Made by a program: the position numbers and the translations under genes. Positions 1-62,606 of a stretch of DNA of 62,606 bases are shown piece after piece (the stretch's first letter is position 1; every line of letters begins with the position of its first letter). Under the pieces are notes generated by a model that saw only the letters and a program-made list of their open reading frames with translations, did not search any database and had not been told where the DNA came from. This DNA comes from Thermoanaerobaculia bacterium. Its GTDB lineage: Bacteria; Acidobacteriota; Thermoanaerobaculia; Multivoradales; JAHEKO01. The stretch spans positions 1 to 62,606 of the forward strand of contig CALZIK010000030.1 of the NCBI GenBank assembly GCA_945787635.1. The letters run 5' to 3'.

Positions 1-1603
1 CACCGTCCTCGACCTGCAACTCGTTCGGACGCTGGCTCTGATGATACTGCCCCGCGGACGCCCGTAGCGCTCCCGCCCGTCCAAGATCGTAGACGAGGTT
101 CAGACGCGGACTCAACTGGTCTTCGTCAGTGTGGGTCTGGCCGTCATAGCGCGCGCCGAGCTCGAGAACCAGGGCGTCTCCGATACGGAAGCGGTCGGCG
201 AAGTACAGGGCGTGGCTCTCGGCCGAGAAGCTGTCCACGAACCGCGTCAGGCCGTCCGATCCGAGCGCGCCATCGAAAGCGAAGTCGTTGGTGTAGTCGT
301 AGGAGACGTCGTAGTTCCTCGCCTCGCCGCCCCATTTCAGGTAGTGACTCGGGGAGAGCTGGAAGCTCCAGTCCTGACGAAGACCGAAAACGTCCATCGC
401 CCTGAGGTCGCGAATCGCGGCGGATGCCCCGACCCCCTCCTCCGTCGCTCGCCGATCGTCCTCGACCGTTCCGGCTGAAAGAACCGTATCGACGAACATC
501 GAGTCACCGATCGCGGCCTGGTGATTGAGCCACACGTATGAGTTCTCGTACTCCGAATCAATCGTGTCGCTCTCCGGGTCGCCGAAGTCATCGAGCTCCA
601 TCTCCTCCTCTTCGAAGCTGTCGTTGGACAGCAGAGCGCTTACGGAGAGGGTGTTGGCCGGCGAGAACGAGTGCTCGACCCTGCCGATGAAGTCCCAGTA
701 TCGAGGCCCTGACGCCGTTCTCACCTCATCCTCTTCTACTTCGTCTCCGTTCAAGAACTCGATCACCCCATGGCGACCTGAGACCCGCCAGCGGGTCTCG
801 TCCTCAGCGCCGAGGCTGCCTGAGGCGCCCGCCCAGATACTCAAGACGCTGATCCCCAGATGGCCAGAGAGGTCGGACGAAGCCTTCACGGTCGTCAGGT
901 CCAGAACACCCGCCATCTTGTCTCCATACTCGGCGGGAAATCCGCCGGGGATCAAGTCCAGCGATCCGATGACCTCGGGGTCGATGATGCTGAAGATACC
1001 GTTGTCGAAGTCCTTGACGTGATACGGCTCGAAGATCTCGAGACCGTCGATCCGGATTGTGGTGTCCCGAACCAACCCTCCCCGAACGTTGAACTGTGCC
1101 GTTACCTCCCTCGCTGTGACCCCGGGGATCGCGCGAATGCCGCGGAGCAAGTCGTTGCCGAGACGCGGGAGCGCCAGGACCTCTGCGCTGCTCAAGGCTC
1201 CCGTCGCGATCGGCTCTGTGCGATCGATCCCATAACTCGCGGTGACGTCGATCTCCGCGAGAATCGTCTCAGCGACTCCCAAGGTGAACGACAGCAGACC
1301 CCGCTCACCTTCCTGGACGATGAGTTGCTCGGTCACCGGCTGAAAACCCACGAGCTGCGCCGTAACCTCATAGGTACCCGGCGGCAGCCGCAGCTGAAAA
1401 GATCCTTCGGCGTCGGTGACGGTCTTGGCGGCGGGCCCCGGTTCCACCGTGATCTCGACTCCGGCGAGCGGTCGCCCGGCCTCGGTGTTTACGCTGCCCG
1501 TCACGAGCTTGGACACCTGGACGTCCTGGGCCGCCAGAGTCGAGGCGATGAGACTGGCGGTACTGATCAAAAGGGCAATCGCGAGTCGGCTAGGCTGCTT
1601 CAT
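1..1603 (-). CDS. TonB-dependent receptor, N-terminal part (gene runs off the left edge)
   Basis: The frame is open without a stop from an ATG at 1603 to the window edge, giving about 534 residues. It opens with a signal peptide (MKQPSRLAIALLISTASLIA...AQ), then a carboxypeptidase-regulatory-like beta-sandwich at about residues 30-110 (TGSVNTEAGRPLAGVEITV, DAEGSFQLRLPPGTYEV). A plug domain follows (LLRGIRAIPGV, FNVRGGL, IRIDGLEIFEPYH, GGFPAEYGDKMAGVLDL) and then the start of the beta-barrel. Such receptors take up substrates across the outer membrane using TonB energy. A GGGAG Shine-Dalgarno sequence lies about 10 bases before the start. The C-terminal barrel is outside the window, so the substrate cannot be guessed. 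Confidence 0.9.
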   Translation of the reverse strand, partial: MKQPSRLAIALLISTASLIASTLAAQDVQVSKLVTGSVNTEAGRPLAGVEITVEPGPAAKTVTDAEGSFQLRLPPGTYEVTAQLVGFQPVTEQLIVQEGERGLLSFTLGVAETILAEIDVTASYGIDRTEPIATGALSSAEVLALPRLGNDLLRGIRAIPGVTAREVTAQFNVRGGLVRDTTIRIDGLEIFEPYHVKDFDNGIFSIIDPEVIGSLDLIPGGFPAEYGDKMAGVLDLTTVKASSDLSGHLGISVLSIWAGASGSLGAEDETRWRVSGRHGVIEFLNGDEVEEDEVRTASGPRYWDFIGRVEHSFSPANTLSVSALLSNDSFEEEEMELDDFGDPESDTIDSEYENSYVWLNHQAAIGDSMFVDTVLSAGTVEDDRRATEEGVGASAAIRDLRAMDVFGLRQDWSFQLSPSHYLKWGGEARNYDVSYDYTNDFAFDGALGSDGLTRFVDSFSAESHALYFADRFRIGDALVLELGARYDGQTHTDEDQLSPRLNLVYDLGRAGALRASAGQYHQSQRPNELQVEDG

Positions 1604-1911
1604 GACTGAATACTCCCTGAGGTTTCTTTTTTCGAGACTCTCTCGCTCGACCCAACTATAGATGCCCGGGCCGGTGAGATGAGTGGCGGAAGCGCATGGG
1701 AATCGAACCCACCCTCGACCGAGCATCCCCGACCGAACAACGGTTTTGAAGATTGGCGGGATCCAACTGACGACAACAGTCGGCAACTGGTAACCACAGA
1801 CAGGACAGTCGACTACCGAGCCCTGCCTTGTTGAGCTCTGTTGACCAGAGTGGTCGAGAGTTGCCTTCTACTGCACCACCAGTGCACCACGAGAATCGTG
1901 GTTAGAGCGGG
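1604..1911. other. Gene-free stretch holding a tRNA-Sec 3' copy
   Basis: This 308-base gap holds the upstream region of the TonB receptor, a 69-bp copy of the tRNA-Sec 3' part (1684-1752), and about 160 bases with no recognisable gene. The latter contain two TGCACCAC words in direct orientation (1872-1879 and 1883-1890) followed by a small CCACGA/TCGTGG hairpin. Direct repeats beside a tRNA-derived junction resemble integrase arm sites, but no integrase gene is present and this reading is only an inference. Confidence 0.5.
1684..1752 (-). repeat. tRNA-Sec 3' fragment, 69-bp perfect direct repeat of 4041-4109
   Basis: The 69 bases are identical to the tRNA-Sec gene from its encoded CCA back to the anticodon loop. 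Identity stops at both edges: GAG versus AAA precedes the CCA complement, and TTGG versus CCGC follows the anticodon side. The copy lacks the D-arm and 5' acceptor strand, so it cannot be a tRNA. A 3' tRNA fragment one element-length from an intact tRNA gene is the usual footprint of site-specific integration that preserves the tRNA. The spacing between copies is 2357 bases. Confidence 0.9.
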
Positions 1912-3315
1912 CTACTCGAGTCCCGCTGAAACCTCAGATCCCGCTCGCCAATGCAGCTTTCCACGATGCACAACCGCCACCACCTTGCGCAGCGCTCTCA
2001 CATCCTGTGTCGGGTCCTCCTCGAGTGCTACGAAACTCGCTAGCTTCCCTGGCTCGATGGTTCCGTAGTCCTGCTCGCGCCCAAGCGCCCGCGCGCCGTG
2101 GAGGGTGGCCGCCGTCAAGGCTTCCGCCGGCGTCAGCACTTCGTGATCGACCAGAGCTTCGATCTCGTGCAGGACGGTTGGAGCCGAATCCTCGAGCGGT
2201 GAGAACCAGTCCGTGCCCGTCGATAGCGCGACCCCGCTGCGCTGGGCGGCCCGCGTCAAAGCGGCCATCAGCTCCGTCGTGCATCCGTATCGGTCGTCGC
2301 CCGGACGAGCGTGGTTGGAGAGTGTCGGATCGAAGACAGCTCCCCGTCCGACCATCTCTTCGAAGAGCGCGGTCATCTCCGGGCTGTCGGCCTCGACCAG
2401 AGCTGGATCGAAGCTCGGCCGTTGCCTGATATTGGCTCCAGCGTAGGGGCTCGGATCGAGATCGGCGTCCTGCCACGCGATTCCGCAGGCATGGGAGATC
2501 ACGTCCACACCGGCGCGCACTACATCCAGCGGACGGGAAGGGTAGACCGTCGCATGGGCCCAGACCTTCAAACCCTGTCGGTGGGCCTCGTCCGCGAGGC
2601 GGCCGATCAAGTCGGGCTCGAAGCCGAGGTAGAGCTTCAACGCCGAAACCTGCGCCCCATCCGCCCGTGCGATAGCCCTCGCGAGATCGCTCGTGTCCGT
2701 CACCGCCTGTGCCCAGGGGGACTCGCCCGGACGGTAGCCGATCGAAGAACGGGCCATGCGCGGATCCCGAGCCGCGAACTCCGGTCCACCAAAGACCGCC
2801 GAATTGTAGATGTCCGGGCCCAGCCGCTCGCCGGCCAGGATGTCTCGTCGGGCGCCCGCGATCACCCTGGCGTCGCCCGCCATGTCCCGGATCACGACCA
2901 CACCGCCGAGAAACATCCGCTCGAGCTCGTCGTACATCGCTTCGCGCGACTCCAGAAAGCGCCGCATGAGGTGGACATGTGAGTTGATCAGGCCGGGGAT
3001 GACATGGCGACCCGTCAAGTCGTGCACCTCGGTGCCCGGCGGCAGGGTCTGCGCGCCCGTCGGAAACACCGCCTGGATCCTGTCCTGGTCCATTAGGACC
3101 GTCGTGCCGGCTGCGTGCACGCCGCGCGCTGGATCGACGAGGGTCACGCCCGTCAGAGCGAGCGGCCGCGCCGCCGGTTGTAATTCGGTGGACGGTCGCG
3201 GGGCCGGCTGAGCGACGGCAGGGCGAATCGCCAGGGCGAGGATCACCGCGGTCTGCAGAGACAGCCACGGCACCCAGGAGCGAGGTGTCGTTCGTCGGTC
3301 GGTCAGCGACTTCAT
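1912..3315 (-). CDS. Exported metal-dependent amidohydrolase (imidazolonepropionase/prolidase-like)
   Basis: The 467-residue protein starts at an ATG overlapping the stop codon of the upstream NTF2-like gene (ATGA), which implies translational coupling and fixes the start. It begins with an uncleaved or Sec-type signal (WLSLQTAVILALAIRPAVAQ). The amidohydrolase motifs are in order: GLINSHVHL (HxH), VSALKLYLGF (candidate metal-bridging Lys), VWAHATVY and VISHACG (metal His) and STGTDWF (catalytic Asp). A YGTIEPGKLASFVAL tail is typical of this superfamily. Family members cleave cyclic amides or dipeptides, but the substrate is unknown. The gene lies inside the tRNA-Sec-bracketed segment. Confidence 0.88.
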   Translation of the reverse strand: MKSLTDRRTTPRSWVPWLSLQTAVILALAIRPAVAQPAPRPSTELQPAARPLALTGVTLVDPARGVHAAGTTVLMDQDRIQAVFPTGAQTLPPGTEVHDLTGRHVIPGLINSHVHLMRRFLESREAMYDELERMFLGGVVVIRDMAGDARVIAGARRDILAGERLGPDIYNSAVFGGPEFAARDPRMARSSIGYRPGESPWAQAVTDTSDLARAIARADGAQVSALKLYLGFEPDLIGRLADEAHRQGLKVWAHATVYPSRPLDVVRAGVDVISHACGIAWQDADLDPSPYAGANIRQRPSFDPALVEADSPEMTALFEEMVGRGAVFDPTLSNHARPGDDRYGCTTELMAALTRAAQRSGVALSTGTDWFSPLEDSAPTVLHEIEALVDHEVLTPAEALTAATLHGARALGREQDYGTIEPGKLASFVALEEDPTQDVRALRKVVAVVHRGKLHWRAGSEVSAGLE

Positions 3316-3863
3316 TCGGATTCCTCTCGGGGAGGTGTGCGCACCGGAGTCGTCGACCTCGCGGCGAGCCGCCAAGCGGCGTCGGCGTCCTCCCGCTCGA
3401 AGACACTCAACACCCTGAGCAGTCGAGGCGCAGGGCGACCAGATACGGTGGCGTCCATCTCGATCACAGCGATGACGATCGCGCGGTTGTCGCCCAGGAT
3501 GACCTCCTGTGGGCTCACGGTCATCGACTCGACTTGGAGCATTCGCACCGAATCCGGGTCGACTCCTGTCACCCAGGCCTTCGTTTCGACGGCTCCGTTG
3601 GGCGCCACGAAACGATAGTCATCCTTCATCAGTTCATTGAGAGCCTCGGTGTCCCCATCGAGCCACCAATGATGGGACTTGCGCTCCAAGTCCATCAGCG
3701 CGTCTCGCTCCGCATCGCTTGGATTCACCCCAGCCTCGCTGCTCTCATCCTGCGAGCTGTTCAGTCCGCTCGGCGCATCGGACTCCCCGAACGAAGTCGG
3801 CGGCGACAACAGCAATGCCAGCGCCAGGAAAGTTGGACCTGCAATTCTCGAGTAACCAGTCAT
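3312..3863 (-). CDS. Exported NTF2-like (SnoaL/DUF4440-type) protein
   Basis: The 183-residue protein has an N-terminal signal peptide (FLALALLLSPPTSFG). A mature cone-shaped NTF2-like domain follows, recognisable from DLERKSHHWWLDGDTEALNELMKDDYRFVAPNG and the later strand pattern. A good AGGAGG ribosome-binding site precedes the ATG at 3863. The stop overlaps the start of the amidohydrolase by the ATGA arrangement, so the two form one transcription unit within the tRNA-Sec-bracketed segment. Such domains often act as small-molecule binding pockets or hydrolase helpers; nothing in the sequence names the ligand. Confidence 0.75.
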   Translation of the reverse strand: MTGYSRIAGPTFLALALLLSPPTSFGESDAPSGLNSSQDESSEAGVNPSDAERDALMDLERKSHHWWLDGDTEALNELMKDDYRFVAPNGAVETKAWVTGVDPDSVRMLQVESMTVSPQEVILGDNRAIVIAVIEMDATVSGRPAPRLLRVLSVFEREDADAAWRLAARSTTPVRTPPREESE

Positions 3864-4009
3864 CTACTCCTCCTGTCAGATCTAGGCGTTGGGCGGTCGT
3901 CAACTCTCGGGGCCGGTGACGCATTCTCGCACCTTTTCTCACACCGCGCCGTCGGTCAATGAGGGAAACGCCTCATCTGCGGCGCTTCGAGACGCAATGG
4001 CCAGTGGGA

Positions 4010-4026
4010 GCGAGGTCTCACCTCGC
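4010..4026. other. Perfect 7-bp hairpin downstream of tRNA-Sec
   Basis: GCGAGGT and ACCTCGC are separated by three bases, 15 bases past the tRNA-Sec CCA end. There is no U tract on the tRNA strand, so it is not a classical intrinsic terminator. It could be a processing or stabilising structure at the tRNA transcript end. Confidence 0.35.
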
Positions 4027-4040
4027 GTTTGAGCGGCAAA

Positions 4041-4140
4041 TGGCGGAAGCGCATGGGAATCGAACCCACCCTCGACCGAGCATCCCCGACCGAACAACGG
4101 TTTTGAAGACCGCAGGAGGCACCAGCCCCCGAGCGCTTCC
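4041..4140 (-). tRNA. selC: tRNA-Sec (anticodon UCA)
   Basis: The 100-nt gene reads GGAAGCGC at its 5' end and GCGCTTCC-G-CCA at its 3' end, giving the 8-bp acceptor stem characteristic of selenocysteine tRNA. The D-arm has a long 6-bp stem (GGGGGC/GCCTCC) with a four-base loop. The anticodon loop is CTTCAAA with anticodon TCA at 4104-4106 on the complement. A long variable arm (about 22 nt) and a T-arm with the TTCGATT loop follow. CCA is encoded. This tRNA carries selenocysteine to in-frame UGA codons together with SelB. A candidate user, the SelW-like gene at 51322-51573, is in the same window. Confidence 0.97.
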
Positions 4141-4196
4141 GTGGCGGATTGTAGCTTGAGCGACGCCCGGCCGCCCCGACCTTCGGGCTAGGCCGC

Positions 4197-4403
4197 TCAG
4201 GTGAAGCCGGAACCGGCTCCGCAGCCGCCGCCCGGCGCGGGGGCCGACTTGCCATCCGAGCTCGAGGCGAAGGTCGAGAACTGCTTCTCGAGGCGCTCGG
4301 CGTCGCATTCGGGGCACGTGAGGCCGTCCGCGGTTTCTCCGATCCTCTGGAGGATCTCGAAGCGGTGGCCGCAATCGGCGCAGGCGTATTCGTAAAGGGG
4401 CAT
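4197..4403 (-). CDS. FmdB-family zinc-ribbon protein
   Basis: The 68-residue protein starts [20 protein letters not shown] and contains two CxxC knuckles (CADC and CPEC) that should bind one zinc. The C-terminus is rich in Gly, Ser and Ala and ends [11 protein letters not shown]. This length and N-terminus are typical of the FmdB putative regulatory family, whose precise role is not established. It sits 56 bases upstream of the tRNA-Sec gene on the same strand and may be co-transcribed with it, which is an inference from spacing only. Confidence 0.85.
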
Positions 4404-4441
4404 GGTCGATCTCCGGCGAAAATTTTATGGGAAAAGGCGTC

Positions 4442-4466
4442 GGTCGACACGGAGGTCGACCGCTAC
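4442..4466 (+). repeat. 25-bp dispersed repeat, single copy
   Basis: The unit begins GGTCGACACGGAGG and ends GACCGCTAC. It differs at only two positions from the unit at 7926-7950, which also has an inverted partner. It is partly palindromic (GTCGAC...GTCGAC). It lies in the gap between the FmdB gene and the response regulator. Confidence 0.65.
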
Positions 4467-4603
4467 AGGGGGAACGGCGTGGGGCGGTGCGGAATTCCCG
4501 GCCCCGGCCGCCAAGACGTCGGGCATGGAGACCCGACGCTACCTCGGCGCAATCCTGTCGGGTCGGCCCCGCTGGCCTGTAGCTTCGAATACGAGTCGGG
4601 AGC

Positions 4604-4624
4604 GGACACCAAGGAATGGTGTCC
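4604..4624. repeat. REP-like hairpin
   Basis: GGACACCA and TGGTGTCC form a perfect 8-bp stem around a five-base loop, flanked by short G and C runs. The word GGACACC/GGTGTCC resembles the GGGGACAGGCAC arms at 60312-60387. It lies between the FmdB gene and the response-regulator promoter and could be a REP element or a weak bidirectional terminator. Confidence 0.45.
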
Positions 4625-4636
4625 CCGATTCCCCGA

Positions 4637-4671
4637 TTCGTGAAGATTTCGTGAGGTCCGGCCCCTAGAAT
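4637..4671 (+). promoter_or_regulatory. Tandem OmpR-type box and -10 of the two-component operon
   Basis: Two identical 7-mers, TTCGTGA at 4637-4643 and 4648-4654, are separated by four bases, giving the 11-bp phase typical of OmpR/PhoB-family binding sites. They sit where the -35 element would be. A TAGAAT -10 hexamer follows at 4666-4671. Transcription should then begin near 4678, so the regulator mRNA may be leaderless. Position and geometry suggest autoregulation. Confidence 0.6.
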
Positions 4672-4678
4672 CAACGTG

Positions 4679-5404
4679 ATGAGCAACGGACGCCGAGTCC
4701 TCGTCATCGAGGACGACCTGGACATTGCCCGGCTGGTCGAGCTCCACCTGCGCGATCTCAACTGCACGACGGAGATCGCGGCCGACGGCGACCGGGGACT
4801 CGAGAGAGCCGAGCGCAACGACTACGATCTCGTGATTCTCGACCTGATGCTCCCGGGCCTCGACGGCCTCGAGATCTGCAAGCGCATTCGGGCCGGAGCC
4901 CGAGGCAAGGTCCCGATCCTGATGCTGACGGCGAAGTCCACCGAGATCGACCGGATCCTGGGCCTCGAGGTCGGCGCCGACGATTATCTGACCAAGCCGT
5001 TCAGCATTCTCGAGCTCGTGGCCCGCGCCAAGGCTCTTTTTCGACGGGTCGAGCAGCTCGACCGGCCGTCTCCCACCGCGCCCGACTCCATCCGTCATGC
5101 GAGCCTTTCGATCGACCGTGCGCAACGCCGGGTCTCGGTCGGCGGCGCCGAGGTCAAGCTCACCGCCAAGGAGTTCGATCTCCTCTACCACTTCGCCTCC
5201 CGACCCGGGATGGTCTTTACCCGCAGCCAGCTCCTCGACCAGGTCTGGGGCTACGCCCACGTGGGTTACGAGCATACGGTCAACTCGCACATCAATCGGT
5301 TGCGCGCCAAGATCGAGCCCGATCCGACCAAACCCCGTTTCATCGAAACCGTCTGGGGCGTCGGCTATCGCTTCCCCGGCACCGACGAGGCAGGCGGCAG
5401 CTAG
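4679..5404 (+). CDS. OmpR/PhoB-family response regulator
   Basis: The 241-residue protein has a receiver domain at residues 1-120, with the acidic pair in VLVIEDDLD, phospho-acceptor Asp55 in VILDLMLPG, the Thr in LMLTAKS and the Lys in DYLTKPF. A C-terminal winged helix follows (KLTAKEFDLLYHFASRPGMVFTRSQLL...HINRLRAKIE...FIETVWGVGYRF). The ATG at 4679 is preferred; a GTG three bases upstream is possible. There is no Shine-Dalgarno sequence and the -10 is only eight bases away, suggesting a leaderless transcript. The sensor kinase follows two bases after the stop. Confidence 0.95.
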   Translation: MSNGRRVLVIEDDLDIARLVELHLRDLNCTTEIAADGDRGLERAERNDYDLVILDLMLPGLDGLEICKRIRAGARGKVPILMLTAKSTEIDRILGLEVGADDYLTKPFSILELVARAKALFRRVEQLDRPSPTAPDSIRHASLSIDRAQRRVSVGGAEVKLTAKEFDLLYHFASRPGMVFTRSQLLDQVWGYAHVGYEHTVNSHINRLRAKIEPDPTKPRFIETVWGVGYRFPGTDEAGGS

Positions 5405-5406
5405 CC

Positions 5407-6897
5407 GTGCTCGATACCCTCTACGCCCGCCTCGCGGCCGGGATGCTCGCGATCCTCTTGGCCGTGACCGGCCTGCTTCTCATTCTCGATCTGGTGTCGA
5501 GCCGGCGACTTCTGCAGGAGGTCAATCAGGACGTGCACAGGGACCTCGCCCGGCACCTCCTCGAAGACTCGATCCCGTTTCAAGACGGCGAGATCCAGCC
5601 CGAGGGGCTCAAACAGATCTTTCACATGCTGATGGTGATCAACCCCGCCATCGAGGTGTATCTGCTCGACGCCGAAGGCCGGATCCTCTCCTACTCCGCG
5701 CCCGAAGGAACCGTGGTGCGGATGACCGTCGACCTCGAGCCGATCCGAGAGTTCCTTTCCGGCGAGCCGAAGCTCCCAATTCTGGGAGACGACCCTCGAT
5801 CGCCCAAGGACCGAAAGGTCTTCTCGGTAGCGCCGCTCGACCGAGACGCGGGCTTCCTCTACGTCATTCTCGGCGGCCAACAGTACGAGACCACCGTCGG
5901 GATGTTCCAGACAAGCCGAACCTTGAAGCTCGGGCTCGCGGGTCTGGCCGCCACGCTCCTGGCCGCGATCGCAGCCGGGCTGTGGATGTTCGCCCGCATC
6001 ACGCGCCCCGTGCGAACGCTCGCGACCGCGGTGCGCCGGTTCCAGAGTAGCGAGTTCGAGTCCCCGGAGCTCCTGCGCGCGTCGCCTCGCGGCTCAAGGG
6101 AGTCCTCGGAGCGGGCCGACGAGATCGGCGGCCTCGAGCAGAGCTTCACCGAGATGGCTCGGCGCCTCTCGGAGCAGATGCACGAGATCAAGAAGACCGA
6201 CGCGCTGCGACGAGAGCTGGTCGCGAACGTCTCCCACGACCTGCGTACGCCGATCACCTCATTGCGCGGCTACCTCGAGACCCTGATCGTCAAATCGGAT
6301 CAACTCTCCGACGAGGAAAAGCAGCAGTACGTCGAGACGGCCCTGCGGCACAGTGAGCGTCTTGGGGATCTGGTCTCCAGCCTTTTCGAGCTTTCGAAGC
6401 TCGACTCATTGACCACCGAGATCGCCATCGAGCGGGTAGCCCTCGGCGAGTTTCTTCAGGACGTGCTCCAGGGCTTTCGGCTCCGCTGCCGCGACCAGGG
6501 CATCGAGCTCGCTTCGGCGATCGACCCCGGCGAGGCAGTCTTCGTCGCCACCGACGTCGGCCTGATCGAGCGAGTGCTCGGCAATCTGCTGGACAACGCC
6601 ATCCGGCACACCCCGAGCGGAGGCCGCGTGACGCTGAGCCTCGGTCGCATGGAGAGCGGGTATCGGGTAGCCGTGGAGGACACCGGCCCAGGCATCTCCG
6701 AAGAGGACCTTCCCCATCTCTTCGACAGGTTCTACCGGAAGTCGGGCACGGCGGAGGGCGCTCCGGAGGGTGCAGGCCTCGGCCTGGCAATCGCCCAACA
6801 GATCCTGCGACTCCTGGGAAGCTCGCTCGAGGTCTCGACCTCTCGTGGTGGGAAGGGCTCGGGGTCGACCTTCTCCTTCGTTCTGCCCCGATCCTGA
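5407..6897 (+). CDS. Membrane sensor histidine kinase
   Basis: The 496-residue protein starts at a GTG two bases after the regulator stop. It has a first membrane helix at about residues 8-29 and a roughly 145-residue periplasmic sensor. A second helix at about 178-198 is followed by HAMP (ITRPVRTLATAVRRF), HisKA with His277 in ANVSHDLRTPITSL and the HATPase domain (N box LLDNAIRHT, G1 DTGPGI, F box LFDRFYR, G2 GLGLAI). It should phosphorylate the adjacent regulator. The signal is unknown. The periplasmic part has no motif I recognise. Confidence 0.94.
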   Translation: MLDTLYARLAAGMLAILLAVTGLLLILDLVSSRRLLQEVNQDVHRDLARHLLEDSIPFQDGEIQPEGLKQIFHMLMVINPAIEVYLLDAEGRILSYSAPEGTVVRMTVDLEPIREFLSGEPKLPILGDDPRSPKDRKVFSVAPLDRDAGFLYVILGGQQYETTVGMFQTSRTLKLGLAGLAATLLAAIAAGLWMFARITRPVRTLATAVRRFQSSEFESPELLRASPRGSRESSERADEIGGLEQSFTEMARRLSEQMHEIKKTDALRRELVANVSHDLRTPITSLRGYLETLIVKSDQLSDEEKQQYVETALRHSERLGDLVSSLFELSKLDSLTTEIAIERVALGEFLQDVLQGFRLRCRDQGIELASAIDPGEAVFVATDVGLIERVLGNLLDNAIRHTPSGGRVTLSLGRMESGYRVAVEDTGPGISEEDLPHLFDRFYRKSGTAEGAPEGAGLGLAIAQQILRLLGSSLEVSTSRGGKGSGSTFSFVLPRS

Positions 6898-6967
6898 GCG
6901 CCCCTGCGGGCCCTGAACGCTCCCGAGCGAGGGCCAATTCTCGGGCCCGAGGACCCGCGCTTCGCGG

Positions 6968-7007
6968 CTCGTGAGCAAAACGTGAGCTTTCGGGGATGGG
7001 CACGTGA
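6968..7007 (+). promoter_or_regulatory. Three phased CGTGA repeats upstream of the spondin gene
   Basis: CGTGA occurs at 6970-6974, 6981-6985 and 7003-7007. The starts are 11 and 22 bases apart, so all lie on one helical face. The first pair (CTCGTGA-N4-AACGTGA) has the same geometry and core as the box before the response regulator at 4637-4654. This suggests that the regulator controls the spondin-domain gene as well as itself. Confidence 0.5.
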
Positions 7008-7098
7008 CCGCGGCTCGCAAAGATCCTCGGGTCGGGCAGGGCGCAACGTGGTGTTGAGGCTCGAAGCCGCGGCGAGAACCACGAACAAGGAGGAATCA

Positions 7099-7785
7099 AT
7101 GAAAGCACAATCGTCCATCAGCACCGCGAACGTCGCGAACACCGGAGTGGGGCGCCTGGGGCTCGCTCTGGTCTGCGCGGTCGCTCTTTTCGGCGCTTTC
7201 GGCGCCACGGGAGCCGCCGACGCCGCCGAATATGAGGTCACCGTCTATAACGCCTCGCCTCAGATCCTGTCTCCGCCGATGGTAGTCAGCCATCAGTCGA
7301 GCGTCAGCGTCTTCGAGGTCGGCTCGGCGGCTTCGGACGAGCTCGCGGCGCTGGCCGAGGACGCCGACGCGGAGGGCTTGATCGCTCTTCTTCAAACCAC
7401 CAGCGGGGTCCGCGACGTGGCGATCGGCGGCGGCGTGATTCTGCCCGGAAGTTCCGCGACGGTGCGAGTCGACGCCGGCGGCAGCGCCCGGACATTCACC
7501 ATTCTCGGCATGCTGGTCACGACCAACGACACCTTCTACTCGGCCACAGAAAGGGTCAACCGCGGCAAGACCTTCTACGGCAACGCCTACGACGCCGGCA
7601 GCGAGGCCAACACCCTGAGCTGCAGCCACATCCCCGGTCCGCCGTGCGGAAACGGCGGCGTTCGGGTCACCGCGGGCGCCGAGGGCGCGGTTACCATCAG
7701 CCAGGGCATCAACCGCGGCACGCTGCGGGAGTTCGACTGGCGCAACCCGACGGTCAAGATCAAGGTCAAGCGCGTCGCAGAGTAA
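7099..7785 (+). CDS. Exported spondin-domain protein
   Basis: The 228-residue protein is started at the ATG at 7099 because an AAGGAGG ribosome-binding site lies seven bases upstream; longer in-frame starts lack one. A signal peptide (LGLALVCAVALFGAFGATGAADA) precedes a spondin N-type beta-sandwich: YEVTVYNASPQILSPPMVVSH, an ALAEDADAEGLIALL helix and LPGSSATVRVDAGG. FTILGMLVTTNDTFYSA and GNAYDAGSEANT then follow. Bacterial spondin-domain proteins are secreted and of unknown function. It lies downstream of the two-component pair and shares its CGTGA boxes. Confidence 0.85.
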   Translation: MKAQSSISTANVANTGVGRLGLALVCAVALFGAFGATGAADAAEYEVTVYNASPQILSPPMVVSHQSSVSVFEVGSAASDELAALAEDADAEGLIALLQTTSGVRDVAIGGGVILPGSSATVRVDAGGSARTFTILGMLVTTNDTFYSATERVNRGKTFYGNAYDAGSEANTLSCSHIPGPPCGNGGVRVTAGAEGAVTISQGINRGTLREFDWRNPTVKIKVKRVAE

Positions 7786-7810
7786 GCACGGGCGTAGCCG
7801 TAACGCGAGG

Positions 7811-7840
7811 GGCCGGACCGCCGCAGGCGGCCGGCCTTTC
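7811..7840 (+). terminator. Intrinsic terminator of the spondin gene
   Basis: GGCCGG-A-CCGCC pairs with GGCGG-CCGGCC around a GCA loop with one bulged A, followed by TTTC and two GTTC units. It begins 25 bases after the spondin stop codon. The U tract is short. Confidence 0.65.
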
Positions 7841-7848
7841 GTTCGTTC

Positions 7849-7950
7849 GTAGCGATCGACGCCTCGGTCGACCGTTGGATCGCTCGCTGATGATGGTCGC
7901 TCTTCGCGCCGCCCGTGTTGGATTCGGTCGACAGGGACGTCGACCGCTAC
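7849..7950. repeat. Inverted pair of 25-bp repeats (REPIN-like)
   Basis: The arm at 7849-7873 (GTAGCGATCGAC...GTCGACC) and the arm at 7926-7950 (GGTCGAC...GTCGACCGCTAC) match in inverted orientation at 21 of 25 positions and are 52 bases apart. The right arm is almost identical to the single copy at 4442-4466. Paired inverted short palindromic units in intergenic DNA resemble REPIN elements moved by RAYT transposases; no RAYT gene is in the window. Confidence 0.6.
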
Positions 7951-8025
7951 AAGGGATACGGGAGCAACCGACGGTCTCCGGGCAAAATCGGTCGAGAGGG
8001 GACTCGAAGGAGCCGTGGCCCGAAG

Positions 8026-8889
8026 CTAGTTGTTCGGGGCGCCGGCGTTGATCCAGGAGATGACGCGCGCGAGCTGGGCGTCGGTCAGGAAAGGGCCACC
8101 GTCGGGCATGCGCTCACCCTCGATGCCGGCGTCACCGCGGAGCTTCTTGACGATGTAGCTCGATTCGGGATCTCCGGGCTCGACCCGGTCGAACTGCGCC
8201 TGCTGGTTCGAGGGCACGTTGACCAGGTTCTCAAAGCTCATGCCGGCCGCGAGGACCAGGCCTCCTCTGGCGCTGTCGGCATTGTGGCAGCCAAACGAAT
8301 CGCAGGTGGGCGTGAAAATGTCGCGCTGCAGCTCGGTCAGGGTCGCGACGCCTCCCGCGCCCCCGCCGGTGGCGCACACCGGCAGAGACTTGAGATCACC
8401 CTTCTTCTCCACCAGGTCCACGCACAGGGTCAGCTCGGTGCCGCTCTCGAGATCGCCGCCAACGGGCTGGACCGTGACCATCATCAGCGAGTCGGCCTCG
8501 ATGCTCTTCCTGATCTTCTTCTTGGCCACGAACGTGCCGTCGCCTTTCGGCTTGACCCTCAGGGTCACCTTCTGCTGCTGCTTGCCGGTGGTCATGTCCT
8601 CGAAGGTCGCCACGACGGTCACGGTGGCCGGCAGCGCCCCGCCGTCGGGTGCCACTACCGCGCCCGAGACCTGTACCCAGTTCTTCTTGACCGCCAAAGC
8701 GGTCGGAAAGAACCAGGAGTGCACCAGCGTCGCCTCGCCCGCCGCCAGCGCCTCGGTGAGCTTGAAGAAGGTCTTCAAACGCTGAAAGTTGTCGCCCGAA
8801 AAGTCGAGCGCGCAGCCCTGGGCGAGCAGGGTCACGGCCAGCAGAACGGCGGCAAAAGCGCGTGTGAAAAAACGATGCGTCTGCGTCAT
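8026..8889 (-). CDS. Lipoprotein with a cytochrome-c-like C-terminal domain
   Basis: The 287-residue protein is started at the ATG at 8889, where AGAGGAAG lies upstream and the lipobox follows (AVLLAVTLLAQGC, Cys about 25). The middle part is a beta-rich domain (VSGAVVAPDGGALPATVTVVATFED). The C-terminus has ELQRDIFTPTCDSFGCHNADSARGGL...VKPSS-type spacing, with a CX4CH cysteine-histidine motif in place of the usual CxxCH, and ends in the MPDGGPFLTDAQLARVISWINAGAP signature of short cytochrome c domains. It is probably periplasm-facing. Whether heme is bound with a CX4CH spacing is uncertain. Confidence 0.78.
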   Translation of the reverse strand: MTQTHRFFTRAFAAVLLAVTLLAQGCALDFSGDNFQRLKTFFKLTEALAAGEATLVHSWFFPTALAVKKNWVQVSGAVVAPDGGALPATVTVVATFEDMTTGKQQQKVTLRVKPKGDGTFVAKKKIRKSIEADSLMMVTVQPVGGDLESGTELTLCVDLVEKKGDLKSLPVCATGGGAGGVATLTELQRDIFTPTCDSFGCHNADSARGGLVLAAGMSFENLVNVPSNQQAQFDRVEPGDPESSYIVKKLRGDAGIEGERMPDGGPFLTDAQLARVISWINAGAPNN

Positions 8890-9036
8890 ATCGAACGACT
8901 TCCTCTGGATGCTTCGGGAAAGTGCCTCGGCGGCAGCGGGCCGGGTGGTTGCGGGCAAGCCCCCTGTCCGAATTCTTACAGATTCCAGGTTCCAATGCCG
9001 CGGCCGGACCGGCCCGTGCCAAGAATGCGCGAGCCG

Positions 9037-9855
9037 CTAGAAGTCCATGATCCCGTCGTCCGGGAAGACCTTCCGGCGCAGGCGTCTCATCCCGGCGAGC
9101 CAGCGATCGTAGTCGGCGGCCTTGCGCTCGAAGTAGGTCTGGACCGGCGGGTGCGGCAGGATGAGAAAACGCTCTTCGGCCAGGCCCTTCACGACCGCGT
9201 CAGCGACGTCCTCGGGGGTCAACACGCCGTCCATCGAGGCCGCGGCGGCCGGCGCGGCGTGCTCGTCGCCCCGAAACATCCGGGTAGCGACCGCCTCGGG
9301 GCAAAGCGCCGAAACCTTGAGGCCCTGCTCGCCGTGAGTGATCGACAGGGCTTCGGCAAAACCCAGGGCCGCGTGCTTCGAGACCGAGTAGGCGGCATCG
9401 CCGACCTGATTCAGAAGACCTGCGGCCGAAACGGTCTGGAGAAGATAGCCTCCGCCCCGCCGGATCATTCGTGGCACGACCGCGCGCGCCGCCCAGACAT
9501 GGGACATGAGATTGATCCTCCAGATTCGCTCCCACTGCTCGTCGGTCTGGGACGTCGCCGTCCAACCGGGGGCGTCCGAGAAAGCCACCCCCGCATTGGA
9601 GCAGAAGAGATCGATCGGCCCCAAATCGCCTTCGACGCGCTCGACGGCCGCGCGCAGGTCCGCTTCCTTCGACACATCGACCTCGAGCGCCAGGCCCCCG
9701 ATCGACTCGGCCACGACGGCTGCACCCTCCCCGTCGAGATCGGCCACCGCTACGGCCCGGGCGTCTTCCTCGTGAAAGCGCTCTGCCATCGCGCGCCCGA
9801 TGCCGTGCGCCGCGCCGGTGATGCAGACGATCTTGCCCTCGAGTTTCATATTCAT
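9037..9855 (-). CDS. Short-chain dehydrogenase/reductase (SDR)
   Basis: The 272-residue protein has the classical SDR layout: the cofactor-binding TGAAHGIGRA near residue 14, acidic VADLDGEG favouring NAD(H), and CSNAGVAFS for the NAG motif. The catalytic Ser is in LLQTVSAAG and the YxxxK motif is YSVSKHAAL. It likely oxidises or reduces a hydroxyl or carbonyl group on a lipid-type substrate. It lies at the end of a same-strand group with the MaoC and APH-fold genes, 35 bases from MaoC, which supports a role in fatty-acyl or steroid-like catabolism. Confidence 0.92.
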   Translation of the reverse strand: MNMKLEGKIVCITGAAHGIGRAMAERFHEEDARAVAVADLDGEGAAVVAESIGGLALEVDVSKEADLRAAVERVEGDLGPIDLFCSNAGVAFSDAPGWTATSQTDEQWERIWRINLMSHVWAARAVVPRMIRRGGGYLLQTVSAAGLLNQVGDAAYSVSKHAALGFAEALSITHGEQGLKVSALCPEAVATRMFRGDEHAAPAAAASMDGVLTPEDVADAVVKGLAEERFLILPHPPVQTYFERKAADYDRWLAGMRRLRRKVFPDDGIMDF

Positions 9856-9890
9856 CCAGTCCTTCGGCTTTGGGAGACCGTCACCGACAT

Positions 9891-10364
9891 TCAGCTCTTG
9901 GCGTCATGGGTGACGTAGAGCGCCAGGGTCTCGGCGACCAGCGCCGGCTTGTCCTCACCCTCGATCTCGACCTCGACTTCGGTTTTCACCACGATCCGAG
10001 CCCGCTCCTTCTCCCGGACGCCGGTGATTCTCATGTGGACTCGGACCCGGCTTCCGGCGCGCACTGGCTGAAGAAAGCGGAGCTTGTCGAGACCGTAGTT
10101 GACCGCCATCACCGTGTCTGCGGGCACTACCGAAACGTCTCTCAGAAGCCTGGGCAGAAGCGACAGTGTCAGGAAACCGTGGGCGATGGTCCCGCCGAAG
10201 GGTGTTTGCGCCGCTCGCTCGGGATCGATATGGATGAACTGATGGTCTTCGGTAGCGTCGGCGAACGCGTCGATTCTCGATTGGTCGATCTCGAGCCACT
10301 CCGACGGCGGCGCCTTCCAGCCGGCCATGCCGAGAAGCTCCTCTCTAGTGACGATCATCGGCAT
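9891..10364 (-). CDS. MaoC-family hot-dog dehydratase
   Basis: The 157-residue protein has the hydratase signature DHQFIHIDPERAAQTPFGGTIAHGFLTLSLLPRL, a hot-dog fold with the Asp/His pair used to hydrate enoyl-CoA. Its length matches single-domain MaoC-like enoyl-CoA hydratases. It is 15 bases downstream of the APH-fold gene and 35 bases upstream of the SDR gene on the same strand, consistent with one operon for acyl-CoA breakdown. The substrate chain is not determined. Confidence 0.9.
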   Translation of the reverse strand: MPMIVTREELLGMAGWKAPPSEWLEIDQSRIDAFADATEDHQFIHIDPERAAQTPFGGTIAHGFLTLSLLPRLLRDVSVVPADTVMAVNYGLDKLRFLQPVRAGSRVRVHMRITGVREKERARIVVKTEVEVEIEGEDKPALVAETLALYVTHDAKS

Positions 10365-10379
10365 CGGTCCTCTGCCCCG

Positions 10380-11477
10380 CTAGTCGAAGAGCCTGTTGAT
10401 CCGGTTCTTGGAAATCGCCTGGACCGCCATCAGGCCGCACTGGCGCACGCCTTCGATCAACGACGCGAAGCGCGGGTCTCGGGTATCGCCGCGAAGGTAC
10501 CGGCTGTAGATCTGCTGGATGATGACCGCGATCTTGAACACTCCGTAGACATAGTAGAAGACCAGCTGGTCGAGGTTCTGACCGGTGAGCTCCGCGTAGC
10601 GCTCGGCGACCGCCAACCGAGTCGGGTTCCCCGGGAGCGTGGTCGGGCTGAGCTCGAGCCGCAGCATCTCGGGTGGGTCGTCCGGATCCACCCAGTAGCC
10701 GAGCGAGGTTCCGAGATCCAACCTCGGGTCGCCGACGGTGGCCATCTCCCAGTCCAACACGGCGACGACCCTGTCGAGGTCGGGGGCCTCGAGGACCAGG
10801 TTGTCGTACTTGAAATCGTTGTGGATCAAGGCCGCACCCTCGTTCGATGGGATCGCGTCGCCGAGCCAGGCCATGGCTTTCTCGATCGCCGGGATATCGT
10901 CGGTCCGAGCGGCCAGGTAGCGTTTCGACCAGCCCTCCACCTGCCGGCGCGCGTAGCCCTCCGGCCGGCCGAGGTCGGCGAGACCGACCTCGCCGACCTC
11001 GATCGCATGAAGCTCGGTGAGCGTCTGGATGAGAGCGTTGGCGATACCCGCCATGGTTTCCGCAGCCGGTGCGGTCTCGATGCTCATCCGGGGCCGCAAG
11101 ATCACTCCGGTCACCCTTTCCATGAGATAGAACGGCGCACCCAAGACGCTCGGGTCGTCACAGTAGACGAGCGGCTCGGGCGCCTTCGGATAGCTCGGCG
11201 CGAGCGACGACAGAATCTTGAACTCGCGCCCCATGTCGTGGGCCGATTTGATGTCGGCTCCGAACGGCGGCCGGCGGAGCACCAGCTCGCGCTCCCCGAC
11301 CGCAACCAGGTAGGTGAGATTGGAAAAGCCGCTGGGAAACTGCCGGACCCGGATCTCGCCCCGAAACCGTGGCAAGCGCTCGCGGAAGAAGCCCTCGAGG
11401 GCCGGTAGGTCGAGCTCCTCTCCGGCGCGCACGCCGACCGGACGATCGAGCAGCGGTGAGGTCTCTGGTGATTCCAC
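10380..11477 (-). CDS. APH-fold phosphotransferase, ACAD10/11-associated type
   Basis: A start at the GTG at 11477 gives 365 residues (MESPETSPLLDRPVGVRAGEELDLPALEGFF), which fits the family start; longer in-frame starts read into the divergent promoter. The kinase motifs are VLRRPPFG (nucleotide-binding Lys/Arg region), LIHNDFKYDNLVL (catalytic Asp and Asn) and VLDWEMATVGDPRLDLG (Mg-binding Asp). Homologues are fused to or adjacent to acyl-CoA dehydrogenases of the ACAD10/11 type that phosphorylate 4-hydroxyacyl-CoA. The acyl-CoA dehydrogenase gene starts 97 bases away on the opposite strand, supporting that role. Confidence 0.88.
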   Translation of the reverse strand: MESPETSPLLDRPVGVRAGEELDLPALEGFFRERLPRFRGEIRVRQFPSGFSNLTYLVAVGERELVLRRPPFGADIKSAHDMGREFKILSSLAPSYPKAPEPLVYCDDPSVLGAPFYLMERVTGVILRPRMSIETAPAAETMAGIANALIQTLTELHAIEVGEVGLADLGRPEGYARRQVEGWSKRYLAARTDDIPAIEKAMAWLGDAIPSNEGAALIHNDFKYDNLVLEAPDLDRVVAVLDWEMATVGDPRLDLGTSLGYWVDPDDPPEMLRLELSPTTLPGNPTRLAVAERYAELTGQNLDQLVFYYVYGVFKIAVIIQQIYSRYLRGDTRDPRFASLIEGVRQCGLMAVQAISKNRINRLFD

Positions 11478-11574
11478 GTAAACTCCGAAGGTACACGCTA
11501 CTCGAACCGGGCGCGCGCGAAACCGGGCGCCGACTCTACCAGCACGGATTTTCTCGAACGAAAGGCCACCGTCG

Positions 11575-12765
11575 ATGGACTTCACGATCTCCGACGAGAT
11601 GCAGACCACTTTGACCATGATCGAAGAGTTCGTAGAGAAGGAGCTCCATCCGATCGAGTTTCTGTTTCTCAACGAGCCCTTCCGAGACCTGCTGCCAAGG
11701 ATTGAAGAGAAACGAGCCAGGGTCCGCGAGATGGGCCTCTGGGCGCCCAACCACCCCACCGAGTACGGCGGCATGGGGCTCGGTCTGGTCGAGTACGGCC
11801 TGATCTCAGAGGCCCTCGGCGGCTCACCGCTAGGCCACTTCGTCTTCGGATGTCAGGCGCCGGACGCCGGCAACATCGAGATCCTGCACCTCCATGGCAC
11901 CGACGCCCAGAAACGCGAGTGGCTCGGGCCCCTGGTCGCAGGCCGGATTCGAAGCTGCTTTTCGATGACCGAGATCGAGATGCCGGGCTCGAATCCGGTC
12001 TTGATGGAAACCAGCGCTGACAGGAACGGAGCCGACTACGTGATTAACGGGCGCAAGTGGTACACGACCGCGGCAGACGGGGCCGCCTTTGCGATCGTCA
12101 TGGCCGTGACCAACCCCGACGCCGCGCCTCACGAGCGGGCCTCGATGATCATGGTCCCCACCGATACGCCGGGGTTCGAGATCGTCCGCAACATCGCGGT
12201 GATGGGCGAGGCCGGTGAGGACTGGATGAGCCATTCCGAGATCGTCTACCGCGACTGCCGCGTGCCGCGAGCGAATCTCCTCGGCGACGAGGGACGGGGT
12301 TTCGTGATCGCCCAGGAGCGACTCGGGCCCGGGCGGATTCACCACTGCATGCGCTGGCTGGGCATCTGCCGGCGGGCGTTCGAACTGCTCTGCACGCGGG
12401 CGGCCACCCGCCGGATCGGTCCGTCCCGAACCCTCGCCGACAAGGAGATCGTTCAAGCCTGGATCGCCGAAAGCGCGGCCGAGATCGAGGCGGCGCGAGC
12501 GCTGACGCTTCAGACCGCCTGGAGAATCGAGCAGTACGGCTGGAAGCAGGCTCGTGAGGAGATCTCGATGATCAAGTTCCTGGTCGCGGGCACCATGCTT
12601 CGAGTGATCGACCGCGCTCTCCAGGTGCATGGCGGTCTGGGCATGACCGACGACACGCCGCTGGCGTTCTGGTACCGGCACGAACGCGCGGCGCGCATCT
12701 ACGACGGCCCCGACGAGGCGCACAAGCAGTCGCTGGCACGGCGAATCTTGAAGCGCTACCGGTAG
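11575..12765 (+). CDS. Acyl-CoA dehydrogenase (ACAD10/11-like)
   Basis: The 396-residue flavoprotein has the acyl-CoA dehydrogenase layout: an alpha-helical N-terminal domain (MDFTISDEMQTTLTMIEEFV), FAD/substrate motifs SCFSMTEIEMPGSN and WYTTAADGAAFAIVM, and the C-terminal helical domain with QVHGGLGMTDDTPLAFWYR and RIYDGPDEAH. It forms trans-2-enoyl-CoA and passes electrons to ETF. It is divergent from the APH-fold kinase gene. The pair matches the chemistry known for ACAD10/11, in which 4-phosphoacyl-CoA is dephosphorylated during dehydrogenation; that assignment is inferred from the neighbourhood. Confidence 0.92.
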   Translation: MDFTISDEMQTTLTMIEEFVEKELHPIEFLFLNEPFRDLLPRIEEKRARVREMGLWAPNHPTEYGGMGLGLVEYGLISEALGGSPLGHFVFGCQAPDAGNIEILHLHGTDAQKREWLGPLVAGRIRSCFSMTEIEMPGSNPVLMETSADRNGADYVINGRKWYTTAADGAAFAIVMAVTNPDAAPHERASMIMVPTDTPGFEIVRNIAVMGEAGEDWMSHSEIVYRDCRVPRANLLGDEGRGFVIAQERLGPGRIHHCMRWLGICRRAFELLCTRAATRRIGPSRTLADKEIVQAWIAESAAEIEAARALTLQTAWRIEQYGWKQAREEISMIKFLVAGTMLRVIDRALQVHGGLGMTDDTPLAFWYRHERAARIYDGPDEAHKQSLARRILKRYR

Positions 12766-12807
12766 CGCTTCGCGGCAGCGCCCCCTCCGAGAGCTCGGGC
12801 CTGGCCG

Positions 12808-13347
12808 CTACGACGCCGGCTCGTCCTCGTCCGACTCGCTAAAGGGTCCACGGGGCAGGCACACGACGCTGTTCTCGCGCAAAAAGACACCCATGTAGCC
12901 CGCCTCCATCTTCTTCTTTGCAGCGAGAGCACATTCGACCGCGGTGCGGTTCGTGTCGGTCAGAACGAGCTTGAGCGACCGCGGCGCCTTCTTACCCCAG
13001 GCGATACCCCAAGTCGGCGGATCGATGGTCAGCTCCTCGACTTCGGCCTTTTTCCCAGGATCCACGAGGGCAACGCGATGGGAATCCTCGACATCGATCC
13101 GTCGGTCTTCGGAGTAACCGTATTCAATCCACGCCAGCGCTATCTCCATCCACTCTTCGTGGGCCATTCGGCTGAGCTCGGCCTCGAATTCCGCGAGCTC
13201 GTCCTTGGCAATGTCGATTTCCGTCTGCCACATGGCACCTTCGCGCCCCACGCCCACATTTCCGGTGTCGCCGGGGCGCTGCGCCCACAGTGGCAGGGTC
13301 ATGAGCACCATCAACGTCGAGACGAGTATCACTCTGGTGGATCGCAT
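12808..13347 (-). CDS. Exported protein of unknown function
   Basis: The 179-residue protein is started at the ATG at 13347 because a strong AGGAGG lies eight bases upstream. It has a signal peptide (VILVSTLMVLMTLPLWAQ). The mature part begins with an acidic helix (MWQTEIDIAKDELAEFEAELSRMAHEEWMEIALAWIEYGYSED), possibly a short coiled coil, then a mixed alpha/beta region with VECALAAKKKMEAGYMGVFLRENSVVCLP. I do not recognise a family. It is convergent with the acyl-CoA dehydrogenase gene and its role is unknown. Confidence 0.7.
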   Translation of the reverse strand: MRSTRVILVSTLMVLMTLPLWAQRPGDTGNVGVGREGAMWQTEIDIAKDELAEFEAELSRMAHEEWMEIALAWIEYGYSEDRRIDVEDSHRVALVDPGKKAEVEELTIDPPTWGIAWGKKAPRSLKLVLTDTNRTAVECALAAKKKMEAGYMGVFLRENSVVCLPRGPFSESDEDEPAS

Positions 13348-13470
13348 ATCAGCCTCCTCTCGGTCCGATCGGGCCTTGGACAAAGAAGCCTAACCCCGCC
13401 CACTCTAGGAAGCAAGATCGGGACCTACCTGAACGGGTTGGCAGCCAGTCTCACAAAAATCCGGGCCGAG

Positions 13471-14490
13471 TTACTCTTCGTCGATACGAACGATCTGCTT
13501 GCCAAAGTTCTGGCCCTTGAGCATGCCGATGAAAGCCGCGGGAGCGGCGTCGAGGCCCTCGGCCACCGATTCGCGGTAGCGCAGCTTGCCTTCAGCGAGC
13601 CACTTCGAGCCCTTGATCACCCACTCGCGGCAGAGCTCCGGATAATGAAAGACGATGAATCCCTGCATGCTGAGGCTTCTGCCGATCATCACGAACAACC
13701 CGCGAGGGCCAGGCGGTAGCTCCGAAAACTCGACGTTGTAGTCGGCGATCATGCCGCACAGAACGATCCGTCCGTTCTGGCGCATGTTGAAGAGCGCCGC
13801 CTCGAAGATCGGTCCCCCAACGTTTTCGAAGTGCACGTCGATACCTTTCGGACAGGCCGCCCGCACCGCCTTGCCGGCCGAGCCCGCGCTCTTGTAGTTG
13901 ATCCCCGCGTCGAATCCGAGCTCGTCGGTCAGAAACGCGACCTTGGCGTCGCTCCCGGCGGAACCCGCTACGTAGCACCCCATGTTCTTGGCGATCTGGC
14001 CGACCACCGACCCGACCGCTCCGGAGGCCGCGGTAACGAACACGGTCTCTCCGAGGGCGAGCCTGCCGATCGCGGTCAGCCCGACATAGGCGGTCATCCC
14101 GGGCATTCCGAGAATGCCGAGATGGTAGGAGAGCGGCGCAAGGTCCGGATCGACCTTCAAGACACCCTCCCCATCGGTGAGCGAGTAGCTTTCCCAGCCG
14201 AGCATGCCCGAGACCCAGTCGCCTTCGCCAAACCCATCGCGCCGGCTCGCGACCACCTGACCGACGACACCCCCCTGGAGCGGCTCGCCGACCTCGAACG
14301 GCGCAATGTACGACTTCCCCGCGTTCATGCGCCCGCGCATGTAGGGATCGACCGAGAGAAAGACGTTGCGCACCAGAAGCTCCCCGTCTCCCGGCTCCGC
14401 GACGGGCATTTCATCGAAGGCGAAGTTGTCGAGCCCCACCCAGCCCTCGGGCCGACTTTCGAGGAGCACCCTACGATTGATCTCGGGCAT
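13471..14490 (-). CDS. NADP-dependent MDR oxidoreductase (CurA/LTB4DH type)
   Basis: The 339-residue medium-chain reductase lacks the zinc-ligand motifs of alcohol dehydrogenases. It carries the nucleotide-binding run VFVTAASGAVGSVVGQIAKNMG and the family signatures FLSVDPYMRGRMN, MPGMTAYVGL and VHFENVGGPIFEAAL. Relatives reduce the alpha,beta double bond of enones and related lipid products using NADPH. It lies 16 bases downstream of a TetR regulator on the same strand and is probably its partner in a lipid-related regulon. Confidence 0.92.
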   Translation of the reverse strand: MPEINRRVLLESRPEGWVGLDNFAFDEMPVAEPGDGELLVRNVFLSVDPYMRGRMNAGKSYIAPFEVGEPLQGGVVGQVVASRRDGFGEGDWVSGMLGWESYSLTDGEGVLKVDPDLAPLSYHLGILGMPGMTAYVGLTAIGRLALGETVFVTAASGAVGSVVGQIAKNMGCYVAGSAGSDAKVAFLTDELGFDAGINYKSAGSAGKAVRAACPKGIDVHFENVGGPIFEAALFNMRQNGRIVLCGMIADYNVEFSELPPGPRGLFVMIGRSLSMQGFIVFHYPELCREWVIKGSKWLAEGKLRYRESVAEGLDAAPAAFIGMLKGQNFGKQIVRIDEE

Positions 14491-14506
14491 CGCTTCTCCC
14501 CGGCCT

Positions 14507-15118
14507 TCAGCCTCGGACTAGAACAGCCGCCATCGCCATGTCGGTGACCTGGAGTGCGACCTCGTCACCGGACACCCGGCCGTCGCGCTCGAACCACTTG
14601 CTGAGCCAAAGCACCATGCCGAGGAGGGTAAACGTCGCGACGGTGCTGTCGAGCCGGCGCAAGCGATTCTCGGCGGCCAGCGCGTCGATGGCCTGGCGAA
14701 TGGTGTCGTAGTAGGACCGCTTCCGCTCGGTGATCTCCCGGTAGTGCTCCCCCAGAAGAGCCTTGGTCTCGTCGATCACCAGAATCGTGAAGGCCCCGTC
14801 CTCTTGTTCGACGGTGATCCGCGCGAGCGCGTAGATCATCGCGCGCAGCCGCGAGGCGCTGTCGGTCGCGACGGCAGCGGCCTCGGCCGTCACCTCTTCG
14901 AGCACATCCATCGCATAGCTCATGATCGCGTAGAGAAGCTCCTGCTTGCTCTCGAAGTGATAGTAGAGGCCGGGCTTGGTGACGTCGGAGCGCTCGGCGA
15001 TCACATTCATGGAAGTGGCGTCGTAGCCGAGCTCGAGAAAGACACGCGCCGCCTTGCGCAGAATGTCGGACTTCCGGTCGCTCCCCTTGAGGACGATTTC
15101 TTTGAGGGCGGTGGTCAT
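14507..15118 (-). CDS. TetR-family transcriptional regulator
   Basis: The 203-residue protein has the N-terminal TetR helix-turn-helix (DILRKAARVFLELGYDATSMNVIAERSDVTKPGLYYHFESKQELL, residues about 18-60) and a helical ligand-binding C-terminal domain (LAFTILVIDETKALLGEHYREITERKRSYY-type spacing). Its C-terminal pattern resembles regulators of fatty-acid or steroid catabolism. It precedes the MDR oxidoreductase gene and belongs to the lipid catabolism cluster at 9037-15118. The inducer is unknown but an acyl-CoA is plausible. Confidence 0.92.
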   Translation of the reverse strand: MTTALKEIVLKGSDRKSDILRKAARVFLELGYDATSMNVIAERSDVTKPGLYYHFESKQELLYAIMSYAMDVLEEVTAEAAAVATDSASRLRAMIYALARITVEQEDGAFTILVIDETKALLGEHYREITERKRSYYDTIRQAIDALAAENRLRRLDSTVATFTLLGMVLWLSKWFERDGRVSGDEVALQVTDMAMAAVLVRG

Positions 15119-15135
15119 GGCAGGGCTCGACTTGG

Positions 15136-15141
15136 ATTATA
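15136..15141 (-). promoter_or_regulatory. -10 element of the TetR/oxidoreductase operon
   Basis: A perfect TATAAT hexamer lies 17 bases before the TetR start codon on the minus strand, with a GATTGC-like -35 seventeen bases further upstream. This leaves a very short 5' leader. Confidence 0.5.
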
Positions 15142-15213
15142 GGACAGCGCGCCGGCGAGCAATCACCCGTATCGCGGTCGCGCAGTCCGAGCCCGTCTTG
15201 AACGGCCGGCCCG

Positions 15214-15972
15214 TCAGTACGCGGGGGCGTTGTCGTCGCCCCGGTCTTCTTCTTCATTCGCGATCACGGCGTTGAAGCTGGTGACCTCGAAGCGCGCGCT
15301 GTCCACGCTGTATAGACCCGGAAAGACGACCCGGAAGGGGCGCTGGTCTCCCGGGCTAAGGGCATTGACATCCATCGAGGCGAGCCTCTCGCCGACGACT
15401 TCGCCCTCTGCGTCGAGAACGGTGACCGTCACCGCCACATTGGCCGCGTGAAAGTCGCTCGGATTGCCGATGACGCCACTGATGGCGACGCCATCCGCAT
15501 TCGCGCCCACACTCGCGTCCCAGCTGACCACCTCGAGTGGATTGTCCGTCGTGACGCCGCCTCCCGGGGAGGCCTGCTCACCGCTCTCGGAAAGGGCTTC
15601 GCCAGCGGTCGTCGGCGTCGCCGGATCCACATGCCCGACGTCATCGTCGGTGAGAATGAATTTGGCTTTCGGCGCGGCCGGAGCCAGCGGCCCGGGACGG
15701 TTGCTTCGAGCGCGGCGAGCGGCCGCGGTCGCGTCGGTCAGAGCAGCGCTCGCCTCGAGATCGAGAGCGTCGAGCCGCATCGAAGAGAAGGTTCCATTGG
15801 TGGTGTGAAAGACGACCAACTTGCCCTTCACTTCCCAGCCGCCACGGGTCTCGACCCGCGAGCCGTCGCGCGTCACCAACCAGTCGGCAGCGGCCGGCCC
15901 GCCCGAGAGCAGGCCGATGCCGGCAACCGCAGCGAGGGAAGCGGCTAGATAACCCGACCGCGACGAGCCCAC
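15214..15972 (-). CDS. Exported protein of the pilus operon, unknown function
   Basis: The 252-residue protein starts at a GTG directly abutting the PilY1 stop codon, so it is probably translated by coupling as the last gene of the pilus operon. A signal peptide (LAASLAAVAGIGLLSGGPAAA) is followed by a short beta motif (DWLVTRDGSRVETRGGWEVKGKLVVFHTTNGTF), a low-complexity Ala/Pro linker and a C-terminal immunoglobulin-like domain (VSWDASVGANADGVAISGVIGNPSDFHAANVAVTVTVLDAEG) resembling FxLYD-type domains. It may modulate PilY1 or pilus-tip function. That is inferred only from position. Confidence 0.7.
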   Translation of the reverse strand: MGSSRSGYLAASLAAVAGIGLLSGGPAAADWLVTRDGSRVETRGGWEVKGKLVVFHTTNGTFSSMRLDALDLEASAALTDATAAARRARSNRPGPLAPAAPKAKFILTDDDVGHVDPATPTTAGEALSESGEQASPGGGVTTDNPLEVVSWDASVGANADGVAISGVIGNPSDFHAANVAVTVTVLDAEGEVVGERLASMDVNALSPGDQRPFRVVFPGLYSVDSARFEVTSFNAVIANEEEDRGDDNAPAY

Positions 15973-18900
15973 CTAGAACTCCTTCCAGTTTCTCTGCACG
16001 ACGCAGACGGGAATCTGAACCGTGCATTCGAGGCCACTCTGCGACTGCAGGGTCATGACATTGAGGCTGTACTGCGCGAACCTGCACTCCGCCGGCATCT
16101 GAGCCATCAGGGAAGTTCGGATCGCCTTGATCTCCGCCTCGTCACAGACCCCATCGCCAGGCGGTGGCTGCGTGACATCGATCACGTTCTTGCCCGCCGC
16201 GCCACTCGACTCCACATAGGGCTGGGTGACGAAGTCGCTGACTTGCTTGAAGCGCTCGCTGCCGGTCCGAATGCCGGCGCCGTTGCGGGTAAAGACCGAA
16301 TACAGACGGCTGTTGCCGGTGCTCGCGCAGGTCCCTGATTGACTGGGTTCGTTGACCGTCGGCAGGTAGGAGGAGAAGAAGATCACGCCCGACAGGCCGA
16401 ACGACTTGGTGATCACCCGCTCGGTGTTCTCGAGCCTCAAATAGTAGCCGGCGCGGAAGCTGCCGTTGGGATCCGCCAGCAGGTCGGCCTCCGAGCTGCC
16501 GGTCGATGGATCGTTGGCCACGAAGCCTTGAAGCTCGCTCTCGTTGAACGGCAGATCCGTCGGGTCCAAGGGATCCGGCTTCAGATCGTCGTCCAGGAGA
16601 ACGTAGAAGCGGCCGTCAAGAAGGTCGTCGGACCAGAGGTCTTCGCGATCGCCGGTGCCGAAAGCCACCGCGAAGCGGGCCAGCTCGGGCACGAAGATGA
16701 TCGACGGCGCATGATAGATCGGTCGACCCAGCGTCGAGAAGATCGGGAACGGCTCCCATCTGGAGTCCATGATCCGGTCCACCGTCTCGGCGCAAGGTGG
16801 GCTCCCACACGCCCAGTTGTTGACCGTGACATCTTCCTCGAGCACCACGGGCTCGCTGACGTCTACCTTGTACATGTAACCGGCGGTGTTGCCGATGTAG
16901 ATCGTGTCGAGGTAGCTGTCCTGATCCAGGTCCACGGCCGCCGGCTCGCTGGGTGTCGAAGCCGGAACCGTCGCGCCGGTAAAGAAGTTGGTCGTGTCGA
17001 CGCGCCGCTTGTAGACCAGCTTCCCGGTTTCGATGTCGACCATATAGAGATAGTTACCCGACACTTGGTTGCTGATCGGGTTGCGCTTGAAGTCGGCATC
17101 CATGCCGCCGCCGAAAATGGCGACGTAGAGGTCCTTGGTCTGCGGATTGCCCTCGGCGTCCAAGCCGTCGTCGAGCCGGATACGGCCGCTGTTGACTTTG
17201 GACCAGGTCTCCGCCAGATCGGGAGCACCGTTGTTGTCTTCGTCCCAGGTGTCGGTGAATTCCCACAGGCTCTCGGGGTATCGCCGCTTGCAGTTACTGG
17301 TGGACGGCGCATTAGTGCATCCAGGACCCCGCGGATCGGGAATCGGAAGACCTGTGGCCGTGTCCAAACGGTCGGGCTGGGTGATGTCGAGCGCGTAGTA
17401 GGCTCGTCCGCCCTCGCGCAGGCCGCCGATCACCACGGTACGCCATTCCCGGTCCGCGGGATTGACGAAGTCCGAGATGTTGTCGTTGAAGAAAGGATCG
17501 CGCAGGACGTCATCGACGGTGACCGGGCCATCCATCGTGAATACATGGCCGCTGTCGTTCCACATGCCCCGAATCGACGGCATGACCGAGCGCGGGACGT
17601 AGGCGAAGAGCTCCTGGCCGGTGCCCGCGGTGTACTCCAGAAAGCCGTCGCTGTTGCGCACCGCCGACCCGGCGTCGAACGCGTGCAGGGCGCCCTCATT
17701 GGAGCCGACCAGCAGCACGCGGCGCCGTCCGATCGAGTCCCGGACAAAGCACGGGTACCTGTCCTTCTCGTCGTTGGTCGGGCCGCAGGGCTCGATCTCT
17801 CCCTGGACGTCCTTGGCGAAGTAGTCAAAGCGCGTGGGCTCGGCCACGACGGCCGGATCCGAATGGAAGATATCCGCCATCACGTAGTCGACATCCACCG
17901 GCATCCGAGTCAGCGGATCGAGAACGGTGGTGGTTTTCTCTCGCAAGAAGTACTTGATCACGGACTCGCCGTTATCGACGAACGCGGTCCTGTCCGGCGC
18001 GGTCGCGGGCGGGACCACCACGGGAATCGGAAAGCCGAAGCCCTCAGGGCCGTACAGAGCATTCTGCTGATTGACGACGCTCTGAAAGTCGAGCAAGCGC
18101 CTCGGTTCGGGTACCCGGAAGGGCCGGTTTCGCCCGTAGTAGACCCTTCGCCGGTCCGTCGCGAAGCCGAGCCGGCGGTCGCTGACGACCTCCGCCGCGT
18201 CGGGCGCCTGATCGAGCAGCTTGTCGGCCGCCGACCACGCCAGGCAGTTGTCGTCGTTGTCGGGATCGGCGCATACCTTGGAGCGATCCGGGACCTGCTG
18301 GCCGGCCACGTTGACCAACGGCACCGGCTTCTTGTAGGAATCCACGCGGCCCGGCCAGAGCGAGACGCCGTCTTCGGTCGGGCTGAACGAGGTCAGGTAG
18401 ACGTTTTCCGAGGACGAGCCGACGACCGAGGGCACCGCCGCGGTCGCGAAGGTTCGCGCCTGGCGGCGAAGCTCGCCGAGAATCTCCTGCAGAGCCGCGA
18501 TCAGCGCGGCCTGGTCGCCGGCGAAAAACGCCTGATCGGTGCCACCGGCGGCCGCGATCGCGTTCAAGGTCGCGCTGTTTTGCGAAAAGCCGATGACGTA
18601 GGTGTCGATCCCGGCGCCATGCAGGTTGCCGGCGGCGGCGACGGGGTTGCCGCCACAGGTCTCGACGCCGTCGGTGACCAGAATCACGCTGACCTTGCGG
18701 CAGCCCGCGATGAAAGCCTCGTCACCGGTATCCGGCTTCAGTGCGTCTGACTTCCAATCGTCGAACCAGGACTTGAAGTTGGCGAGCGAAGCCCCCAGGG
18801 GCGTTCCGTTTCGAGCCAGGAACGGCCGCCGGGCCTCGTCGCGAAGCCGGTAGATGCCATCGCTCGAGCGGCGGTCCCGGAAGTAGCGGGCAATGCCGTA

Positions 18901-19545
18901 GTCGGGAACGGTCTCCGCAGTCGGAGGAGATGCCAGATTGGGCGCCAATCGTTCACGGATTCTCTGGACGTTGTCGTCGTTCCAATCGAAGGGAATGAGA
19001 TCACCGATCGAAAGACCGGTGACCGGTGTCGTCGAGGTCGGGAACTTGATCCGGTAGCCGTTGTAGGTATCCGAGCTCGAATCGTTGTTGGGCTCGATAC
19101 CGCTGCACGGGTTCGCGGAGCTTTCGCGGTCGCTGTTGATGTACCGGTTGCTACCCGACCCGTTGATATCGGTGACCCGCAGCCGGCGATGATTCGGGAA
19201 GGTCGCGAAACCGAAGCGGACGCCCGTGATGCTCTGCAGCACGATGTCGAGGCCTTCCTTCGCCTGGTAGAGCCGCGAGGTCGGATCGTCGTCGATCAGG
19301 GGGCCCGCGCAGGCTGGATTTCCGAGGCCCAGGTTGGACTGGCTCGCGCAGAAGTTGTCGTCCGCTCCCGGTAGCCACTGCATCGAGCCGGTGGAGTCGA
19401 ACAGGATAAAGACGTACGGCTCGTCTGAAGCCTCCTGAAACAGCTGGCGATCGTCCGCCTCAGCCGAATGCTGTAGCCCCAGGGCCAGCAGCCCCAACGA
19501 AAGAGCGAAGAGGTTTCGAAAACTGAAGAGTCGGTTGCGATTCAT
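15973..19545 (-). CDS. pilY1: PilY1-like type IV pilus tip/biogenesis protein
   Basis: The 1190-residue exported protein has a signal peptide, then an N-terminal von Willebrand A domain with the MIDAS motif DSTGS in VFILFDSTGSM and later VSVILVTDGVETC. The C-terminal half is the PilY1 beta-propeller (RRVLLVGSNEGALHAFDAGS, VVIGGLREGGRAYYALDIT, LYVAIFGGGMDADF). It contains a calcium-binding-like DLDQDSYLD loop and a second acidic loop DTWDEDNNGAPD. PilY1 sits at the pilus tip with minor pilins and controls extension and adhesion. It follows PilX in the operon. Confidence 0.93.
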   Translation of the reverse strand: MNRNRLFSFRNLFALSLGLLALGLQHSAEADDRQLFQEASDEPYVFILFDSTGSMQWLPGADDNFCASQSNLGLGNPACAGPLIDDDPTSRLYQAKEGLDIVLQSITGVRFGFATFPNHRRLRVTDINGSGSNRYINSDRESSANPCSGIEPNNDSSSDTYNGYRIKFPTSTTPVTGLSIGDLIPFDWNDDNVQRIRERLAPNLASPPTAETVPDYGIARYFRDRRSSDGIYRLRDEARRPFLARNGTPLGASLANFKSWFDDWKSDALKPDTGDEAFIAGCRKVSVILVTDGVETCGGNPVAAAGNLHGAGIDTYVIGFSQNSATLNAIAAAGGTDQAFFAGDQAALIAALQEILGELRRQARTFATAAVPSVVGSSSENVYLTSFSPTEDGVSLWPGRVDSYKKPVPLVNVAGQQVPDRSKVCADPDNDDNCLAWSAADKLLDQAPDAAEVVSDRRLGFATDRRRVYYGRNRPFRVPEPRRLLDFQSVVNQQNALYGPEGFGFPIPVVVPPATAPDRTAFVDNGESVIKYFLREKTTTVLDPLTRMPVDVDYVMADIFHSDPAVVAEPTRFDYFAKDVQGEIEPCGPTNDEKDRYPCFVRDSIGRRRVLLVGSNEGALHAFDAGSAVRNSDGFLEYTAGTGQELFAYVPRSVMPSIRGMWNDSGHVFTMDGPVTVDDVLRDPFFNDNISDFVNPADREWRTVVIGGLREGGRAYYALDITQPDRLDTATGLPIPDPRGPGCTNAPSTSNCKRRYPESLWEFTDTWDEDNNGAPDLAETWSKVNSGRIRLDDGLDAEGNPQTKDLYVAIFGGGMDADFKRNPISNQVSGNYLYMVDIETGKLVYKRRVDTTNFFTGATVPASTPSEPAAVDLDQDSYLDTIYIGNTAGYMYKVDVSEPVVLEEDVTVNNWACGSPPCAETVDRIMDSRWEPFPIFSTLGRPIYHAPSIIFVPELARFAVAFGTGDREDLWSDDLLDGRFYVLLDDDLKPDPLDPTDLPFNESELQGFVANDPSTGSSEADLLADPNGSFRAGYYLRLENTERVITKSFGLSGVIFFSSYLPTVNEPSQSGTCASTGNSRLYSVFTRNGAGIRTGSERFKQVSDFVTQPYVESSGAAGKNVIDVTQPPPGDGVCDEAEIKAIRTSLMAQMPAECRFAQYSLNVMTLQSQSGLECTVQIPVCVVQRNWKEF

Positions 19546-19576
19546 GGTTTTGTCCTCGGGAAGTCCGGCAGAAAGA

Positions 19577-20158
19577 TCAGTAGGTGACGACGCAGTCGTC
19601 GGTCGGCGGCTCGAAGATCTCCTCGCGGAAGACCGCGTCCCAGGGCTGGACCTCGACCATCAAGCTGATGGTTCGTCTCGCCTTGACGTCGGCGTCCGCG
19701 GGAGGCGCGCCGGAGCCGGTCCAGCCGATCCGCTCGGACTGCGCCGACACCGCATGGTTGACCAGTTGCTTCTTCTGCGGCCCCTGGTTGATTTCACACA
19801 GCGCGCACGGCCCCCACTGAATCGCCTGGAAGGGGCATACCGTGACGCGATTGGCGAGCTTGTAGTTCGCCTTGCGGTCCTCCTGGTTCATTCGAAAGGT
19901 GAAGCCGTCCTGCCCGACGCGGCTCAGCGCCCGGGCAGTGCCGATCGCGACACCCGAGTCCGCCGAGTAGAAGGTCTGTTCGATGGCTCGCTCGTTGCCG
20001 GAGATCTGCATCTCCGTCTGGGTCACGACCGAGAGCGAGAGGCCCATGATCATGAGCACCACCATCGCCATCAGAGAGATGATGTAGGCGCTGCCGTCTT
20101 CGCGCAGCGGACGCGTGCGTCGAGAGGTCATTTGAGAGGCTCTGCTAGAGAGAGTCAT
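19577..20158 (-). CDS. pilX: PilX-like minor pilin assembly protein
   Basis: The 193-residue protein has a short basic leader, then a membrane helix (GSAYIISLMAMVVLMIMGLSLSVVTQTEMQISGNERAIEQTFYSADSG, residues about 22-45) typical of PilX, in which the helix resembles class III signal helices. A roughly 130-residue periplasmic part contains two close Cys (CPFQAIQWGPCALCEI). It sits between pilW and pilY1 as in known minor pilin operons. PilX helps prime pilus assembly with PilV, PilW, FimU and PilY1. Confidence 0.85.
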   Translation of the reverse strand: MTLSSRASQMTSRRTRPLREDGSAYIISLMAMVVLMIMGLSLSVVTQTEMQISGNERAIEQTFYSADSGVAIGTARALSRVGQDGFTFRMNQEDRKANYKLANRVTVCPFQAIQWGPCALCEINQGPQKKQLVNHAVSAQSERIGWTGSGAPPADADVKARRTISLMVEVQPWDAVFREEIFEPPTDDCVVTY

Positions 20159-20170
20159 CAGAATCAGCTC

Positions 20171-21451
20171 CTATAGATTCCTGAAGTCGATCTCCGACCG
20201 GACCTGGCGTCGCCGGTACTGGCGTTCCGGATCGGTCGAAAGAGTGGGCTCCAGGTACTCGCGATCTTCAATGTAGTCGATCGGCGCCGACACGTACTTG
20301 ATGTCACGCTGATCGGTTCGTACGAGCGCCGTAATTCGCATCAGCTCGAGCTGGTTGGCGTTCCACACCCAGGTTCCGGGGGCCGCCGGATCGTCGAGCT
20401 CGTCGTCTTTGCTATTGAACAGCCATTCGTCCACGTCTCGTGCGGCAGGTGCCGGCGCCTCTTCAACCAGGCCGTCGCCGTCCGCGTCCACTCCCAGCGC
20501 GATCTGCAAGTCCCAAACGTTGTCGGCGATGTCTTCGGCAGCCGTGGGGTTGCTGGGGTGCTTGACGTTCGATCCCGGATAGAAGCGGGCGCGGGAGAGT
20601 CGCGGCACCAGCCGGCTCGCCGGATCCGCGGGATCGGCGTGAATCTCCCGCACGTAGTAGCGGTACTCCTCCAGGACCCCAACGTAGGCCGCGGAGGTCA
20701 TCTGGGTCGGGAATACGCCGCCCGGCATCATTTGCAAGTAGTAGGCGGTCTGGTGGGTACCGCCGGCGGTGACGAAATTCATGGTCACCTGCTTGACTTC
20801 GTTGACGCCATCGATGAGCTCGTCGTCAATCGTGCCGTTGACGAGCTCGACAATCCCGTAGAGGCCTGTTCCGAGCGGGCTGACCACGATCAGCGCCTCG
20901 GGCTGCCCGGCATTGGCATTGGTGATGGCCTCGGCCAAGACCGTCAGATCCTGGTTGACGCCGGCGGCGCTCAACCGGCCGACTTTGATCGTGTTAGTCC
21001 CGAAGTCACCGACCGAAACCTCGCTCTGGTATACGGACCCGAAAAGGACACCCCGGATCGTCAGGGTGTCGGTGTTGGCCAGGACGGGTGGGCTGTCGAT
21101 GTTGCCGATCCGGGTACCGGCTCCTACGTTGTTACCTACCGCGATGGCCGCGCCATTGGGGATCATGTGCCCGGTGTAGGCACCTACGGGCGGCAGCATG
21201 GTGGGCAGCCCACCACGACCCGCCATCCGCGCATAGCGCTGCGTGTCGTAGAGGGAGACGCGCAGGTTCTGCTGGAGGTCGGCGAGCTGGTTCTGATTCC
21301 GCGCCAACCTGCCGCTGAGTTGAAACAACGTCAAAACACCGGTCATCACCATCACCGTGATGGTCATGGACAGGAGCATCTCGATCAGCGTAAAGCCTCG
21401 AGAGGCCTGGCTGGCTCGCCGCGATGAATTCGATCTGAACATCAATTGCAT
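20171..21451 (-). CDS. pilW: PilW-like minor pseudopilin
   Basis: The 426-residue protein carries a type III (prepilin peptidase) signal SRGFTLIEMLLSMTITVMVMTGVLTLF, with cleavage expected after Gly and Glu at mature position 5. The long globular part is typical of PilW, the largest minor pilin. The start may be the first Met or the Met three codons later. It lies 20 bases after pilV and 12 bases before pilX, within one operon. Confidence 0.88.
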   Translation of the reverse strand: MQLMFRSNSSRRASQASRGFTLIEMLLSMTITVMVMTGVLTLFQLSGRLARNQNQLADLQQNLRVSLYDTQRYARMAGRGGLPTMLPPVGAYTGHMIPNGAAIAVGNNVGAGTRIGNIDSPPVLANTDTLTIRGVLFGSVYQSEVSVGDFGTNTIKVGRLSAAGVNQDLTVLAEAITNANAGQPEALIVVSPLGTGLYGIVELVNGTIDDELIDGVNEVKQVTMNFVTAGGTHQTAYYLQMMPGGVFPTQMTSAAYVGVLEEYRYYVREIHADPADPASRLVPRLSRARFYPGSNVKHPSNPTAAEDIADNVWDLQIALGVDADGDGLVEEAPAPAARDVDEWLFNSKDDELDDPAAPGTWVWNANQLELMRITALVRTDQRDIKYVSAPIDYIEDREYLEPTLSTDPERQYRRRQVRSEIDFRNL

Positions 21452-21471
21452 GGTCTTCAGGGCCTCGTCGG

Positions 21472-22017
21472 TCAGTTCGAGCGGATAAGGTTGAGCGTGA
21501 GTTGACGCGGTGGACCAAACAGGCTCTGCTGGCTGCCGCGCTGGACCTCGACCAACACCTGCTTCAGATGCACGTTGAGGGAGTTGGCGTTGCCTGGAAG
21601 CACTTCGACGTCATCCAGAACGCCGTTGTCAATGGCACGGATATTAAACTGGCGCACCGTGACCTTTCGGGACCATTCGTATTGAGCTCCGCTCGGCGGA
21701 GCACCCGCGATCCAGGTCTCGGTGTCCGGGTCGTAGTACTCCTCGGTCACCAGCGAGGTGTCGCCGCCGGGAATCGACATGACCGGGCTCGGGGCCGAGA
21801 AGGGATCGTCGAAGGGAACCTGGAGATAACCCTCCATCTCGGTGCGCGCGAACGCCGCGGCCCGGGTGTTGTCGTAGGACATCTGGTTGGTCACCGTCGC
21901 GCGATGAAACAGCGGCAGCACACCCATCATGATCACGAGCAGGAAGAAGCTGGCGACCAGCACCTCGATCAGCGAAAACCCGTTTCCGTTGCGCAGCGCA
22001 GATCTACTGTGTCTCAT
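21472..22017 (-). CDS. pilV: PilV-like minor pseudopilin
   Basis: A start at the ATG at 22017 gives 181 residues with a prepilin signal NGFSLIEVLVASFFLLVIMMGVLPLF, including the conserved Glu at mature position 5. The globular domain (DNTRAAAFARTEMEGYLQVPFDDPF) fits PilV/type II pseudopilin J-like proteins. It overlaps nothing upstream but is 17 bases from the fimT stop. It belongs to the fimT-pilV-pilW-pilX-pilY1 operon and should be processed by PilD, which is not in the window. Confidence 0.88.
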   Translation of the reverse strand: MRHSRSALRNGNGFSLIEVLVASFFLLVIMMGVLPLFHRATVTNQMSYDNTRAAAFARTEMEGYLQVPFDDPFSAPSPVMSIPGGDTSLVTEEYYDPDTETWIAGAPPSGAQYEWSRKVTVRQFNIRAIDNGVLDDVEVLPGNANSLNVHLKQVLVEVQRGSQQSLFGPPRQLTLNLIRSN

Positions 22018-22034
22018 TTCCGTCAAGCTCCGTT

Positions 22035-22628
22035 CTAGTACCAAACCCACGGATTCGTTCCTTCGTCTTGTCCCCACCAGGCCGCTCCGTCCCATTTGCG
22101 GATCTCGACCCGCGCGACGGACCGGGGCCGAACCCCGACCTCGAGGAAGTTCCGCGCGTCGACCGCGACGGCGTCGTCGGCAAACCGATAGGCACCGATG
22201 GCGTCTACCGATCCGTCGGCGTTGAACCGAACCATCGTGGTCCCGTTGAAGCCCTCGATCGGCCCCCCCATGGAGCCCGGCGGATTCATGACGTAGAGGC
22301 CGGCTCTGAGGGTGGTGCGAATCAGCACTTCTTCGCCGGCATCCAGGATGCCGTCGTCGTTGTCATCGACCCACGAGAGAATCTCCCGGTTCGCCGGGTT
22401 GAGCGAGTACACCGTCGACCGGCTGTTCTTGATCGCCTGGTACCGGGCGAGACGGAGTCCGTTGGTCGTTTCGGTGGCGATTCCCATCATCTTGCTTCGT
22501 CGAATCTGGTTCTGGAGCGCCGGAAAGCCGATGGTGACCAGCATGGCCAGCACCATCATCACGACGATCAACTCGATCAGGGTAAAACCCCGGCGGCTCG
22601 AACGGCGAGTCGGGTTGGGTGTATTCAT
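22035..22628 (-). CDS. fimT: GspH/FimT-family pseudopilin
   Basis: A start at the ATG at 22628 gives 197 residues with the prepilin signal RRGFTLIELIVVMMVLAMLVTIGFPAL. The GspH/FimT domain follows (TNGLRLARYQAIKNSRSTVYSLNPANREI...), ending in a beta-rich region. This is the first gene of the minor pilin operon read leftward. Pseudopilins of this type initiate pilus assembly. The DDNDDGILDAGEE loop is a likely calcium-binding insert. Confidence 0.9.
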   Translation of the reverse strand: MNTPNPTRRSSRRGFTLIELIVVMMVLAMLVTIGFPALQNQIRRSKMMGIATETTNGLRLARYQAIKNSRSTVYSLNPANREILSWVDDNDDGILDAGEEVLIRTTLRAGLYVMNPPGSMGGPIEGFNGTTMVRFNADGSVDAIGAYRFADDAVAVDARNFLEVGVRPRSVARVEIRKWDGAAWWGQDEGTNPWVWY

Positions 22629-22764
22629 GCTTCGGCCTCTTAGCGCAAGTGCAGTGCCAAGCGTCTCGAGTACGCCAACGAACACCTTAAAAGACTCTAT
22701 TTCAGTTACTTAGGGCCAAAGCCCGAGATTCTCTCCGCACACCGGCCAACCAGCCGCTTGATAC

Positions 22765-23838
22765 CTAACGTAACACTCTTGCCGATCGCGGCTCGAGCAC
22801 CCTGGCCGCGGATCGAGCCAGAGCCGACCATTCCCGGTCGCCCTCGCTCAGATACGAGTAGGCCGCGGCGGCTCGTCCCGACACGCACTCTGAGGCGCCT
22901 CTCCGATAGCTGGCCATCATCCGCTCCACTCGTAGCGAGAGCTCACGAGACGGTGCCGCCTGGCCGAGCTGCGGGTCGAGGCCGTCGAGGGTGCGCCCGA
23001 ACGCGCGACAAACCCGGCGCGACTCCGCTACCGAGTAGGCTTCGATCTCCCGTTGGAGAGCTCCGCGCGCGGTTCTTAGAAGGCCGGCGTTGCGGCGGAA
23101 GACCGGAGCCCACTCGGCCACGCGGCGCAGATGCCGCTCGCTGGCGCCGATCTCGAGAACGAGTACCGGCTCGGTCGGCTCGTTCGCCCGAGCCGACTGC
23201 GGCCTCGCGGACTCGGCCTCCGACAGGGCGACGGGCTCCGCCGCCTCGGAACTTGCGACCCGCTCGCTGGCTTTCGGCCGGTTCGGGGAGACCACGGGCT
23301 CCGCCATGCGCGGATCGTCGCCCGCCGGAACCGGAACCGGCCGACTCGCGACGGCCACCGTTGCGGCCTCACCCAACCGCCCGATAAACGGCGCGATCAG
23401 AATCGACCGATCCCCACCACGAACTCCTCCGAGCGCCCCTGATCGGCCTTCTCCAGCCCGCGCACGAGCCTCATCCGTACGAACGTCCGAGCTCCCGCCA
23501 TCGAACCGACAGCTCTTCCGAATCGCCCCTGCAGCCTCCAATACCCTTGTCCGGATTCCCCGGTCGCCGATTCGCTGGGCCACCTCGGTCGAGATCGTGA
23601 GCGCCTCCTGCCCCGCGGCCATCCGCGCCACCAGCGCGGCGGTTCCCGGATGCGGGACCGGATTGCTTTCGGTGCCCTCGCAAAGCTCCCGGGCTTCGGC
23701 GAGAAGCGCCTGGGCGGTTTCCTGCGCCGCTCCCCCGGCGCTATGTCCGGCGAAGCGGCCACCGATGCGGTCGCCAACGTCACCACCGACGAACAAGGCG
23801 GTAGTCACCAACAGTGTCAAGGCTCGTAGTGTCATCAC
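22765..23838 (-). CDS. Exported protein of unknown function
   Basis: The 357-residue protein starts at GTG 23838 (or ATG 23835), ten bases after an AGGAGG. A signal-like N-terminus (TLRALTLLVTTALFVGGDVG) precedes a helical domain (AQALLAEARELCEG...). A Ser/Ala/Glu-rich low-complexity middle follows (KASERVASSEAAEPVALSEA), then a second helical, Arg-rich region (LRTARGALQREIEAYSVAESRRVCRAFGRTL). Scattered Cys could pair in the periplasm. I recognise no family. It lies upstream of the pilus operon on the same strand but 136 bases away, so co-function is possible and unproven. Confidence 0.6.
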   Translation of the reverse strand: MMTLRALTLLVTTALFVGGDVGDRIGGRFAGHSAGGAAQETAQALLAEARELCEGTESNPVPHPGTAALVARMAAGQEALTISTEVAQRIGDRGIRTRVLEAAGAIRKSCRFDGGSSDVRTDEARARAGEGRSGALGGVRGGDRSILIAPFIGRLGEAATVAVASRPVPVPAGDDPRMAEPVVSPNRPKASERVASSEAAEPVALSEAESARPQSARANEPTEPVLVLEIGASERHLRRVAEWAPVFRRNAGLLRTARGALQREIEAYSVAESRRVCRAFGRTLDGLDPQLGQAAPSRELSLRVERMMASYRRGASECVSGRAAAAYSYLSEGDREWSALARSAARVLEPRSARVLR

Positions 23839-23984
23839 GGTTTCATTTCCTCCTCGACCCCTAAGACGCGAAAGACCGACCCGGTCTGGCGATCGTGCCC
23901 GCCGCTCTTGATTCCGGCGACTCTTCCCACTACCCTCACCTAGCCTCGCCGGGCCCGTGCGAGTTTGAACCGCGCCCCCTTCTC

Positions 23985-24896
23985 ATGAGCCGTCCTCGAG
24001 TAGCCGCGATCGTTCTGAATTTCAACGGGCGCGACGTCACCCTTCAGGCCCTCGCCAGCCTGGAGAAGATGACCTACCCGAATTTCGACCTGATTCACGT
24101 CGACAACGGATCGACCGACGGCTCGAGCGAAGCAGTCGCCGAGCAGCACCCTGGAGTGATCCAGATCAGGGTCGAGGAGAACTCCGGCGCGGCCGACGGC
24201 ATGAACGCCGGGCTGGAGTTCGCTTGCCGCGAAGAATATGACTACCTCTTGGTGCTCAACAACGACATCGAAGTCGATCCGGGGATGCTCGACGAGATGA
24301 TGCGGGTCGCCGAGTCGACCGACCGGATCGGCTGTGTCGGACCCAAGGCCTACTATTACTGGGCCAGAGACAAGATCTGGTCGGCCGGAGGCATCATTCG
24401 GTTCAAAGAGTCGGTGACTCGAGAGCGCGGCATGCTCGAAGACGAACGCGGCCAGTACCAGCAGGACCAGGAGGTGGACTACATCAACGGCTGCGCTCTT
24501 TTGACCCCCCGACGGGTGGTCGAGGAGATTGGCGCTTGGGACCCGCTGTTTCACCTCGCCGCCGAGGACGCCGACTGGTGCATGCGCATGAAAGCGCGCG
24601 GCTACCGCTGCCTCTATGCGCACCGGGCGAAGCTTTGGCACATGGTGTCGCATACGGCCGGGGCCTACGTGCCGCGCCGCACCTTCAACACCGGCCGGAG
24701 TGCTGCGCTCTTCGTGAGGCGTTACGCCAAGCCGTGGCAGTGGATCACCTTCTTGAGTTTCACCGCGGCAGCCGTGGTCTGGGCCTTCTTCCGTGAGCTG
24801 CCAAAAGGCAACCAGATGGCCGCCGTCAAGAAGGCCCACGGCGTGATCACCGGCCTGCGGACTCCTATGACGTCGCCTCCCCGGATCGGCGGCTAG
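23985..24896 (+). CDS. Family 2 glycosyltransferase (rhamnosyltransferase-like)
   Basis: The 303-residue protein starts at the ATG at 23985. The GT-A fold shows VLNFNGRDVTLQALASLEKMTYPNFDLIHVDNGSTDGS for nucleotide-sugar binding, the metal-site region LLVLNNDIEVDP and the catalytic-base region HLAAEDADWCMRMKARGYR. A C-terminal hydrophobic stretch (WITFLSFTAAAVVWAFF) may anchor it to the membrane. Such enzymes add sugars to surface polysaccharides or glycolipids. It is encoded alone. Confidence 0.92.
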   Translation: MSRPRVAAIVLNFNGRDVTLQALASLEKMTYPNFDLIHVDNGSTDGSSEAVAEQHPGVIQIRVEENSGAADGMNAGLEFACREEYDYLLVLNNDIEVDPGMLDEMMRVAESTDRIGCVGPKAYYYWARDKIWSAGGIIRFKESVTRERGMLEDERGQYQQDQEVDYINGCALLTPRRVVEEIGAWDPLFHLAAEDADWCMRMKARGYRCLYAHRAKLWHMVSHTAGAYVPRRTFNTGRSAALFVRRYAKPWQWITFLSFTAAAVVWAFFRELPKGNQMAAVKKAHGVITGLRTPMTSPPRIGG

Positions 24897-24975
24897 GTCT
24901 CGTCGCGGAACGATATCCGCTCAGCTACCCAGATCGGTCGCGGCGCGCGGCCGCCGCTGCGCCTACAATGGGCGT

Positions 24976-25035
24976 GTGCGCAAGCGCGTGATCGGCTTCC
25001 ACCACCAGCCTTCTCGTCAAGCCGCGATCCGGTGA
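24976..25035 (+). pseudogene. Possible N-terminal stub of a DUF3565-like gene
   Basis: A 19-codon frame starts at GTG 24976 with VRKRVIGFHH, which resembles the start of small DUF3565 proteins (basic residues then a V/I-GFH/YH motif). It then runs into unrelated residues and a stop that overlaps the start of the permease gene. The match is only about ten residues, so this is a weak call. Confidence 0.2.
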
Positions 25036-26126
25036 GTTTCGAGATCGGTCTGGTCCTGGCGGTCCTGGCGACGGCGGTAGTCCTGTTCGTGACCGAGTGG
25101 GTCCGCGTGGACGTCGTCGCGCTGATCGTCCTCGTGCTTCTCGCCCTGACCGGCCTGGTCGAGCCCAAAGAGGCGCTTTCCGGATTCAGCAATCCCGCCG
25201 TGATCACGGTGTGGGCGGTCTTCATCTTGAGTGGCGGGCTCGCCCACACCGGAATCGCCAGCCTGCTGGGACGCCAGGTCCTGCGGCTCGCCGCCGGCGG
25301 AGAGATCCGATTGATCGCGACCCTGGCGGATCTTCACTTCCGCGAGAAGTATGGATTGAACGTCGTCGCGATCTCGCGCGCCGGAGAGATCCTGCGGTCC
25401 GGCCTGCGCGACGAGCCCCTGTTCTTCGGCGACGCCCTGCTTCTCCACGGCGCCCGCGAAAAGCTCAAGGTGCTCGCGAAAGAGCCGGATTTCCTGGTTT
25501 TGACCGAGGCGGCGGCCGAGCCGATTCGCTCGAAGCTTGCACCGGTGTCGGCGCTTTTGATGGCCGCCGTGGTGGGCTCGGTCGTCGCCGGTCTGCTGCC
25601 GATCTACATCGCCGCCGTATGCGGGGCGCTGTTGATGGTCCTGTCGGGTTGCCTGACGATGGACGAAGCCTATCGGGCGATCGAGTGGCGAGCGGTCTTC
25701 TTGATCGCGGGCATGTTGCCGATGGGGATCGCTCTCGAGCAGAGCGGCGCCGCGGCGTTCCTGACCACTGCGGCCGTTGGCATGGTCGGAGACTTCGGGC
25801 CAAGGGCGATCGTCACCGTGCTGTTTTTGACTACCGCTCTGGCCGCGCAGGTCATGCCCACGGCGGCGGTGGCCATTCTGATGGCGCCGATCGCGCTGAA
25901 CACCGCGGTCGATCTTGGACTCTCACCCGAGGCTCTCCTGATGGCCGTCGCTCTCTCGGCCTCGGCCAGCTTCATGAGCCCCGTCGCCCACCCGGCCAAC
26001 ACCTTGATCATGGGCCCCGGTGGCTACCGGTTCGTGGACTACATCAAGGTCGGGCTCCCCCTGACCTTGGTCTGCCTGGCCACCGTCCTGCTCCTGCTGC
26101 CTCTGGTGTGGCCGCTCCGCCCCTGA
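25032..26126 (+). CDS. SLC13/DASS-type permease with a large internal deletion
   Basis: The 364-residue frame begins with the usual N-terminal helices (LVLAVLATAVVLFVTEWVRVDVVALIVL, VFILSGGLAHTGI). At about residue 96 it jumps from GGEIRLIA directly into a TrkA-C-like domain (TLADLHFREKYGLNVVAISR, about 95-155). The second membrane half follows (SALLMAAVVGSVVAGLLP to the C-terminus, with the MPTAAVAILMAPIALNTA and SFMSPVAHPANTLIMGPGGY motifs). Full-length relatives have a first helical repeat with a second TrkA-C between these points and are roughly 590 residues long. About 220 residues appear to be missing without a frameshift. The product is probably non-functional. Confidence 0.75.
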   Translation: MSFEIGLVLAVLATAVVLFVTEWVRVDVVALIVLVLLALTGLVEPKEALSGFSNPAVITVWAVFILSGGLAHTGIASLLGRQVLRLAAGGEIRLIATLADLHFREKYGLNVVAISRAGEILRSGLRDEPLFFGDALLLHGAREKLKVLAKEPDFLVLTEAAAEPIRSKLAPVSALLMAAVVGSVVAGLLPIYIAAVCGALLMVLSGCLTMDEAYRAIEWRAVFLIAGMLPMGIALEQSGAAAFLTTAAVGMVGDFGPRAIVTVLFLTTALAAQVMPTAAVAILMAPIALNTAVDLGLSPEALLMAVALSASASFMSPVAHPANTLIMGPGGYRFVDYIKVGLPLTLVCLATVLLLLPLVWPLRP

Positions 26127-26146
26127 CCGTCGTTTGTGACTCATTC

Positions 26147-26176
26147 TTGACTCATAGATACCCGGTCGGCTATAAC
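26147..26176 (+). promoter_or_regulatory. Sigma-70-type promoter of the Arg-rich/PilZ genes
   Basis: TTGACT at 26147-26152 and TATAAC at 26171-26176 are separated by 18 bases, and the next gene starts 25 bases downstream with a GAGG ribosome-binding site. A TGACTCAT word occurs twice around the -35, at 26137-26144 and 26148-26155, and might be a binding site. Confidence 0.6.
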
Positions 26177-26201
26177 TATGCTTCAGCCTTGAGGAATCGC
26201 T

Positions 26202-26546
26202 TTGGATTTCGCGAAGTTCAAGACCGAGTCGGCCGGGAGGGCCCATCCCAAGCGCAACGCGTCCGACCGACGCTGGTGTTCCGAGAGGCGCCTCACCGAC
26301 CGCCGGCGCTTTCCTCTCTCGGTGCCCGTCGATCGCCGGCGAGGTCGCGAAAGGCGCACAGCCAGCGAGCGCCGCAGCGGCCTCGAGCGGCGCGGCCAGG
26401 TCACCGTGGAGACTCACTGGTACCACCGTTGCACGAAAATGGTGGGTGAGCACCGTTCCTGCGGCCAGGCGGCCATTTTGCGGTCCGCCTTGGGTTGGCG
26501 GTGTTTCTGGCATCTCGACAGGCGCCACGACCGCCGTAGGCACTAG
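26202..26546 (+). CDS. Small Arg-rich protein with DRR/ERR repeats
   Basis: The 114-residue frame starts at TTG 26202 behind a GAGG at seven bases and a good promoter. Residues about 20-65 consist of repeated (D/E)RR-x units (ASDRRWCSERRLTDRRRFPL, VDRRRGRERRTASERRSGL). The C-terminus has a CTKM...HRSCGQ...WHLDRRHDRRRH stretch with Cys and His that could bind metal. The repeat type is seen near PilZ and regulatory proteins. The function is unknown. The PilZ gene follows 83 bases later. Confidence 0.6.
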   Translation: MDFAKFKTESAGRAHPKRNASDRRWCSERRLTDRRRFPLSVPVDRRRGRERRTASERRSGLERRGQVTVETHWYHRCTKMVGEHRSCGQAAILRSALGWRCFWHLDRRHDRRRH

Positions 26547-26629
26547 CGGCCTGTAACACCCGAAACGGCGGATCCAACCGCCGCTGTAGGTCCGGCGCCG
26601 ATCCATGGCGCGATGTACACTTCATCGCC

Positions 26630-27433
26630 ATGGGCGACTCCCGGCGCAAACGCTACAAGAAGAGGCTTCAGGTCCGCTTCTGGCGCGAGGGCGACGTCGC
26701 TTCGCACTCCGGATACACCACCAACGTGTCGATGAGCGGCATGTTCGTCGCCACCAACACGCCGATCTCGCCCAGAGAGCGCGTCAGGGTCGAGATTCTG
26801 GAGGGTTCCCACAGCGTCTTCGTCCACGGCGAAGTCATGCACGCCGCCCGGGTCTCGCCACTCCTGCTCAAACTGCGCCAGGCTGGTATGGGCATTCGGC
26901 TGCTGGGGGTGGATGAGCTCATCGGCGAGCTGATTGGCAGAGACCGCGAGAAGCTGCGCGAAGACATCGAGTTCCGTGTCCACGCGCCGATGCGAAGCGG
27001 GTTCGACCAGCCCGCGATGCCCGGAGAGGAGGCTGAAGAAATCGCTCGGGCACCAGGCGAGACCCCGGTTCCCGATCCACACGGCTTTCAGGAAACCGTT
27101 AGTCCTCTCGACCCGACGGTCTTTTCGATACGTTTCCAGAGCGGCAGTGAGTTTCTGTCCGCCTTTCGACGCGAGCTCCAGCATGGGGGCATGTTCATCA
27201 CCACCGAACATCCACTCAATGTCAACGATGAGGTCACAGTCGAGATTCAACCACCGTCCGACCGGCCGGTCCGCCTCCCGGCCCGGGTCGTCAGCCAGCG
27301 CGGACCCGGCGATCAGGACGATTCCCGTACTCCACCCGGCATCAACGTCGATTTCAAGGACCTGAAAAGCGCGCTCGAGCAGCTCAATCGGCTCCGCGAG
27401 CAGGCCCAGAAATCCGATCAACCAAAGGAATGA
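26630..27433 (+). CDS. Tandem PilZ-domain protein
   Basis: The 267-residue protein has two PilZ-like domains. The first is at about residues 5-100 (RRKRYKKRLQVRFWREGDVASHSGYTTNVSMSGMFVATNTPI) and the second at about 165-250 (FSIRFQSGSEFLSAFRRELQHGGMFITTEHPLNVNDEVTVEIQPPSDRPVRLPARVV). The first keeps an RRKR-type and D/N-x-SxxG-like pattern (NVSMSGMF), close to the c-di-GMP motif. The second has HGGMF and lacks an RxxxR. It probably links c-di-GMP or a related signal to surface functions such as pili. It precedes an exported protein gene with one base between stop and start. Confidence 0.8.
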   Translation: MGDSRRKRYKKRLQVRFWREGDVASHSGYTTNVSMSGMFVATNTPISPRERVRVEILEGSHSVFVHGEVMHAARVSPLLLKLRQAGMGIRLLGVDELIGELIGRDREKLREDIEFRVHAPMRSGFDQPAMPGEEAEEIARAPGETPVPDPHGFQETVSPLDPTVFSIRFQSGSEFLSAFRRELQHGGMFITTEHPLNVNDEVTVEIQPPSDRPVRLPARVVSQRGPGDQDDSRTPPGINVDFKDLKSALEQLNRLREQAQKSDQPKE

Positions 27434-27434
27434 C

Positions 27435-28100
27435 ATGAACCGCAATGTGAAAAGTATTCTCAGCCTCGGGCTCGCAGCCGGGGTCACCACGTTTCCGCTC
27501 GCCAGCCAGGATGCGCCGCCGATCTCGAACGCCGATCAACAGATCGCGGCAGCGGTCAGCGCCGCACCCGAGGACCGCCGAGAGCAGGCGACAGTTCTGG
27601 GCTACGACGATGAAGGCAATCTCGTCGAACTGCGAAGCGGCACCAACGAGATCGTCTGCCTCGCCGACAAGCCTTCAGACGAGCGTTTTCAGGTCGCTTG
27701 CTATCACAGCTCCCTCGAGCCGTTCATGGCCAGAGGCCGGGAGCTGCGAGCCGAAGGGCTCGGCTCGACCGAAGCCCTGTCGGCCCGACATGAAGAGGCG
27801 GACGCCGGCAAGCTCGAGCTGCCGAAGACGCCCGCGGCGTTGTACAACCTCGGCGGTCCCCTCGACATTCTCGACCCCGCGACCGGAGCCGTCGAGGGAG
27901 GCAACTGGGTCTGGTCGATCTACACGCCCTACGCGACCGAAGAATCGTCCGGCCTGCCGACCACCCCACAGGCGCCGGGCGCTCCCTGGATCATGCGCCC
28001 GGGCACGGCCTCGTCGCACATCATGGTCGTTCAGCCCCGCGAGCCGGCTCCCCCAGCAGAATCGGGCAAGGCCTCCGGCGGAAAGCTAGGCTCCCGCTAG
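27435..28100 (+). CDS. Exported protein of unknown function
   Basis: The 221-residue protein starts one base after the PilZ stop codon, so the two are cotranscribed. A signal-like N-terminus (ILSLGLAAGVTTFPLASQ) leads into a region with a conserved-looking strand set (TVLGYDDEGNLVELRSGTNEIVCLADKP...FQVACYHSSLEPFM). The tail is rich in Pro and Ser. I do not recognise a family. The position beside PilZ suggests an envelope role, which is inference. Confidence 0.65.
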   Translation: MNRNVKSILSLGLAAGVTTFPLASQDAPPISNADQQIAAAVSAAPEDRREQATVLGYDDEGNLVELRSGTNEIVCLADKPSDERFQVACYHSSLEPFMARGRELRAEGLGSTEALSARHEEADAGKLELPKTPAALYNLGGPLDILDPATGAVEGGNWVWSIYTPYATEESSGLPTTPQAPGAPWIMRPGTASSHIMVVQPREPAPPAESGKASGGKLGSR

Positions 28101-28133
28101 CTCCCGCGAAGTCGCTTGAGCCGGGCGGGCGCC

Positions 28134-28718
28134 TCAGGTCGGCTTTCGAGCGCGCAGGTACGCCCGTCCCCGCGGCGACAGACGGTAGCCCGTGCCCAGG
28201 CTCTCCGTCAGCCCCAGCTCTTTCAGCTTGCGCACGTTGGTCTTGAGCCAGGCCTTGTCGACGCCGACGCGAGCGGCCAGTTCGGCCGCCCGCGTGGCTG
28301 GGTGATCGGCAACCAGCTGGAGCGTCATGACCGTCCACTCTCCCCTCCGGCTCAAGGTATCGAAGCGGCCGAGCCGGCGGGAAATCTCGGCGACGTCTTC
28401 CGCTGAAAGCACCGCGACCTCGCGCAGCTCGATTCGGGGGTCGGCTCCGGCCAGACGAAGCTCGACCCGGTACAGCCGGCTGCCCTCTCGCGGGCGAAGC
28501 TCCTCCAGCAGTTCCTTCCGTGTGCCAAACCCGGCACGGCGGGCATCGGCCGCGGTGAGCGCGGATTCCGCAACGACCTCGACCGAATCGATCGCAAGAA
28601 CTCCGAGGTGGGTTCGCAGCGAACCCCCGGCTTTGACCGTCGGGCGCTTCCAGCGCCGAAACACGAGATCCACCGCGCCCGCTCGGATTCCCTCGAGGAC
28701 CTCTCGTTTGATCAGCAT
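28134..28718 (-). CDS. ASCH-like domain plus winged helix
   Basis: The 194-residue protein has an N-terminal PUA/ASCH-like part (residues about 1-100: LIKREVLEGIRAGAVDLVFRRWKRPTVKAGG...GVLAIDSVEVV) and a C-terminal winged-helix-like part (TLQLVADHPATRAAELAARVGVDKAWLKTNVRKLKELGLTESL). ASCH domains bind RNA or act on modified nucleosides, and the helix-turn-helix could bind nucleic acid. It is encoded 15 bases downstream of the ACC deaminase gene on the same strand, so they may be co-transcribed. The combination is uncommon in my experience. Confidence 0.65.
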   Translation of the reverse strand: MLIKREVLEGIRAGAVDLVFRRWKRPTVKAGGSLRTHLGVLAIDSVEVVAESALTAADARRAGFGTRKELLEELRPREGSRLYRVELRLAGADPRIELREVAVLSAEDVAEISRRLGRFDTLSRRGEWTVMTLQLVADHPATRAAELAARVGVDKAWLKTNVRKLKELGLTESLGTGYRLSPRGRAYLRARKPT

Positions 28719-28733
28719 CCCTTCGACCCGACA

Positions 28734-29741
28734 CTAGAGGACGCTCGAATAGGCCGGCAACGCGGGCTGGCCACCCAGGTGAGCGTAGAGGACCCGCGAA
28801 CCGGCCGGAATCTCGCCGCTTCCGATCAGCCCGATCAGGCCGGCCATCGATTTACCCTCGTAGACCGGATCGGTCAGCATACCCTCCTGTCGGGCGCAGG
28901 TTCGGATGGCATCGAGGGTTCGCTCGTCGGGAACGCCGTACACGCCGGCGTTGTAGCCGTCCACGATCGTAATCTCGTCAGCTCGCAGCTCGCGGTCGAG
29001 GCCGATCTTCTTCGCGGTAGAACGAGCGATACGCGTGACCTGCTCCGTGGTCTTCTCGACCGTGGCGGAGGCGTCGATGCCCAGGACCCTGCGCTCGGGC
29101 CGGTCTTCCAAAGCGAAGCCCGCGATCATGCCCGCATGGGTCGAGCCGGTCACGGTGCAGACAATGACGGTGTCGAAGAAGAGTCCGAGTTCGGCCTCCT
29201 GCGCGGCGACCTCCCGCGCCCAGTTGGCAAATCCGAGCCCTCCGAGCGGATGGTCGGAGGCGCCAGCCGGAATCGCGTAGGGAACCCCGCCTGCCTCGCG
29301 GACCGATGCCAGCGCCCGCTCCCAGCTGTCGCGAATGCCGATGTCGAAACCGGACGGGTCCATGCGAACGTCGCCACCCAGGATGCGGGTCAACTGGATG
29401 TTGCCGACCTGGTCGTAGGCCGCATCCGGCCATTCCACCCAAGCCTCTTGCACGGTGACCGCCTTCATGCCCAGATGCGCGGCGACCCCGGCCACCTGCC
29501 GGGTGTGGTTCGACTGGACGCCGCCGATCGACACCAGGGTGTCGGCGCCTTGCGCGATGGCTTCGGGCACCAGGTACTCGAGCTTGCGCACCTTGTTGCC
29601 GCCGAAAGCGATGCCCGAGTTGCAGTCTTCCCGCTTGGCCCAGATCTCGACGGCTCCCAAATGCCGGCTCAACCGCGAAAGCGGATGCAGCGGCGAGGGA
29701 CCAAAGGTCAGGGGATAGCGTTCGAAGTCGTCCAGGCTCAT
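28734..29741 (-). CDS. acdS: 1-Aminocyclopropane-1-carboxylate deaminase
   Basis: The 335-residue PLP enzyme matches ACC deaminase over its whole length (about 338 residues usual). It has the PLP Lys in [15 protein letters not shown], the conserved Ser in [21 protein letters not shown], and [26 protein letters not shown] carries the Tyr-Glu pair and LYAHLGG the Leu that separate ACC deaminases from D-cysteine desulfhydrases. It opens the cyclopropane ring of ACC to ammonia and 2-oxobutanoate. ACC deaminase is best known from soil and plant-associated bacteria. D-cysteine desulfhydrase is the main alternative. Confidence 0.9.
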
Positions 29742-29829
29742 GCGTGTCTTCCTCCGTGCGCCGTCCGTTTTGGCTCACCGAGCATACCCACTGGCCGAGC
29801 GCGATGGGCGCCGCGCGAGCGTCTGCGAC

Positions 29830-29866
29830 AAAAAAAACGGGCGGCTTCCAAAAGGAAGCCGCCCGT
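29830..29866 (-). terminator. Strong intrinsic terminator of the TonB receptor gene
   Basis: A perfect 13-bp stem (ACGGGCGGCTTCC at 29837-29849 with its complement at 29854-29866) closes on a four-base loop. It is followed by a tract of eight U on the minus strand (29830-29837). It lies 34 bases past the receptor stop codon. Confidence 0.92.
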
Positions 29867-29899
29867 GGTTACTGACCGTTGTCGAAGCCGACTCCGTCG

Positions 29900-32485
29900 C
29901 TAGCTGCCCCAGCCGGTCTTGAAGTCGTACTTCACGCGGGCATAGTAGTACGCGCCGTTGAAACCGAAGGGCGTGTACTGACTGTAGCGGTTACCGACTC
30001 CGGAGCGCGCGCCGACGTTCTCGCTAGGGTATGTGTCGAGAACGTTCTGGCCGCCGAGAACGAAGGTGACGCCGTCGTTGATGGCGTAGGCCGCTTCGAT
30101 GTCGGTGATGAACTCACCGCCGTACGAATCGCCGTCCTCGGAATCGAACCAGTCGTCGTAGTAGCTCACGCGACCCAAGAATCGCAGGCCGTTATCCATC
30201 TTGTGGTTGGCGCTGATGTTGTACCGGGTCTCCGGCAGAGACTCCTGAAGCTCACGAATACGCGTGTTGTCCAGGGTCGCCGGATTGAACTTGGTGACGT
30301 CGGTCTGAGTGTTGTTGTAGAGCAGACTGAAGGTGGTGTTACCGCCCATCCCCTCTGGAGTGTAGGTCGCGACGATATCGACGCCCTGGGTCTCGGTATC
30401 GAAGTCGTTGGTGAAGAAACGGAAATTCTGAATGTTGGCCGCGCTGGTGATGCCCTCCGAAACCAGCTGGTCGACCTCGTCCTGGTTGAGCGAGAAGTTC
30501 TGGGTCACCGCCAACCGATCCGTCAGCTCGATATTGAAGAAGTCGAGCGTGAAGGTAACCGGTCCGTTGTCGTAGACGAAGCCGGCAGCGAGGTTGACCG
30601 ACTCCTCCGCCTTCAGCGGCTGGCCGCCTCGAAGCTCGGCCACTCGAGACGATGAAGGAATCGTGCCGTTGTTGACAAGATCCATGATGTCGAAGTCGAA
30701 CTCCGTCGAGACGTTGAAGGCGTTCGATTGGCCCGGCGTTGGAGCGCGGAAACCCGTGCTCGCGCTCCCCCGAAGCTGGAATCGGTCATTGACCTGATAC
30801 CGGCCGGAAAGCTTGCCGTTGGTGGTGGTGCCGAAGTCCTCGAAATCCTCGAACCGAACGGCCACGCCGACCGCCCATTTGCGATCCACGCTGGTCCGCT
30901 CGACGTCGCCGTAGACGGCGTAGTTGCTGCGGCTCCAGCTCCCGGCCGCGATGTCGCTGAAACCGGGAAAACCGTTGGAAGCCGAGCTGAAGCCCTGCTC
31001 GGCGAGCGGGCCGATCTGGAATGACTCGATCTGGCCGATGCCGATCTCGAACTCCTCGTCGCGCCATTCGACGCCGCCCGCGACGTTGGTGGTGTCGTTG
31101 ATCTGCTTCGAGACATCGAAGTTGAAGTCGAGCTCGTCCTGCTTGTAGAGCCCCGGATCGAAACTCGTCGGTGTGTCCGGGCCGAGCGAAGCATTGACCG
31201 TGTTGAAGATGAAGAAATCGACTTCGTTCGAGCCCTGGCTGACACTCGCGTCCCAGGCGAGACCACCGTTGGTCTGACCCCGGAGGCCGAGAACGATCGA
31301 GTTGTCGGTTACGTCTCCGCCGAAATTCGGCGTGAACCCGCCCGGGAACAGCTCCTGGAACGAGAAGCAGTCCGGATTCGCGAACACCTCGGCGAGCGCG
31401 GCTGGATCCGGGACGTTGTTGGTGACCGAGACCGTCGGACAGCCGGCCGAGGGCCCGCCGCGGGCCTGGCTCAGGTCACCGATCAGAAGGGTCTCGCCAC
31501 CGTCGGCGCTGAACACAGCGCCGCGAGTGTTGGGATTACGGAAGAAGAACCCGCCGGTGACCGTCTTCGTGACGTAGTTGGCGTGGCCGTAGAACTGCTG
31601 GCCGCTGTCCATCAGCTTACCGAAGTTGGCCCACAGCTTGATGTCGTCCTCGATCTCGGGGGAGCCCCAGATCTGCGCGGGAGTGCGCACCGCGGTGTTG
31701 CCAGCGGCGATCAGACCGGCGGCGTCGTCGCGCTGCACGCTGCGATCGGTCGGATCGCTGTTGCTGACCTCGGCGCTGACATTGAAGAAACCGCCGTCTC
31801 CGAGGGGAAAGCCGACGTTGCCGGCGACCGAGAGCGCGTCGCCGTCACCGGCCGAGTAGGCGCCGGTCTTGACTTCGATCGAGCCGCCCGAAGCCGCGTC
31901 CTTGAGCATGAAGTTCATCACGCCGGCAATGGCGTCGGAGCCGTACTGAGCGGACGCGCCATCACGAAGCACCTCGACCTGCCGCAGGGCGATCGCGGGA
32001 ATCGCCGAGATGTCCGGGCCCTGAGCGCCGTCCGCGACGCCGTTGCCGAGCCAGTAGATCACCGCGGCGCGGTGACGACGCTTGCCGTTGACCAGCACCA
32101 GGGTGTGATCCGGCGCGAGGTTGCGAAGATTCGCGGGCCGCACGACCGTCGCCGCGTCGCTGATCGGCTGCGAGTTGACGTTGTAGGAAGGTGCGATCGT
32201 CCGCAGCAGGGTGCTGACATCGGTCTCGCCCTGATTGGTGAAGTCCTCGGTCGTGAGAACATCGATCGGCACCATCGACTCGACCACCGAGCGCGGCTGC
32301 GCGCGCGTGCCGGTCACGACGATGACGTCCGAGAACTCCTCGGTGTCCTCGGCCGCCGCGGAGTCGTCGTCGGACTCGTCACCCGCAGCATCGTCCTGTG
32401 CGAACGCCGTCGGCGCCAGTCCAGCCACGAGCACGACCGCCAGGCCGAGAATCAACAGCAGGTTCCTGAGTTTGGTAGATGTCAT
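29900..32485 (-). CDS. TonB-dependent outer-membrane receptor
   Basis: The 861-residue protein is started at the ATG at 32485 behind AAGGAGG. A signal peptide (LLILGLAVVLVAGLAPTAFAQ) is followed by an acidic linker (DDAAGDESDDDSAAAED), the TonB-box-like DVIVVTGTR, the plug (RPANLRNLAPDHTLVLVNGKRRH, QVEVLRDGASAQYGSDAIAGVMNFML) and a 22-strand barrel ending in a final aromatic region. It belongs to the FhuA/BtuB-type receptor superfamily. The substrate cannot be read from the sequence. It is divergent from the C69/MBL gene, and a strong terminator follows it. Confidence 0.94.
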   Translation of the reverse strand: MTSTKLRNLLLILGLAVVLVAGLAPTAFAQDDAAGDESDDDSAAAEDTEEFSDVIVVTGTRAQPRSVVESMVPIDVLTTEDFTNQGETDVSTLLRTIAPSYNVNSQPISDAATVVRPANLRNLAPDHTLVLVNGKRRHRAAVIYWLGNGVADGAQGPDISAIPAIALRQVEVLRDGASAQYGSDAIAGVMNFMLKDAASGGSIEVKTGAYSAGDGDALSVAGNVGFPLGDGGFFNVSAEVSNSDPTDRSVQRDDAAGLIAAGNTAVRTPAQIWGSPEIEDDIKLWANFGKLMDSGQQFYGHANYVTKTVTGGFFFRNPNTRGAVFSADGGETLLIGDLSQARGGPSAGCPTVSVTNNVPDPAALAEVFANPDCFSFQELFPGGFTPNFGGDVTDNSIVLGLRGQTNGGLAWDASVSQGSNEVDFFIFNTVNASLGPDTPTSFDPGLYKQDELDFNFDVSKQINDTTNVAGGVEWRDEEFEIGIGQIESFQIGPLAEQGFSSASNGFPGFSDIAAGSWSRSNYAVYGDVERTSVDRKWAVGVAVRFEDFEDFGTTTNGKLSGRYQVNDRFQLRGSASTGFRAPTPGQSNAFNVSTEFDFDIMDLVNNGTIPSSSRVAELRGGQPLKAEESVNLAAGFVYDNGPVTFTLDFFNIELTDRLAVTQNFSLNQDEVDQLVSEGITSAANIQNFRFFTNDFDTETQGVDIVATYTPEGMGGNTTFSLLYNNTQTDVTKFNPATLDNTRIRELQESLPETRYNISANHKMDNGLRFLGRVSYYDDWFDSEDGDSYGGEFITDIEAAYAINDGVTFVLGGQNVLDTYPSENVGARSGVGNRYSQYTPFGFNGAYYYARVKYDFKTGWGS

Positions 32486-32687
32486 TTGGCCTCCTTGCCT
32501 GAATTCGACCCGGAGCCCGCCCCCGTCTGGGTGCGGACTCACCTTGTCTATGCACTAAGCTGATTCGATACTCGCACGCAACACAGAGGCGGTCAACCCT
32601 TTCAGGTAGCTGGTGGCTGCCTTTTGAGGGAGGCCGCGACCCTTTGATAGCGTGATCGAATCTTCTCGACGGTGGCAGACAGTCAAG

Positions 32688-35054
32688 ATGACGCGCACGA
32701 AGCCGATCGCCGGAAATCTCCTGTTCGTCTTGGGCGCGCTGGTCGGCGCTTTCGGAGGGAGCCGCTCACTCGACGCCTGCACGACGATTCTCGTCGGCAA
32801 GGCCCTGACGGCCGACGGCTCCGTCCTTCACGCCCACAACGAAGACATGGGCAACGAGGCCGTCGGAAGGCTCTCCTGGGTCGATGCCCGCGAGCACTTC
32901 GAAGGGCAGTCTCTCAGCGTGCCGTACGTGGACCTCGCCCAGGTCGGGCATACCTTCGGATACTGGGCCGCCGGCAACGCCCTGGGCGCGACCGGCCTCG
33001 GCACGTCTGACGAGATCCGGTCGCACGACTCCGTCCTGGTCGGTCTCAACGACCACGGCGTCTCCCTGAGCTGCAACTGGGCCCATTCGCGGGAGGAGAA
33101 TCGAGAGGGCGTCGGCCTCCGACGCTACGCGATCCGGCAACTTCTGCTCGAACGGGCGAAAAGCGCGCGCCACGGCGTCGAGCTGCTGGGAGACTGGATC
33201 GAGACCTACGGCCAGGCGGACTGGGGCGGCCTCGTCTACCACCTGGCCGACCCTCGGGAAGCGTGGGTGGTCGAGACCACTACCCGCAACTGGGTCGCGC
33301 GGCGCCTTCGCGACGACGAGATCCACGTCACCGGCAACCGGTTCCGAATCGGCTCCGACTACGACCTGGCGAGCAGGAGTCTCGGAGCGGACGCAGTCGC
33401 GGAGGGGTGGCTCGACGCGGCCGCCGACCGGCTTGATTTCGCTGCCGGCTACGGAAAGCCCGGCAAGATGGACCAGCCCTACGACACGCGGCGGGAAGAG
33501 CGGGTGCACGAGCTCTTGCGACCCAAGGAGGGCCGGATCACGCCCGACGACCTCTTCGCCGTCCTCGCCGACCGCTACGAAGGCACCGAGCACTACACAC
33601 CGCCCCAACGCGAGCCGGTCTGGCGCGAGAACCTGGAAGAGCGTCCCGATCTGAGCCGAACGATCAGCACCAATCTGGCCCAGTCGACGTTCGTCGCGCA
33701 CCTAAGAAGCGACCTGCCGGTCTCGATCGGCGCCCTGATGTGGCTCGGCCTGGCGACGCCCAGCTACGCCGCCTACCTTCCCCTCTACGCCGCCGGTCGA
33801 TCTCTGCCCGAGGCGTACGCGAGCCACGCACTCGAAGACACTGACGATTCCGCATGGTGGCTGTTTCGCCGCCTGCAGCGGACGGCCGACCTCGACTACG
33901 AGAGGTACTATCCGGCGATTCGAGCGTTCTGGGCGAAGCGGCATCGAGACGTCGTTGAGCGCCAGCACGGCGTCGAAGCGCGGGCCCGGGCCCTGCTTCG
34001 AGACGGCGAGCCCATGGTCGCACGCGAAATCCTCGCGAGCCTGACCGAGGCGCACGCCGCCGCGACGCTCTGCGACGTCCGGGAATTGCTGGCGTCGATG
34101 AGCACGCCACCAGGCCTCGCCGCCGTGCCCGCGGAGGCCTCCGGCACGGCCAACCAGCAGATTGTCGATCGCGGCGAAGGCAAGGACCGGTGGTGGAACG
34201 CGCTCCCGCGCGCGGCCTGGTCCGAGTTCCCGCGCATCGAGCAGAGCCAGGACTGGTTCGAGGTCTACCGGATCAGACCGGGGGTTGCGGCGATCTACGA
34301 GCCCGGCCAGTTCGAGGAGGTCATCTCGTATCTGATCGAAGGCTCCGAGCGGGCCCTGCTCTTTGATACCGGTCTCGGCATCGGCGACATGCGCCGACTC
34401 GCGAGCGAGCTGACCGACAAGGAGATCCTGGTCGTCAACTCCCACACCCACTACGATCACGTCGGCGGCAATCACGCCTTCGACACCGTCTACGGAACGG
34501 CCCTCGAATACACCCGCGAGAACTCCCTGGGACGCGCCCACGACGAAGTCGCCGAGTTCGTCGGCCCGGGTTGGATCTGGAAGGCGACGCCGGACGGGTT
34601 TGCAGCGGAGGGTTACGTCTCACGCCCCTTCACGATCTGGCAAACGCTCGAGGACGGCCAGATCCTCGACCTCGGCGACATCGAGCTCGAAGTGCTGCTG
34701 ACGCCCGGCCACGCCCCCGACTCGCTCTGCCTGCTCGACCGTGCGCGTCGAATGCTCTTCACCGGAGACACCTTCTACCCGGCAACGCTCTACGCTCACC
34801 TGCCGGGCTCGACGTTCGAAGACTACGAAGCCACGGCCGGCCGGCTCGCCGAGCTCGCCGCTTCGATCGACACCGTGCTGCCCGCCCACAACGAGCCGAC
34901 GATGCCAGCCAGCGAGCTGGTCCGGCTACGCGACGCATTCTCCGCCATCCAGCACGATGACCCGCCGTTCGTCCGCACCGACGGCAACCGCGAGTACGAC
35001 TTCGGCAGATTCTCGATCCTGGTCTCCGACCCGCCGCCCTGGGACCGCGACTAG
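32688..35054 (+). CDS. C69-type peptidase fused to a metallo-beta-lactamase domain, exported
   Basis: The 788-residue protein has a signal peptide (LLFVLGALVGAFGGSRSLDA). It is followed immediately by the C69/Ntn-hydrolase start CTTILVGKALTADGSVLHAHNEDMG, in which the processed N-terminal Cys is the nucleophile. The C69-type domain spans about residues 35-430. After a linker, the C-terminal third is an MBL fold with SHTHYDHVGG (HxHxDH), LTPGHAPDSL, LFTGDTFYPA and LPAHNEP. C69 enzymes hydrolyse dipeptides and MBL enzymes hydrolyse amide, ester or lactone bonds. I do not know this fusion. The start at 32688 is preferred over a GTG 36 bases earlier because it gives the compact signal peptide. 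Confidence 0.85.
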   Translation: MTRTKPIAGNLLFVLGALVGAFGGSRSLDACTTILVGKALTADGSVLHAHNEDMGNEAVGRLSWVDAREHFEGQSLSVPYVDLAQVGHTFGYWAAGNALGATGLGTSDEIRSHDSVLVGLNDHGVSLSCNWAHSREENREGVGLRRYAIRQLLLERAKSARHGVELLGDWIETYGQADWGGLVYHLADPREAWVVETTTRNWVARRLRDDEIHVTGNRFRIGSDYDLASRSLGADAVAEGWLDAAADRLDFAAGYGKPGKMDQPYDTRREERVHELLRPKEGRITPDDLFAVLADRYEGTEHYTPPQREPVWRENLEERPDLSRTISTNLAQSTFVAHLRSDLPVSIGALMWLGLATPSYAAYLPLYAAGRSLPEAYASHALEDTDDSAWWLFRRLQRTADLDYERYYPAIRAFWAKRHRDVVERQHGVEARARALLRDGEPMVAREILASLTEAHAAATLCDVRELLASMSTPPGLAAVPAEASGTANQQIVDRGEGKDRWWNALPRAAWSEFPRIEQSQDWFEVYRIRPGVAAIYEPGQFEEVISYLIEGSERALLFDTGLGIGDMRRLASELTDKEILVVNSHTHYDHVGGNHAFDTVYGTALEYTRENSLGRAHDEVAEFVGPGWIWKATPDGFAAEGYVSRPFTIWQTLEDGQILDLGDIELEVLLTPGHAPDSLCLLDRARRMLFTGDTFYPATLYAHLPGSTFEDYEATAGRLAELAASIDTVLPAHNEPTMPASELVRLRDAFSAIQHDDPPFVRTDGNREYDFGRFSILVSDPPPWDRD

Positions 35055-35077
35055 CTCGCCGGGACTCGCGCTCGGAC

Positions 35078-35830
35078 CTACTTGTCCTCGCGCTCGGCGA
35101 GACTCTCCGGTAGGTACTCCCCGACGAAGTTCCACTCCATCCCATTGCCCCAGCCGCTGCCGTGATCACTCACGATCAGTCGCTCGGAGCGAGCGCTGAT
35201 CTTGTGCGGGCCAAATTCCAGGAGCTTGAGAATCACACCCGGTCGCTGGTGCCGACTAGCCCAGGTCAGCGGCGAATCGCCGTGCGCGTCCCGGGCCTCG
35301 CGGTCGGCTCCGCGCTCGAGCAACAACTCGATGACGCTGTGACCGGCATAGGCCGCCGCGCGATGAAGCGGCGTCTCCCCACGGGTGCGGACATCGCGCA
35401 TAAAGGCACCCGTCTCGACACCGGGAAGCGTCCGCGCGTTGGCGTCTGCACCGTGATCGAGCAATAGACGGACCACATGGGCGAAGTATGGACGCCCGGC
35501 CTTGGCGAGCGCACCATGTAACGGCGTCTCGCCGGTCTCGGCCACGGCTGCGTTCACGTCGGCTCCCTGAGCGATCAGAAAATCACAAACCTTCCAGTGA
35601 CCGAAGAAGGCCGCGTTGCCGAGCTCGGCATCGAGGTCGAGGCTCGCCAGGTCACCTCCGGCAGCTAGCACCGCCTTGAGCGCGGTGGTGTCGTTGTAGT
35701 AGACGAACCACTGGAGAACACCGACCGAATCCCGGCCCAGAAGTTCGCGCCAATCCGTCAGCTGCAGGAACTCGAACACGAGATCGGTGCGGCCCTCGGC
35801 AATGCGCTTGAGTATCACGTCCCGTTCCAC
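35078..35830 (-). CDS. Ankyrin-repeat protein
   Basis: The 250-residue protein has about five ankyrin units over residues 30-210. Clear examples are AFFGHWKVCDFLIAQGADVN, ETPLHGALAKAGRP, HVVRLLLDHGADANA, ETPLHRAAAYAGHSVIELLLERGADREARDAHGDSPLTWASRHQRPGVI. The N-terminus (MERDVILKRIAEGRTDLVFEFLQL) is a capping helix pair. There is no signal peptide, so it acts in the cytoplasm as a binding scaffold. The partner is unknown. Confidence 0.9.
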   Translation of the reverse strand: MERDVILKRIAEGRTDLVFEFLQLTDWRELLGRDSVGVLQWFVYYNDTTALKAVLAAGGDLASLDLDAELGNAAFFGHWKVCDFLIAQGADVNAAVAETGETPLHGALAKAGRPYFAHVVRLLLDHGADANARTLPGVETGAFMRDVRTRGETPLHRAAAYAGHSVIELLLERGADREARDAHGDSPLTWASRHQRPGVILKLLEFGPHKISARSERLIVSDHGSGWGNGMEWNFVGEYLPESLAEREDK

Positions 35831-35896
35831 GATCCGGCAACTCTAGCGCGAACTCGGGTCGACGTATGATCGGTCCGTCAGGTTCCACTTTCGGAA

Positions 35897-37669
35897 ATGA
35901 TCATCGACCGCAGACCCACCCACCGCCCAACATCGGGGCGAGCACTGCTCGCGCTCATCGCGCTGGGCGCGGCGCTGGCGTGCGGCCGGACGCCACCCGA
36001 GGTCGCCGATCTCGTCGTCACCAATGGCCGCGTCTACACATTCGCTTGGGGTGAGCCGTCGCCGGACGGCGCTCCGGCCGCGGATGCTCCCCACAGGGAG
36101 GGCGCCTGGCGGCCCGATGCCGAAGCGGTCGCGATTCGAGCCGGCCGGATCGTCTTTGTGGGCAGCGCCCAGGACACGCAGATGTACGTGGGTGAGACGA
36201 CCCGAGTTCTCGATATCGACGGCGCCACTGCCCTGCCCGGCCTGGTCGATTCCCACACCCACGTCGCCGGCCTGGGTGAGCTCGAAGCCCGGGTCAACCT
36301 GATCGGCGTCGAGACCGAGCAGGAAGCCGTGGAAGAGGTGGCAGCACGAGCCAGCTCGACACCGGAGGGCGAGTGGATTCTCGGTCGTGGCTGGGATGAG
36401 GGCGCGTGGGCGAATCGGTATCCGACCCTCGAGCTCCTGACCGAGCGCGTACCGGCCCATCCGGTGGTGCTCGAGTCGCTCCACGGGTTCGCGGTCTGGG
36501 GCAACCGGCTGGCCTTCGAGCGCGCGGGCATCGATAGCGCCACTCCGGACCCCGACGGCGGCGAGGTCCTTCGCGACGAGACCGGCAACCCGAGCGGGAT
36601 TGTGCTGAACCGCGCCGGTTCTCTTCTGACCTCGGCGATTCCGGAGCCGTCCGCCGAACAGATCCGCCAGTTCACCCTGGCCGGACTCGAGGTGATGGCG
36701 CGCGACGGCTTCGTCGCGATCCACGAGGCCGGCGTCGGGCGCCGGCAGCTCGAGGCGCTCGAATCCCTGGCCGGATCCGCAGAACTTCCGATTCGCGTTT
36801 ACGCCATGCTCTCCGCACGGGACGCGGACCTGTGCGAAGAATGGCTGGCGAAGGGCCCGATCGCGGGCACCGACGGCATGCTCGCGGTGCGCTCGGTCAA
36901 GGCCTACTACGACGGCGCGCTCGGCTCGCGCGGCGCGCGCCTACTCGAAGATTATTCGGACCGGCCGGGCCATCGCGGCACGAGCGGCGACGAGTACGGC
37001 TTCGACGAGGAGCTAGTCGCGCGGATGATCACAGGCGGCTTTCAGGTCGGGATCCACGCCATCGGCGACGCCGGCAACCGCGAGACTTTGGATTTCCTCG
37101 AGCGGGTTCTCACCGAAGATGCGGCGGCGAAGCGCCACCGCCACCGCATCGAGCACGCCCAGGTCCTCCATCCCGACGACATCCCGAGGTTTGCGCAGCT
37201 CGGGGTCACCGCCTCGATGGAGCCGCCGCATTGCGTGGAGGACAAGACCTGGGCCGAAGACCGGCTCGGCCCCGAGCGGATCCGCGGCGCCTACGCGTGG
37301 CGAACGCTTCGACAGTCCGGAGCCGCACTCACCTTCAATTCCGATTTGAGCGGCTCCGACCACAGCATCTTCTATGGTCTGCACGCAGCGATCACCCGGC
37401 GAGACAAGCGGAGCGAGCCGCTCGACGGTTGGTATCCGGCGCAGGCGATGACGCCCGAGGAAGCCGTCCGCGGCTACACCGGCTGGTCGGCCCGCGCCGC
37501 GCACTGGGAGAACGAAACCGGCATCCTCGCGCCCGGGCGCTGGGCGGATCTGACCGTGATGGACATCGACCCGCTGGTTCTCGGGGAGTCCGATCCGGGC
37601 GCAATTCTCAACGGCCGCATCGTCGGCACGATCGTCGCCGGCCAGCTGGTCCACTGGGCAGAGAACTGA
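35897..37669 (+). CDS. YtcJ-like amidohydrolase lipoprotein
   Basis: The 590-residue protein has a lipobox (LLALIALGAALAC, Cys about 29). It follows the Amidohydro_3/YtcJ layout: LPGLVDSHTHVAGLGELEARVNL (HxH), WILGRGWDEGAW, FQVGIHAIGDAGNRE, RHRIEHAQVLH, TFNSDLSGSDHSIFYG and EAVRGYTGWSARAAHWENETGILAPGRWADLTVMDIDP. Relatives hydrolyse N-acyl amino acids or other amides with divalent metals. It should be anchored on the periplasmic face. The short gene at 37693 follows 23 bases later. Confidence 0.92.
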   Translation: MIIDRRPTHRPTSGRALLALIALGAALACGRTPPEVADLVVTNGRVYTFAWGEPSPDGAPAADAPHREGAWRPDAEAVAIRAGRIVFVGSAQDTQMYVGETTRVLDIDGATALPGLVDSHTHVAGLGELEARVNLIGVETEQEAVEEVAARASSTPEGEWILGRGWDEGAWANRYPTLELLTERVPAHPVVLESLHGFAVWGNRLAFERAGIDSATPDPDGGEVLRDETGNPSGIVLNRAGSLLTSAIPEPSAEQIRQFTLAGLEVMARDGFVAIHEAGVGRRQLEALESLAGSAELPIRVYAMLSARDADLCEEWLAKGPIAGTDGMLAVRSVKAYYDGALGSRGARLLEDYSDRPGHRGTSGDEYGFDEELVARMITGGFQVGIHAIGDAGNRETLDFLERVLTEDAAAKRHRHRIEHAQVLHPDDIPRFAQLGVTASMEPPHCVEDKTWAEDRLGPERIRGAYAWRTLRQSGAALTFNSDLSGSDHSIFYGLHAAITRRDKRSEPLDGWYPAQAMTPEEAVRGYTGWSARAAHWENETGILAPGRWADLTVMDIDPLVLGESDPGAILNGRIVGTIVAGQLVHWAEN

Positions 37670-37692
37670 CGGCGGTTCCTCGATCGGCCTCG

Positions 37693-38196
37693 ATGTCCGA
37701 GCCCCTGATCGAGCGAATCGCCAAACGATTCCTCGACCGCACCCTGCCGTGCGAGGAATGGACCCACGAGGCTCACCTGCGAGTCGGCCTCTGGCACGTG
37801 CTTCGATTCGGCCCGCAGGAAGCGCTCGAGCGGCTTCGCAACGGAATCCGCGCCTACAACGCGGTCTGCGGCATCGCCAACACCGCTACCTCCGGCTATC
37901 ACGAGACCACGACCCGGTTCTATGTCGCGATCATCGGTCATTTCTTGAAGCTCCAGGATCACGCGCGCCACATCGACGGGCTGGCGGCGGAGCTGATCGC
38001 GACCTGGGGCGACAAGCGCCTGCCGTTGGCCTACTACAGCGAGGCGCGGCTGATGTCCGCAGCCGCCCGCAAGAAGTGGCTCGAGCCCGACCTGTCGCCC
38101 CTGCCGGCGACGGCGGCCAAGACGCCGCCCGACCCTGAAGCGCCAAAGGCGTCTGCTAGCCTCCCGGCAAGCAATGGACGAAGCCAAGTCGAGTGA
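37693..38196 (+). CDS. Conserved protein with an EEWTHEAHLR motif, unknown function
   Basis: The 167-residue protein starts at ATG 37693 and has the pattern FLDRTLPCEEWTHEAHLRVGLWHVLRFG, a conserved ANTATSGYHETTTRFYVAIIGHFL and RLPLAYYSEARLMS. The paired HEAH and YHET motifs suggest a helical domain with a metal or acid-base centre. I recall similar short hypothetical proteins but no function. Its end overlaps the next gene by 23 bases, so they are probably translationally coupled. Confidence 0.75.
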   Translation: MSEPLIERIAKRFLDRTLPCEEWTHEAHLRVGLWHVLRFGPQEALERLRNGIRAYNAVCGIANTATSGYHETTTRFYVAIIGHFLKLQDHARHIDGLAAELIATWGDKRLPLAYYSEARLMSAAARKKWLEPDLSPLPATAAKTPPDPEAPKASASLPASNGRSQVE

Positions 38197-40177
38197 GCCG
38201 ATCCGGCTCGACCCCGAGCAGGAGAAGGCGCCGGACGAGACATTGAAGAGGGCAATGGAATGTCACGAGCTCGGCATCTTGTTCGTGCACGGCATCGGCA
38301 CCCAGCGGGATGGCGACGTCGTCCTCCAGTGCGGTGAGGCGCTCCACGACTGGCTCGAGCGCTGGGCCGGCGGACGACCGCCCGGCGCACCCGCCTCCGA
38401 GCCCCGATTCCTCGAAGCTCGGCTGACTGGACGCGGCGCCGAGGCTCCGGCCCACGCGCGGCTAATGCTCGGCTCCGGTACCGCTACCGAACGGGACGGG
38501 GACAACGAGTCCCGGGCCACCTCCTGGCTCTTGGCCGAGTCACATTGGGCGGAGTCGTTTCGCGCTCCGACCTTCACCGAGCTTCTGACCTGGGCGCTGG
38601 CCACGTTGCCCCGAGCGGTTCTGCTCCACTCTCTCAATCCGAGCCGATCGCTGCGCGAGACCCTCGAACTGAGGTTTCGGGGAGATCGTCAGGGCCTGGT
38701 GGCAACCGACGCAGTCGACCACGCAAGCAACGTCGAGTTGGTCATGAAGACCCTCGGTGGAGCTGCCTGGCTCTTCGTCTCACCAGTGGTGATCTTCGTG
38801 ACGCTCATGTCGCTGGTCGTGGTATTCGTGCTCCGGCTGATCCCGCTCGCGGCGACGAGATCGCTGGCCGGCACGGTGCAGCGCCTACTCGCGGCGACCC
38901 TCGGTGACAGCTTCCTTTTTTCCACCAGCGCAGTGACCGAAGCCGCGGTGGTCACGCGCGTCGAGGAGGATCTCGCGTGGCTCGCCGCCCGGTGCCGGAA
39001 GGTCGCGATCGTGGCGCATTCCCAGGGCGCCGCGGTGTCCTATCGGCTCCTTCAGAGGCTCAGACTGGAACGGAAGCTGCCGGGCAATCTCGTCCAACTC
39101 GTCACCTACGGCTCGGGCCTGCGCAAGTTGACCGACCTCGTGCAGGCCGAGTGGCCCCTGGCCCGGCTCACACTCGTCGGCTGGCTGGCCACGGGCCTCG
39201 CGGTGGCATTGGGGCTCCTGATCATCCGGCTCGCGGTCAACCCCTCGATCCTTCTTGCGTTCCTCCTCATGATCCCACCGGTACTGATGACCGTTCTGGT
39301 CACCGCCGGCTCGGTGCTGATCGAGCGGCCGAAACCGGAGCCGCCTTTGCCGGTCCACTGGCTCGATCTTTACGCCTCCCGAGACCCGGTGCCCAACGGG
39401 CCGGTCGACGTGCGCTTCTGGAGGGACGCGGCAGCCGGCGACATTCCCGTGCAGCGAGTGGGTGACGATTCGTTCTCGAGACGCAGCGTCAGGGTGTACA
39501 ACCGGCACTCGATCCTCGGCGATCACACGTCCTACTGGTCGGACGGCGCCGGCGACTTCATCGCCCGCCTGCTGGTCGCCCTGGCGCCGCTCGCCGGCAC
39601 TTCCCTGATCAGCGATGCGGACACGGAGCGATTCGAACGGTTCGCCCGGATCGGCCGGCGGCGCGCCGGGCAGCTCGCCGGGCTTCGCATCGGCGTTCCC
39701 CTGGTCGTTCTGTCGATCCTGACTTGGCAGCGCGACGCGCTCACCGGATTCGGGGAGTCGGCGGCCGGTTGGCTGGCCTCGGTCACGGCAGCGCTTCCCG
39801 AGCTTCTCGCCGGGCCGCTCGAGCCAGGACTGGGGTGGCTCGCGAACCGGCCGGTTCTCCTCGGGACGCTCGGGCTGGCGCTCGCACTGGCCATCGTCTA
39901 CAAGATCGGCCTTCTGGGCTGGATCGGCCAGCGGCGGCACGACCACGAGCGGTTGTTTCGAGGCGATGAGACCGCCGGGGTCTCCCCGGGATTCTGGCTC
40001 TTTTGCGCAGGCTGGGTGGGGCTGATCGCGACGCCGCTCGCGTTCGCGAGCCGGTTTGCGTCCGGCGAGCCTTCGATGTGGCCCCTCGCCGTGTGGGGGG
40101 TATGGGCCGCACTCCGGCTCGCTCCGGGACCCCGGGTGTTCGAGGTGGCGGTGGGCGAGCGAGGCTCGCAGCCGTAG
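38174..40177 (+). CDS. Membrane-associated alpha/beta-hydrolase-fold protein
   Basis: The 667-residue protein starts inside the preceding gene. The N-terminal part has ILFVHGIGTQRDGD (oxyanion-type HG) and later VAIVAHSQGAAVSYRLLQRL, an AHSQG nucleophile elbow as in lipases and cutinase-like esterases. Hydrophobic segments lie at about residues 197-220 (FVSPVVIFVTLMSLVVVFVLRLIPL) and 335-385. At least four further helices lie in the C-terminal third (GIGVPLVVLSIL, ILGTLGLALALAI). It may be an integral membrane lipase or a protein-export-linked hydrolase. The acid and His residues of the triad are not obvious. Confidence 0.75.
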   Translation: MDEAKSSEPIRLDPEQEKAPDETLKRAMECHELGILFVHGIGTQRDGDVVLQCGEALHDWLERWAGGRPPGAPASEPRFLEARLTGRGAEAPAHARLMLGSGTATERDGDNESRATSWLLAESHWAESFRAPTFTELLTWALATLPRAVLLHSLNPSRSLRETLELRFRGDRQGLVATDAVDHASNVELVMKTLGGAAWLFVSPVVIFVTLMSLVVVFVLRLIPLAATRSLAGTVQRLLAATLGDSFLFSTSAVTEAAVVTRVEEDLAWLAARCRKVAIVAHSQGAAVSYRLLQRLRLERKLPGNLVQLVTYGSGLRKLTDLVQAEWPLARLTLVGWLATGLAVALGLLIIRLAVNPSILLAFLLMIPPVLMTVLVTAGSVLIERPKPEPPLPVHWLDLYASRDPVPNGPVDVRFWRDAAAGDIPVQRVGDDSFSRRSVRVYNRHSILGDHTSYWSDGAGDFIARLLVALAPLAGTSLISDADTERFERFARIGRRRAGQLAGLRIGVPLVVLSILTWQRDALTGFGESAAGWLASVTAALPELLAGPLEPGLGWLANRPVLLGTLGLALALAIVYKIGLLGWIGQRRHDHERLFRGDETAGVSPGFWLFCAGWVGLIATPLAFASRFASGEPSMWPLAVWGVWAALRLAPGPRVFEVAVGERGSQP

Positions 40178-40181
40178 ACCC

Positions 40182-41609
40182 ATGGGGCTTCGACGCTTTC
40201 TCGCCGCAGCCACCGAGCGCGTGCTGGACCACGAGGAGAACATCCGGGCGACCGGGATCACGCCCGGAGTCGAAGCCGCCGAGGTGCGACGAGCGCTCGC
40301 CGAACGCTACGGCGACTTTTCTCGAAGATGGCCGGCCGAGGAGTTGATCGACGACGTCGCCTCGATGCTGCGCGATTGGAACGTTCACGTCACCCACCCG
40401 CGCTACTTCGGCCTGTTCAATCCTCCGGTGCGCTCGGCCGCGGTCGCCGCCGATCTCCTGGTCGCGGGATTCAACCCGCAGCTTGCCGCGTGGTCGCACG
40501 CCCCGGCGTCCAACGAGATCGAGAAGCACACTCTGGACTTCCTGGCCGGGCGCCTCGGCCTCGATCCGCGAGCGACGGCCTCGACTTTCACCACCGCCGG
40601 CGCCGAAGCCAACCAGTCCGCTCTCCTGGTCGCACTGACCCACGCGTGGCCCGAGTACGGCCGCCGGGGCCTGGCCGGCACCGACGTTCGACCGAGCGTC
40701 TACGTCTCGTCGGAGAGCCATCACTCGATCGAGAAGGCCGCGCAACTGTGCGGCATCGGACGCGACGCGATCCGGACCGTGAGCACCGACGCCGAGCTCC
40801 GGATGAGCGCCTCGGCGCTCAGCGAAGCCATCGAGGACGATCGGCGCGGCGGACGCCATCCGCTCATGGTGGTGGGCACCGCCGGCACCACCGGCGGTGG
40901 AATCATCGATCCACTTGCCGAGCTCGCCGAGGTGAGTCGTCGCGAGAACCTCTGGTTCCATGTCGATGCCGCGTGGGGCGGAGCCGCCTGCCTGTCGCCC
41001 CGGCTCGCGCCCGCCCTCGCCGGCATCGAACGGGCGGATTCGGTCACCTGGGACGCCCACAAGTGGCTCTCGGTTCCGATGGGCGCCGGCATGTTCTTCT
41101 GCGCCCACCCGAACGCGGTGCGCAAGACATTCGGAGCCGCGACTCCGTACATGCCCACTGGCGTCGAAGACACGATCGACCCGTACTCCTCCACCATCCA
41201 ATGGTCGCGGCGAAACATCGGCCTCAAGGTCTTCATGAGCCTGGCGGCCCTCGGCTCCGACGGCTATCGCGAGGCGATCGAGCACCAAGCGCGGATCGGA
41301 GAGGTTCTTCGAGAGCGCTTGCGGGAAAGAGGCTGGGAGATCGTCAACCGGACGCCGCTGCCGGTGGTCTGCTTCAGCCGCGACGAGATCGATCGCGTCC
41401 GCGCCGGCGCCGCGCGCATCGCCGAGCGGCTCCAGGCGGAGAACTTCTGGACCTCGCCGGTCCGGCTCGGCGACCGCAGCCCGGTGCTGCGCGCCTGCAT
41501 CACCAGCTACGAGACCACCGAGGACGACGTCGCCGCCCTCGCCGAGGCCGCCACCCGCATCGCCGCGGAGCGTAGCGTCGGGCCCCGTGCCCGACGGGGC
41601 GGGGGCTAG
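40182..41609 (+). CDS. PLP-dependent group II decarboxylase
   Basis: A start at ATG 40182, five bases after the hydrolase stop, gives 475 residues. The type I PLP fold has FTTAGAEANQSALL, VSSESHHSIEKAA, VVGTAGTTGGGIIDPL, LWFHVDAAWGG and TWDAHKWLSVPMGAGMFF with the Schiff-base Lys. These are the marks of aromatic-amino-acid/glutamate-type decarboxylases. The actual substrate is not determined. The next gene is a second PLP enzyme that overlaps or follows closely. Confidence 0.9.
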   Translation: MGLRRFLAAATERVLDHEENIRATGITPGVEAAEVRRALAERYGDFSRRWPAEELIDDVASMLRDWNVHVTHPRYFGLFNPPVRSAAVAADLLVAGFNPQLAAWSHAPASNEIEKHTLDFLAGRLGLDPRATASTFTTAGAEANQSALLVALTHAWPEYGRRGLAGTDVRPSVYVSSESHHSIEKAAQLCGIGRDAIRTVSTDAELRMSASALSEAIEDDRRGGRHPLMVVGTAGTTGGGIIDPLAELAEVSRRENLWFHVDAAWGGAACLSPRLAPALAGIERADSVTWDAHKWLSVPMGAGMFFCAHPNAVRKTFGAATPYMPTGVEDTIDPYSSTIQWSRRNIGLKVFMSLAALGSDGYREAIEHQARIGEVLRERLRERGWEIVNRTPLPVVCFSRDEIDRVRAGAARIAERLQAENFWTSPVRLGDRSPVLRACITSYETTEDDVAALAEAATRIAAERSVGPRARRGGG

Positions 41610-41625
41610 CCATGGAACCCTCTCC

Positions 41626-42795
41626 GTGAGTCGAATCGACCTTCCGGACTTCGCGCTCGAGGTCTACTTCAGCAAATGGGAGTTCGCCGCGTCCCATCAC
41701 CTGACGGCATCAGACGCCGAAACCATGACGGTCGAAGAACTCCTCGGGCTCGGCGGCAACGGGGACGAGACCGGCACACGCGAGCTCCTCGAGCTCCCCC
41801 TCAGCTACGTCGAGACGTGGGGAACCGACGCGCTGCGCCAGGCGATCGCCTCCACCTACGAAGGGATCGCTGCCGAAGACGTGCTGGCTTTCGCCGGCGC
41901 CGGCGAAGCGCTCTTCTGGGGAATGCAGGTTCTTCTCGAGTCCGGGGACCACGCCATCGTCACGGTGCCCAACTACCAGTCCGTCGAGTCGGTACCGATC
42001 GCCACAGGCGTCACCGTAGACGGTTTGCCGCTCTGGTCAGGCTCGGGCTCCGACCTCGAATGGGTCTTCGACCTCGACCGTCTGCGCGCACTCCTGCGAC
42101 CGACTACGCGCTTGATCGCGGTCAACTTCCCGAATAATCCCACTGGCTTTCTGCCGGAGCACTCGACCTGGCTCGAGTTTCTCGATCTGTGCGACGACCG
42201 GGGAATCCGCGTCTTCAGTGACGAGGTCTACCGCGGTCTCGAACCGGATCGGGAGCGCACGCTTCCCCAGGCCGCCGACCGGTCCGACCGCGCCCTGTCG
42301 GTGAACGTGATGTCGAAGGCCTACGGACTTCCCGGCCTGCGCGTCGGATGGGTGGCGAGCCGCGACCGGGACCTTCTGAAGAAGCTCGAGAAGGCCAAGC
42401 ACTACACCAGCATCTGCAACGCCGCTCCGGCCGAGTTTCTGGCGGCTCACGCACTGCGGCACGCCGCAGCCATCCTGGAGCGCAACCGGCGGATCGTCCG
42501 GGACAACGCCCTCGTTGTCGAAGCCTTCATGAGTGAAAACTCCGGACTCTTCGACTACCGTCCGCCCGACGGCGGCTGTGTCGCGTTTCCGCGCTACTCG
42601 GGTGCCGACGGCGTCGAGTCCTTCTGCCGCCGGGCGGTCGAAGAGGCCGGGGTCTTCCTGCTGCCCGCCTCGATTTACGCTTCCGAGCTGGCCGAGGTGC
42701 CGAGCGACCGATTCCGGATCGGAATCGGCCGCGAGAGCGTACCGGCCTGCCTCGATCAGCTCGGTCAGCACCTCGCGAACCGCCGCTCGAGCTAG
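41626..42795 (+). CDS. Class I/II aminotransferase
   Basis: The 389-residue PLP enzyme shows TVPNYQSVESVPI, LIAVNFPNNPTGFLPEHSTW, VFSDEVYRGLEPD, MSKAYGLPGLRVGWV (Schiff-base Lys) and RFRIGIGRE (carboxylate-binding Arg). A start at GTG 41626 is chosen (MSRIDLPDFALEVYF); an earlier GTG at 41587 would overlap the decarboxylase by 23 bases. Class I/II enzymes transfer amino groups between 2-oxo acids and amino acids. Its location right after a decarboxylase suggests a shared pathway. Confidence 0.9.
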   Translation: MSRIDLPDFALEVYFSKWEFAASHHLTASDAETMTVEELLGLGGNGDETGTRELLELPLSYVETWGTDALRQAIASTYEGIAAEDVLAFAGAGEALFWGMQVLLESGDHAIVTVPNYQSVESVPIATGVTVDGLPLWSGSGSDLEWVFDLDRLRALLRPTTRLIAVNFPNNPTGFLPEHSTWLEFLDLCDDRGIRVFSDEVYRGLEPDRERTLPQAADRSDRALSVNVMSKAYGLPGLRVGWVASRDRDLLKKLEKAKHYTSICNAAPAEFLAAHALRHAAAILERNRRIVRDNALVVEAFMSENSGLFDYRPPDGGCVAFPRYSGADGVESFCRRAVEEAGVFLLPASIYASELAEVPSDRFRIGIGRESVPACLDQLGQHLANRRSS

Positions 42796-42807
42796 ATCGG
42801 AAGCGGC

Positions 42808-43050
42808 TCAGGCCCGCTTGATCAGCCGCACGAGAAACAGAAACACCATCGCGCCGACCACCGCCATGACCAAGGTGCCCAACGTGCCGCCTGCGGAGAG
42901 TCCCAGAAGGTCAAAGACGAAACCGCCCACGAAGGCGCCGATGATGCCGACGACCAGGTTGCCGAGCAGCCCGAAGCCGCCGCCCTTCATCAGTGTGCTT
43001 CCAATCCAGCCAGCAAGGGCACCGATCACGAGAAAGTAGACGAGATTCAT
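42808..43050 (-). CDS. GlsB/YeaQ/YmgE-family membrane protein
   Basis: The 80-residue protein is almost entirely membrane-embedded with three helices and Gly-rich joints (AGWIGSTLMKGGGFGLLGNLVVGIIGAFVGG, FDLLGLSAGGTLGTLVMAVVGAMVFL). This is the transglycosylase-associated or stress-response small membrane protein family. It is encoded convergently with the aminotransferase and divergently from the TVP38 gene. Confidence 0.93.
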   Translation of the reverse strand: MNLVYFLVIGALAGWIGSTLMKGGGFGLLGNLVVGIIGAFVGGFVFDLLGLSAGGTLGTLVMAVVGAMVFLFLVRLIKRA

Positions 43051-43159
43051 TTATCGCTCCTGTCCTTTCGACGGCTCGTGAGCCGTTCGCTATTGGGTTG
43101 GGCGTACTCTCCAAGCCTAACGCATCTTGGTAATCTCCGAGAATAAAACGTCTCAAACC

Positions 43160-43870
43160 ATGCTGGGCTCATCGACAACGCGCAAGATCCTCAGCCTTGG
43201 AGTAGTCATCGCGCTGATCGCGGCGGTGATCTACCTGCGCGAGCCGGCCGCCCAGCTCGTGCTCATCGTTGCGGAGTGGGTCAACGGACTCGGTTGGATC
43301 GCGCCGGTCGCGTTCACCGCGGCGTTCGCTCTGGCGGTTCCGGCGTTCATTCCGGCGGCTCCTTTTCTGGTCAGCGGGGGTATTCTCTTCGGGCCGGTCT
43401 TGGGCACCTTGTACGGAACCCTCGGCAACCTGGCCGGTGGAGCTCTAGCCTTTGGCCTGGCGCGGACTTTCGCGAGAGAGAAAGTCAAACGCGCTCTGGC
43501 CTCGAACACCGGATTCGAGGTCATGAACCGAGCGCTGCGTAGTGAGGGAGCGCGCGGCGTCAGCCTCATCCGGCTTTCGCCGGCGCTTCCGGCCTGGCTC
43601 ATCAACTACGCGCTCGGCGTAAGCCAGATCAACCGGAAGCAATACTGGCTCTCGGCGCCGGCAATACTGCCGGTCACGATGCTCTACGCTCTCGCCGGCG
43701 CCGGGCTGGGAGACCTGGCCGCCTTCGAAACGGGCGCCGGGATCGAGAAGGGAGCAGGTTACTATGCGCTCCTCGGCGTCGGAATCGCCGCCACAGTCGT
43801 GGTCTCCATGCTGCTCGGCCGCCGCGCTCGGAAAATCCTGGAGGAATTCGAGGATGACGAAAACAACTGA
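43160..43870 (+). CDS. TVP38/TMEM64-family (VTT domain) membrane protein
   Basis: The 236-residue protein starts at ATG 43160; a TTG at 43127 is possible. It has the VTT/SNARE-associated membrane signature FIPAAPFLVSGGILFGPVLGTLYGTLGNLAGGALAFGLARTFARE and several helices, including NYALGVSQINRKQYWLSAPAILPVTMLYALAG. Relatives are DedA-like and transport lipid carriers or ions. Its stop overlaps the ATP-grasp start by 17 bases, so the genes are translationally coupled. Confidence 0.88.
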   Translation: MLGSSTTRKILSLGVVIALIAAVIYLREPAAQLVLIVAEWVNGLGWIAPVAFTAAFALAVPAFIPAAPFLVSGGILFGPVLGTLYGTLGNLAGGALAFGLARTFAREKVKRALASNTGFEVMNRALRSEGARGVSLIRLSPALPAWLINYALGVSQINRKQYWLSAPAILPVTMLYALAGAGLGDLAAFETGAGIEKGAGYYALLGVGIAATVVVSMLLGRRARKILEEFEDDENN

Positions 43871-45221
43871 CGCGGTGGGCCGCGTTCTGGTGACCTTTTC
43901 TCGGAGCTGGCAGGCGCTCGCGGCGATCCGCAGCCTCGGACGCAGGGGTCTCGAGGTCGTGACCGGTGACGAGATCGCTCTCACCCCCGGCGCGATGTCG
44001 AGATTCAGCATCGACTCGTTCCAGTACCCGAACTCGGCCACCGATCCGGAAGGTTTTCTCGACGCTCTGGATGACGCAGTTCGGCGCTTCCGTCCATCCG
44101 AAGGCGTGCCCTATGTCCTCCTGCCAGTGCATCGCGAGACCTACCTGATCGCGCGTTATCGCTACAGATTCGAGCCTCACATCAGACTCGCGCTTCCTCC
44201 GTCCGAACTGATCGAAGAGGTTCGAGATAAGGGGCGATTGACAGAGATTGCTCAGGACCTCGGCATCACAACACCTCGGACCTGGTCTCCGTCGAGTTCA
44301 AGCGACCTCGAGAAGATGATCGACGACATCGGCTATCCAGCATTCGTCAAGGTCCGCAAAGGTGTCGCCGGAGTGGGGCTTGAAAGAGTCGAAAGCGTGG
44401 GCGAGTTGCGAAGCGCCTTCCAAGCTCTGTCCGACGGGCTCGGAACGGACGAACTCCCTCCGATCATCCAGGAGGCCGCGCCGGGCGACGACTACTGCGT
44501 TAGCGCCCTTCTCGATCGCGGGCAAACCCGCGCGGTGATGACCTACCGCAACCTGCGCTCGATCGTCGATGGCGCGCCTGGCGCAGTCCGGCAGACCGTC
44601 GAGGCCGCCGGCCCCGAGGCCGCTGCCGTGGAGCTTCTCGAGGGTCTCGAGTGGCACGGGATCGCCCAGGTGGACTTCCTCTGGACCGGCAGCGCGGCAG
44701 ATGCTCCGGTTCTGATCGAGATTAACCCTCGCCTTTTCGGAGGGCTCTTTCAGACTATCGCTTCAGGCGTGGACTATCCGTGGATGCTCTATCGGCTCGC
44801 GCTCGGCGAGAGAATTGAGCCGTCGGTTGATATCGACTTCGAGGTGCTGTCGGAAACCCCCGTGTTCGGCCTGCTCGCGACCCTACGAGAAGCCGTGGAG
44901 AACGCGGCGCAGTGGCAAATCATCGAGGCAGCTTGGGACGAGGCCAAAGAGCTTCTCGCCGAGGGCTCACCAGGCGAAGGTCTCGAGACGCTGTGGAGCG
45001 GGCTCAAAGAAGGGCTAGATGCGGAGCAACGTCAGCAGGCCTTGACCAGCCTCCTCGAAGAGCGCGAGGTCAGCATCTCGCAGCTCTTTTGCGATGACGA
45101 CCCGAAGGCGGCTCTCGGCCTCCTCTACCCGCTCGCGATCTTTCTCAGTCAAGGCAAAGTCACCTCGGGAATGGTCGTCGGCGCCGAGCCGGTGAACGAG
45201 GGGCGCTCAGAGCCCCGATGA
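43854..45221 (+). CDS. ATP-grasp carboxylate-amine ligase-like protein
   Basis: The 455-residue protein is started at ATG 43854. The ATP-grasp core (about residues 110-320) shows YPAFVKVRKGVAGVGLERV (phosphate and Lys), PIIQEAAPGDDYCVSALLDRG and LEWHGIAQVDFLW with VLIEINPRLFGG for the Mg-binding Asn/Glu. The roughly 110-residue C-terminal extension (WQIIEAAWDEAKELLAEGSP...) is helical and I do not recognise it. ATP-grasp ligases join a carboxylate to an amine through an acyl phosphate. Overlaps on both sides (17 and 4 bases) place it in a TVP38/ATP-grasp/C26 operon. Confidence 0.85.
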   Translation: MTKTTDAVGRVLVTFSRSWQALAAIRSLGRRGLEVVTGDEIALTPGAMSRFSIDSFQYPNSATDPEGFLDALDDAVRRFRPSEGVPYVLLPVHRETYLIARYRYRFEPHIRLALPPSELIEEVRDKGRLTEIAQDLGITTPRTWSPSSSSDLEKMIDDIGYPAFVKVRKGVAGVGLERVESVGELRSAFQALSDGLGTDELPPIIQEAAPGDDYCVSALLDRGQTRAVMTYRNLRSIVDGAPGAVRQTVEAAGPEAAAVELLEGLEWHGIAQVDFLWTGSAADAPVLIEINPRLFGGLFQTIASGVDYPWMLYRLALGERIEPSVDIDFEVLSETPVFGLLATLREAVENAAQWQIIEAAWDEAKELLAEGSPGEGLETLWSGLKEGLDAEQRQQALTSLLEEREVSISQLFCDDDPKAALGLLYPLAIFLSQGKVTSGMVVGAEPVNEGRSEPR

Positions 45222-46051
45222 CCCGGAGCGTGCGGCACGGAAGACGACCGATGGCAGTTGCTGCCGGTCTTCTCTTAGCGCTACTCCTTGGAGCTTGCAT
45301 GAAGAAGGACTCCGACCGCGAACAAGCCACTCCGACAATCCTCGTATCCATCGATAGGACTCTCTGGCACCGTCTGGGCCTGAGCCGCTGGACCTATGTT
45401 CGCTCGCTGCGGCGAGCCGGCGCGCAGGTAAGGGTGTTCGACTATGCTGCGGTCTCCGGAAACGAAGACACCGATCAAGCGGCGAGGACACTTCTCGAGG
45501 GTATCGGCGGTCTCGTACTCAGCGGTGGCGGTGACGTCGATCCCAGGCTGTACGGTGGCAAGCTGGAGAGTTCCCTCGCGGTGCGCCCACAGCGCGACCG
45601 CTTCGAACTCGCGCTACTCAAAGCAGCCGAAGCCCGGGATCTGCCGATCCTCGGCATCTGCCGCGGTGCCCAACTCTTGAACGTCGCTCGCGGCGGCTCG
45701 CTCGTGACCATCCGCACGGACACGAGTCTCCGCCGCGAGCACGGGCGATGGCGGTGGCACCCTGTCAAGCTCGAGCCCGACAGCCGGCTCGCGAGTCTCT
45801 TTGGAACCGTCCGGCTCGAGCGCGTGGTGAGCTACCACGGCCAGGCCGTCGGCCGGCCGGGTGAGGGGCTTCGAATCGTCGGGCGCTCCGCCGATGGGAT
45901 CGCCGAGGCGATCGAGCCTTCCGCCCCGGACGAAAGCTCGTGGCTCACCGGCGTGCAATGGCACCCGGAGCTTTCCCCACGAAGCCGCGTTCAGCGGAGG
46001 CTGTTCACCTCGCTGGTCGCGGCAGTCCGATCGGCGGATACCGACGGTTAG
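45218..46051 (+). CDS. Class I glutamine amidotransferase-like hydrolase (peptidase C26) lipoprotein
   Basis: The 277-residue protein has a lipobox (AAGLLLALLLGAC) and a C26/GATase1 core with LVLSGGGDVDPRLYGGK, the nucleophile Cys in LPILGICRGAQLLNVARGG, and LTGVQWHPELSP for the His/Glu pair. Relatives such as PuuD and folate gamma-glutamyl hydrolase remove gamma-glutamyl groups. Starting with an ATGA overlap with the ATP-grasp gene, it could reverse or finish the ligase product outside the cytoplasm. Its stop overlaps the convergent MgtC gene by four bases. Confidence 0.85.
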   Translation: MTRSVRHGRRPMAVAAGLLLALLLGACMKKDSDREQATPTILVSIDRTLWHRLGLSRWTYVRSLRRAGAQVRVFDYAAVSGNEDTDQAARTLLEGIGGLVLSGGGDVDPRLYGGKLESSLAVRPQRDRFELALLKAAEARDLPILGICRGAQLLNVARGGSLVTIRTDTSLRREHGRWRWHPVKLEPDSRLASLFGTVRLERVVSYHGQAVGRPGEGLRIVGRSADGIAEAIEPSAPDESSWLTGVQWHPELSPRSRVQRRLFTSLVAAVRSADTDG

Positions 46052-46515
46052 TCTGTCTTCTTGTTGCCGGCCCTATCTTGAACTATCGGCTTGAGCGAGC
46101 CCAGCCACCTCAGGGTGCAGAAATTCGCTGCCGTAAGCGCAACCGCGATCTCGAAGCGGCCGACCGCTACCGCTACGCCAACCGCCGCGGTGCTCCAGAT
46201 GCTTGCGGCCGTTGCCGTGCCATGGACCGTCATGCCGCGCTTGACGATCGCGCCGCCGCCCAGAAAGCCGACTCCGGTCAGCAGGCCCTGGATGATGCGC
46301 GACATGTCTCCCGGCTCTCCGGCCAGAACGGACTGCGCAATCAGGACGTAGCCGGCGCTCGCCATGGCCACCAGAGGGAAGGTGCGCAGCCCCAGAGACC
46401 GCTCCTCCTGTTCCCGGTCCCAGGCGACCGGCAGCGCCAACGCGAAGGCAAGCAGGAGCAGCCACGTATGTTGCAGCACCCCAGCGATGTCTATCGAGGG
46501 CAGCTCGACCGGCAT
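46048..46515 (-). CDS. MgtC/SapB-family membrane protein
   Basis: The 155-residue protein has four helices and family motifs ALPVAWDREQEERSLGLRTFPLVAMASAG and QGLLTGVGFLGGGAIVKRGMTVHGTATAASIWSTAAVGVAVAVGR. MgtC-type proteins affect Mg homeostasis and F-type ATPase activity in other bacteria. The C-terminal ACT-like extension of longer relatives is missing. It follows the MarR gene by two bases and is convergent with the C26 gene, with which it overlaps by four bases. Confidence 0.93.
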   Translation of the reverse strand: MPVELPSIDIAGVLQHTWLLLLAFALALPVAWDREQEERSLGLRTFPLVAMASAGYVLIAQSVLAGEPGDMSRIIQGLLTGVGFLGGGAIVKRGMTVHGTATAASIWSTAAVGVAVAVGRFEIAVALTAANFCTLRWLGSLKPIVQDRAGNKKTD

Positions 46516-46517
46516 CG

Positions 46518-47009
46518 TCAGGAGCCGGGCTCGCAGGCAATCATGTCGGCCAAGCTCTCGATCGCTTTCACCATGGTCTGCCGCCGGCTGTCCGGAAGAT
46601 CCTCGAAGGCCGCTTCAAAGCCGCGTCCGAGGGGCGTCGGTGCGGTCGCCACGAAGCGGCAGCCCTTGTCGGTGGGCACGATGTGGATCAACCGGCGGTC
46701 GTTCGCGTCTCGCTGTCTCTTGATCAGCCCCTTTAATTCGAGGCGGTCGATCACTCCCACCAGAGTGCTCGAGCTGACGTGCACGCGTTGCGCGATCTCG
46801 CGAGTCGAGAGTCCCTCTTCGGCCACCACCGCTTGCAGCGCAACCAGCTGAGGTAGCGTGATGTCGGATGAGTGGGCGAGAAAGCGCGAATAGCGGTCGG
46901 ACGCCTGGATGATCCGTCGTATCCCGTTCAGCAACCGGTAGGTCTGCTGAAGCCCTGGGTCGGCCTTGGAAAGGTAACGGGCAGCTTTCATTGACGTGGC
47001 ATTTGACAT
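46518..47009 (-). CDS. MarR-family transcriptional regulator
   Basis: A start at ATG 47009 gives 163 residues; ATG 46991 is an alternative. The winged helix (residues about 40-110) reads SDITLPQLVALQAVVAEEGLSTREIAQRVHVSSSTLVGVIDRLELKGLIKRQRDANDRRLIHIVPTDKG, typical of MarR. The gene lies directly behind a perfect palindrome that overlaps its own -35, so autorepression is expected. It is followed two bases later by the MgtC-family gene, the probable co-regulated partner. The effector is unknown. Confidence 0.92.
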   Translation of the reverse strand: MSNATSMKAARYLSKADPGLQQTYRLLNGIRRIIQASDRYSRFLAHSSDITLPQLVALQAVVAEEGLSTREIAQRVHVSSSTLVGVIDRLELKGLIKRQRDANDRRLIHIVPTDKGCRFVATAPTPLGRGFEAAFEDLPDSRRQTMVKAIESLADMIACEPGS

Positions 47010-47026
47010 TACCCAAACTGTAACGA

Positions 47027-47047
47027 CTTGACATGTCACATGTCAAG
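47027..47047. promoter_or_regulatory. MarR operator: perfect 10-bp inverted repeat
   Basis: CTTGACATGT and ACATGTCAAG flank a single base, forming a 21-bp site. Each half contains TTGACA, so the palindrome supplies a -35 hexamer in both directions. It sits 18 bases upstream of the chosen MarR start. The geometry matches MarR dimer binding sites and predicts autorepression and control of the rightward genes. Confidence 0.8.
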
Positions 47048-47122
47048 TGATTAGACTTCGAATGGTTTGAGACCTGGACACACGATGAGCAGACCGACTA
47101 CCTTTCCGCCGGAAGCGACGCG

Positions 47123-47257
47123 ATGATTCGAATCAAGAAAGGCTCCGATGAACGCGGCATCACAATTCCGTTCCGATCCGCACGCTCGATTTCGGCATCG
47201 ACGGGTACGTTAGAACTCTCACACACACCTCCGCTCCCGAAAGGAGTCAGCACATGA
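47123..47257 (+). CDS. Short ORF, possible truncated pirin start
   Basis: The frame runs 44 codons from ATG 47123 and ends by overlapping the ATG of the lipoprotein gene (ATGA). It begins MIRIKKGSDERG, close to the usual first residues of pirin-like proteins (MIxIRK-x2-ERG), and then diverges. MarR regulators are often divergent from pirin genes, which fits the operator at 47027-47047. It could equally be a small leader ORF that couples translation. Confidence 0.3.
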   Translation: MIRIKKGSDERGITIPFRSARSISASTGTLELSHTPPLPKGVST

Positions 47258-47508
47258 TGAACAAACTCAACCGAGCCCTCCTGGTCCTGCTCGCCGCCGG
47301 CGTGCTCTTGCTGCCGCTCGCCGCTTGCGAACGCGAGGAAGGACCCATGGAAGAGATGGGCGAATCCCTGGACGATGCCGTTGACGAACTCAAAGGCGAC
47401 ACCGAGGACCTCGGTGAACACCTGGAAGACGCCGCAGACGATCTCGGAGACGCCATTGAAGATGCCGGCGAAGACCTCGAGGACGCTGTAGACGGCGACG
47501 GCCAATAA
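47254..47508 (+). CDS. Small acidic lipoprotein
   Basis: The 84-residue protein starts at ATG 47254 behind an AAAGGAG site and has a lipobox (LLAAGVLLLPLAAC). The mature part is a 55-residue acidic helix with seven-residue-like repetition of D/E pairs (DDAVDELKGDTEDLGEHLEDAADDLGDAIEDAGEDLEDAV). It should lie as a coiled-coil rod on the periplasmic side of a membrane. The family is unknown. Confidence 0.8.
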   Translation: MMNKLNRALLVLLAAGVLLLPLAACEREEGPMEEMGESLDDAVDELKGDTEDLGEHLEDAADDLGDAIEDAGEDLEDAVDGDGQ

Positions 47509-47646
47509 AGAAGCAAACACGTCGAGACAAAGACACGTCCATTTCCGGTGGGCAGCCGCGTTTGCAACTTGGCTTCTTGCCGCCGGTTGCTCTTCCACGC
47601 GACCGGTGAGCGATCAAGTGAGCGACGACCTCGAGGTTGTCGGGGG

Positions 47647-48378
47647 CTAGCGAGCCTTCGGGCCGACCAAGTACTTGACCGAAGGATCGGGCCACTCGAT
47701 GACCATGCCGCGGCCGACGCCCTTGGCGACCTCATCGCCATAGATGTGGGCCACGAGGTACATCGCGACGTCGTAACTCCGAGCTCCGCCCTGTGAGGTG
47801 AGGGCCTTGCCGTCATGCACGAAGCTGAGGCCGCGCACGACCTCGAGCCGCGGAAACATCTCGACGTAGCGGTCGACGTCGCCCGGAAAGGTCGTGCTGG
47901 CGACGCCGTCGAGAAGGCCGGCCGCTGCCAGAACGAACGCCCCGTCGCAGAGCGAAACGATGTAGTCGGCCGCGGCGCCGACCTGGCGCACCCACGCCAT
48001 CATCGCCTTGTCTTCCAGATCCGTATCCATCGAGTGCTCGGCGCTCGGCACCACAAGGACATCGATCTCGGGATAGTTCGAAAAACCGAAGTGTGCGCCG
48101 ACATCGAGCCCTTCGAAGGTCGTCACCGGCTTGCCGTCGGGCGAAACCGTGAACAGCTCCATCCCCGGCTGGGTGTGAAACACAGTGTGGTGAAAGATGT
48201 CGTAGGGCGCCACGAGCTCGCTGTTGTAGACGCCGTCAACGATCAGAAAGCCAACCCGCACAGGCTCGGCCGGGGTGTCCGATGCCGGAGATGCCGGGGA
48301 TGCCGTGGACGCAGCGGCCGCGATCAGCCCAACCAGCGCGAGATTGGCAGTGGCCAGGAGTACGCTCTCTCGTCGCAT
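47647..48378 (-). CDS. Exported DJ-1/PfpI-family (GlxA-like) protein
   Basis: The 243-residue protein has a signal peptide (LLATANLALVGLIAAAASTASPA) and a DJ-1/PfpI domain: VRVGFLIVDGVYNSELVAPYDIF, LDVGAHFGFSNYPEIDVLVVPSAE and the nucleophile elbow IVSLCDGAFVLAAAGLLDGV with its conserved Cys. It resembles the N-terminal domain of GlxA regulators but lacks a DNA-binding part. It lies 22 bases after modC on the same strand and may be the last gene of that operon. The substrate or ligand is unknown. Confidence 0.85.
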   Translation of the reverse strand: MRRESVLLATANLALVGLIAAAASTASPASPASDTPAEPVRVGFLIVDGVYNSELVAPYDIFHHTVFHTQPGMELFTVSPDGKPVTTFEGLDVGAHFGFSNYPEIDVLVVPSAEHSMDTDLEDKAMMAWVRQVGAAADYIVSLCDGAFVLAAAGLLDGVASTTFPGDVDRYVEMFPRLEVVRGLSFVHDGKALTSQGGARSYDVAMYLVAHIYGDEVAKGVGRGMVIEWPDPSVKYLVGPKAR

Positions 48379-48400
48379 CAGCTAACCCTACACCGGGCGA

Positions 48401-49468
48401 CTAACGCAGCAGGGCGACCGCTTTGATCTGAACGAAGACCCGTTTGCCTGGGGCGAGTTCGAGCGCCTCGGCCGACTTGCGGGTGACCCGCGACAGCAGC
48501 CTTACACCGGCGAGATCGAGCTTGACCGCGACCTGCGACCGGTCGAGATCAGCCAGCTCCTCGACCCGGGCCTCAAAGATGTTGAGAATGCTAGTCCCCT
48601 CCTGTCGCTCGAGCGTGAGGCTGACGTCGCGGGCGAGCACCCGAAGCCGAACCGAGCTCCCGATCGGGCGAGCGGCGCGCGCCACCGTGAATCTTCCCCC
48701 CGGAAAGTCGAGATAGCTCAGCTCGTGCTCGCGATCGTCGCCGGCCACCACTGCCTCGACCACCGCCGCGGCCTCGTCGGTCCGAGCCGGCGAAAGATCG
48801 ACGCGAGTCAGAATCTCGGCCACCGGCCCGGAGGCCGTCACCCGGCCGCTCTCGAGGAGCACTAGATGATCCGCCAGCCGAGCGACCTCGTCGGCTGCAT
48901 GGCTGACGTAGACGATCGGAATCTCGAGCTCGTGGTGCAGGTCCTCCAGAAACGGCAGGATCTCGGCTCGCCCGGTGAGATCCAGAGCCGAAAGCGGCTC
49001 GTCCATGAGCAGAAGCCGCGGCGAAGCGAGAATCGCCCGAGCGATCGCGACCCGCTGTCGTTCGCCTCCGGAGAGGTTCTCGGGCGCCCGGTCGAGGAGG
49101 TTGTCCAGGCCCAAGAGCTTCACCGCCTGGGCGCGCTCGACGCGTTTCGAAGCCCGGCGGCGGCGGCGCTCGGCGAAGTCGAGATTGCCGCGCACCGAAA
49201 GATGCTCAAAGAGGCTGGCTTCCTGAAAGACGTATCCCAATGGGCGGCGATGGGTCGGCACGAAGACGTCGTCGCTCTGCCAGACCTCGTCGCCGATCCG
49301 AAAGTACCCTCCGGGCGCCTCCTCGAGTCCCGCGATCGCGCGCAGGAGCAAGGTCTTGCCCGCCCCGGAAGCGCCGAACACCGCGGTCACTCCGCGCGCG
49401 GGCGCCTCGAGCCGGGCGTCGAGCCGGAACTCGCCGCGGGTCATCCGGAAGCGGGCCTCGAGCGTCAC
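48401..49468 (-). CDS. modC: Molybdate ABC transporter ATPase
   Basis: The 355-residue protein has a Walker [10 protein letters not shown]-loop [12 protein letters not shown], signature [15 protein letters not shown], Walker [13 protein letters not shown] and switch His in [16 protein letters not shown]. The C-terminal Mop/TOBE region ([46 protein letters not shown]) binds molybdate and is diagnostic for ModC. Its start overlaps the modB stop by four bases. It powers high-affinity molybdate import for molybdenum cofactor synthesis. Confidence 0.95.
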
Positions 49469-50142
49469 GACTTGCCCACCACATACTTTCGGTTGACCGA
49501 GTAGACGACCAGGAGCAAGGCGAACGAGAGAACGAGCAGCCCACCCGCCAGCAGGTGGGCACGGCCGTATTCGAGCGCCTCGACATGCTCGTAGATAGCG
49601 ATCGAAAGCACCCGGGTTTCACCGGGAATGCTGCCGCCGATCATGAGAACGACGCCGAACTCGCCGAGAGTGTGCGCGAAGCCCAGGACCGCCGCGGTGA
49701 CGAAACCGCGACGGGCGAGCGGCACGGCGACCGACCAGAACCGGTCCCAGGGCGAGGCGCCCAGCGTCGCCGCCACCTCGAGCGGCCGGTGACCGATACT
49801 CGCGAAGGCGTTCTCGAGCGGCTGGACGACGAACGGCAGCGAGTAGAGCACCGAACCGACCACGAGCCCCGCAAAGGTGAACGCCAGAGCCCGGCCGCCG
49901 AGCGCGTCGATCAGGCGCCCGACCGGACCCTGAGTGCCCAGCGCTACCAGGAGATAGAACCCGAGCACGGTCGGCGGCAGAACCAGCGGCAGAGCGACCA
50001 GCGCCTCGACCGCCGCCTTGAGCCGGAACCGGCTGTGCGCGAGCCACCAGGCGAGCGGCGTTCCCAGGACCAGGAGGATCAAGGTCGAGACCGCGGCCAG
50101 CTCGAGCGTCAGCCGCAACGCGGTCAGATCTTCAGCAGCCAC
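49465..50142 (-). CDS. modB: Molybdate ABC transporter permease
   Basis: The 225-residue protein has about five membrane helices ([62 protein letters not shown]) and the EAA-loop stretch [25 protein letters not shown] that docks on ModC. It is preceded by modA (31-base gap) and overlaps modC by four bases, so the three are one operon. Confidence 0.95.
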
Positions 50143-50173
50143 GACCTGCGATCCCCCGTCGGGTAGCGCTCAT

Positions 50174-50962
50174 TCAGGGAGTCTCATAGCCGTACTCACG
50201 GATCAGGGCGCGCGCGGGATCGCTCGCTACGAAACCGAGAAAGGCGCGCGCGAGGGTACCGTCTTTGACCAGCACGGCCTGCTGCTCGATCGGCGCGTGG
50301 AGCGCTTCTGGGACCAGCCAGTGCGAGCCGCGACCAAGCGAGCCCTCGGGACTCACCGCGACATCCCGGATCTGGGACCAAGCCACGAAGCCGAGCTCGG
50401 CATTGCCGCTCGCGACCATCTGAAATGCCTGGGCGACGTTCTCGCCCTGGACCAGACGGTTCGCCAGCTTGCCGGCGAGCCCCCGATTCTCGAGCGTCTC
50501 GAGGGCGGCCCGCCCGTACGGCGCCAGGCGTGGATTGGCGATCGCGATATGCCGGAAGCGGTCGGACTCGAGCACCCGGCCGTCGGCATCGACGAAGTCG
50601 GGAGCCGTGCTCCACAGCACCAGCCTGCCGACCGCGTAGGTAAAGCGGGTGCCGGCGACCGCAAGTCCGTCGTCCTCGAGCCGGCGCGGCCGTTCGGCGT
50701 CGGCCGCGAAGTAGATCTCGAAAGGCGCGCCGTGGACGATCTGGGAGAAGTGCTTGCCGGTCGACCCGGCGACCACGGTGACCTCATGGCCGGTCTCCGA
50801 CTCGAACCGAGACGCCAACTCCTTCATAGGCGCGGCAAAGTTCGCGGCCACCGCGACCACGACGGTGTCGGCTGCGGCGCTCGCCGGCACGAGAACCGCC
50901 ACGAGCGTCGCGAGAGTGAAGACCGCGACGTGGAGGCCCGAGCTGAATCGCGTAGCCGCCAT
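50174..50962 (-). CDS. modA: Molybdate-binding periplasmic protein
   Basis: The 262-residue protein has a signal peptide (VAVFTLATLVAVLVPASAAA) and the ModA fold: VVAVAANFAAPMKELASRFESETGHEVTVVAGSTGKHFSQIVHGAPFEIYFAADAERP and LAVAGTRFTYAVGRLVLWS. Residues of the oxyanion pocket should include the conserved Ser and Tyr in GSTGK and TYAVG. It lies 46 bases downstream of the monooxygenase-like gene on the same strand and is followed by modB and modC. Confidence 0.94.
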   Translation of the reverse strand: MAATRFSSGLHVAVFTLATLVAVLVPASAAADTVVVAVAANFAAPMKELASRFESETGHEVTVVAGSTGKHFSQIVHGAPFEIYFAADAERPRRLEDDGLAVAGTRFTYAVGRLVLWSTAPDFVDADGRVLESDRFRHIAIANPRLAPYGRAALETLENRGLAGKLANRLVQGENVAQAFQMVASGNAELGFVAWSQIRDVAVSPEGSLGRGSHWLVPEALHAPIEQQAVLVKDGTLARAFLGFVASDPARALIREYGYETP

Positions 50963-51008
50963 CGACTGAGCAGTCTAGCGAACCGGGCCTCCGTGGCAGT
51001 GACGCGCG

Positions 51009-51287
51009 CTAGCGCGCGAGGTCGTGAAGGCTGAGATCGACCTCGCCGTCGATCAGCTCGGGATACCGGGCTCGCGCGACGGCGATGTGGTCGCTCGCGG
51101 CATGGGCGGCAAGCGCCTCGTCCGACGCCCACTCCTCGACGAAGGTGAACTCGGCGGCATCGGCGCGATTGCGCCAGAGCTCGTAGAGCCGGCAGCCTTC
51201 CTCGCGACGGGTCGGCTCGACAAGCTCTTCTAGAACCTCGAGTAGCTCCGCTTCCCTACCGGGCAGGGCTCTGAACTTCGCGATCAC
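51009..51287 (-). CDS. Antibiotic-biosynthesis-monooxygenase (ABM) domain protein
   Basis: A start at GTG 51287 gives 92 residues, the usual ABM size: MIAKFRALPGREAELLEVLEELVEPTRREEGCRLYELWRNRADAAEFTFVEEWASDEALAAHAASDHIAVARARYPELIDGEVDLSL. The dimeric ferredoxin-like fold can degrade heme or oxidise quinones, but many members are only stress-related. An ATG at 51356 would overlap the selenoprotein by 35 bases and adds no domain. It lies 34 bases after the selenoprotein stop and 46 bases before modA, so all could share a transcript. Confidence 0.85.
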   Translation of the reverse strand: MIAKFRALPGREAELLEVLEELVEPTRREEGCRLYELWRNRADAAEFTFVEEWASDEALAAHAASDHIAVARARYPELIDGEVDLSLHDLAR

Positions 51288-51321
51288 GCGCGTGCCGTGA
51301 CTCAGTCGAACCGCTCGCTTC

Positions 51322-51573
51322 CTACTGCCGGCGCGCTTCGAGCGTGGCGAGCACACTTTCGAAGTCCGGGTAGCCGGCGCCGAGCCGGCGGGTCAAGAAG
51401 TTGGCCTTGCGGACCGCGACGGTCTCTCCGTCGGCGATCACGTCGAACTGACCGACCGTACCGGCCTCGACCTCGGGTTCGACGCCGAGGCGCTCGTGAA
51501 TGAGGGCGGCGAGACTCGCCGCCTTGGCCTGGCTGTTCTCTCACGTCGAGCAGGCGCGAATCTGGATCTTCAT
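51322..51573 (-). CDS. SelW-like (Rdx family) selenoprotein with in-frame UGA
   Basis: An 83-residue reading frame starts at ATG 51573, four bases after a perfect GGAGG, and reads MKIQIRACST, then UGA at 51541-51543, then ENSQAKAASLAALIHERLG. Decoding UGA as selenocysteine gives Cys8-Ser-Thr-Sec11, the CxxU motif of Rdx (SelW/SelT/SelH) proteins. The rest follows the family: strand, helix, then AGTVGQFDVIADGETVAVRKANFLTRRLGAGYPDFESVLATL. A 19-nt hairpin lies 17 bases past the UGA (SECIS candidate) and tRNA-Sec is in the same window. Conventional gene finding would miss or truncate this gene. Family members are redox proteins of the thioredoxin-like fold. Confidence 0.88.
51505..51523 (-). promoter_or_regulatory. 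Bacterial SECIS candidate
   Basis: GGCGGCGA and TCGCCGCC pair perfectly around the loop GUC, which can also be read as an AGUCU apical loop. The stem starts 17 bases after the UGA at 51541-51543, and the loop is about 26 bases from it, within the range known for bacterial SECIS elements. SelB would bind it to insert Sec. Confidence 0.65.
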
Positions 51574-51847
51574 GGGTCCTCCAACAAAACGGTAGCACGA
51601 GAGCAAGCTGCTCCTCTCACTCGGACAAGACGGTCGCCGCTTGTCGTTTCTCAAAGAGTTCCGGCTTGCATGGGGCCGCCGCGGCGTTCTGCGGATCGAT
51701 TGCGGTACCAGCGGCCGAGCCAAACGGGCGCGGGCGAAAACGCGACGCAAGACACGAGCCCTTGACGAGCGGCCGATGAAAGATTACTATTTGTATTAAG
51801 CGCAACTCGCAACCCTCAGTCACTCTTCGTGCCGTCTCTAACCGTCG
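51574..51847. other. Intergenic region without a recognised gene
   Basis: This stretch holds the upstream region of the selenoprotein operon on one strand and of the kinase fragment/Kelch gene on the other. I see no complete gene, tRNA or strong terminator. An AT-rich block around 51778-51800 (GATTACTATTTGTATTAAG) is the most promoter-like part. Confidence 0.4.
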
Positions 51848-51919
51848 ATGGTCGAGAAGACGATCGCCCTCTACGAGGTCCTCGACGAGATCGGAGCCGG
51901 CGGGATGGGTAGACGCTAA
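51848..51919 (+). pseudogene. N-terminal stub of a Ser/Thr protein kinase
   Basis: A 23-codon frame reads MVEKTIALYEVLDEIGAGGMGRR and stops. The words YEVLDEIGAGGMG are the first strand and glycine-rich loop of bacterial Hanks-type kinases, which normally continue GxVYxAxD. Everything after the loop is missing and the Kelch gene starts 19 bases later. Confidence 0.7.
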
Positions 51920-51938
51920 GACGATAGGAGCGACTCGT

Positions 51939-53717
51939 ATGCGGACGCCCATGCTTTCGATCCGTTGGACTCTCGTCAGCATCAGCCTGCTGGGCCCCGT
52001 CTCTGTGGGCATGGCTCAGCAAAACAGCTGGACCGGAAAAGCGCCTATGCCGACCGCTCGGCTCGGCCTCGCGACCTGCGCGGTCAACGGGAAGATCTAT
52101 GCCATCGGTGGGTATGCACAGGCAAGCTCTCGAGGCCTACGAACGGTCGAGGAGTACGATCCGGAGACCGACAGCTGGAGAGGGCGGGCCGACATGCCAA
52201 CCGGCAGGCGCTGGCTGACGGCGAGTGCGGTGAATGGAAAATGCTTCGCCATTGGCGGCCACACCGGGCCAGGTGCGCCCGGTCTTGCGACCGTCGAGGA
52301 ATACGATCCGGAGACCGACAGCTGGAGCTCGAGGGCCGGCATGCCCGCTGCGCGGGTGGCGCATGCCGCCGCCGTTGTGGACGGCAAGATTTTCATCGTC
52401 GGTGGCGGAACGACGTCCAACAACCTGGTTCCTACTCTGGCCGTCTATGATCCGATGACGGACAGCTGGGCCACGAAATCCGAGATGCCCATGGCGCGAG
52501 GTGCTTTCCCTGCCGCCAGCGCCGTGAATGGGCAGATCTACGTCCTCGGGGGAAGTGAAGGTTCGAGAGACGTCGAAGCATACGACCCAGCCACCGACAG
52601 CTGGACCGACAGGGCCAGTATGCCGACCGGAAGGTACACGCTGACAGCGGGGGCCGTGAACGGGAGGATCTATGCAATCGGTGGCAAGCGGTTGCCCGCG
52701 AACACTCCCCTGGCGACCGTCCGGGAGTACGACCCGATAGAGAACGCCTGGGTCACCCGCGCCGGCCTGTCGAGTGTGAGATGGGGCCTCGCCAGCAGCG
52801 TTGTCGAAGGAAGAATCTACGTCATCGGTGGGAGTGAAGTGGGCCCACCGCCGCATCCCGGTCTGACCCGCAACGAGGAATACACGCCACCGACGGCGAT
52901 TCCACAGACCGTTCGTCGGTGTTTCTTCGACGCCGAGACGTTGGCTCCGGTTTCCGACGTCCGGGTGACTTCCGGTACCGGCTCTGAGGTGCTTCTCGGT
53001 GCGAGCGACTGCTCCGACGATGTTCCGTATGACTTCCTGACCATCGAGGCTCCGGGGTACAGGACGAGAGAAACCCACGCGATCAACGGAAAGAATGCCC
53101 AGCGCCGCGCTGCGCTTCCGGGCGGCAACGGCTTGTACTTCGGGTTGTTCCCCGAAGACTCCGCGTTTACGGACCTTGTCGATTCCGGCCGCACCACTGG
53201 CAAGAAGAAGAACCGGGGAATCTTGCAAGGTTTGCCGTACATGAAGTTCGAGATTGTTCGGCCCCCTGACTTCCCCATGCCGACAGCTGAGATCAGAAGT
53301 GCGGCAGTGAAGGAGCTACGCAAACGGGGGAAATTCAAGAAGCCGTCGTTTTCATTTGATGATTCCATTACGCTCGAAAACCAGATCCTGTTGCAACATC
53401 TTCCTGGTGGAGAACCGAGTGTCGACTGCACGATTCTCGAAGATGGCGTGTGCTGGGGGCCGGTTGTGTCGTTTGATGCGGTTGCCGGTGATCGGAAGCT
53501 CTTGCTTGAAAAGGGACTGCGGATGATCTTCCATCGTGGCAAGAAATTGGTCTCCGGTTCGAGTGTGAAGTCTTTTTATCGTGGCTTTCAGGCGAGCGTC
53601 GTCGGGCAGCAGTTGAAGCGCGGCAAAGAAATTGACGTGGCGCCAGACTCTGTTCTCCGAGCAGTGACACCCACGGGTGGCGAGAAGCTCCACGCAGAAA
53701 TGCGGACGATTCCCTAG
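51939..53717 (+). CDS. Exported Kelch-repeat protein
   Basis: The 592-residue protein has a signal peptide (VSISLLGPVSVGMAQ). Six Kelch blades follow over about residues 30-335, each with VNGKIYAIGG-like and EEYDPETDSWSSRAGMP-like pieces that form a beta-propeller. The first two blade junctions share a nearly identical 35-bp DNA stretch at 52147 and 52292, so the array grew by duplication. The C-terminal 250 residues (from about PQTVRRCFFDAETLAPVSDVRV) are an unrelated domain I do not recognise, with lower GC than the propeller. It is likely a secreted or surface binding protein. Confidence 0.85.
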   Translation: MRTPMLSIRWTLVSISLLGPVSVGMAQQNSWTGKAPMPTARLGLATCAVNGKIYAIGGYAQASSRGLRTVEEYDPETDSWRGRADMPTGRRWLTASAVNGKCFAIGGHTGPGAPGLATVEEYDPETDSWSSRAGMPAARVAHAAAVVDGKIFIVGGGTTSNNLVPTLAVYDPMTDSWATKSEMPMARGAFPAASAVNGQIYVLGGSEGSRDVEAYDPATDSWTDRASMPTGRYTLTAGAVNGRIYAIGGKRLPANTPLATVREYDPIENAWVTRAGLSSVRWGLASSVVEGRIYVIGGSEVGPPPHPGLTRNEEYTPPTAIPQTVRRCFFDAETLAPVSDVRVTSGTGSEVLLGASDCSDDVPYDFLTIEAPGYRTRETHAINGKNAQRRAALPGGNGLYFGLFPEDSAFTDLVDSGRTTGKKKNRGILQGLPYMKFEIVRPPDFPMPTAEIRSAAVKELRKRGKFKKPSFSFDDSITLENQILLQHLPGGEPSVDCTILEDGVCWGPVVSFDAVAGDRKLLLEKGLRMIFHRGKKLVSGSSVKSFYRGFQASVVGQQLKRGKEIDVAPDSVLRAVTPTGGEKLHAEMRTIP

Positions 53718-53850
53718 GTCGCCAACCCGACCCTCTCGCTCCCGTAGCGGGCATTCAACCACGCCGAACGTTGGGGCCGGCGCTCGGCTGCACTACCACT
53801 CGACGACGACGCCACGAGTCACCGTTGTCTCGAGCTGTAGACTTCCGGCC

Positions 53851-55080
53851 ATGCGAATCGTCGCTCTGTACGACATCCACGGCAACCTGGCGGCTCTGGA
53901 ACCGGTACTCCGTGAGGTCTCCCGGGCCGGCGTGACCTCCTCTGAACCGACCGGCAAGATCGAGGCCGAAGAGCGCTGGCGAGAGACCGAGCGCACCAGG
54001 CTGGCTCGCGAAGAGCGGGCCGGGGGAATCAACACTCGGCTGTGGGCGATAGCCGTCCTCTGCCTCGCTTTGTGCACCGCCACTCGCGCACAGCCCGAGC
54101 GAGACGCACCCGCACAAGCTCACCCAGTGGTCTCCTTGGCGGAATCGCGGCTGGTGCGCGGCTCGCTGCCGGGCCAGAGGACCGATGGCTTCAAGCTCTG
54201 CCTGGCTATCGAGGGCGGTGGCATGCGCGGCGTCGTCTCCGCCGGGATGGTTACCGCCCTCGAGAATCTGGGTTTGCGCGATCTATTTGACGCCGTTTAC
54301 GGCACCTCGGCGGGAGCGATTAACGGTGCGTACTTCTTGTCCGATCAAGCTGCCTACGGAACCACGATCTACTACGAGAACGTCAACAACTCCAGGTTCC
54401 TCGCCCGGCGGCGAATCCTCAGTCCGGGTCGGGTCATGTCGCTCGAATTCCTGCTCGACCAGGTGATGGCGCACGAGAAGGTCCTCGACTGGCAAGCGGT
54501 CCTCGACTCGGCGGTTCCGCTCAAAGTGGTAGTGACCTCGATGGAACGGCGGCGGGCGGAAGTACTCGAGGGCTTCGCGTCTCGAGACGAGCTGTGGGAG
54601 TCTCTGAGGGCGAGCTCTCGGGTACCGGTGATTGCGGGGCCACCGGTGGAGATCGGGAAGGAGAGGTACGTCGACGGCAGTGTTTATGCCAAAATTCCGC
54701 TCGAACTCGCGGTAGCCGATCTCTGCACGCATGTTCTCGTGTTGCAGACCTGGCCTGGCGGACTGAAGCGAACCGCACCGGGTCCAGTGCGGCGATGGTT
54801 GGTCAGGCGCTACCTCCGGAAGTTCGATCCCGATCTCGCCAAGGAATTCGGACGAGGCCCGTCGGCGTATGACGACGCGATGGAGTCCATCCGCCTCGGC
54901 TCCATCTCCGGCGACGGGCCGCCCTATGTGCTTGGCGTGACTCCGGGACCGGAACTGGTGCTGACGACGTTCGAAAAGAGCCGGGACCGACTTATCGGCG
55001 GTGCCCGAGCCGGTTTCCAGGCCCTGGTGAAGATCTTCGGCCACCTCGGAACTGACTCAGAGTTACGTTTGTCCAACTAG
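53851..55080 (+). CDS. Patatin-like phospholipase carrying a metallophosphoesterase N-terminal fragment
   Basis: The 409-residue frame begins MRIVALYDIHGNLAALEPVLREVSRAGV, the exact start of YfcE/ApaH-type metallophosphoesterases including the DxH metal pair. It then switches to unrelated residues and a signal-like helix (LWAIAVLCLALCTATRAQ, about 67-84). The patatin domain follows: LAIEGGGMRGVVSAGMVTALENLG (oxyanion GGG), VYGTSAGAINGAYFL (nucleophile Ser in GTSAG) and RYVDGSVYAKIPLELA (catalytic Asp). The patatin part is intact. The authentic patatin start is unclear because no ATG precedes the signal-like helix within its own segment. Confidence 0.8.
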   Translation: MRIVALYDIHGNLAALEPVLREVSRAGVTSSEPTGKIEAEERWRETERTRLAREERAGGINTRLWAIAVLCLALCTATRAQPERDAPAQAHPVVSLAESRLVRGSLPGQRTDGFKLCLAIEGGGMRGVVSAGMVTALENLGLRDLFDAVYGTSAGAINGAYFLSDQAAYGTTIYYENVNNSRFLARRRILSPGRVMSLEFLLDQVMAHEKVLDWQAVLDSAVPLKVVVTSMERRRAEVLEGFASRDELWESLRASSRVPVIAGPPVEIGKERYVDGSVYAKIPLELAVADLCTHVLVLQTWPGGLKRTAPGPVRRWLVRRYLRKFDPDLAKEFGRGPSAYDDAMESIRLGSISGDGPPYVLGVTPGPELVLTTFEKSRDRLIGGARAGFQALVKIFGHLGTDSELRLSN

Positions 55081-55299
55081 GGACTCTGAGGAAACATCCA
55101 AGAACGTCGGCTGCCTGAACAACGGCTGCACGGCCGAGCCAGCGACCCACTCAACTTCAAGGACACCGGAGCACCTGGTGCTTGTGAGCGATCAGCCGAC
55201 GCCTGCGGCGCAGGAAACCGGTGACAGAAAGTTCCTTCCGGCCGCGCTTGCCGGTGATCGGTGTGAGTGCCGAGGGTTCTTTGAAGAGCCCGGTTGTAA

Positions 55300-55333
55300 T
55301 ACATAGAAGTTCAATGTATAGTACTTCTATGTA
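55300..55333. promoter_or_regulatory. PadR-type operator
   Basis: TACATAGAAGT (55300-55310) and ACTTCTATGTA (55323-55333) form a perfect 11-bp inverted repeat with a 12-base gap. Between them lies ATGTATAGT, which gives an overlapping shorter repeat (ATACAT...ATGTAT) and a -10-like TATAGT. PadR regulators bind such ATGTAT-type palindromes, and the gene starts 40 bases downstream. Confidence 0.75.
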
Positions 55334-55372
55334 CAGCGCCTTCAGCCCGACGCGCGAGAAGAGAAGCCGGAT

Positions 55373-55726
55373 ATGAACATCAGCAAGGACCTCGTCGCCG
55401 CTTCCGCTGCCCCGCTCGTGCTGGCGATCTTGAGCGAGGGAGAGTCCTACGGGTACGCGATCCGCAAGCGGGTAGCTGAGCTGTCGGGCGGCGAGCTCGA
55501 GTGGACCGACGGCATGCTCTACCCGGTGCTGCATCGGCTCGAGCGCAACGGCTACGTCGAGGCGAGGTGGGATTCGTCGAAGGCGGGAAGGCGACGCAAG
55601 TACTACCGCCTGACGGGCCTCGGCTCGGCGGAGCTCGAAAGCCAGCAGAGGCAATGGCGGCTCGTCGACTCGACGTTGCGCGGTGTGTGGTTCACGAGTT
55701 TGGATTGGGCAAGGCAAGGAGTGTGA
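55373..55726 (+). CDS. PadR-family transcriptional regulator
   Basis: The 117-residue protein has the PadR winged helix (LVAASAAPLVLAILSEGESYGYAIRKRVAELSGGELEWTDGMLYPVLHRLERNGYVEARWDSSKAGRRRKYYRLTGLG) and a short C-terminal dimerisation helix. It is preceded by a clear palindromic operator and followed four bases later by a membrane protein gene with a HAAS-type prefix domain, a standard PadR pairing. It probably represses its own operon. Confidence 0.95.
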   Translation: MNISKDLVAASAAPLVLAILSEGESYGYAIRKRVAELSGGELEWTDGMLYPVLHRLERNGYVEARWDSSKAGRRRKYYRLTGLGSAELESQQRQWRLVDSTLRGVWFTSLDWARQGV

Positions 55727-55730
55727 GGCG

Positions 55731-57104
55731 ATGGCGAAGACGGCAAACGAGATGCTCGAGCAACGGATCGGGGAGTGGCGCGCCTACCTGCGCCGTCGGC
55801 AGGCGATTCACGCGGGCGATGTCGACGAGCTGGAAGATCACCTTCGGGACCAGATCAGCGCTCTCGGCGATGCGGGTCTCGCCGACGACGAGGCCTTTCT
55901 GGTGGCGGTCAAGCGGTTGGGCGATCTCGACTCGCTGTCCCGCGAGTTCGCACGCGAGTACTCCGAGAGGCTCTGGAAGCAGCTCGTCGTCTCTCCGGTT
56001 TCAGAGAAAAGCGCATCGAAGGCCGGAACCGAGGCGATCGTCGCAGTCGGCCTGGCGATTGCCGCGGCCCTGGCGATCAAGCTTCCCGAGCTCTTCGGCA
56101 TCAGCCTCCAGGGCGCTGCCGCCGATGGTGCGTTCTACGCGCGCAACTTCAGTCTCTTCGTGCTTCCGCTCCTCGCCGGCTACTTCGCCTGGAAGCGCAC
56201 CCTCGGACCGGTCAAGCGCTACTGGCTGGCCGTGCCGTTTGTCGCGGCCGCTGTGATCGTCAACATCCTGCCTTTCGAGACCGGCGGCCATACCGAGGTC
56301 CTTGCCGCTCTCCACCTGCCGATCGCGCTGTGGCTGGCGGTCGGGTATGCCTACGTCGGCGGCCGCCGGCGCGACCACGACCGGCGCATGAATTTCATCC
56401 GCTTCTCCGGAGAGTGGTTCATCTACTACGCCTTGATCGCTCTCGGCGGCGGCGTCCTGATGGGCTTCACCATGTTCATCTTCCAGGCCATCAACCTCGA
56501 CGCGGAGTCGTTCGTTGAGTCGTGGGTGCTGCCGTGCGGAGTGGTGGGAGCGGTCCTCATCAGCGCCTGGTTGGTGGAAGCCAAGCAGAGCGTCATCGAG
56601 AACATGGCTCCGGTTCTGACCCGTCTGTTTACGCCGCTGTTCACGGCCGTGCTCCTCGTCTTCCTGATGACGATGATCTGGACCGGAAGCGGCATCAATG
56701 TCGAGCGGGAAGTTCTCATCGGCTTCGACCTGCTGCTCGTGCTGGTGCTCGGCCTGCTCCTGTATTCGATCTCGGCGCGTGATCCGCAGGCGCCGGCCGG
56801 CGTCTTCGATGCGCTCCAGCTGGTACTCGTGATGTGCGCTCTTCTCGTCGATGTGCTCGCGCTATGGGCGATCGCAGCCCGGATCTCCGAGTTCGGTTTC
56901 AGTCCCAACAAGGTAGCGGCTCTGGGGGAGAACATCGTTCTGCTGGTGAACCTCGGCTGGTCGGCGGCGCTCTACGCCCGGTTCCTCACCGGGCGAGGCT
57001 CGTTTGCCTCTCTCGAGCGTTGGCAGACCGGGTATCTCCCGGTGTACGCGGTCTGGGCCTGGATCGTGGTCGCGCTGTTTCCAGTCGTCTTCGGCTACGC
57101 GTAG
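55731..57104 (+). CDS. Permease-prefix-domain (HAAS-like) polytopic membrane protein
   Basis: The 457-residue protein starts at ATG 55731 with a cytoplasmic helical prefix (MLEQRIGEWRAYLRRRQAIHAGDVDELEDHLRDQISALGDAGLADDEAFLVAVKRLGDLDSLSREFA, residues about 9-75). This resembles permease prefix domain 1, which binds the adjacent PadR regulator in known systems. About eleven membrane helices follow. The membrane part resembles DUF4153-type proteins. The PadR/prefix pair implies regulation by a shared stress or lipid signal. Confidence 0.85.
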   Translation: MAKTANEMLEQRIGEWRAYLRRRQAIHAGDVDELEDHLRDQISALGDAGLADDEAFLVAVKRLGDLDSLSREFAREYSERLWKQLVVSPVSEKSASKAGTEAIVAVGLAIAAALAIKLPELFGISLQGAAADGAFYARNFSLFVLPLLAGYFAWKRTLGPVKRYWLAVPFVAAAVIVNILPFETGGHTEVLAALHLPIALWLAVGYAYVGGRRRDHDRRMNFIRFSGEWFIYYALIALGGGVLMGFTMFIFQAINLDAESFVESWVLPCGVVGAVLISAWLVEAKQSVIENMAPVLTRLFTPLFTAVLLVFLMTMIWTGSGINVEREVLIGFDLLLVLVLGLLLYSISARDPQAPAGVFDALQLVLVMCALLVDVLALWAIAARISEFGFSPNKVAALGENIVLLVNLGWSAALYARFLTGRGSFASLERWQTGYLPVYAVWAWIVVALFPVVFGYA

Positions 57105-57126
57105 GCCGCGTCGGCGATATTCGACG

Positions 57127-57666
57127 TTATGGGTCGCTCGGAAGCGTGTACTCGAAGTCGTAGGAGTGCTTACCGTCCTCGATCTCGATCGACAGGGTAC
57201 CTGCGATGCCCTCGAGCTCCCCGGTGCCCGAGCCGGGGACGACGGTGATAGTTGACTTCTGCGACGTCGGCGTCATCGTGCCGGAGTGTTGGAGCAGGAA
57301 GCTGCCGCTCCGGCCTTGAACGGCGCCGGTCACCCTCTCGATCGCGACGTAACCGGCCGAGCCTTCGGCCGGCGAGCCGCCGGAGAGCATTTCGCCTTGG
57401 CTGTTGCCGACGACGTCGCCCGAGAACGTCTTGTCGATCGACATGCGGCCGATCTTCGCGTCCGCGGCCTGATTGTAGGGCTCCAGCGGACTGAGTTTGA
57501 CTTCGAAAGTGCCTTTCGCTCGCATGGTTGTCAGGGTCTCCTCGGCCGTCGCGGTCTGCATCACGCTACCTTGGCCCGGGGCGGATGCGGTCCAGAGGAT
57601 GACAGCGAGGCTGAACACCAGGGCGACGGCGCGCCTGGCTGGGTTTTGTACCGGTAGGGCTAGCAT
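57127..57666 (-). CDS. Exported DUF3224-like protein
   Basis: The 179-residue protein, started at ATG 57666, has a signal peptide (AVALVFSLAVILWTASAPGQ). A beta-barrel domain follows with TMRAKGTFEVKLSPLEPYNQAADAKIGRMSIDKTFSGDVVGNSQGEML, GYVAIERVTGAVQGRSGSFLLQHSGTM and VVPGSGTGELEGIAGTLSIEIEDGKHSYDFEYTL. These are typical of DUF3224, which is usually cytoplasmic and about 130 residues; the signal peptide is the less common feature. The function is not known. Confidence 0.85.
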   Translation of the reverse strand: MLALPVQNPARRAVALVFSLAVILWTASAPGQGSVMQTATAEETLTTMRAKGTFEVKLSPLEPYNQAADAKIGRMSIDKTFSGDVVGNSQGEMLSGGSPAEGSAGYVAIERVTGAVQGRSGSFLLQHSGTMTPTSQKSTITVVPGSGTGELEGIAGTLSIEIEDGKHSYDFEYTLPSDP

Positions 57667-57899
57667 TATTCGCGTTTCTTGCGATCGATCCTCCACAAAC
57701 CTGATTCTTACACGAGGTACCGATCACCCGGCAGCCCTCCCCGAATACGCCACCATCGGCTCTTCGAGATGCCGCGCGCACCGGCCGCCCGGGAGCCATG
57801 CCCGGCACAGCAGCGGTGACCTCGAACTGGGAGCGGGTCCGGCCGATCGGGCTCTCGACGAGTTCCCGCGCTTGGTAAGCGCTTGACCGAATCAGAGCG

Positions 57900-59558
57900 C
57901 TAGGGAAGCCTGGTGGAGCCGATCGGGATCGAACCGACGACCTCTTGAATGCCGTCGTCGGCCTCGGATTCGGGGACCGCGTCCTCAAAGGCCGGCTCCG
58001 GGAGGTCTTCGTCCGGGGCCCCCCCGGCGCCCCGACCTCCGCGCAGCCCTTGCACCAGACCGGCCAGGCGGTCCTTGAGCTTCGATGGGGCCGGCGTGTC
58101 CTCCGCCTCGGGCGAATCGTCCGAGTCCGCCTCCGGAGCCGGAGGAGTGAAGATCTCGGGCCGCACCTCTTCGAGCTCGTCTGCGAGGCGCCTCTCGAGA
58201 TCCGCCACCTCGCCGAGAGCGGTCTGCGTTTCGACCAGTTCGTTCTGCAGGGAAGCTTGCGCAGCGCGCGCGCTCTCGACGAGCTTCTCGGCGTGGGCGG
58301 CCGCCTTCCGCCTCGCGGCGGCTTGCACCTTCATCTCGTCGTGACGACTCTTCAGCCACTCCAACTCCGTGCGGATCGACGCCGTCTCGGCCTGGAAACC
58401 CTCGGATTGCCGTTGGATCTCGCCGAGCTCCGAGCGCAGGTCTGCGACCTTACTCTCGAGCTCGCCAGCCTTGGCGGAAGACTCTTCGACCTTCCCACGC
58501 TCCTTTTCGAGGTCCGCGCGAGCCTGCTCGAGACTCTCTCGCAGCGCGATCTCGGCCGCGTCCGCCTCCGCCTCGAGCTTCTCGAGCGCCGCTTTGGCCG
58601 CGTGCAGCTTTTTCTCCAGCGACTCTTTGGCGGTCTTCTCCACGGACAAGGTCGCCTGGGCGTCTTCGACTTCCGAAGCGAGCTTCTCGGCTTTCCCGCG
58701 TTCGGCCTCGATCTCCTCCTCGAGGGACCTCTTCTGGGACTCCATGGCCTCGCGTCCGGTGTTCGCCGCCACGGCTTCCTCGGTCCAGCGGGCGACCTCA
58801 GACTTCTGTTCTTCGACCGCCTGCTCCAGCTTAGCCCGCTCCTCTTCGAGCTCTTCCAGCCGATGCCGATCCCGTCGGTGAGACTCTTCAGTGAAGTGAA
58901 GCTGGCCCACCAACGCGTCGCGAGACTCGCTGATCGTCACCACGCGGGAGAGGCTCTCGCTGAGCCGGGAGTTGAGATCGGCCTCCGCTTCCCGCGCCGC
59001 CTCGATCTTCTCCTGCCAACGCCTCCGCTTCTCGGCGTGCTCACTCTTCAGTCCCTCGAACTCGGCGCGAAGATCCTCGACCTCATCGGCGTCGCTTTCG
59101 CCGCGACCATCCGCCTGCGCCTCCAGTCCGGCGGCATCCTCCTCGGAGGCTCTTTCCCTGCCGGCTGAGGACTCCTGGTCGAGATCAAAAAGCCGTAGGC
59201 CGGCCTTGCTGCGCTCTTCGACGATTCGGCGCACGAGGCGTTCGCTTCCGGGATTGAGACCGAAGAAACGGATACCCATGCCGGCGGTCTTTGCCTTGCT
59301 TTCGGCGGCGCGAGACCAAGCCACGACGCCACGCCCCTCTACCAGGGGATGACCGTCCCTCAGGCTGAGGTTGAACGCGACCTCGGCACCCGGGGGCTGG
59401 GGCTCGGCGGTCTCGACGAACATCCCCCTGAGCGCGATGTTCGCCGAAAAGTCCTTCAAAAAGGTCCGAAAATCATCGAACCCGATGTCGATGGCGTGCT
59501 CGGCGGCGTCTGGCAAGTCGAGATCCGCAGCCTGCGTCCCAACCATTTCACTCTTCAT
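57900..59558 (-). CDS. PilZ-domain protein with a long coiled coil
   Basis: The 552-residue protein starts with a PilZ-like domain (residues about 30-120: FDDFRTFLKDFSANIALRGMFVETAEPQPPGAEVAFNLSLRDGHPLVEGRGVVAWSRAAES, MGIRFFGLNPGSERLVRRIVEE) of the type found in Myxococcales-like genomes. A coiled coil of about 320 residues rich in Glu, Ala, Lys and Arg follows (155-475), and then a Pro/Asp-rich tail. The final residues EVVGSIPIGSTRLP are encoded by a tRNA 3' fragment. The protein may be a scaffold that responds to c-di-GMP. The tail was added or replaced at the tRNA junction. Confidence 0.82.
   Translation of the reverse strand: MKSEMVGTQAADLDLPDAAEHAIDIGFDDFRTFLKDFSANIALRGMFVETAEPQPPGAEVAFNLSLRDGHPLVEGRGVVAWSRAAESKAKTAGMGIRFFGLNPGSERLVRRIVEERSKAGLRLFDLDQESSAGRERASEEDAAGLEAQADGRGESDADEVEDLRAEFEGLKSEHAEKRRRWQEKIEAAREAEADLNSRLSESLSRVVTISESRDALVGQLHFTEESHRRDRHRLEELEEERAKLEQAVEEQKSEVARWTEEAVAANTGREAMESQKRSLEEEIEAERGKAEKLASEVEDAQATLSVEKTAKESLEKKLHAAKAALEKLEAEADAAEIALRESLEQARADLEKERGKVEESSAKAGELESKVADLRSELGEIQRQSEGFQAETASIRTELEWLKSRHDEMKVQAAARRKAAAHAEKLVESARAAQASLQNELVETQTALGEVADLERRLADELEEVRPEIFTPPAPEADSDDSPEAEDTPAPSKLKDRLAGLVQGLRGGRGAGGAPDEDLPEPAFEDAVPESEADDGIQEVVGSIPIGSTRLP
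57911..57944 (-). repeat. tRNA 3' fragment (T-arm and acceptor), tRNA-Ala-like
   Basis: Read on the minus strand, GAGGTCGTCGG-TTCGATC-CCGATCGGCTCC-ACCA forms a T-stem, the canonical T-loop, the acceptor 3' strand CGGCTCC, discriminator A and CCA. The U at position 70 matches the G3-U70 pair of tRNA-Ala. There is no D-arm, anticodon arm or 5' acceptor strand next to it, so it is a fragment. It overlaps the last codons of the PilZ coiled-coil gene. This is a likely integration scar. Confidence 0.75.
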
Positions 59559-59689
59559 ATCAGCCCCACGCTATGGCTCATCGATCGATCTCAATATGAC
59601 AAATTCCGCAGCCCGGCAGGTCACTTTCACCAAGACACCGCCGTTGGGAATGAAGCGAAGCCGCCTTGCCATAACTATAGAGACGCCAT

Positions 59690-60181
59690 TCAGGAGAACG
59701 TCTGGCACAAGTGGGTGGCACCTTTTCTGGGGGCACCTTGTCTGGGGGGGATCTCCTCGCCGACTCCAGCGGAAAGCGACACACCGCGGAAGAGCCGCAG
59801 TTCATCTCGTGTTGTGGGCAGAAACTCGCGCACCGGTTCCAGTGATTCCCGTGCGGCCTGGCGAGTCGCGGTATCGCTGGAAATCGCTCGAGCCTGGAGC
59901 ATGAGGAGGCCGCCAACTAGTGCGACAACCCCTAGGCTCGCGTACTCCTGCCAGCGGCCCTCGAACGACAACCCAAGGACTGTAAAATCTCGGCCCAGCG
60001 CGAGCCACACGAGCACAGTGGCGATCCCCATCGAGGATAGCCATGCGATTGTCTCCCAGTACTCTCGGCGTCGGACCGCGCCGTCGCCTGCCAGCATCGC
60101 CGCTCTACGGCGGCGGTAAACGCGAGTCGTTAGGACGGGGAAGCCGACCGCAAAGGCGATCGCGAGCGCGTGATCGACCAC
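59690..60181 (-). pseudogene. CPBP-family intramembrane protease truncated at its catalytic motif
   Basis: The 163-residue frame has membrane helices (HALAIAFAVGFPVLTT, WLSSMGIATVLVWLALG, YASLGVVALVGGLLMLQA) and the family's approach to the active site, LPTTRDELRLFRGVSLSAGVGEEI. In CPBP proteases the EE pair is followed by xxR-G and further helices. Here the sequence departs immediately after GEEI into a 15-bp tandem repeat (59717-59746) and stops 22 residues later. The remaining His motifs are missing, so the product should be inactive. Confidence 0.75.
59717..59746. repeat. 15-bp tandem repeat at the protease truncation
   Basis: GGCACCTTTTCTGGG and GGCACCTTGTCTGGG sit head to tail with one mismatch, just beyond the break in the CPBP gene. 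The GGCACC core is shared with the inverted element at 60312-60387. It may be a remnant of a REP-type element that landed in the protease gene. Confidence 0.6.
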
Positions 60182-60311
60182 GTCGTCCTGATCTCCCCTT
60201 CTGTTGCCGTCTAACGGATTTCGAAGTCAGCGGCGCCGCTGGCTGCCCGGATGAAGACTACGTTGCTGAAGCTGACCACCGGGCTGAAGCCGATATCGGA
60301 AAAAGGGCCGA

Positions 60312-60387
60312 AAAAGGGGACAGGCACCTATTTGCGAGAGCTCGGTCCTCGTTTCGACGCGGCGCAATCAAGTGCCTGTCCCCTTTT
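60312..60387. repeat. Inverted 16-bp repeat pair (REPIN-like)
   Basis: AAAAGGGGACAGGCAC (60312-60327) and GTGCCTGTCCCCTTTT (60372-60387) are perfect inverted copies 44 bases apart in the gap between the CPBP fragment and the next gene. The GGGGACAG-GCACC type is familiar from REP elements associated with RAYT transposases in deltaproteobacterial and related genomes. Confidence 0.75.
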
Positions 60388-60424
60388 CTCTCCGCTTTTC
60401 TTTCTTCCTTAGCTGCGGGCACCT

Positions 60425-61126
60425 CTACCCGGCTAGCTGGCCACCCAGAGCCTTACCGAGTCCCTCGGCAATCGAATCGATCAGCTGTCTAGGTATCTCG
60501 AAGAGCATGACCTGAGCACCTTTGCGGATATGATCCGCGAAGCCGCGCTGTGCTGTCCTCCTCCGCAGCCGCTTCACCTCGGCCTGAATCAGCACCAACA
60601 CTTCATGAGGTACTTGCGTCTTGCGTAGGGTGGTCCGAATCAACTCGAAGAGGTCGATTAAGATCGGCTCGTAGATTTCAGCGTCACCGAAATCCTCGGC
60701 TGCCAGAGGTAGGTAAACCGCGTGCTCAGAGCGGAGCTTGCCGTCGGTTCCAGGCGGAACAAAGAGCAGGACGCCCGGCAACCTGCTAAGACCAATCCGA
60801 AATAGGCGAGCGACCTCTGCACTTGGGTTGGCGAAGCCAGTGCCCGTCGTCTTGAACGGAAAAAAGAAGTAGATCTTGGACGAACGCGCGAGCTCGTCGA
60901 TCCATTCAGGTTGCGCTTGTGAAAAATCCGCCACGACCTTCTGGCTAGGTCGGCTGTCATAAAGCAGAAAGCCGAAAATTACGGACTTCTTTCGAGATTC
61001 TTTGAGCTTTGCCTGAAAATCGTTGAAGCTCGTTACCGGAACTCCCATGAATCGCTCCTTGAGGCCCTTTGTTCTGGACCCAAGATACACCACCAACGCA
61101 ATCTGCTTCTTCCTGGCCGGCGCCAT
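60425..61126 (-). CDS. Protein of unknown function
   Basis: The 233-residue protein is started at ATG 61126 (MAPARKKQIALVVYLGSRTKGLKERFMG). It looks like an alpha/beta domain with strands ALVVYLG, SVIFGFLLYD, KIYFFFPFK and GVLLFVPPG, and a C-terminal helical part rich in Arg/Lys (VLIQAEVKRLRRRTAQRGFADHIRKGAQVMLFEIPRQL). No signal peptide or membrane helix is present. Codon and base use appear less GC-rich than the neighbours, and it sits next to REP-like repeats, which hints at acquired DNA. I recognise no family. Confidence 0.6.
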   Translation of the reverse strand: MAPARKKQIALVVYLGSRTKGLKERFMGVPVTSFNDFQAKLKESRKKSVIFGFLLYDSRPSQKVVADFSQAQPEWIDELARSSKIYFFFPFKTTGTGFANPSAEVARLFRIGLSRLPGVLLFVPPGTDGKLRSEHAVYLPLAAEDFGDAEIYEPILIDLFELIRTTLRKTQVPHEVLVLIQAEVKRLRRRTAQRGFADHIRKGAQVMLFEIPRQLIDSIAEGLGKALGGQLAG

Positions 61127-61298
61127 AAGCGGCGGCAGGTGAGGCAGGCACAAACCTAAGAAGAGGTGAGTTGCCTGTCACCGCTTTGCCTTCAGGAAGA
61201 GGGTGAACACCTCTAGTTGGGGGGCTTCGAAACGAGGGCGCACCTCTAGATCAGGGATATACTGCCCACCGCGAATCGATAGCGAAGGAGGGTCCGCG

Positions 61299-62591
61299 AT
61301 GAAGAGACTTCGCCTCCAAGCGAGCCTGCTGATGCCGTTGTGTTTGGTACTTCTGGGCGGGTGTTTCGACTCATGTCTGGGATCGTCAAATGCCGGTCGG
61401 GACGAAGAGAGCGTCATGCGAGGAGGAGACGGTGCTGGAAGCGGGTCCGTGAGCCAAGGTGCCGCCGCGCCTTCCGGAGATGCGGACACCGGCGCGGGTT
61501 CGACGGTCGTTCACATCGCGCCTGGCGAGGGTCACGTGGTGCTTCTGGCCGACGACGGCACGGTCTGGACGTGCGGCAACGGCGGCGACGGCCAGCTGGG
61601 CTTCGAGCAGCTCGAAGAGTGCTTCTGGGGCGTTCGAGTGGACGGACTCCCAACCGTGACCGACGTGGCCGCCGGCACGGCGTATTCGCTGTTTCTCGCG
61701 GAGAACGGGAAGCTCTGGGGAACGGGCTACGGGTTCGGCGGGCAGTTGGGCCCGAGGCTCGATGAGCGCACCTACGAGCCGATCGAGCTGGGCATTGATG
61801 GCTTGGTGGACATCGCCTCGTATACCAACTACGCCCTTGGACGGCGAGCCGATGGGAGTGTGGTCGCCTTTGGAGTCAACGATGCGGGCGGACTCGGGCA
61901 CGGATCTCTAGACGACAGTGCTACTCCGGTCGAGACCGGTGTGGTGGCTGAAGCGATCGCGGCGGGCGGAAGCTACTCGTTGGCGTGGAAAGACGGCCGG
62001 CTCTGGTCGTGGGGTATGAACCACTACGGCACCCTCGGTAATCCGACGGTACCCACGTCGCCGATGACGGGCTCCATGAAATCAGTCGCTCAGGCCTACT
62101 TTTCGTTGACGCCCGTCGAGGTCTCGATCGACCGGGTGATCGCCTTTGCCGCCGGAACCGACCATGCGCTGGCGGTCCGAGACGATCACACAGTCTGGGG
62201 CTGGGGACGGAACAACAACGGCAGCCTCGCTCAAGCCCGCGAAAACGTCATCTTCCCCACGCCGGTCCCAATCCCGGGGCTTTCGGACATCGTGGCCGTC
62301 GCGGCCGGAGCGGAATTCAGCATGGCTTTGACCTCGAGCGGAGAGGTGCTGACCTGGGGCCCCAACAACTCGGGCCGGTTGGGTCGTACGATCAACGGGC
62401 GGTTCTCGGCCGAACCCACGGTGGTGGCGGGCCTGCCGCCGATCGAGAAGATCTTCGCAGGCTGGTACCAGGCCTACGCGATCGATCGCACCGGCCAGGG
62501 CTGGGCCTGGGGCATGAACGAGTTCGGCCAGCTCGCGGCGGATGCCGAGGGCTACGTCCCCGCGCCCATCACCTTGGGCGCGCCTGATTGA
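61299..62591 (+). CDS. RCC1-repeat lipoprotein
   Basis: The 430-residue protein is started at ATG 61299 behind AAGGAGG. It has a lipobox (LLMPLCLVLLGGC) and a short acidic linker. About seven RCC1-type blades follow (VVLLADDGTVWTCGNGGDGQLG, SLFLAENGKLWGTGYGFGGQLG, ALGRRADGSVVAFGVNDAGGLGHG, ALAVRDDHTVWGWGRNNNGSLA, MALTSSGEVLTWGPNNSGRLG, AYAIDRTGQGWAWGMNEFGQLA). The propeller is anchored outside the inner membrane or on the surface and may bind a ligand or partner. It ends 15 bases before the window edge. Confidence 0.92.
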   Translation: MKRLRLQASLLMPLCLVLLGGCFDSCLGSSNAGRDEESVMRGGDGAGSGSVSQGAAAPSGDADTGAGSTVVHIAPGEGHVVLLADDGTVWTCGNGGDGQLGFEQLEECFWGVRVDGLPTVTDVAAGTAYSLFLAENGKLWGTGYGFGGQLGPRLDERTYEPIELGIDGLVDIASYTNYALGRRADGSVVAFGVNDAGGLGHGSLDDSATPVETGVVAEAIAAGGSYSLAWKDGRLWSWGMNHYGTLGNPTVPTSPMTGSMKSVAQAYFSLTPVEVSIDRVIAFAAGTDHALAVRDDHTVWGWGRNNNGSLAQARENVIFPTPVPIPGLSDIVAVAAGAEFSMALTSSGEVLTWGPNNSGRLGRTINGRFSAEPTVVAGLPPIEKIFAGWYQAYAIDRTGQGWAWGMNEFGQLAADAEGYVPAPITLGAPD

Positions 62592-62606
62592 GCTCGAACC
62601 CCCAGC

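Follow-up and report, generated by a model that had tools for sequence, protein, structure and literature searches.

Since at least 2005, bacteria have been known to possess selenoproteins of the SelW-like kind, which carry a CxxU redox motif. The published bacterial SECIS elements carry a G within a small apical loop (PMC1088965), and Cys homologues of SelW-like proteins are noted to be very scarce or lacking where bacteria use Sec (PMC1794560). In this study we analysed a window of 62,606 nucleotides from a Thermoanaerobaculia bacterium of the Acidobacteriota, the term window meaning this whole stretch, in which a short frame on the minus strand is interrupted by UGA. We hold with high confidence that this gene (51573-51322) reads the UGA as selenocysteine and that its product is a small redox protein belonging to the known SelW family.

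The frame had been proposed by a sequence-only reading of the window and is present as described: it opens with ATG at 51573, meets TGA at codon 11, continues through 72 sense codons and ends with TAG at 51324-51322, so that the product reads MKIQIRACST-UGA-ENSQAKAASLAALIHERLGVEPEVEAGTVGQFDVIADGETVAVRKANFLTRRLGAGYPDFESVLATLEARRQ-TAG. With UGA taken as Sec, the expected CxxU active site appears, and relatives likewise carry Sec at position 11. The GGAGG ribosome-binding site, the 19-nt hairpin starting exactly 17 nt after the UGA and the tRNA-Sec gene named in the same reading were all recovered (Table 1). GC content by codon position is coding-like (75/46/88%), and the gene is absent from a mechanical standard-code ORF list of the window, which bears out the expectation that standard gene finding overlooks it. 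In the window, which is GC-rich, 19% of all TGAs precede at least 72 sense codons, so that openness after the TGA carries no weight by itself; what raises the candidate above chance is the conserved protein downstream of the UGA together with the conserved UGA and the conserved hairpin.

Table 1. Predicted features of the SelW-like locus and the tRNA-Sec gene in the window.
Feature	Position	Strand	Details
SelW-like selenoprotein gene, long-loop form	51322..51573	minus	83 aa, active site C8-S-T-U11
In-frame UGA, Sec codon 11	51541..51543	minus	conserved TGA in relatives
GGAGG ribosome-binding site	51578..51582	minus	4 nt before ATG
Bacterial SECIS hairpin	51505..51523	minus	8 bp, 3-nt loop GUC, 17 nt after UGA
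tRNA-Sec, UCA anticodon	4045..4140	minus	ARAGORN and Rfam RF01852

The gene is followed on the same strand by one for an ABM-domain (antibiotic biosynthesis monooxygenase) protein (51009-51356, minus), whose true start probably lies further downstream than the listed GTG, because the listed start overlaps the SelW-like gene. Also downstream is a modABC-like molybdate uptake cluster (48401-50962, minus), where ModA matches TIGR01256 with 204.6 bits and ModB and ModC are named from sequence only. The ABM, ModA, ModB and kelch neighbours of the window gene were found at no other locus, many of these loci having flanks of 1.5 kb only, and the few ModC matches elsewhere are distant ABC ATPases. As the neighbours did not recur at these loci, no operon-based function is claimed.

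The machinery for selenocysteine is complete in the source genome. The tRNA-Sec is genuine by Rfam RF01852 (73 bits, cut-off 47), with which ARAGORN agrees, and all three protein genes that the sequence-only reading had suggested looking for are present: SelA (E 4.5e-101), SelB (342 bits, cut-off 242) and SelD, with two genes above the cut-off. One SelD gene (G000:C151:2790-3722, L050) carries an internal in-frame TGA and is a probable Sec-SelD; the other (C195, L051), free of TGA, sits in an open frame of 864 residues and is perhaps a fusion. Across the class, SelA occurs in 137 of 149 genomes, in 106 of 109 near-complete ones and in all 70 genera. Formate dehydrogenase, usually a selenoprotein in bacteria, is perhaps not dependent on Sec in the source genome, where none of 19 formate-dehydrogenase-like matches has an internal TGA. 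A link between the adjoining molybdate cluster and a Sec enzyme was considered and dropped, the FdhA (TIGR01591) matches being below the cut-off and none of them having an internal TGA.

Relatives keep the UGA almost without exception and are conserved on both sides of it. A scan of public genomes gave 12 loci, ten with TGA at the Sec position, the other two being L004, with a Gly codon (GGA) there, and L013, apparently a chance match. Of 37 matches in near relatives, 36 contain a single TGA, and the remaining match is an unrelated frame (E=0.0015). A SelW-like match occurs in 132 of the 149 class genomes, and 145 of the 146 matches contain the in-frame TGA; the sole exception begins at profile position 17, past the Sec site. 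All 36 matches at E<=1e-12 in a sample of the phylum have it as well. A few SelW-like matches show a second stop, mostly a second TGA, and one long-form gene (L088, G241:C577:5545-5796) has an extra in-frame TAG, due to decay or sequencing error. No Cys form at the Sec position was found among the matches in near relatives, the 149 genomes of the class or the phylum sample, even though the single-sequence queries had Cys there, in agreement with the published rarity of SelW Cys homologues (PMC1794560).

A sense codon other than Cys at this position in close relatives had been named beforehand as something that would refute selenocysteine. It was seen once, in L004 (6001-6267), the only long-form relative lacking UGA, which has CPAG at the Sec site and two of the eight hairpin pairs broken; its nearest relatives in the set (L063, L087 and L092) keep TGA and read CPTU. 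L004 may be a decayed copy, may truly have lost Sec or may reflect a sequencing error.

The spacing from the G-x-F strand to the aromatic-Pro position divides 71 distinct genes into two kinds, with 20-21 residues (48 genes and one without the Pro) or 26-28 residues (22 genes). The window gene belongs to the long kind, with 7-8 residues added in the stretch that joins the beta hairpin to the last helix. Cys8 and Sec11 are invariant in 13 long members. Within the class, 14 of the 149 genomes carry the long form, with 15 genes between them (E below 1e-22), and further examples come from scattered families elsewhere in the phylum and from a single locus (L005) filed as Planctomycetota; neither of two same-genus genomes has it, both having the short form only. 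The proteins closest to that of the window are L002 (59% identity) and L003 from the acidobacterium Ca. Polarisedimenticola svalbardensis (55%), and genes of the same family follow with 48-52%. A further locus (L084), from a genome marked as belonging to the same phylum, is 100% identical to L003 over 3252 bases, and this makes Acidobacteriota the most likely phylum for the window, which would fall in a class other than Ca. Polarisedimenticolia. Loss and transfer are both possible reasons for this patchy distribution. We propose tentatively, and with more doubt than conviction, that the long-loop proteins make up a separate SelW subfamily, always selenoproteins, patchy in Acidobacteriota and a few other phyla, whose insertion of 7-8 residues binds a partner or substrate of its own.

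The hairpin after the UGA, GGCGGCGA-GUC-UCGCCGCC, might be thought a by-product of the GC-rich codons for AASLAA, with Sec directed by some other signal or not inserted at all. Folding energies speak for this, because synonymous recodings fold almost equally well (the difference is only weakly significant per gene, mean z about -1.0), as is to be expected where the AASLAA codons and the high GC favour a hairpin anyway; the comparison with synonymous shuffles was thus replaced by covariation as the test of the hairpin. RNAalifold, run on 21 long-form genes, returned the same eight pairs and 3-nt loop without their being specified beforehand, the first loop base being G in all 21. The stem starts 17 nt after the UGA, or 14 nt in some genes. 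In the RNAalifold alignment 97.6% of cells are paired, against 88.3% when shuffled and 31-62% when slid. Four of the eight pairs show two-sided, compensatory changes, and covariation reaches 0.319 against 0.138 for shuffled alignments, none of 500 shuffles being as high. When genes of both forms are taken together, the wobble bases of the second Ala codon and the fourth codon form a pair in all 71 (39 C-G and 32 G-C; shuffles average 36, maximum 53), and those of the first Ala and fifth codons pair in 70 of 71, counts which shared ancestry inflates, yet both C-G and G-C are used even within the short form. Pairing moreover outlasts changes of the residues themselves, to VASLVT (L087, L063), ATSLVA (L089) and AARFAA, and all 42 apical Ser codons are AGU, while AGU makes up 8% of Ser codons in ten window genes. 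Such perfect covariation between two solutions, the pairing kept through residue changes and the constant AGU make the by-product explanation very improbable. Judged by these patterns of substitution, the 8-bp hairpin is a bacterial SECIS, and its features match those of the published elements (PMC1088965).

The same observations bear on whether the locus is a pseudogene, left when an Rdx gene that once had Cys was disrupted by a random UGA. A stop in frame at codon 11 and the patchiness of the long form in its family would suit decay, but the TGA is kept at the same codon across the phylum at 40-60% protein identity with the downstream part conserved and no Cys form found, the hairpin is conserved, and the GC pattern by codon position fits a working coding frame; we consider a pseudogene exceedingly unlikely. 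Reading of the UGA as Trp or Cys by recoding or suppression has nothing in its favour here beyond the general existence of UGA-to-Trp recoding in some bacteria, and it is just as improbable, given the genuine tRNA-Sec with SelA, SelB and SelD, the SECIS-type hairpin after the codon and the several homologous genes in the same set that use TGA as their own stop.

The identity of the protein was examined through its family and fold. The window protein scores 17.4 bits with Pfam Rdx (PF10262), under the cut-off of 22.6, and 20.2 bits with NCBIfam SelTWH_Campy, whose cut-off is 88. Rdx is nevertheless matched at E<=0.1 by 12 of 13 long members (best E 1.9e-13) and TIGR02174 (CXXU_selWTH) by 11 of 13 (best E 1.2e-11), which favours the family relationship that the sequence-only reading had asked to be checked, with Sec in the relatives. 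A single-sequence PDB search gave no useful match; a profile matches PDB entries 2oka, 2fa8, 2obk and 2p0g. A profile comparison with a mammalian SelW sequence serves as a lead only, and the mouse SelW structure 2npb was recovered independently among the Foldseek PDB matches.

The AlphaFold model (pLDDT 90.5) has the order beta-alpha-beta-beta-beta-alpha and places C8-S-T-U11 between the first strand (3-8) and the first helix (12-29). The best 23 Foldseek PDB matches are all SelW-family entries or the homologue MIEN1. The ranking runs through 2oka, 2p0g, 2ojl, 2obk, 3dex and 2fa8 to mouse SelW and MIEN1, with thioredoxins after these. As modelled, the protein has a SelW-type thioredoxin-like fold, in which the extra loop residues are folded as a short helix (59-63) ahead of the conserved Pro, with lower confidence there (block means 80 and 74).

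In the mechanism we propose, SelB with Sec-tRNA-Sec would recognise the hairpin that closely follows the UGA and insert Sec at position 11. The product would be a small thioredoxin-like protein whose CxxU selenenylsulfide redox site consists of the Cys8-Sec11 pair. Both the incorporation of Sec and the redox activity are what we infer from the family, by analogy with which the protein is most likely a thiol/selenol oxidoreductase.

What is new here is modest, namely the patchy long-loop subfamily and the fact that family models cover it poorly, the window member being below the curated cut-offs. With this gene an acidobacterial genome gains a short selenoprotein that is easily missed, in a class where Sec use and the Sec form of SelW are near universal and no Cys replacement was detected, and the covariation at synonymous sites provides a clean SECIS model that could aid the annotation of such genes.

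Compared with the SelW-related structures from Proteobacteria (2oka, 2fa8, 2obk and 2p0g), the modelled fold is alike (TM 0.67-0.77 by query length); these we take to be Cys proteins, whereas no Cys form was found in the window subfamily. The source genome holds a second SelW-like selenoprotein gene (G000:C146:90257-90424), of the same family and likewise CxxU with TGA, but of the classic short form, which is near class-wide while the long form is patchy. With the bacterial SelW-like family (SelT/SelW/SelH, Rdx, PF10262, TIGR02174) the window gene shares the CxxU after the first strand, the predicted thioredoxin-like fold, the G-x-F-E/D-V hairpin and a bacterial SECIS just past the UGA. It differs in that its subfamily has GQFDV or GQFEV where most known bacterial SelW-like proteins have GVFEV, and in that 26-28 residues separate the GxF strand from the conserved Pro, against 20-21 in the known proteins.
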